NCBI GenBank assembly: GCA_002384765.1
Contig: DGBM01000030.1
Location: 1,911-6,935, forward strand
Source of the DNA: Demequinaceae bacterium UBA4004
GTDB lineage: Bacteria; Actinomycetota; Actinomycetes; Actinomycetales; Demequinaceae
Direction: 5' to 3'
DNA length: 5,025 bases
Below, piece by piece: positions 1-5,025 of the stretch. The notes below the pieces were generated by a model, which did not search any database, was not told the origin of the DNA, and worked only from the letters and a program-made list of their open reading frames with translations. A program made the position numbers and the translations under genes. Position 1 is the first letter of the stretch, and each line of letters starts with the position of its first letter.

Positions 1-19
1 CCCAGATTCCGGGGTTCAG

Positions 20-59
20 ATCATGCAGGACACGTCATAAGATGCATGGTTTGCATGAT
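20..59. repeat. 8-bp inverted repeat ATCATGCA / TGCATGAT
   Basis: The arms at 20-27 and 52-59 are perfect complements with a 24-bp spacer that itself contains the palindrome ATGCAT (42-47). This AT-richer stretch stands out from the GC-rich surroundings. It could be a protein-binding or recombination core site; chance is possible for arms this short. Confidence 0.4.
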
Positions 60-61
60 TC

Positions 62-82
62 TGGTCCCCTTTTGGTCCCCTT
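62..82 (+). repeat. Tandem direct repeat TGGTCCCCTT, 11-bp period
   Basis: TGGTCCCCTT occurs at 62-71 and again at 73-82, separated by one T. The 11-bp spacing is about one DNA helical turn, so two protein monomers could bind on the same face. Tyrosine integrase arm sites and replication iterons often look like this. The function here is not shown by the sequence. Confidence 0.6.
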
Positions 83-87
83 CACCG

Positions 88-155
88 CAGCGAGAACCAG
101 ACCTCGATCACCATCGTTTGAAGTACTTGGTGAGGGCTCGATTCGGTTCTCGCTG
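88..155. repeat. Long dyad with 11-bp perfect arms and nested symmetric parts
   Basis: CAGCGAGAACC (88-98) and GGTTCTCGCTG (145-155) are perfect inverted copies. Between them lie TCACCA (108-113) and TGGTGA (128-133), also complementary, around the palindrome AAGTACTT (121-128). The right arm can instead form a local hairpin, CGGTTC-TCGCT-GAACCG (144-160), so two mutually exclusive folds exist. There is no T-tract on either strand, so it is not a classical terminator. It may be a recombination, replication or bidirectional termination site. Confidence 0.5.
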
Positions 156-307
156 AACCGCCCCGGGTGGGGTGACCTCTCACGTCAACGATCCGACGCT
201 CAGAACTTCGAACTCACAACGCTTCCTGGGACGCGACCCCGGGCATGGAACTGGCTGGCCTTCGAGGTTCGGCGCAAGGGAGTCGACAATCATGCGAAAA
301 TTTCGTG

Positions 308-323
308 GCCGACCGCGGTCGGC
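308..323 (-). terminator. Candidate operon terminator: 16-bp perfect palindrome past the helicase stop
   Basis: GCCGACCGCGGTCGGC is a perfect palindrome that would form a GC-rich six-pair stem with a CGCG loop in the transcript. It lies 11 bases after the TGA of the primase-helicase (335-337). On the minus strand it is followed by CACGAAATTTTCG, which supplies only a short T-run. The position suits the end of the three-gene operon; the weak T-tract keeps confidence low, and a protein-binding palindrome is an alternative. Confidence 0.45.
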
Positions 324-334
324 ACCCGCCCGCC

Positions 335-2722
335 TCATTCAGCAGGTTCCGCCGTCACGAAGCCTTCCTTCGACATCACGCGCCTGCGCCGTGAGTACAT
401 GCGTTCCAAGATAGGCACGTTCTTATCCCGGTAGTCGTGAACGATCGCGGGCATAGAGTGCTCCGCTCGTCCACGCGTGATGCGGCCGATCTGCTGAATG
501 ACGCGCCCCTTGAAAGAGACCGGGACAGTGAGGAAGAGAGTGTTCAGCGTCGGCAGGTCGAGACCTTCTCCGGCGATCTTGTCGATGGCGACAAGAACGA
601 ACGGCTGCTGCTGCGCGTCCATCTCCTCAAGCGAATGCCTGATGTCACGGCGGTTGGCAGCGGTGAGGCGTCCGTGAAGCCGGATCACCGGCGAAGCGCA
701 TGATTCCAGCGCATCCGCGAGCGCGTCGAGGTGTTGGAGCCTGTTCGTCAGTACGAGGCAAGTGCGCCCCTGGCCGACTGCTCCTCTGACGTGCCCTGTA
801 ATCATTGCGTTGCGCTCGGCATCGGCGGCGAGTTCCGAGTAAATCGCCTGAACGGATGGGCCGTCGATTCCGGATTCCTCGGTGCGGAAGGTCGTCTCAT
901 GGACGACCATCTCGCGAGCAGCATGATCGGCGGTGTCGACCACGTGGCGGATCGGACCGCATTGCATCGTGATCAGTCCATTCATCTGATCGGCGCGGTA
1001 GGGTGTCGCCGTCATCCCCACCCAGTAGCGGACATTGACGTTGCGCAGGGCGGCTTCGGTTGCTGGTGCTGCGACGGCGTGGCATTCGTCGATGATGATC
1101 TGCCCGTACTCCTCCAGCATGCTGGGGTCCGCGTTCCGATGCGCGACGGACTGCATCATGATCAGGTCCACAACGCCTCGCCGTTTCCGTCGCCCCGCCC
1201 CGAGCTGACCAATCTGCTTCTCGGTCAGGCCGAGGAACTGCTGGAGTCGTTCACGCCACTGGGCGAGCAGTTCGGCACGGTTCACGAGGATCGCCGTTGG
1301 CGTCGCGCGTTCGGCGATGAGGGCGCAGGCCATGACCGTCTTGCCTGCGCCTGGAGGAGCGACGAGCACTCCGGTGTCGTGCGCGAGGAGCGCATCGACC
1401 GCGCGCAGTTGCTCGTCTCGGAGTTGGCCCGTAAAGGTCAACTCCAAACGTCCCTGCGCCGTAGCCACTGTCTCGGTCGTTGTCTGGAAGCCTGCGTCCG
1501 CGAGGAGCGCTTCGGCTTCGTCAGTGAGTCCCCGAGGCAGACGCAGTTCGTGCTCGTCATGTTCGAAGCTGGTGACCAGACGCGGCGTGCCGAAGGTACT
1601 GAACCGCTGAGCCTGTCTGCGGTAGAACTCCGGGTTGGGCACGGACGCCATGTGTTTGAGTTCGGTGATCACGATCCCTGGAAGGAGCTCCGTCGGGATG
1701 TGCAGAAAAGCATCGCGGCGTAGCCCCAGCTTTCGTCCCGCCGTCGTGCGCGCGACCGCCTTGATATTTGATCGCCGCGGCCGTGCACCGAGCGACTCCG
1801 CCGGCCCCACGCGCGAATCCGCGAGGCTCGTCGAACCGAGTTCAGCGACCCGTTCGACGGGTACAGGCGTCGTCATTGCCAGGGCCGCGAACTGATCCTC
1901 ATACGGATCCCAGGTCCCGGGATCGACGAACACGGTCGTCCCGCGTCGGCGGCAGTCGCCCTGCAACGGTAGCGCGATGAGATTGCCCAGGCGCGCCCGC
2001 CCAGTGGATCGTTCCGGCAGGGTGTCTTGCGACGGAAAGAAGCGATCGTAACTCTGAAAATCCATCGTCGGTCGGCGCGCCATGGCGGCGCGCAGAAGGC
2101 GCATCCCTGCCGTTCGCGCTGTCGCCGCCAGAACAAGGTCCTCGAAAAACATCCAGACATGCGCACCCTCACCGGATCGCGACACTTCGGTGAGCACGTC
2201 GATCCTGGCGCGCTCGCACTCCGCAACGAATGCTGCGGCATCATGCCGCCACTGCGCGTCGTCGAAGTCGCAGACCAGTAGACGGCACTGGTCGCCAGCA
2301 AGCATCGGGTAGAGGCCTGCGTGAAACTCGCGCTCTCCGGGTTGAAAAGCGCCTCGAAGATGCCGCTCCACGGTTCGATCTTCGAGCGGCAGATAGTCCG
2401 CAGCGGTCTCGGACCCGGTGTAAAAGCCGCCGCGTACCGCTGGGGCCCAACCTGACTTTCCCGTGCGCGCGCTGGTCCACCGCACCGCGTGGACATCACT
2501 CCTGCCGACGAAGCGAGCACGGAACAGGGCGAGCTTTTCGGCACTCGACGATGCTGCCGTCACCGCAGGCAGCAGGCCAGCACGAGCGGGTACAGCCACC
2601 AAGACCTTTTCCATCGCGTCTCTCTCGCGCTCAAGTTCTCCGAGCTCGCTGCGAGCCTCCGCGAGGTCCTGCTCCAGTCTCGTGATCCGAGACCTCAAGA
2701 TGTCGATCTCGGCGTCAGTCAA
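335..2722 (-). CDS. TOTE-type primase (AEP) fused to superfamily 2 DEAD/DEAH-like helicase
   Basis: A 795-residue two-part enzyme. Residues 10-40 look like a coiled coil rich in Leu, Glu and Arg. Residues 60-285 match the archaeo-eukaryotic primase domain of TOTE conflict systems: CDFD (151-154) with the paired metal-binding acids, SRSGEGAHVW (181-190) with the motif II histidine, SYDRFFPSQD (224-233) and GNLIALPLQ (246-254). Residues 430-765 are a superfamily 2 helicase: Walker A APPGAGKT (455-462), DECH (545-548), TATP (571-574) and motif VI QQIGRITRGR (743-752). All ATPase motifs look intact. It probably unwinds or remodels nucleic acid and may make primers; the substrate is unknown. The start is TTG: no ATG or GTG lies between it and the in-frame upstream stop at 2759-2761, and GGGGA sits 7 nt before it. 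It overlaps the upstream toxin gene by 8 bp, suggesting translational coupling. The Cys cluster usual in TOTE primases seems absent. Domain calls are strong; the role in defence is inference. Confidence 0.92.
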   Translation of the reverse strand: MTDAEIDILRSRITRLEQDLAEARSELGELERERDAMEKVLVAVPARAGLLPAVTAASSSAEKLALFRARFVGRSDVHAVRWTSARTGKSGWAPAVRGGFYTGSETAADYLPLEDRTVERHLRGAFQPGEREFHAGLYPMLAGDQCRLLVCDFDDAQWRHDAAAFVAECERARIDVLTEVSRSGEGAHVWMFFEDLVLAATARTAGMRLLRAAMARRPTMDFQSYDRFFPSQDTLPERSTGRARLGNLIALPLQGDCRRRGTTVFVDPGTWDPYEDQFAALAMTTPVPVERVAELGSTSLADSRVGPAESLGARPRRSNIKAVARTTAGRKLGLRRDAFLHIPTELLPGIVITELKHMASVPNPEFYRRQAQRFSTFGTPRLVTSFEHDEHELRLPRGLTDEAEALLADAGFQTTTETVATAQGRLELTFTGQLRDEQLRAVDALLAHDTGVLVAPPGAGKTVMACALIAERATPTAILVNRAELLAQWRERLQQFLGLTEKQIGQLGAGRRKRRGVVDLIMMQSVAHRNADPSMLEEYGQIIIDECHAVAAPATEAALRNVNVRYWVGMTATPYRADQMNGLITMQCGPIRHVVDTADHAAREMVVHETTFRTEESGIDGPSVQAIYSELAADAERNAMITGHVRGAVGQGRTCLVLTNRLQHLDALADALESCASPVIRLHGRLTAANRRDIRHSLEEMDAQQQPFVLVAIDKIAGEGLDLPTLNTLFLTVPVSFKGRVIQQIGRITRGRAEHSMPAIVHDYRDKNVPILERMYSRRRRVMSKEGFVTAEPAE

Positions 2723-3623
2723 CGGCTTTTCCCCAGGACTGAGCGTTCGGGTCCCACATCAGATGGGCCACGTTATTCGTCAGAGCAGGTTCGGTGAAGA
2801 CTAAGCATGCCTGAAGAAGTTCGGCGAAGCTCTCCGGTGTCGACTGTTCGAGTCGTTGCTTTTTACGCCAGGTCTCCCACTTGCGTTGTGCCAGTGCCGG
2901 CATCCCCGCGATAAGTGGCCCAAGAGGTTCGATGGCGACTTGACGGTAGCGGGCGACGGTGTCGATCGCTTCGCGCAGGTCTGCTCCGCGGATGATCCTG
3001 GACCTCGCGATGGCTGCGATGTCGGTGAAGTCGCGCCAACGGGTGTTCTGCTCACCTCGTTCGATCGCGGTGACGATCTTTTCTGCGAGAACCATGTGGT
3101 CTGGGTAGCCAGCGAGCCTGAGCGTTCCACCAAGAAGGAGCGGGAGCACGGCTTCAGTCGGGGCCGGCCAGATCGGATCACCAAAGTTCACGTCGACGTG
3201 CAGAGCTACCCGCGCTGTCGCGAGTTGCGCCGTGATCTTGACGCGGGCACCGTTGTGATCGGCGTCGTCCCGGATTGGCTCTCCCACTGCGGAGTCCGAG
3301 TCGAACTCCAACCCGTCCTCGAGGTGCACTTCGATGATGCTGCGCACCCGTTGCTCGACGTCGGTGATGTCGTTGGTGAATCCGGTGGCGGCGAAGTCGA
3401 TGTCGCGGGTCGGCCGTCGCGCAGCGAATGCCGCCATGAGCACACCGCCCTTGAGTACGAACTCTCCGGCATGCTCAGAGACTGCCAACCGGGCGAGAAA
3501 ACCTTCGAGCGCGTACAACGTGAAGTACTCAGCGGGATCGCGTCCGTCGCGGCGGGCGAGGTTTCGCAGATCGTTGTATGCCTTCCCAGCAGGAGTGTCT
3601 CGTGTCGGAGTTGGCGGGGTCAT
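2715..3623 (-). CDS. abiEii: AbiEii/AbiGii-family nucleotidyltransferase toxin (type IV toxin-antitoxin)
   Basis: A 302-residue protein of the AbiEii group of DNA polymerase beta-like nucleotidyltransferases. Motifs in order: FVLKGGVLM (55-63) with the nucleotide-binding KGG; TRDIDF (72-77) with the two metal-binding aspartates D74 and D76; HVDVNFGD (142-149) with the third acidic residue D144; and a C-terminal AEK...RWRDFTDI block (180-202) matching AbiEii motif IV. Family members act in the cytoplasm and arrest growth by transferring nucleotides, with tRNA ends as targets in some studied relatives; the target here is unknown. A longer frame reaches back to 3725, but the ATG at 3623 is preferred. 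It makes an ATGA overlap with the antitoxin stop, has GAGG 7 nt upstream (3631-3634), and gives a normal family length. It lies between the AbiEi gene and the primase-helicase in one operon. All catalytic motifs appear intact, so the toxin is probably active. Confidence 0.92.
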   Translation of the reverse strand: MTPPTPTRDTPAGKAYNDLRNLARRDGRDPAEYFTLYALEGFLARLAVSEHAGEFVLKGGVLMAAFAARRPTRDIDFAATGFTNDITDVEQRVRSIIEVHLEDGLEFDSDSAVGEPIRDDADHNGARVKITAQLATARVALHVDVNFGDPIWPAPTEAVLPLLLGGTLRLAGYPDHMVLAEKIVTAIERGEQNTRWRDFTDIAAIARSRIIRGADLREAIDTVARYRQVAIEPLGPLIAGMPALAQRKWETWRKKQRLEQSTPESFAELLQACLVFTEPALTNNVAHLMWDPNAQSWGKAVD

Positions 3624-4195
3624 AGGAGCGCCTCGAGCGCCTGTCGGATCCGCGGCTGCGCCTTTGGGAAAGACGATGCAACCTTCATCAGGGCTGCTGG
3701 CGAGTTCCCGCGGCGGCGCAACCACCGTCGGAGTGAGTCGTAGGCGACGTCGCTGCCTTGCTGATGCATGAGCCGGAAGCAGTCCACGATCGTTCTCTCG
3801 GCTGAGTAGATGGAGAACCTCAGTCCATTTCCGGCATCGATGTGGTCGCGTCCGATGTGAAAGGTTGTCGGGTCGAAGCTGTGCCAGGCAACGTGAGCGA
3901 GCCCAACGGGATGATGGACACCACGTGGGAGGGCGATATCAGACTCGAACGGGATGGCGTCGCTCAGGTCGTGGTGCACGAGCGCACTCGTCAGACACAA
4001 CGTCGCCTCTTCACGCACAGCCGTTGCTGCGGCGAGCGAAGCAAAGGCAGGCTCGATCTTGTCAGGACGCAGATACACACCACGGCCCATTCGTTCGATC
4101 TCACCCTTCGCGAGAAGGTCGTAAACCTGATCTTTCCGCAGGCCTGCGGTGCGAGCGTCGCTGAGCGTGAACACGGGTCCGAGGTCCGCCGCCAT
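3620..4195 (-). CDS. abiEi: AbiEi-family antitoxin and transcriptional repressor
   Basis: A 191-residue protein with the AbiEi layout. Residues 1-45 form a winged helix-turn-helix (FTLSDARTAGLRKDQVYDLL followed by the wing GRGVYLRP, 38-44 approx.). A C-terminal domain follows with the family-typical LCLTSALVHHDLSDAIP (66-82), ALPRG (88-92) and a SAERTIVDCFR helix (131-141). In studied type IV pairs the antitoxin does not bind the toxin; it counters its effect and represses its own operon by binding inverted repeats in the promoter. The ATG at 4195 has GGGAGG (4202-4207) six bases upstream, the best ribosome binding site in the window, and a candidate operator lies at 4226-4245. It is the first gene of the operon; its last codons overlap the toxin start by ATGA. 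The identity is firm at family level, and autorepression here is inferred. Confidence 0.9.
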   Translation of the reverse strand: MAADLGPVFTLSDARTAGLRKDQVYDLLAKGEIERMGRGVYLRPDKIEPAFASLAAATAVREEATLCLTSALVHHDLSDAIPFESDIALPRGVHHPVGLAHVAWHSFDPTTFHIGRDHIDAGNGLRFSIYSAERTIVDCFRLMHQQGSDVAYDSLRRWLRRRGNSPAALMKVASSFPKAQPRIRQALEALL

Positions 4196-4268
4196 GATCC
4201 ACCTCCCAACTCTCTACACATGGAGCCTATCTGTAATGAGTTAGGAAGGCTACGACGAGGCTCAAGGG
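4196..4268. promoter_or_regulatory. Divergent intergenic region with candidate AbiEi operator
   Basis: This 73-bp gap separates the minus-strand toxin-antitoxin operon from the plus-strand integrase and must hold both promoters unless they lie inside the genes. It contains an imperfect inverted repeat, CCTATCT-6 bp-AGTTAGG (4226-4245), with six of seven arm positions complementary. The plus-strand TGTAAT (4232-4237) inside it resembles a -10 box for the integrase, with no good -35 box; I could not place a convincing promoter for the antitoxin. AbiEi proteins are known to bind promoter inverted repeats, so a shared operator is plausible but unproven. GAGG (4257-4260), eight bases before the integrase ATG, is its likely ribosome binding site. 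Confidence 0.45.
4202..4207 (-). promoter_or_regulatory. Strong ribosome binding site of the antitoxin gene
   Basis: On the minus strand this reads GGGAGG, a near-perfect Shine-Dalgarno sequence, six bases before the ATG at 4195. It fixes the start of the AbiEi gene. It is clearly stronger than the sites before the toxin (GAGG) and helicase (GGGGA), which would favour antitoxin over toxin synthesis from the shared transcript. Confidence 0.8.
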
Positions 4269-4931
4269 ATGAAACGTTCCTTTGCCGCCATCGCTCCACT
4301 CGGAGTCCACATCAACGCCGACACCGTGCCCTGCGGAAAACGTATTCGCGCACGAGCAAGGTGGACTGACCCAGTCTCAGGCATCCGCGAAAGTCGATCG
4401 ATCACCGTCGACAACAAAGCGTCCGCATACGAATTCTTCAGGGCGCTAAGGTCCCACGTCGGCGCAGACCTCGACCGGCTCATCACACTGACGGACTACG
4501 CACATCAGATCGGAGATCGGTTCCTCCGCGGCGTGGACATGACCTCCACTGCCGCCGGATACCGTGCGGGACTTTGGCTCCGAGCCCTACCGGCGCTTGG
4601 GCGTCTATGCGTTCGGGACATCACGTCCGGAATCGTGGACCGAAGCATCGACCGCTGGGAGATCGAGCACTCTCGCTCGACACTCAAGAACACGATCGCT
4701 GCACTCACACGAGTTCTCGACGAGGCCGTTCGCGACGAAATCATCACCCGGAATCCGGTGAGAGACCGGGCTCATCGACGGTATCGGATGCGGGCGACAC
4801 CGCACCTCCAAACACCCATTCCTTCACCCACCGATATCGGACTGATCGCTGCCGCGTGTGCCGAGGCCCACCAGAGCTACGGCGACCACGTCATCCTGAG
4901 CGCATTTCTTGCCGCACGCACTTCAGAAGTC

Positions 4932-4937
4932 GCCGGG
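4932..4937. repeat. Left copy of 6-bp target-site duplication (GCCGGG)
   Basis: GCCGGG lies directly before the TGT end of the 52-bp insertion and is repeated at 4990-4995 directly after its ACA end. Collapsing the two copies gives an uninterrupted integrase frame reading SEVAGLVVGDIDWTN, the expected sequence after the first catalytic arginine. That makes a genuine target duplication much more likely than chance. Confidence 0.75.
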
Positions 4938-4989
4938 TGTCAATGGCCTTTGAGAAATGCCCATGGGCAGTTTCGCATGGCCGCTAACA
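4938..4989. mobile_element. 52-bp palindromic mini-insertion with IS-like ends inside the integrase gene
   Basis: The segment starts TGTCAATGGCC and ends GGCCGCTAACA. Its two 26-bp halves are inverted repeats of each other, identical at 17 of 26 positions without gaps and more with two small gaps, and they meet exactly at the perfect 12-bp palindrome TGCCCATGGGCA (4958-4969). Direct GCCGGG copies flank it. TGT...ACA ends occur in several insertion sequence families; the pattern would suit a derivative of an IS21- or IS481-like element, but I cannot assign the family. There is no room for a transposase, so it is a MITE-like or internally deleted element moved by enzymes encoded elsewhere. A misjoined assembly across a longer insertion sequence is the main alternative. 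Confidence 0.72.
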
Positions 4990-4995
4990 GCCGGG
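4990..4995. repeat. Right copy of 6-bp target-site duplication (GCCGGG)
   Basis: Second GCCGGG copy, immediately after the ACA end of the mini-insertion and before the resumed integrase sequence. It pairs with the copy at 4932-4937. Confidence 0.75.
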
Positions 4996-5025
4996 CTCGT
5001 CGTCGGCGACATCGATTGGACGAAC

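Follow-up and report, generated by a model that had tools for sequence, protein, structure and literature searches.

Organization of the locus

The window, that is, the whole stretch of 5,025 nucleotides analysed here, carries on its minus strand, between positions 335 and 4195, three consecutive genes read in the order AbiEi, AbiEii and TOTE-AEP/SF2 helicase. The abiEi gene, for an antitoxin and transcriptional regulator, spans 3620..4195 (191 aa), that of the AbiEii nucleotidyltransferase toxin 2715..3623 (302 aa), and that of the TOTE AEP primase and SF2 helicase 335..2722 (795 aa, from a TTG start). The positions of these reading frames are those of the sequence-only reading, whose identification of the three products was borne out by Pfam scores that exceed the curated cut-offs in every case. 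For AbiEii the ATG at 3623 was preferred over a longer GTG reading frame reaching 3725, and from that ATG its start overlaps the AbiEi stop in an ATGA (3620..3623). The second junction is an 8-bp overlap, TTGACTGA (2715..2722), between the TOTE start and the AbiEii stop, which depends on a TTG start that is conserved in the sister copies and putative. The ATGA is identical in the sister copies L001, L003 and L004, and the 8-bp junction reads TTGACTGA in L001 and TTGACTAA in L003 and L004, its length being kept. The overlaps are not a product of chance, because both are kept in these three copies; together with dN/dS values of 0.11-0.24 relative to the window in all 12 of 12 gene comparisons, this rules out an origin as chance reading frames. 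The same ratios indicate that abiEi, abiEii and TOTE are all under purifying selection. An L003 gene at 5892-7091, which as called overlaps TOTE by 8 bp, was also considered; to extend the arrangement to four overlapping genes would be over-reading, since L004 matches only the part from L004 4759 (286 aligned residues, 99% identical) and the likely start, judged by eye, lies further inside.

An integrative element and its sister copies

On the plus strand, at 4269..5025, lies the N-terminal part of a tyrosine recombinase (integrase) that ends at the window edge. It is 75-78% identical to the integrases of L003, L004 and L008; the part within the window stays under the cut-off of Phage_int_M (20.7 of 27 bits), and the L003 homologue matches Phage_integrase with 63.4 bits. 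At the opposite side, positions 1..81 form an element end, 82-88% identical to the sequence just inside the right-hand repeat of L008 and L003 and 80% identical to a stretch of L001 that lies some 100 bp away from a tRNA-Pro gene. Neither the divergent integrase nor this end figured in the sequence-only reading. In the sisters L003 and L008 the element lies between direct repeats of 43-46 bp derived from the tRNA-Pro 3' end: 46 bp in L008, where the tRNA-Pro gene was found, and 43 bp in L003, where no complete tRNA gene was called. Integrase and repeats are seen together in these two copies, and the window shows the partial integrase and the inner end. The window is most of a small integrative element in a minimal version, made of the integrase and abiEi-abiEii-TOTE. 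Judged by the sister copies, its flanking repeat would sit just outside the window and its target would be tRNA-Pro.

The relatives vary around this core. The cargo slot after TOTE is empty or holds a zinc-finger-like gene, IetAS or a transposase; in the L008 element the IetA and IetS neighbours match defence models. L008 is itself a relic locus, which lost AbiEii by an in-frame deletion and kept TOTE, and in L005 (TOTE 81% identical) an HEC-09-like NYN gene replaces AbiE. Transposase genes within the L001 element, an insert in the TOTE of L009 and the L008 deletion would suit a genomic island in decay that no longer has a function. This is highly improbable for the window, however, where the genes are intact, the catalytic residues conserved and dN/dS low. 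Since the setting is an integrative element, a plain addiction or replication role is also allowed, and both are considered below.

The TOTE primase-helicase

The TOTE protein matches AEP-TOTE (PF22548) with 227.5 bits against a gathering score of 27, ResIII with 80.7 bits and Helicase_C with 36.1 bits, all above cut-off. Its primase-polymerase domain, delimited by Pfam and alignment, comprises residues 62-293 (1844..2539, minus strand). Residues D152, D154, S183, H188 and D226 do not vary among the 24 TOTEs aligned; D152, D154, H188 and D226 are presumably the AEP catalytic residues. The SF2 helicase core, residues 433-750 (473..1426, minus strand), retains the GKT Walker A, DECH, [ST]AT and QxxGRxxR motifs. 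In profile searches its closest solved relatives were XPBII (E 8e-35), RAD25, RadD and UvsW. XPB/RadD/UvsW-like SF2 proteins are repair or remodelling translocases, with which TOTE shares the helicase core; unlike them it has a fused primase, and it falls far under the NCBIfam equivalog cut-offs (XPB, 76.6 of 610 bits).

For the AEP part (residues 121-296) the closest solved relatives were 7nqd and 7nqf, entries named TPR_REGION domain-containing protein that we take to be the CRISPR-associated primase-polymerase (CAPP). The top PADLOC model for TOTE was likewise CAS-associated PrimPol, and no Cas model matched the other proteins of the window; in contrast to CAPP, the AEP of the window is fused to an SF2 helicase. 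The same combination of AEP-TOTE with ResIII and Helicase_C in one protein is that of the TOTE conflict system AEPs (PF22548), which are often found in mobile DNA, and some NCBI protein names use the term "TOTE conflict system". A CxK(P/S)xxxCxxC-like cluster is present in 17 of the 24 aligned TOTEs (its last Cys missing in L015), whereas the subclade of the window has none. The family is large: of 7998 candidates scored, 4358 reach E 1e-100 or lower. One member, the Streptomyces TOTE L117, bears a Lsr2 DNA-binding domain by Pfam; Lsr2 recognises foreign AT-rich DNA. The viral contigs searched yielded a single TOTE relative, 37% identical, and no AbiEii relative. Among 1306 phage records with a TOTE match, none had a single place covering 80% of the protein, and the 40 matches listed begin at residue 360 or later. 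We know of no experimental activity for the TOTE of the window; the literature search found no paper defining the TOTE conflict system or giving a function for TOTE, and none joining an archaeo-eukaryotic primase, Lsr2 and a helicase. The accessible text of PMC5862659 has 0 occurrences of AbiE and 0 of Fic.

A primase-helicase within an element of this size might serve the element itself, in replication of an excised circle or in gap repair after integration, with AbiE as a stability module. The window's element shows only integrase, AbiE and TOTE, and transposon-like units are found around other TOTEs, such as recombinase-TOTE-Tn3 transposase (L317) and TniB-TniQ-TOTE (L314). Mobile elements with primase-helicase replication modules do exist: the accessible part of PMC7581432 describes one in SCCmec, likewise an operon of a mobile element, whose products prime DNA synthesis and act as a 3'-5' helicase; there the activities reside in separate proteins, in contrast to the single TOTE chain. 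However, the XPB/RadD/UvsW-like type of the helicase argues against this role, as do the neighbours, given that Phage_integrase is not among the families with at least 2 of 65 upstream neighbours and accounts for at most 2 of 68 downstream ones. We regard a replication or repair role as improbable.

The AbiE pair and its upstream region

AbiEii scores 108.7 bits (PF08843) and AbiEi matches the AbiEi_4 model with 37.5 bits (cut-off 25), both above the Pfam thresholds. The alignment places nucleotidyltransferase motifs I-IV of AbiEii at KGG...RDIDF, AEK and RDFTD, in line with the hG[G/S]..DhD, lysine motif III and +DxxD motif IV of AbiEii/DUF1814 proteins in the accessible part of PMC3985639. 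With the AbiE type IV toxin-antitoxin systems treated there (Dy et al. 2014) the window shares these motifs, the AbiEi regulator family, the location in a mobile element and the order of AbiEi before AbiEii, here overlapping. The AbiE operons of that text are bicistronic, whereas the window has a third overlapping gene, TOTE, and an AbiEi of the AbiEi_4 type. Characteristic of AbiE type IV systems are an AbiEi that binds inverted repeats in its own promoter, a bacteriostatic toxin neutralised without contact, and phage resistance.

The intergenic region common to the divergent abiEi and integrase genes (4196..4268) holds a conserved block. An imperfect inverted repeat in it, CCTTCCTAACTC...GAGTTGGGAGGT, is a candidate AbiEi operator that does no better than shuffled sequence: its best 12-bp pair matches at 9 of 12 positions, which 63 of 300 shuffles reached. 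A separate repeat search of this region reported none.

Recurrence of toxin genes beside TOTE

A scripted count places AbiEii immediately upstream of TOTE, in the same orientation, at 7 of 140 TOTE loci; adding L298, with a split TOTE, makes it 8, of which 6 also have AbiEi. In 15 of the 140 loci AbiEii occurs no more than two genes away from TOTE, and in 125 it is missing from that range. Plasmid loci gave an AbiEii sequence match in 0 of 14, and Fic or AbiEii as an annotated direct neighbour in 0 of 13, from an incomplete gene table. Conversely, 35 of 398 genomes in the family of L008 (Microbacteriaceae) encode a relative of AbiEii at E 1e-10 or lower, and TOTE adjoins it in 3 of the 35, one being the L008 relic. 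These counts, with L008 and L005, rule out an obligate AbiE-TOTE system. The order is nevertheless kept in a second, distant TOTE clade, where L206 is intact, L298 has a different AbiE pair and L207 an AbiEii fragment. Between L206 and L298 the TOTEs are 82% identical over 660 residues, AbiEii 22% over 204 and AbiEi 25% over 77, in the same AbiEi-AbiEii-TOTE order and with Pfam-confirmed AbiE families; the comparison indicates that the toxin cassette was exchanged beside TOTE. The combined cassette proposed in the sequence-only reading hence holds as an order conserved in the element copies and in a second clade, and fails as a fixed system.

That reading had also named rarity of AbiEii beside TOTE as an argument against itself, which the counts bear out in part: direct upstream AbiEii is rare, but AbiEii and Fic toxins taken together are enriched overall. 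After removal of near-duplicate TOTEs at 90% identity (122 loci), AbiEii or Fic accounted for 15/225 genes at rank 1 vs 7/687 from rank 3 outwards (p=1.6e-5). The test set gave 5/102 vs 4/307 (p=0.047) at 90% de-duplication and p=0.053-0.054 at 80 and 70%; two broken places, G1185 and G1356, were kept in it. Its separate parts were not significant: 3/39 vs 3/134 (p=0.13) in set A, 25 loci drawn mostly from the phylum of L008's genome, with four from other searches and one from the L008 family search, and 2/63 vs 1/173 (p=0.17) in the phyla of L063 and L079. Only the latter count as blind, because part of set A was known before the hypothesis; they comprise 27 of 37 places from the phylum of L063 (Nitratidesulfovibrio), with wide flanks, and 9 of 12 from that of L079 (Thiohalocapsa). 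The other 13 were incomplete or broken places, or belonged to the discovery set already.

By Pfam, Fic was found in 11/133 immediate neighbours vs 2/127 at rank 3-4 (Fisher p=0.02), and AbiEii in 4/133 vs 2/127 (p=0.68). The Pfam tallies cover the best 25 families per set, with two-member families of the downstream and control sets listed in part. They include 65 of 73 upstream neighbours (without L001-L004, L008, L009, L033 and L069), 68 of 74 downstream ones (without L001-L003, L009, L059 and L069) and 127 of 130 listed far genes drawn at random from 217, three long ones being omitted. Some Fic proteins escape the regular expression used for them, such as that of L312, annotated at a distance of three genes from TOTE. 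Among the 65 upstream neighbours there were also matches to Septu and type I restriction models. On a 137-row TOTE tree the AbiEii label required 10 changes, at least 8 of them forced by starred branches, against a shuffled mean of 16.3 and 0 of 500 shuffles as low; the Fic label required 11, at least 8 forced, against a mean of 12.6 and 23 of 500 as low. The tree was built with FastTree only, near-copies being kept and four TOTEs under 600 aa omitted; labels were assigned manually for the window and L008, and one long branch was flagged (L066).

It is possible, if somewhat doubtful, that the genes are independent passengers, the island being a cargo slot, AbiE an addiction or stability module only, and TOTE a separate defensive or repair gene reached by read-through. 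The scarcity of AbiEii near TOTE, the retention of TOTE after AbiEii loss in L008, the NYN gene in AbiE's place in L005 and the variable slot after TOTE all fit this account, and so does the stabilisation of plasmids by AbiE described in PMC3985639, in its accessible part. Against it stand the conserved overlapping junctions, the unchanged order around a different AbiE pair in L298 and L206, and the overall rank-1 enrichment relative to farther genes of the same islands.

A proposed two-arm cassette

The explanation that we put first, tentatively, is a two-arm, co-regulated anti-invader cassette in which an addiction or abortive module would be co-expressed with a DNA-acting TOTE. AbiEi would repress the operon and neutralise the toxin. 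When its level falls, AbiEii, a nucleotidyltransferase of the DNA-polymerase-beta type, would halt growth, both as a penalty for loss of the element and as abortion of infection. TOTE, presumably made from the same message by translational coupling and under AbiEi control, would be the DNA-acting arm: its XPB/RadD-like helicase may travel along foreign DNA or DNA in stalled replication, which its primase-polymerase domain may process or block. The toxin upstream of TOTE would be an exchangeable part of this joint defence. In favour of the cassette count the conserved overlaps and purifying selection, the recurrence and overall enrichment of AbiEii or Fic beside TOTE, the exchange between L206 and L298, the neighbours that match defence models (IetA and IetS, the HEC-09-like NYN, Septu and type I restriction) and the Lsr2 domain of L117. 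The scarcity of AbiEii near TOTE, the L008 and L005 loci, the marginal test set with its non-significant parts, the Pfam tally for AbiEii and the plasmid loci tell against it. A bolder form, which we consider unlikely, sees in TOTE the constant arm of an immune cassette that is modular and widespread; beside TOTE a plug-in growth-arrest toxin, mostly nucleotide-transferring (AbiEii or Fic), is swapped; the toxin's autoregulated promoter would drive both, and the toxin-antitoxin pair would act as a sensor-switch.

The recurrent, exchangeable toxin beside some TOTEs offers a testable lead to the role of this family, for which the naturally toxin-less L008 and the toxin-swapped L206 and L298 are ready-made comparisons. 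Moreover, the arrangement suggests that the promoters of toxin-antitoxin systems may drive downstream DNA-acting genes besides their own toxin.

Organization of the AbiE-TOTE operon

The minus strand of the window carries open reading frames for AbiEi (4195-3620; Pfam AbiEi_4), AbiEii (3623-2715; Pfam AbiEii) and a fusion of a TOTE-type AEP primase with an SF2 helicase (2722-335; Pfam AEP-TOTE, ResIII and Helicase_C), all matches being above the cut-offs. The first two genes overlap by ATGA and the last two by TTGACTGA, so that reading frames, overlaps and Pfam scores bear out the three overlapping same-strand genes described in the sequence-only reading. PADLOC gave strong calls for AbiEi and AbiEii, and a CAS-associated PrimPol model as the best match of TOTE. 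In the nearest copies, found at other loci with TOTE relatives (L-numbers), TOTE is 97% (L001/L002), 93% (L008) and 88% (L003 and L004) identical to that of the window; AbiEi and AbiEii both precede it in L001-L004, and the overlap lengths in L001, L003 and L004 are those of the window. Against the window, dN/dS is 0.12-0.18 for the two AbiE genes and 0.11-0.24 for TOTE. Protein matches also list, by name, a 96% identical TOTE of Cryobacterium sp. TmT2-59, and include a 100% identical TOTE encoded on a contig of 17,139 bases.

The AEP residues D152, D154, H188 and D226 are invariant in an alignment of 24 TOTEs that includes the window's, as are the helicase residues G460-K461-T462, D545-E546-C547-H548, A572-T573, Q743, G746, R747 and R750. 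Profile searches against solved structures matched the helicase part to XPBII/RAD25/RadD/UvsW and residues 121-296 to 7nqd/7nqf, which we take to be CRISPR-associated primase-polymerases. AbiEii aligns with all four NTase motifs as defined in PMC3985639, and both enzymes are predicted to be intact. A CxK(P/S)xxxCxxC-like cluster precedes AEP motif A in 17 of the 24 TOTEs, L015 having it without the last Cys; the seven TOTEs that lack it are those of the window, L003, L005, L006, L007, L010 and L117. The last of these, encoded by a Streptomyces plasmid (L117, 5782-8436), is fused to an Lsr2 DNA-binding domain, found also in 5 of 120 TOTE homologues among the matches listed (P0231, P0235 and P0238-P0240).

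A mobile element with a variable cargo slot

A divergent ORF starts at 4269 and runs opposite to the operon past the window end; the homologue in L003, which is full-length, is a tyrosine recombinase, and the integrases of L003, L004 and L008 are 75-78% identical to that of the window. Homology between the window and L001 ends at window positions 236 and 4282. Window 7-80 matches L001 again about 1.5 kb further along, and the left end of the window matches L003 again about 1.2 kb further along. The L008 element is flanked by 46-bp direct repeats, one being the 3' end of a tRNA-Pro gene, and the L003 element by 43-bp repeats of the same tRNA-Pro sequence, where no complete tRNA gene was called; a tRNA-Pro gene adjoins the element end in L001. 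From TOTE to the right end runs a slot for cargo, which differs by copy: it is empty in the window and is taken up by a transposase in L001, by IetA-IetS in L008 and by a zinc-finger-like gene in L003 and L004. The end matches, the repeats in relatives and the empty slot indicate that most of a minimal element, made up of an integrase and the three-gene operon, lies within the window.

The L008 cargo (8559-12124) is a defence pair of AAA ATPase and subtilase. The cargo proteins of L003 (5892-7091) and L004 (4759-5619) have zinc-finger-like cysteines, that of L003 giving neither a PADLOC match nor a Pfam family above cut-off. L001 and L002 are one element copy, although their MAGs bear the labels Acidobacteria and Actinomycetes, which is probably due to binning; an IS1595-type transposase gene occupies the expected place of the integrase. 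In L009 (5999-8709), the TOTE gene (82% identical) is broken by about 1.1 kb with an ORF that is transposase-like by eye. TOTE is part of transposon-like units in L317 (5262-11199), flanked by a recombinase and a Tn3-family transposase, and in L314 (2805-8283), with the order TniB-TniQ-TOTE, the last two overlapping.

Recurrence of the pairing

The AbiE-TOTE pairing is not obligate. The gene immediately before the TOTE of L005 (81% identical) is not AbiE but an NYN-domain (HEC-09-like) gene (766-1560), and a tRNA-Pro gene is close by. In L008 (5894-8362), an in-frame deletion has fused residues 1-32 of AbiEii with TOTE from about its residue 5 on, so that TOTE is read from the AbiEii start; by eye, a short sequence is shared at the point of fusion, which is suggestive of deletion through microhomology. 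Among 398 genomes of the family to which the L008 genome belongs (titled Microbacteriaceae), 35 encode a relative of AbiEii (E up to 1e-10) and five a TOTE domain above cut-off, one a marginal partial match. The two are adjacent in three, intact in G150 and G152 and as the L008 relic in G156; in G544 about 1 Mb separates them.

Same-strand AbiEii lies directly upstream of TOTE in 7 of 140 loci (L001-L004, L038, L206 and, as a fragment, L207), or eight if the split TOTE of L298 is counted as one gene, and AbiEi is also present in L001-L004, L206 and L298; within two genes on either side, AbiEii is found in 15 of 140. The expectation that AbiE would regularly precede TOTE is not upheld by these counts, but the arrangement does recur in other clades, L206 and L298 having the gene order of the window. 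AbiEii is also upstream of TOTE in L038, convergent in L032 and downstream in L301, and L305 has the order TOTE-AbiEi-AbiEii; Pfam confirms the AbiEii context in L206, L298, L038, L032 and L305. A FastTree tree was built from 137 TOTEs, of which 17 carry the label AbiEii and 13 the label Fic; these labels require 10 and 11 changes, at least eight each being forced by starred branches. That AbiE and TOTE are independent passengers is one main rival explanation.

The neighbours of TOTE were also compared by rank. The 147 immediate neighbours in the 79 discovery loci include 11 Fic and 6 AbiEii genes; the counts are then one and two of 136 at rank 2, two and none of 123 at rank 3, none of 109 at rank 4, and one and none of 221 further away. 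After de-duplication at 90%, AbiEii/Fic at rank 1 versus rank 3 or more numbered 10/123 versus 3/380 in the discovery set (p=8.2e-5), 5/102 versus 4/307 in the test set (p=0.047) and 15/225 versus 7/687 in all loci (p=1.6e-5). The blind part of the test set (2/63 versus 1/173, p=0.17) and its set A, partly known before the hypothesis (3/39 versus 3/134, p=0.13), are each not significant, so that the enrichment, although in the same direction in all sets, rests mainly on the discovery set. By Pfam, Fic is found in 6/65 upstream and 5/68 downstream neighbours, AbiEii in 2/65 and 2/68, and HipA_C in 2/65 upstream neighbours; 127 control genes at ranks 3-4 include two each of Fic, AbiEii and Phage_integrase. 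The plasmid loci speak against the enrichment: AbiEii was found by sequence in none of 14 plasmid TOTE loci, and neither Fic nor AbiEii was a direct neighbour in the 13 annotated ones, whose gene table is incomplete. HipA adjoins TOTE in plasmid locus L312 and a RelE/ParE-type toxin in L316, and the second neighbour in L309 is a HipA N-terminal gene.

Proposed function

Each part of the operon is already known. No report of AbiE joined to TOTE in an operon, or of toxins enriched next to TOTE, turned up in the open-access literature as far as available, which is weak evidence of absence.

AbiE is reported to combine AbiEi autoregulation and AbiEii bacteriostasis with phage resistance and plasmid stabilization (PMC3985639), and AbiEi to bind inverted repeats (also PMC7319586). 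In the window, the AbiEi-controlled message would yield TOTE as well. When the AbiEi level drops, AbiEii would arrest growth and TOTE would rise and act on invading or stalled DNA. The other main rival gives TOTE a role in replication.

Between L206 and L298, TOTE identity is 82%, whereas over short stretches AbiEii and AbiEi reach only 22% and about 25%, so that one gene order is kept with different toxin-antitoxin cassettes in front of TOTE. The TOTE of L298 is split into two reading frames, Fic, AbiEi, AbiEii and TOTE standing consecutively (2327-8480), with Fic further upstream. Such cassette exchange argues for a general role of the toxin, in abortion or addiction, rather than a specific contact with TOTE. 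Lsr2 has a role in foreign-DNA recognition, and its domain on the Streptomyces TOTE fits a foreign-DNA substrate. Co-expression, under AbiEi control, of growth arrest by AbiEii and of a DNA-acting TOTE would be the most likely function of the operon.
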